Source of the DNA: Polyrhizophydium stewartii
Taxonomy: Eukaryota > Chytridiomycota > Chytridiomycetes > Rhizophydiales
Direction of reading: 5' to 3'
DNA: 10,089 nt
Assembly (NCBI GenBank): GCA_027604665.1
Contig: JADGIZ010000687.1
Span: 1 to 10,089, forward strand
Positions 1 through 10,089 of the stretch are shown piece by piece. The notes under the pieces were generated by a model. The model was not told the origin of the DNA, made no database searches, and saw nothing but the letters and a program-made list of their open reading frames with translations. A program made the position numbers and the translations under genes. The number at the start of each line of letters is the position of its first letter. Position 1 is the first letter of the stretch.

Positions 1-3000
1 CTCGGGGGCTGGGGCCGCGGCGACGGCAGCACACAAGGCAGGCTGCTGTCGGACACGGCCGGTGCGACGGGCCAGGCACGCGGCCCTGCAGGCGGTGCCG
101 ACGCTGACGCGGCACTGGGCGTCGGCGGCGATCTCGGCGTGGACGCCGACGGCGCACTCGCTCGTCTCGCTCGGCCTGCTGGCGTCGATGCTGGGTCGTC
201 TGCGGCGCACCAGCCTGCGCAGCTGGGAAGCGGCGATCCGTCGGTGAATGCGACGCCCGACGACGCGCTGGTGTGGCATACAGTGCTGTCAGGCATGCCC
301 GCACTCGAGAAGCAAGCCGTTGCAAGAGCACTGGGCATCAAAGATGTCGACCATACTTCTGAATCCGAGTTGCATCGCAAGGTCCTTGAGCATCCCGAGT
401 TTGTGCAGCTCGGCGACGCGGCCAAGCTCCAGCTTCTGCTCCGATACAAGTCGCACAATATCACCGACGAGACCATCAAGAATTTGCCCACGCACTTTCT
501 CCGGAGTCTCTCCAGCAAGTTCCTTGGCCACCGTGATGGTAGAAACCAGGAACTTCGTGAGGGCATCTTGTCGAATCCTGGCTTCCGCAAGCAGATCGAG
601 CGAGTGCGAGAGCATGGCATGACACTGGAGCCGCCTGATGATGCTGAGCGCATCACGCAATGTGAGGCATGCGCCATGCACGCCGATCCTGCTTGTGCGG
701 CGAATTGCAGGCTGACCGCATCTTTGCCAACCAAAGTGCTCGCTCGTCTCATGCAGTTCATCGACGTCGATGCTGAGTCGTCTGCAACACACCATCCAAC
801 GCAGCTGGGAAGCGGCGATCCGTCGGTGAATGCGACGCCCGACGACGCGCTGGTGTGGCATACAGTGCTGTCAGGCATGCCCGCACTCGAGAAGCAAGCC
901 GTTGCAAGAGCACTGGGCATCAAAGATGTCGACCATACTTCTGAATCCGAGTTGCATCGCAAGGTCCTTGAGCATCCCGAGTTTGTGCAGCTCGGCGACG
1001 CGGCCAAGCTCCAGCTTCTGCTCCGATACAAGTCGCACAATATCACCGACGAGACCATCAAGAATTTGCCCACGCACTTTCTCCGGAGTCTCTCCAGCAA
1101 GTTCCTTGGCCACTGTAATGGCACGATCGAGGAGCTTCGTGAGGGCATCTTGCCGAGCCCTGGCTTCCGCAAGCAGATCGAGCGCGTGCGCGAGCATGGC
1201 ATGACTCTGGAGCCGCCTGATGATGGTAAGCGCATCACGCAATGTGAGGCGTGTGCCATGCGCGCCGATCCTGCTTGTGCGAAGAATCGCAGGCTGACCG
1301 CATCTCTGGCAACCAAAGTGCTCGCTCGTCTCATGCAGTTCATCGACGTCGATGCTGAGTCGTCTGCAACACACCATCCAACGCAGCTGGGAAGCGGCCA
1401 TCCGTCGGTGAATGCGACGCCCGGCGACATGCCGGCGTGGCATACAGTGCTGTCAGACATGCCCACATTCGAGAAGCGCGCCATCGCAAAGGCACTGGGC
1501 ATCAAGTCTGTCGACCATACTTCTGACTCTAAGTTGCATCGCAAGGTCCTTGAGCATCCCGAGTTTGTGCAGCTCGGCGACGCGGCCAAGCTCCAGCTTC
1601 TGCTCCGATACAAGTCGCACAATATCACCGACGAGACCATCAAGAATTTGCCCACGCACTTTCTCCGGAGTCTCTCCAGCAAGTTCCTTGGCCACCGTGA
1701 TGGTAGAAACCAGGAACTTCGTGAGGGCATCTTGTCGAATCCTGGCTTCCGCAAGCAGATCGAGCGTGTGCGCGAGCATGGCATGACACTGGAGCCGCCT
1801 GATGATGCTGAGCGCATCGCGCGATGTGAGGCGTGCGCTATCCACGATCCTGCTTGTGCGGCTAATCGCAGGCTGACCGCACCTCTGCCAACCAAAGTTC
1901 TCGCTCGTCTCACACAGCCTGTTGGCGTCGATGCTGGGTCGCTTGCGGCACAACAGCCAGCGCAGGCGGCCAGCGGCGATCTCTCAGCAGACGGGATGCC
2001 CAGCAACGACAAGCCGACATGGCGCATGGTGCTATCACGCACGGTTGCGTTCGAGAAGCAAGCCGTCGCAAAGGCACTCGGGGCCAAAAATGCCAGCAAG
2101 ATGTCGGCCGGCAAGGCTGAGCACATGATCGTCACAAACCAAGTATTCTCCAAGGTCAGCAATGAATCAAAACTCAAGTTTCTCCTGGCATACCGACCAC
2201 ACAACATCACCGAAGATACGATCAATGATCTGCCGAAAGACTATTTAAAATACCTCGCCAGAAAGTTTGATGTACACACAAGAGCATCTTTGGATTCCTT
2301 GCAAAGAGCAATCCTGTCGAGTGCCGGCTTCCACAAGCAGATCGAGCGAGTGCACAAGCATGGCATGACTCTGGAGCCGCCTGATGGTTTTGCTGAGTGC
2401 ATCACGCAATGTAGGGCATGAGCTATGCACGCCGATCCTGCTTGTGCAGCGAATCGCAGGCTGACCGCATCTCTGGCAACCAAAGCGCTCGCTCGCATCG
2501 AGCAGCTCATCGGCGTCGATGCTGGGTCGTCTGCGACACACCGGTCGGTGCAAGCGGGCAGCGGCGATTTCCTTGCATATGCGACGCCCGGCGACTTGCC
2601 GGCGTGGCGCACAGTGCTGTCAGACATGCCCACATTCGAGAAGCGCGCCGTTGCAAAGACACTGGGCATCAAAAATGCCCATATCTTTTCAGACTTGGTT
2701 TTGAGTTACAAGATCCTTGTCTATCCAGCGTTTGTGCAGCTCAGCGACGCCGCGAAGCTCCAGCTTCTACTCCGGTTCAAGTCGCACAATATCACCGACC
2801 AAATCATCGAGGGTCTGCCATGGAACTTTCTCATTCATCTCTCAGACAGGTTTCTCGGTCGCCGTGATGGCACAAACAAGGAGCTTCGCAAACATCTCTT
2901 GTCGAGCCCTGGCTTCCGCAAGCAGATCGAGCGTGTGCACGAGCATGGCATGACTCTGGAGCCGCCTGTTGATGATGGTGAGCGCATCGCGCGATGTGAG

Positions 3001-3822
3001 GCATGCGCCATGCGCGCCGATCCTGCTTGTGCGGCGAATCGCAGGCTGACCGCATCTCTGGCAACCAAAGCACTCGCTCGTCTCATGCAGTTCATCGACG
3101 TCGATGCTGGGTCGTCTGCGACACACCATCCAACGCAGCTGGGAAGCGGCGATCCGTCGGTGGATGTGACGCCCGGCGACGCGCCGGCGTGGCATACAGT
3201 GCTGTCAGGCATGCCCGCATTCGAGAAGCAAGCCGTTGCAAGGGCACTGGGCATCAAAGATGTCGACCACATTCCTGAGTCCGAGTTGCATCGCAAGATC
3301 CTTGAGCATCCCGTGTTTGTGCAGCTCGGCGACGCGGCCAAGCTCCAGCTTCTGCTCCGATACAAGTCGCACAATATCACCGACGAGACCATCAAGAATT
3401 TGCCCACGCACTTTCTCCGGAGTCTCTCCAGCAAGTTCCTTGGCCACCGTGATGGTAGAAACCAGGAACTTCGTGAGGGCATCTTGTCGAATCCTGGCTT
3501 CCGCAAGCAGATCGAGCGAGTGCGAGAGCATGGCATGACACTGGAGCCGCCTGATGATGCTGAGCGCATCGCGCGATGTGAGGCATGCGCCATGCGCGCC
3601 GATCCTGCTTGTGCGGCGAATCGCAGGCTGACCGCATCTCTGCCAACAGCACGCGATGGGGTAGTTTTGGCGACGCCTGATATCAACGCTGAGTCCAAGA
3701 ACGCAATCGACACACGCGAACCATCGAGCTCGACTTCAGAGCTCCCCTCTCATCCGCTTCCATCCACGGCAGTCGCTGGCGGCTCCACGGAGATGCTGAC
3801 GCTTCACAACAAGCCCCTGTGA
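1..3822 (+). CDS. Tandem-repeat protein of unknown function, six exon-intron units, 5' end outside window
   Basis: I do not recognise this protein. Frame 1 is open from base 1 with no ATG before 295, so the true start lies upstream of the window. The proposed exons are <1-661, 737-1243, 1319-1825, 1898-2410, 2486-2995, 3071-3577 and 3650-3822. All introns are phase 1, and the spliced product is at least ~1125 residues. A Gly/Ala/Asp-rich leader (1-154) precedes six units of 169-171 residues, and a Ser/Pro-rich tail of ~57 residues ends at TGA 3820-3822. Conserved stretches per unit include EKQAVARALGIKDVD, LQLLLRYKSHNITDETI, LPTHFLRSLSSKFLG, GFRKQIERV and HGMTLEPP. Differences between units are often conservative (L/F, V/I, R/K) and indels are multiples of three, which supports this frame. 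No signal peptide or membrane segment is visible. Codon use is more AT-rich than in the flanking genes. Without splicing, the frame would be cut by TGA at 2419-2421 into two products. Confidence 0.7.
155..736 (+). repeat. Repeat unit 1 (exon part 155-661, putative intron 662-736)
   Basis: Homology to the other units begins at about 154-155, just where the coding exon would begin after the intron acceptor in later units. No AG acceptor is present here, so unit 1 is fused directly to the Gly/Ala-rich leader. The first ~50 bases (155-220) are diverged. From about 220 the unit is almost identical to unit 2 for roughly 300 bases. The putative intron starts GTGAGG, has CTGAC at 712-716 and ends AAAG at 736 (75 bp, phase 1). 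Confidence 0.85.
737..1318 (+). repeat. Repeat unit 2 (exon 737-1243, putative intron 1244-1318)
   Basis: Length is 582 bp, same as unit 1. The first ~370 bases of the exon core match unit 1 nearly base for base. The distal third instead resembles unit 5: it reads GAGCTTCG, GAGCCCTGG and GACTCTGG where units 1, 3 and 6 read GAACTTCG, GAATCCTGG and GACACTGG. The putative intron is 75 bp, starts GTGAGG and ends AAAG. Confidence 0.85.
1319..1897 (+). repeat. Repeat unit 3 (exon 1319-1825, putative intron 1826-1897)
   Basis: The proximal exon part differs from units 1 and 2 (DMPTFEKRAIAKALGIKSVD, shared partly with unit 5). The middle is identical to units 1 and 2, and the distal part carries the GAACTTCG/GAATCCTGG version shared with units 1 and 6. 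The putative intron is one codon-length shorter (72 bp) but keeps GTGAGG, CTGAC and the AAAG end, so the reading frame is unaffected. Confidence 0.85.
1898..2485 (+). repeat. Repeat unit 4, diverged core (exon 1898-2410, putative intron 2411-2485 containing the TGA)
   Basis: This is the most diverged unit over its exon core (for example KALGAKNASKMSAGKAEH and LPKDYLKYLARKFDVH), yet it keeps the spacing of hydrophobic positions, the NIT motif and LPxxxLxxLxxxF. The last ~90 exon bases (GFHKQIERVHKHGMTLEPP) and the intron are close to the other units. The intron begins GTAGGG instead of GTGAGG, so GT is kept. It contains TGA at 2419-2421 where the other units have TGC, and ends AAAG at 2485, 75 bp in all. 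Confidence 0.8.
2486..3070 (+). repeat. Repeat unit 5 (exon 2486-2995, putative intron 2996-3070)
   Basis: Moderately diverged in the exon core (KTLGIKNAHIFSDLVLSYK, LPWNFLIHLSDRFLG) but with all landmark motifs. It has one extra codon in the distal part (PPVDDGER against PPDDGKR or PPDDAER). The distal part is of the unit 2 type. The putative intron is 75 bp, starts GTGAGG, carries CTGAC and ends AAAG. Confidence 0.85.
3071..3649 (+). repeat. Repeat unit 6, last copy (exon 3071-3577, putative intron 3578-3649)
   Basis: The exon closely matches units 1 and 3, including the GAACTTCG/GAATCCTGG distal part. Its distal GAGCGAGTGCGAGAGCATGG is shared exactly with unit 1. Homology continues through the putative intron and stops at its 3' end: other units read CCAACCAAAG and this one reads CCAACAG, after which the sequence is unrelated to the array. 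The intron is 72 bp, phase 1, with a stronger CAG acceptor. Confidence 0.8.
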
Positions 3823-3913
3823 TGCTGTTTCTCGCCCACATGCCAATGAAGCCCTTCAAACTCACGAGCTGCAAGCAGATGTTCCAAACCGCGCGCTGCG
3901 ACGCAAGTCGTCA
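3823..3913. other. Short spacer without recognisable features
   Basis: Ninety-one bases between the stop of the repeat gene and the first ATG of the SAP reading frame. I see no AATAAA, TATA-like box, hairpin or repeat. Frame 2 is open across it from 3800, so it could be coding if the SAP frame belongs to a spliced upstream exon. Confidence 0.4.
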
Positions 3914-4312
3914 ATGGCATCCGCCGATCCTGCCGCCATCGAGCAGCCGTCTCCTCACAAGCCTCGATCGCGCAAGCCCGCCACGCCGGCCGCGCCAGCA
4001 GTTCCCGAGACAGACTGCGCATCAGAACCGGCCGCAGCGACACCTGAACCAAGTGCTGCCGACTGGACCACGGCGCTTGCGAGGCTCGGCGTCGCACAGC
4101 TGCAAGGCGTGTGCCGGTCGCTCGGCATCTCGACAGGCGGCACAAAGCCGCAGCTCCTTGAGCGCGCACGGTGCCGCAGTCGATCCTCGCCATCGACATT
4201 GGGCTGGCCAACTTGGGCTTTGCGCACATCCGGCTGTCGCGCGGCGGATCTGGCGGGCGGCAACCAGACCAGGCAGGCCAAGCGGCGATGCCGGGTGTTT
4301 ATTCAGTCATGA
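3914..4312 (+). pseudogene. Broken SAP-motif / Cce1-Ydc2-type Holliday-junction resolvase remnant
   Basis: From ATG 3914, frame 2 gives 132 residues. It has a Pro/Ala-rich, basic N-terminus (HKPRSRKP at ~15-22) and then a SAP-like motif at about residues 53-86 (LARLGVAQLQGVCRSLGI...TKPQLLERA), a helix-extended-loop-helix DNA-binding element. After position ~4165 the sense continues in frame 1: SILAIDIGLANLGFAHI at 4180-4230. This resembles the first beta-strand and catalytic-Asp motif (Asp at 4195-4197) of fungal mitochondrial resolvases of the Cce1/Ydc2 family, RNase H fold, whose members often carry an N-terminal SAP-like element. The switch needs a 1- or 2-base frameshift, and I find no workable GT-AG intron for it. 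The remaining ~200 residues of the catalytic domain with the other acidic residues are missing, because the convergent gene begins there. Frame 2 itself stops at TGA 4310-4312. It could instead be a short SAP-only gene. Confidence 0.5.
4298..4303 (-). promoter_or_regulatory. AATAAA polyadenylation signal overlapping the stop codon
   Basis: On the minus strand the last codons read ATG ACT GAA TAA AC, so AATAAA spans the TAA stop (4301-4299). The hexamer matches the canonical eukaryotic cleavage and polyadenylation signal. Its position implies a 3' UTR of only a few tens of bases, running into the convergent SAP frame. The match could be by chance, but no other AATAAA is obvious just downstream. 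Confidence 0.4.
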
Positions 4313-7300
4313 CGGACGGGGCACTCAACTCCTCAACATCAGCATCGGGATCCAAGCCCCCACCCTCAGTCTCTGCCCCGGTTTCGGTGGCGGCAGAGAC
4401 GCTTGTCGCAGCGACGGCAGCAGCAGCGGCAGGATCGGCAGCTTCAGCAGGAGAAGGCGGCCGCATCACAGCCATCGTCGTCGTCACGGTGTTGACCTTG
4501 AACGCCACCGTGCGGCTCGAGATGATGCTTGTCGAGTTATCCCACAAGAAGATGAACACGCCAAACCGGCCGGTGATGTCCATGCTCGCTGACACGGCGC
4601 CGCCGACCATGCGCGCCGAGTTGAGCCGCGCGGGCGGGACGACCATCTGCCGGTGCAGCGAGCCCGAGGCCATAAACTCGGCATTGAGGTTGACGACGGA
4701 CGGCACCGCGGAGCCTGCCTGTCCAGGTGCACCAGCTGACGCCGCGGTCGTGCCGAGGAGCGCCGAGCGCTGCGAGTCGACCTTGGATCGGGCAGCGGCG
4801 AAGCGCGACGACAGCATGGATGCCACGGTGCGCGGTGGCGACGCTGCTGAGCCCGCCGGCGGCGGCGGCGAAGAGACAGACTGCGCTGGCGCTGGTGCCG
4901 CTGGGTCGCGGCCCACCGCGGCCGCCAGCCTCTCCGATAACGACGCGCGCGGCGGCATCGGAGGCGGCACGTTGCCATGCAACTGCTCCCCGCTCGATCC
5001 AAGATCCGCGCCGTCGCCGCCGTGCGCGGCATCGAGCGTCGACGTGTCTGAGTGGACGTCCGCCCGCGAGTCCTCATGGCGCGCAGACGCATGGGACGGG
5101 TCGGCCACCCCGGCATTCGACGAGCGGCGCTGCGACCCACCTGCAGACGCCGCGAACGCATACACGGGCGGCTCGAATGGCGTCGCAGGCGGAATGCTGA
5201 CAGCATCGACCAGCGGCTCGTAAAAGATGCCAAAGTTGATATCCGACCCGCCCGTGGTGAACTCCCACTCGAGCACGGTGCGCGTCGCCCCGCCGTCCAT
5301 CACGGCGTCGGCGCCAGCCGTCGAGGCGTCGTAGACGATGGGCAGGGCAAAGTAGGTGTTGCGCTGGATGGCGACCTCGGCGCATGCGCCGATGCGCGCC
5401 AGCTCGACGATCTGCGTGGACGGCGCCTGACCACCGGCATGCTGCGCCTCGTGCTCGGCCAGCGACTGCGATGACCCCTGGGGCGAGTTGCGCGTCGCCA
5501 TGCCAACAAGCCCAAGCGAGCCCAATCCGGCGGCAGCAGCAGAGGCGACCAGCACAGCAGGCGGCTCGAGATTGTGCACGAGGCACTTGTACGCAAAGCT
5601 CTTGGAGACCTTCTTGCTCTGGATCATGAGATTGTCCCACACGAGTACAAAGACGCCCGAGCCGAATCCCGAGACAAGCGCGGTGCCGTACGCCGGCCCC
5701 GTGTACGACTGGACGGCCGCGACAGGGAACAGGTCGCGCGACGTGTCCGACGACGGCGCAAACGGCAGCAGCTGCACGACGGGCCGCTGGCTCGTGTGCG
5801 GGTTGTCGGGCACAAAGATGATGCCGAAACGGGCGGCGGCCTCGGAGCGCATCATGTGCTCCCACTCGAGCACCACGGCTGGGCCAAACGCAGCGCGGTT
5901 GAACGGGATCTCGACGCGCACAATGTCCTTGGGGTGCAGCACCCGCTCAATGTACGGCTCGCGGCCAAACTCGGTCATCTCGAACGCAAGCGAGCGGCGC
6001 GGCGCAATGATCGAGATCTCGCCCGACGATGCATGCGCCGCTGCGCCGGCGTTCGCGGCAACCTGCGCGGCCGCGTTGGCCGCGACGGCAGCGACCGCGG
6101 CGGCCGCACGTGCACCCGCTGCAATAGTCGCAAGCGTCTTGGGCCCAAGAACCGGGGCCGACGCCGATGGCGCATGCTGCAATCCAAGCGCGCTGGCAAT
6201 GGACGCCGACGCGGACCGCTCCTGCGCGCCGTCGGCCGCAGCCGTGGCCGATCTCGCCTGGCGGCGCGGCAGCGATGGCTGCGACCCGGCGTTGCCGTCG
6301 CCAGGTGTCTCCAGCGGCGCATGGCGCGCAGACACGTCTCCGTCCGTGCCAACGAGCTCATAACTGGCATCGTCGCCCATATCGTCCTGTGCATCTTGTG
6401 ACGCCTGCTGCGATGCCGACCGCCCTGGCAGCCACGATGCGTTGCTGGTCTTGCGGTTCTTCATCAAATAGTTGGCCGTGTTCCCGAGATAGTTCTTGAT
6501 CTTGTCGATGCGGCGGCCATCGGCCTCGGGGGCCGATCCTGCTCCCTGGTTCCCAGCAAACGCCGTGGCCCAACCGGTGCCGGCAAGCGCACTGGAGCCG
6601 CCGGCTCCGGCAAGCGTCGTGCCCGACGCATTGGATCCGCCGCCGCCAAAGGGAAACACGCGGCGCCGGCGCACCTCGCCGGTCGCCTCTGCCGCCGCGT
6701 CACTAAAGTCGCGCGACAGCTGGTCGAGATCCTCGATAAACTGCTTGAGCTTGCGGCAGCTCTGCGTGTCGACCTCGAGCTTCTGCAAGTCGGGAGACAG
6801 GTGCGCGACGATGGTCACGCGGCACGATCCCTTGGGGTCCGCCGGAAGCGGCACAACGTGGTATCCGTAAATGTACACGCATGCTTGATGCTGCTGCTGT
6901 TGCTTTCCATCGCCGGCCGTCGCCGCGGCATCTTCGGGCGTCCTGGCAAGCCCCGCCGGCTGCGGGCTCGTCGACGGCGCCGCCTGCTTGGCCTTGGACG
7001 AGAGCGACGCCGACGACGACATGGGTCGCGGGCTGCGCAGCGCGGCAGCAGATCCCGACGGCGAGGGCGTCAGCGTGGCCGCAGCAGGCGTCGCTCCGCC
7101 ATCTGCAGGCACATCAACCGGCCGCGACCGGGAAACCACGGGACTGGCGCGCTCGCCGCCGTCGGCAGGGACACGCAGGTGGCGTGAGACGTCCGGGTCC
7201 TGGTCTCCGTCGTCGCCGTCGCTCGCGGCGCCCTCCGACTCGGCCACACGGCCGCCATCAGCGCCCGCCTCAGACGCCGCATCCAGTGCACCGCCGACAT

Positions 7301-10085
7301 CGGCTTCAGAGGGCCGGTGCAGATCGACAGTTGGTGCGGGGTCGGCAGCCGTGCTGTCCGGGGCCGGGGTATCAGCGGCACCCGGGATCGGTGCTGCATC
7401 GTCCGATCCCAACGCGGTAGTGAGGGCAGCCGCGGTGCTGGTGCTCGCCGACGATGCCGCGGCAGCAGAAGCAACACCACCAGTCGTCCCAGCAGCAGCC
7501 GAGCCTTGCCCGCCGCCTGCCTGGATCGATCCAATCGAACGCATGACAAAGATGCGCTCGACGCCCAGATCGTCGCCGAGGCTCTCGAGCGACGCCGCAA
7601 TCTCGGCAGCCACCTCCGCCTCGACATCCGCAGGGCCGCTGCCCGCCGCTCCATCGCCGGCGGTGCGGCGGAGCGTGCGGCGCGTTGCAAACACGAGCAA
7701 GTTCTTCTCCATCCCGCGTCCAAACCGGAACTTTGGCGCAAGCACGCCGCGCGGCGCGTCAAACTCGTGCACGGACCTGGCGCCTTCAAACGTCTCGTAC
7801 ACATGCGCAAAGTGCGCCGGGTTCAGCAGCACGCGGGCCACGCGCTCGGCGTCGCATGCAATCGTCACGAACGCGCGCACCATGTCCGTCGAGCCGAGGA
7901 CGCCCAGGACGCGCTTCTGCACGTGCACGCCGTTGCGATTGCGGATGGTCTTCCAGCCGCTGGAGGCCGGCGCCGTCTGCGACGAGCCCACAGCAGCTGT
8001 CGCAGCAGTCGAGGAGCTCGAAGGGGTCGACGGGGCTGTAGGGGCTGTAGCGGTTCCAGATGCAGCGGTTCCAGATCCCGACACAGACGGCGCGAGTGAC
8101 AGCGGTTGCTGCTGCGGCGATGACGACGCTGCCGCAGCAGGCGCTGCAGCACCAAGACTCGGCGCGCTGCCCGACTCGCTGCCGCCAGGCTCGTCGACAT
8201 CGCGCAAGGCGGGGTTGGAAGCGCTGGAAGAGTTGACCGGATCGTCGGGCTCGTTGACAAGCGCCAAGAACGAGCTGACGAGCGACGCGTCCATCTCGTC
8301 GACTGCCTTGGCGTCCGCCAGTTGGAGCGGCAGAGTGACATCAAACGTCGTGCCCTGGAGCAGGTCGCGCCGCGCAGCTTTCGGCCCGCGCAGGCGCGAC
8401 TCCCATAAAGCCGAGGCGCGGTCGACCAGGGTCGGGCGAGGCGGGCCGGATGCGGCGACGGCCGGCGCAGGCGCTTGCTTGGATGCAGCCAGGGCCACAG
8501 CGGCCATTTCCTTTTTGGTCTGGGAGCGGACGATGAACTCCTGTTGCGGCGCGAGCGAGAAACAAGCGTGCACACGGAGACACGGATTAGAACGGATCCT
8601 CACACGCACGCTCTCTGTGATCGGAACAAGCTCAGTCGACTGCGATGCCGGCACGCACCTCGGCCGATGGCTGCATCTGGGGGAGGAAAAAGGTGCGCCA
8701 GCTCGGCAGGACCCAGAGCTCGAGGAAGGTCTTGCGGACAATCGACGCAATGGCCGAGTTGATCATTCCGCGCACAAACATGGTGCCGTCGCCGCCCGTC
8801 TGGTTTCCTGTTTCGACCGTGAACGAGATGCCCGGATCCTCGACAAAGGCAACGCCGATCATGTCGGGCCACAGCAGCGACGGCGCACGAACGCGGATCT
8901 GTGGAGGCATTGGCGAGGAGGGAGGGGTCAGCGTTCTGCCGAGCGAGCAACGTGTGTGTGGCAACGGGCAGCGGCACTCACAACGCCGGTGAACTGGTTC
9001 AAGTAGACGCGGGCCGGGACCGTGATGTTGCGCGACAGTGTGACCTCGAGCAAGATGGAGCCGCCGCCCTCGTACGAGACCTCTGCCTCACCAAAGACAG
9101 CAAGGTCCTTTGTGACGCCCTTGAGCAGGCGGATGCCGTGGATGCTGGGCGAGTTGTCGCCGAGCGACAGCTCGCGGATCTGGATCGATGTCTGCACGAC
9201 GGGAAGCCGAGTCAGTGTGTGAGCAACGCCGGCCTCGGATGAGCGAAGAGTGTTGCGACAAGGCCGCAGAGGCAGAGCAGTCATGCTCCAAGAGCAGCAA
9301 TGCCAGCAGCACAAGAAACAGGGGCAGCCAAGGCTGTGAAAGGGACCAGCGCACAAGCCACGTTCACCCACCACAAACGAGTTGTTCTTGAGGCGCATGT
9401 TCATCTTCTTGGACATGCGCTGGGTCCAGCTCTCCTTGAAGTGCTGGCTGGCGCGGAAGCTCAGGAAGAAGCGGTGGAGGGCCACGTTGAGCCAGTGGCA
9501 GGGCTCCATCTCGCCAACGGCGACGGGCTCGGACTCGTGGGCGGCGGGCAGCGGCGACGTTGCTGACGTGGCAGCGGCGGCGGCCGAGGTGGCGGCAGCG
9601 AGGGTGGGCTGCCCAGCGCCGGCAGAGGCATCGGCGGCAGCGGCGGCGCCGGAAATAGACGAAGCCGAGTAGCGCAGCGACTGCATGGCCTCGAGCGTGG
9701 AGCGAGCGACGGGGCGGCCGGCGACGACGGGGGTGTCCGAGTCTCGTGGCGTGAGCTCACGCGCCAGGAAGGCGACGATGGCGGCGGGCCAGGGGCGGAG
9801 GTGCTCGGGCAGGCCGGCGGCGACGGGCGGGGCCGGGCGGCCCGGCAGCGACGTGCGGCCGAGGCGCAGGGCGTCGTGAGGCGGGATGGGCGGCAGCTGG
9901 GTCGGGACGGGGTCTGCGGACGGGCGGTCGCCGGGCGACGGCGGCGTGAAGCGGTGGCCGGGCTTGGCCAGCGAGCGCACGAGCCAGACGAGCACGGCGG
10001 CCTCGAGCAGCAGCGTGAGCAGGGCGCCAAAGACGGCGCCGCGCACAAAGGTGGCCGTGGCGCCGAAGAAGGCGAGCACGCTCAT
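4299..10085 (-). CDS. Membrane-anchored SMP-START-GOLD-GOLD lipid-transfer protein (four exons)
   Basis: Exons are 10085-9372, 9191-8982, 8898-8659 and 8540-4299; all introns are phase 0 and the product is ~1801 residues. A transmembrane segment (~14-36) matches the N-terminal anchor of TEX2/Nvj2-type ER proteins. An SMP domain at ~194-385 (HWLNVALHRFFLSF, IQIRELSLGDNSPSI, VAFVEDPGISF, LPSWRTFFLP) is of the tubular lipid-transfer type of ER contact-site proteins. A START-like domain follows at ~582-997 (GWKTIRNRNGVHVQKRV, FVMRSI, YIYGYHVVPLP, DTQSCRKLKQFIEDL) with a ~210-residue low-complexity insertion. Two SEC14L-like GOLD domains follow at ~1227-1377 (VLEWEH, VFVLVWDN) and ~1429-1740 (VLEWEF, VFIFLWDN), the second with a ~155-residue insertion. 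I infer ER-tethered lipid transfer. ATG 10085 has a G at -3 and precedes the anchor. The alternative is two genes: an SMP protein ending at TGA 8634-8632, and a START-GOLD-GOLD protein from ATG 8507, which has a good context (G at -3 and +4). Confidence 0.8.
8541..8658 (-). other. Intron 3 joining the SMP exons to the START-GOLD exon
   Basis: The 118 bp run from donor GAG|GTGCGTGCC (at 8658) to acceptor GCCGCAACAG|GAG (ending 8541). The branch-like CTAAT is at 8590-8586. Both ends are phase 0, so QPSAE joins EFIVRSQTKKEMAAV in frame. Without splicing the SMP frame stops at TGA 8634-8632. This intron decides between one fused gene and two adjacent genes. Confidence 0.6.
8899..8981 (-). other. 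Intron 2 of the SMP-START-GOLD gene
   Basis: The 83 bp run from donor GTGAGTGCC (at 8981) to acceptor GCCTCCACAG (ending 8899), phase 0 at both ends. Read-through would stop at TGA 8930-8928. Joining NQFTGV to IRVRAPSLLW continues the SMP domain without loss. Confidence 0.8.
9192..9371 (-). other. Intron 1 of the SMP-START-GOLD gene
   Basis: The 180 bp between donor GTGGGTGAA (at 9371) and acceptor CGTCGTGCAG (ending 9192) have CTGAC about 20 bases before the acceptor. Length is a multiple of three and there is no in-frame stop, so simple translation runs through it. The translated stretch is Cys/Trp-rich and breaks the SMP domain between KNNSFV and TSIQIRELSLG; removing it restores the usual SMP spacing. 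Confidence 0.75.
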
Positions 10086-10089
10086 GGCT

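What the first reader, a model, noticed from the sequence alone, without database searches (positions are those of the whole stretch)
4299..10085. SMP, START-like and two GOLD domains apparently in one membrane-anchored protein
Seen: four recognisable lipid-handling modules in one orientation, joined by three phase-0 GT-AG introns, with an N-terminal membrane segment. Known: SMP domains act at ER contact sites (TEX2, Nvj2, E-Syt, ERMES), START domains carry single lipids in a closed pocket, and GOLD domains in SEC14L proteins sit beside a lipid-transfer domain and mediate protein or membrane contacts. I know of no described protein with this order. Two distinct lipid carriers in one chain, one a channel-like SMP tube and one a pocket, would allow relay or heterotypic exchange, with the GOLD pair as a distal tether.
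Basis: partly seen in the sequence, partly recalled or inferred. Interest (0 to 1): 0.85.

Follow-up and report, generated by a model that had tools for sequence, protein, structure and literature searches.

The report
Chytrid double lipid-carrier contact-site protein
A chytrid fungus gene encodes one long protein that joins a predicted membrane anchor to two different predicted lipid-carrying domains (SMP and START) and two predicted GOLD domains, so it likely moves lipids between touching organelles; the same domain order is kept in all 20 other chytrid proteins found.

The parts
4299..10085 (-). whole gene, start codon to stop codon; 4 exons, 1,801 aa
   Evidence: no second DNA match in the held assembly
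9372..10085 (-). exon 1 (residues 1-238)
9192..9371 (-). intron 1, 180 nt, GTGGGT...GTGCAG, phase 0 (open in frame, so not told from coding by stops)
   Evidence: flanking residues aligned in homologues
8982..9191 (-). exon 2 (residues 239-308)
8899..8981 (-). intron 2, 83 nt, phase 0
8659..8898 (-). exon 3 (residues 309-388)
8541..8658 (-). intron 3, 118 nt, phase 0; the junction that decides one gene or two
   Evidence: sequence runs on across it without a gap in 17 of the 20 other homologues
4299..8540 (-). exon 4 (residues 389-1801)
9966..10076 (-). predicted N-terminal membrane helix (residues 4-40)
   Evidence: AF2 helix 4-40; KD19 2.43
9732..9809 (-). conserved pre-SMP segment, EH.EPWP..IVAFL in the family consensus (residues 93-118); the Mmm1 match begins at its helix (model residue 101)
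8668..9518 (-). SMP domain (residues 190-385, across introns 1 and 2)
7521..7961 (-). START-like domain, first part (residues 582-728)
6876..7520 (-). predicted disordered insert inside the START-like domain (residues 729-943, pLDDT mostly under 40)
6693..6875 (-). START-like domain, second part with the C-terminal helix (residues 944-1004)
6447..6518 (-). conserved linker helix, GR.I.KLKN.VGSTA.YL.K in the family consensus (residues 1063-1086; block pLDDT 45-63)
5553..5978 (-). GOLD1 (residues 1243-1384)
5205..5411 (-). GOLD2, first half (residues 1432-1500)
4464..4649 (-). GOLD2, second half (residues 1686-1747), after a predicted disordered insert

Best explanation
This gene encodes one chytrid-fungus protein that joins a predicted membrane anchor, an SMP domain, a predicted START-fold domain and two GOLD domains (one of them by predicted fold only), and it likely works as an ER-anchored membrane-contact-site lipid transfer protein with two different lipid carriers. 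Inferred mechanism: the N-terminal helix would sit in the ER membrane; the SMP domain (Mmm1-like predicted fold) would dimerise into a grooved conduit next to the ER; the START domain, on long disordered linkers, would act as a mobile one-lipid shuttle; the conserved linker helix and the GOLD pair would hold the far end to a partner membrane or protein. Shown here: gene structure, conserved domain order, predicted folds. Inferred: ER location, SMP dimer, lipid transfer by either domain, any handover between them, the GOLD partner.
Against: START is not significant by Pfam (1 of 18 at E 0.12; 0 of 10 trimmed members) and rests mainly on a predicted fold. The window's own SMP and GOLD scores are under the Pfam cut-offs. 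GOLD1 alone finds no GOLD chain by sequence; its best row is an interleukin receptor subunit at E 0.0009. 662 of 1,196 residues of the START+GOLD model are under pLDDT 50. No localisation, lipid-binding, transfer or transcript data. A shared fold does not show a working pocket; START-fold proteins also include enzymes (aromatase/cyclase rows).
Confidence: 0.6

Rival explanations
1. Only the SMP domain moves lipid; the START-like domain is a lipid sensor or protein-binding module that regulates tethering, and the GOLD pair is the targeting part.
For: The START domain is divergent (no significant Pfam START hit) and carries a predicted disordered insert of about 215 residues, as a regulated module might.
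Against: The START core is kept in 21 of 21 family proteins with a predicted helix-grip fold and C-terminal helix. Whether the pocket is intact was not tested.
Confidence: 0.28
2. It is the chytrid orthologue of PDZD8, with PDZ and C1 parts replaced by START and GOLD, acting at ER-endosome or ER-mitochondria contacts as PDZD8 does. (About ancestry; it does not exclude the lipid-transfer reading above.)
For: 6 of 21 family proteins carry the automatic name PDZ domain-containing protein 8; membrane segment plus SMP N-terminus.
Against: No PDZ or C1 among the Pfam matches of 18 members scanned; the 2018 tree reports a separate flagellated-fungus paralogue (PMC6069729, whole text read). The nearest solved SMP is Mmm1, but E-Syt2 ranks among the Mdm12 rows by fold, so these matches do not settle the SMP branch. 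No SMP tree with reference sequences was made.
Confidence: 0.35
3. Two neighbouring genes: an SMP gene ending near 8632 and a START-GOLD gene starting near 8520.
For: Unspliced, the third exon's frame meets a stop 8 residues past the donor site, and an ATG lies early in exon 4.
Against: The public gene model joins the same exons; 17 of the 20 other homologues run across the junction without a gap, and all 21 family proteins are annotated as one chain with all four domains, though these are gene models, not transcripts; the intron has GTGCGT...ACAG and a branch-like site.
Confidence: 0.03

Closest known systems
SMP paralogue specific to flagellated fungi (Wideman et al. 2018, PMC6069729; unnamed there)
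   Same: SMP protein of flagellated fungi, separate from PDZD8, Nvj2, Mdm12 and Mdm34 in that tree; taxon range fits
   Different: Text and legends read mention no START or GOLD; the figure and the supplementary sequences were not seen, so identity is inferred
PDZD8
   Same: N-terminal membrane segment (recalled for PDZD8), then SMP, then a long C-terminal part
   Different: No PDZ or C1 match; START and GOLD instead
ERMES Mmm1 and Mdm12
   Same: Mmm1 is the best profile and fold match of the SMP domain
   Different: More than 1,400 further residues with other domains after the SMP
START proteins (ACOT11, CERT, STARD10)
   Different: Split by a predicted disordered insert; in one chain with a membrane anchor and an SMP domain
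SEC14L2/3/4 and ACBD3 GOLD domains
   Same: GOLD fold; GOLD2 shares their sequence signature, and three of the four ACBD3 entries with that signature match in two stretches, which fits an insert there too
   Different: Two GOLD domains in tandem beside SMP and START rather than Sec14 or an acyl-CoA-binding domain (partner domains recalled)
TEX2/Nvj2-like gene of the same genome (L001)
   Same: SMP protein, MMM1 34.9 bits
   Different: Separate gene; a PH-like stretch before the SMP was read by eye only

Membership tests
SMP domain proteins | SMP/TULIP fold | tested here: met
SMP domain proteins | significant SMP sequence profile match | tested here: met
   MMM1 over cut-off in P0016 and P0021; window protein itself 17.5-17.8 of 21.9 bits
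SMP domain proteins | location at a membrane contact site | not testable with these tools
   no cell data
START domain | helix-grip fold with C-terminal helix | tested here: met
   predicted model
START domain | significant START sequence profile match | tested here: inconclusive
   Pfam START 1 of 18 at E 0.12, 0 of 10 trimmed members; Polyketide_cyc2 6 of 10 at E up to 10, best 0.0088, not in the window's own member; PDB START chains E 0.02 and 0.04
START domain | binds a lipid in its pocket | not testable with these tools
   no ligand data
GOLD domain | GOLD fold or profile, second copy | tested here: met
   GOLD_2 in 7 of 7 (insert removed, E up to 1), best 2.9e-10, window's own 1.1e-4 under its cut-off; SEC14L3 and ACBD3 E 2.8e-10 and 6e-10
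GOLD domain | GOLD fold or profile, first copy | tested here: met
PDZD8 | PDZ domain after the SMP | tested here: not met
   no PDZ match in 18 members at E up to 0.5; residues 487-574 and 1771-1801 were not modelled
PDZD8 | C1 domain | tested here: not met
   no C1 match in 18 members at E up to 0.5
PDZD8 | SMP groups with PDZD8 in a tree | not tested
Mmm1 (ERMES) | short protein without further domains after the SMP | tested here: not met
   1,801 aa with START and GOLD after the SMP
E-Syt/tricalbin | C2 domains after the SMP | tested here: not met
   no C2 match in 18 members at E up to 0.5
TEX2/Nvj2 | PH domain beside the SMP | tested here: not met
   no PH match in 18 members at E up to 0.5

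The most novel reading that the evidence does not exclude
A one-chain lipid relay: an ER-anchored SMP conduit takes lipid from the ER and hands it to a START shuttle on the same flexible chain, which delivers it to an organelle held by the tandem GOLD domains. This would be a built-in two-step handover between two unrelated lipid carriers, kept across the chytrid fungi.
Probability: 0.22. Interest if true: 0.86.

Novelty: new variant of a known kind. Interest (0 to 1): 0.64.

Why it matters
To my knowledge (recalled) contact-site lipid transfer proteins are mostly studied with one kind of carrier per chain. This family ties a channel-like SMP and a pocket-like START, both as predicted folds, to the same chain in every chytrid homologue found, so whether two carriers cooperate, exchange different lipids or hand over one lipid becomes directly testable in one protein. 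It may also give a domain content to an SMP branch of early fungi, useful for tracing how ER contacts changed between fungi and animals.

Tried and rejected
Two-gene split: rejected on homologue continuity and the public gene model. Protist origin: rejected, chytrid fungus (taxonomy). PDZ domain suggested by automatic names: no PDZ match. Searching the held genome with the MDM10, START and GOLD_2 Pfam families gave nothing, but nothing rang in the controls either and the genome is searched exon by exon after a loose first look, so this shows no absence. The START-region protein search with P0005 gave 7 hits, all family members already known; the full profile search added one chytrid, P0021, and listed no protein outside chytrids (only the 7,991 candidates sharing most words were scored). 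GOLD1 alone found no GOLD in the PDB by sequence; its best row was an interleukin receptor subunit at E 0.0009, which I take as a chance beta-sandwich match. Amphipathic moment of the linker helix: 0.38-0.54, taken as the best window per protein; 1% of all P0001 windows reach 0.5, so with that choice of window it is weak evidence. PF26547, precomputed for most homologues, is not in the local Pfam copy and its name was not seen. Papers: SMP domain+START domain+GOLD domain+lipid transfer, 2 papers; SMP domain+GOLD domain, the same 2; the passages seen put SMP and GOLD in no single protein. PDZD8+SMP+fungi+orthologs, 4 (one read whole, one in passages, two listing only). SMP domain+chytrid, 1 (listing only). 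PDZD8+Chytridiomycota, 0. SMP domain+StARkin, 10 (listing only except passages of PMC8667587). PDZD8+flagellated fungi, 1. 'Two lipid transfer domains', 1, on microsomal triglyceride transfer protein (listing only). That the architecture is not in print rests on these searches of one open-access library.

Full report
Gene. The minus strand of the window from 10085 to 4299 reads as four exons with three phase-0 GT-AG introns of 180, 83 and 118 nt. Each intron has a CTRAY branch-like site (consensus recalled) 20-46 nt before its 3' end; about 5% of 60-nt windows of exon 4 contain one. Intron 1 is open in frame, so its removal rests on splice signals, homologues and the public model. The joined 1,801 residues equal the public protein HK105_200797 of Polyrhizophydium stewartii except one residue. 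The window is one whole contig (C681) of a 12.86 Mb assembly in 690 contigs, and a DNA search found no second copy there. The organism is a chytrid fungus of the order Rhizophydiales.

Homologues. Three protein searches gave 21 protein clusters including the window's own, all under names of chytrid fungi. Four names were looked up: orders Rhizophydiales, Polychytriales and, twice, Chytridiales; that Spizellomyces, Powellomyces, Geranomyces, Gaertneriomyces and Thoreauomyces are Spizellomycetales is recalled. Geranomyces variabilis and Dinochytrium kinnereticum are represented twice. With leave-one-out profiles cut from the family alignment, SMP, both START parts, GOLD1 and both GOLD2 halves were found in 21 of 21, in the same order; the membrane segment in 19 of 21. 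The models P0002 and P0020 start downstream of it; P0014, P0018 and P0019 lack parts in or at the end of the SMP, which look like gene-model faults. Some rows are near-duplicates (P0007/8, P0011/12, P0016/17), so 21 is not 21 independent tests.

One gene or two. At the disputed junction the alignment runs on without a gap in 17 of the 20 other homologues; P0014 and P0018 have a gap there and P0020 an insertion. The far side reads (D/E)..AR in 17 of 21 rows; the window's own, P0002 and P0003 differ and P0014 is blank. With the intron kept, the frame stops 8 residues past the donor site. One gene is well supported, though no transcript was seen.

Mechanism. From the anatomy I infer an ER-anchored contact-site protein: the N-terminal helix as anchor, SMP as conduit, START on flexible linkers as shuttle, the conserved linker helix and GOLD pair as distal attachment. 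SMP domains are described as exclusively associated with contact sites (PMC8667587, passage), and the GOLD domain of ACBD3 binds picornavirus 3A protein (PMC8260984, passage), so GOLD domains can be protein-binding parts. ER location, lipid transfer and handover are inferred.

Known or new. Wideman et al. 2018 (PMC6069729, whole text) found an unnamed SMP paralogue specific to flagellated fungi; the text does not mention START or GOLD. This may be the same family, not verified. In the library searched, two papers hold both SMP domain and GOLD domain, and the passages seen do not put them in one protein. I rate it a new variant of a known kind: a contact-site SMP protein with a second, unrelated carrier and two GOLD domains.

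Limits. No expression, localisation or lipid data. AF2 used 17 sequences of one family; mean pLDDT is 63.1 and 54.6 because of long disorder; residues 487-574 and 1771-1801 were not modelled. The homologue search had 3 calls and limits on length and shared words, so relatives outside chytrids could have been missed.

Noticed in passing
window 183-3647 (+): Array of direct repeats spaced about 580 nt inside open frames 1-2421 and 2422-3822, separated by an in-frame TGA; a like array, most units 85-89% identical to window 250-840, lies on contig C212. No Pfam match over cut-off for window 2425-3819.
   Followed up: partly
window 3866 to about 4280 (+): 5' part of a gene with a SAP domain (E 1.9e-7) and the first 20 positions of the Ydc2 resolvase model (E 0.012, under its cut-off). 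A longer copy with a 513-residue open frame lies on C212 (89% identical where they align); the window's copy stops just before the 3' end of the SMP gene, so it is a truncated duplicate or an assembly join.
   Followed up: partly
window 4914-4943 (-): A short motif, SL..RLAAAV, lies in the otherwise disordered insert of GOLD2 and stands in the family consensus (RxSLxSRLAAAV); possible binding motif.
   Followed up: no
P0014, P0018 (Dinochytrium kinnereticum) and P0020: Dinochytrium has two divergent members; by eye P0018 resembles P0020 of Phlyctochytrium planicorne, which suggests a duplication within Chytridiales.
   Followed up: no
L001 and L002: The same genome has a separate SMP gene with a TEX2/Nvj2-like look (C153, MMM1 34.9 bits) and a weak SMP match with a tricalbin-like look (C293, 21.2 bits, under cut-off); names by eye.
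   Followed up: partly
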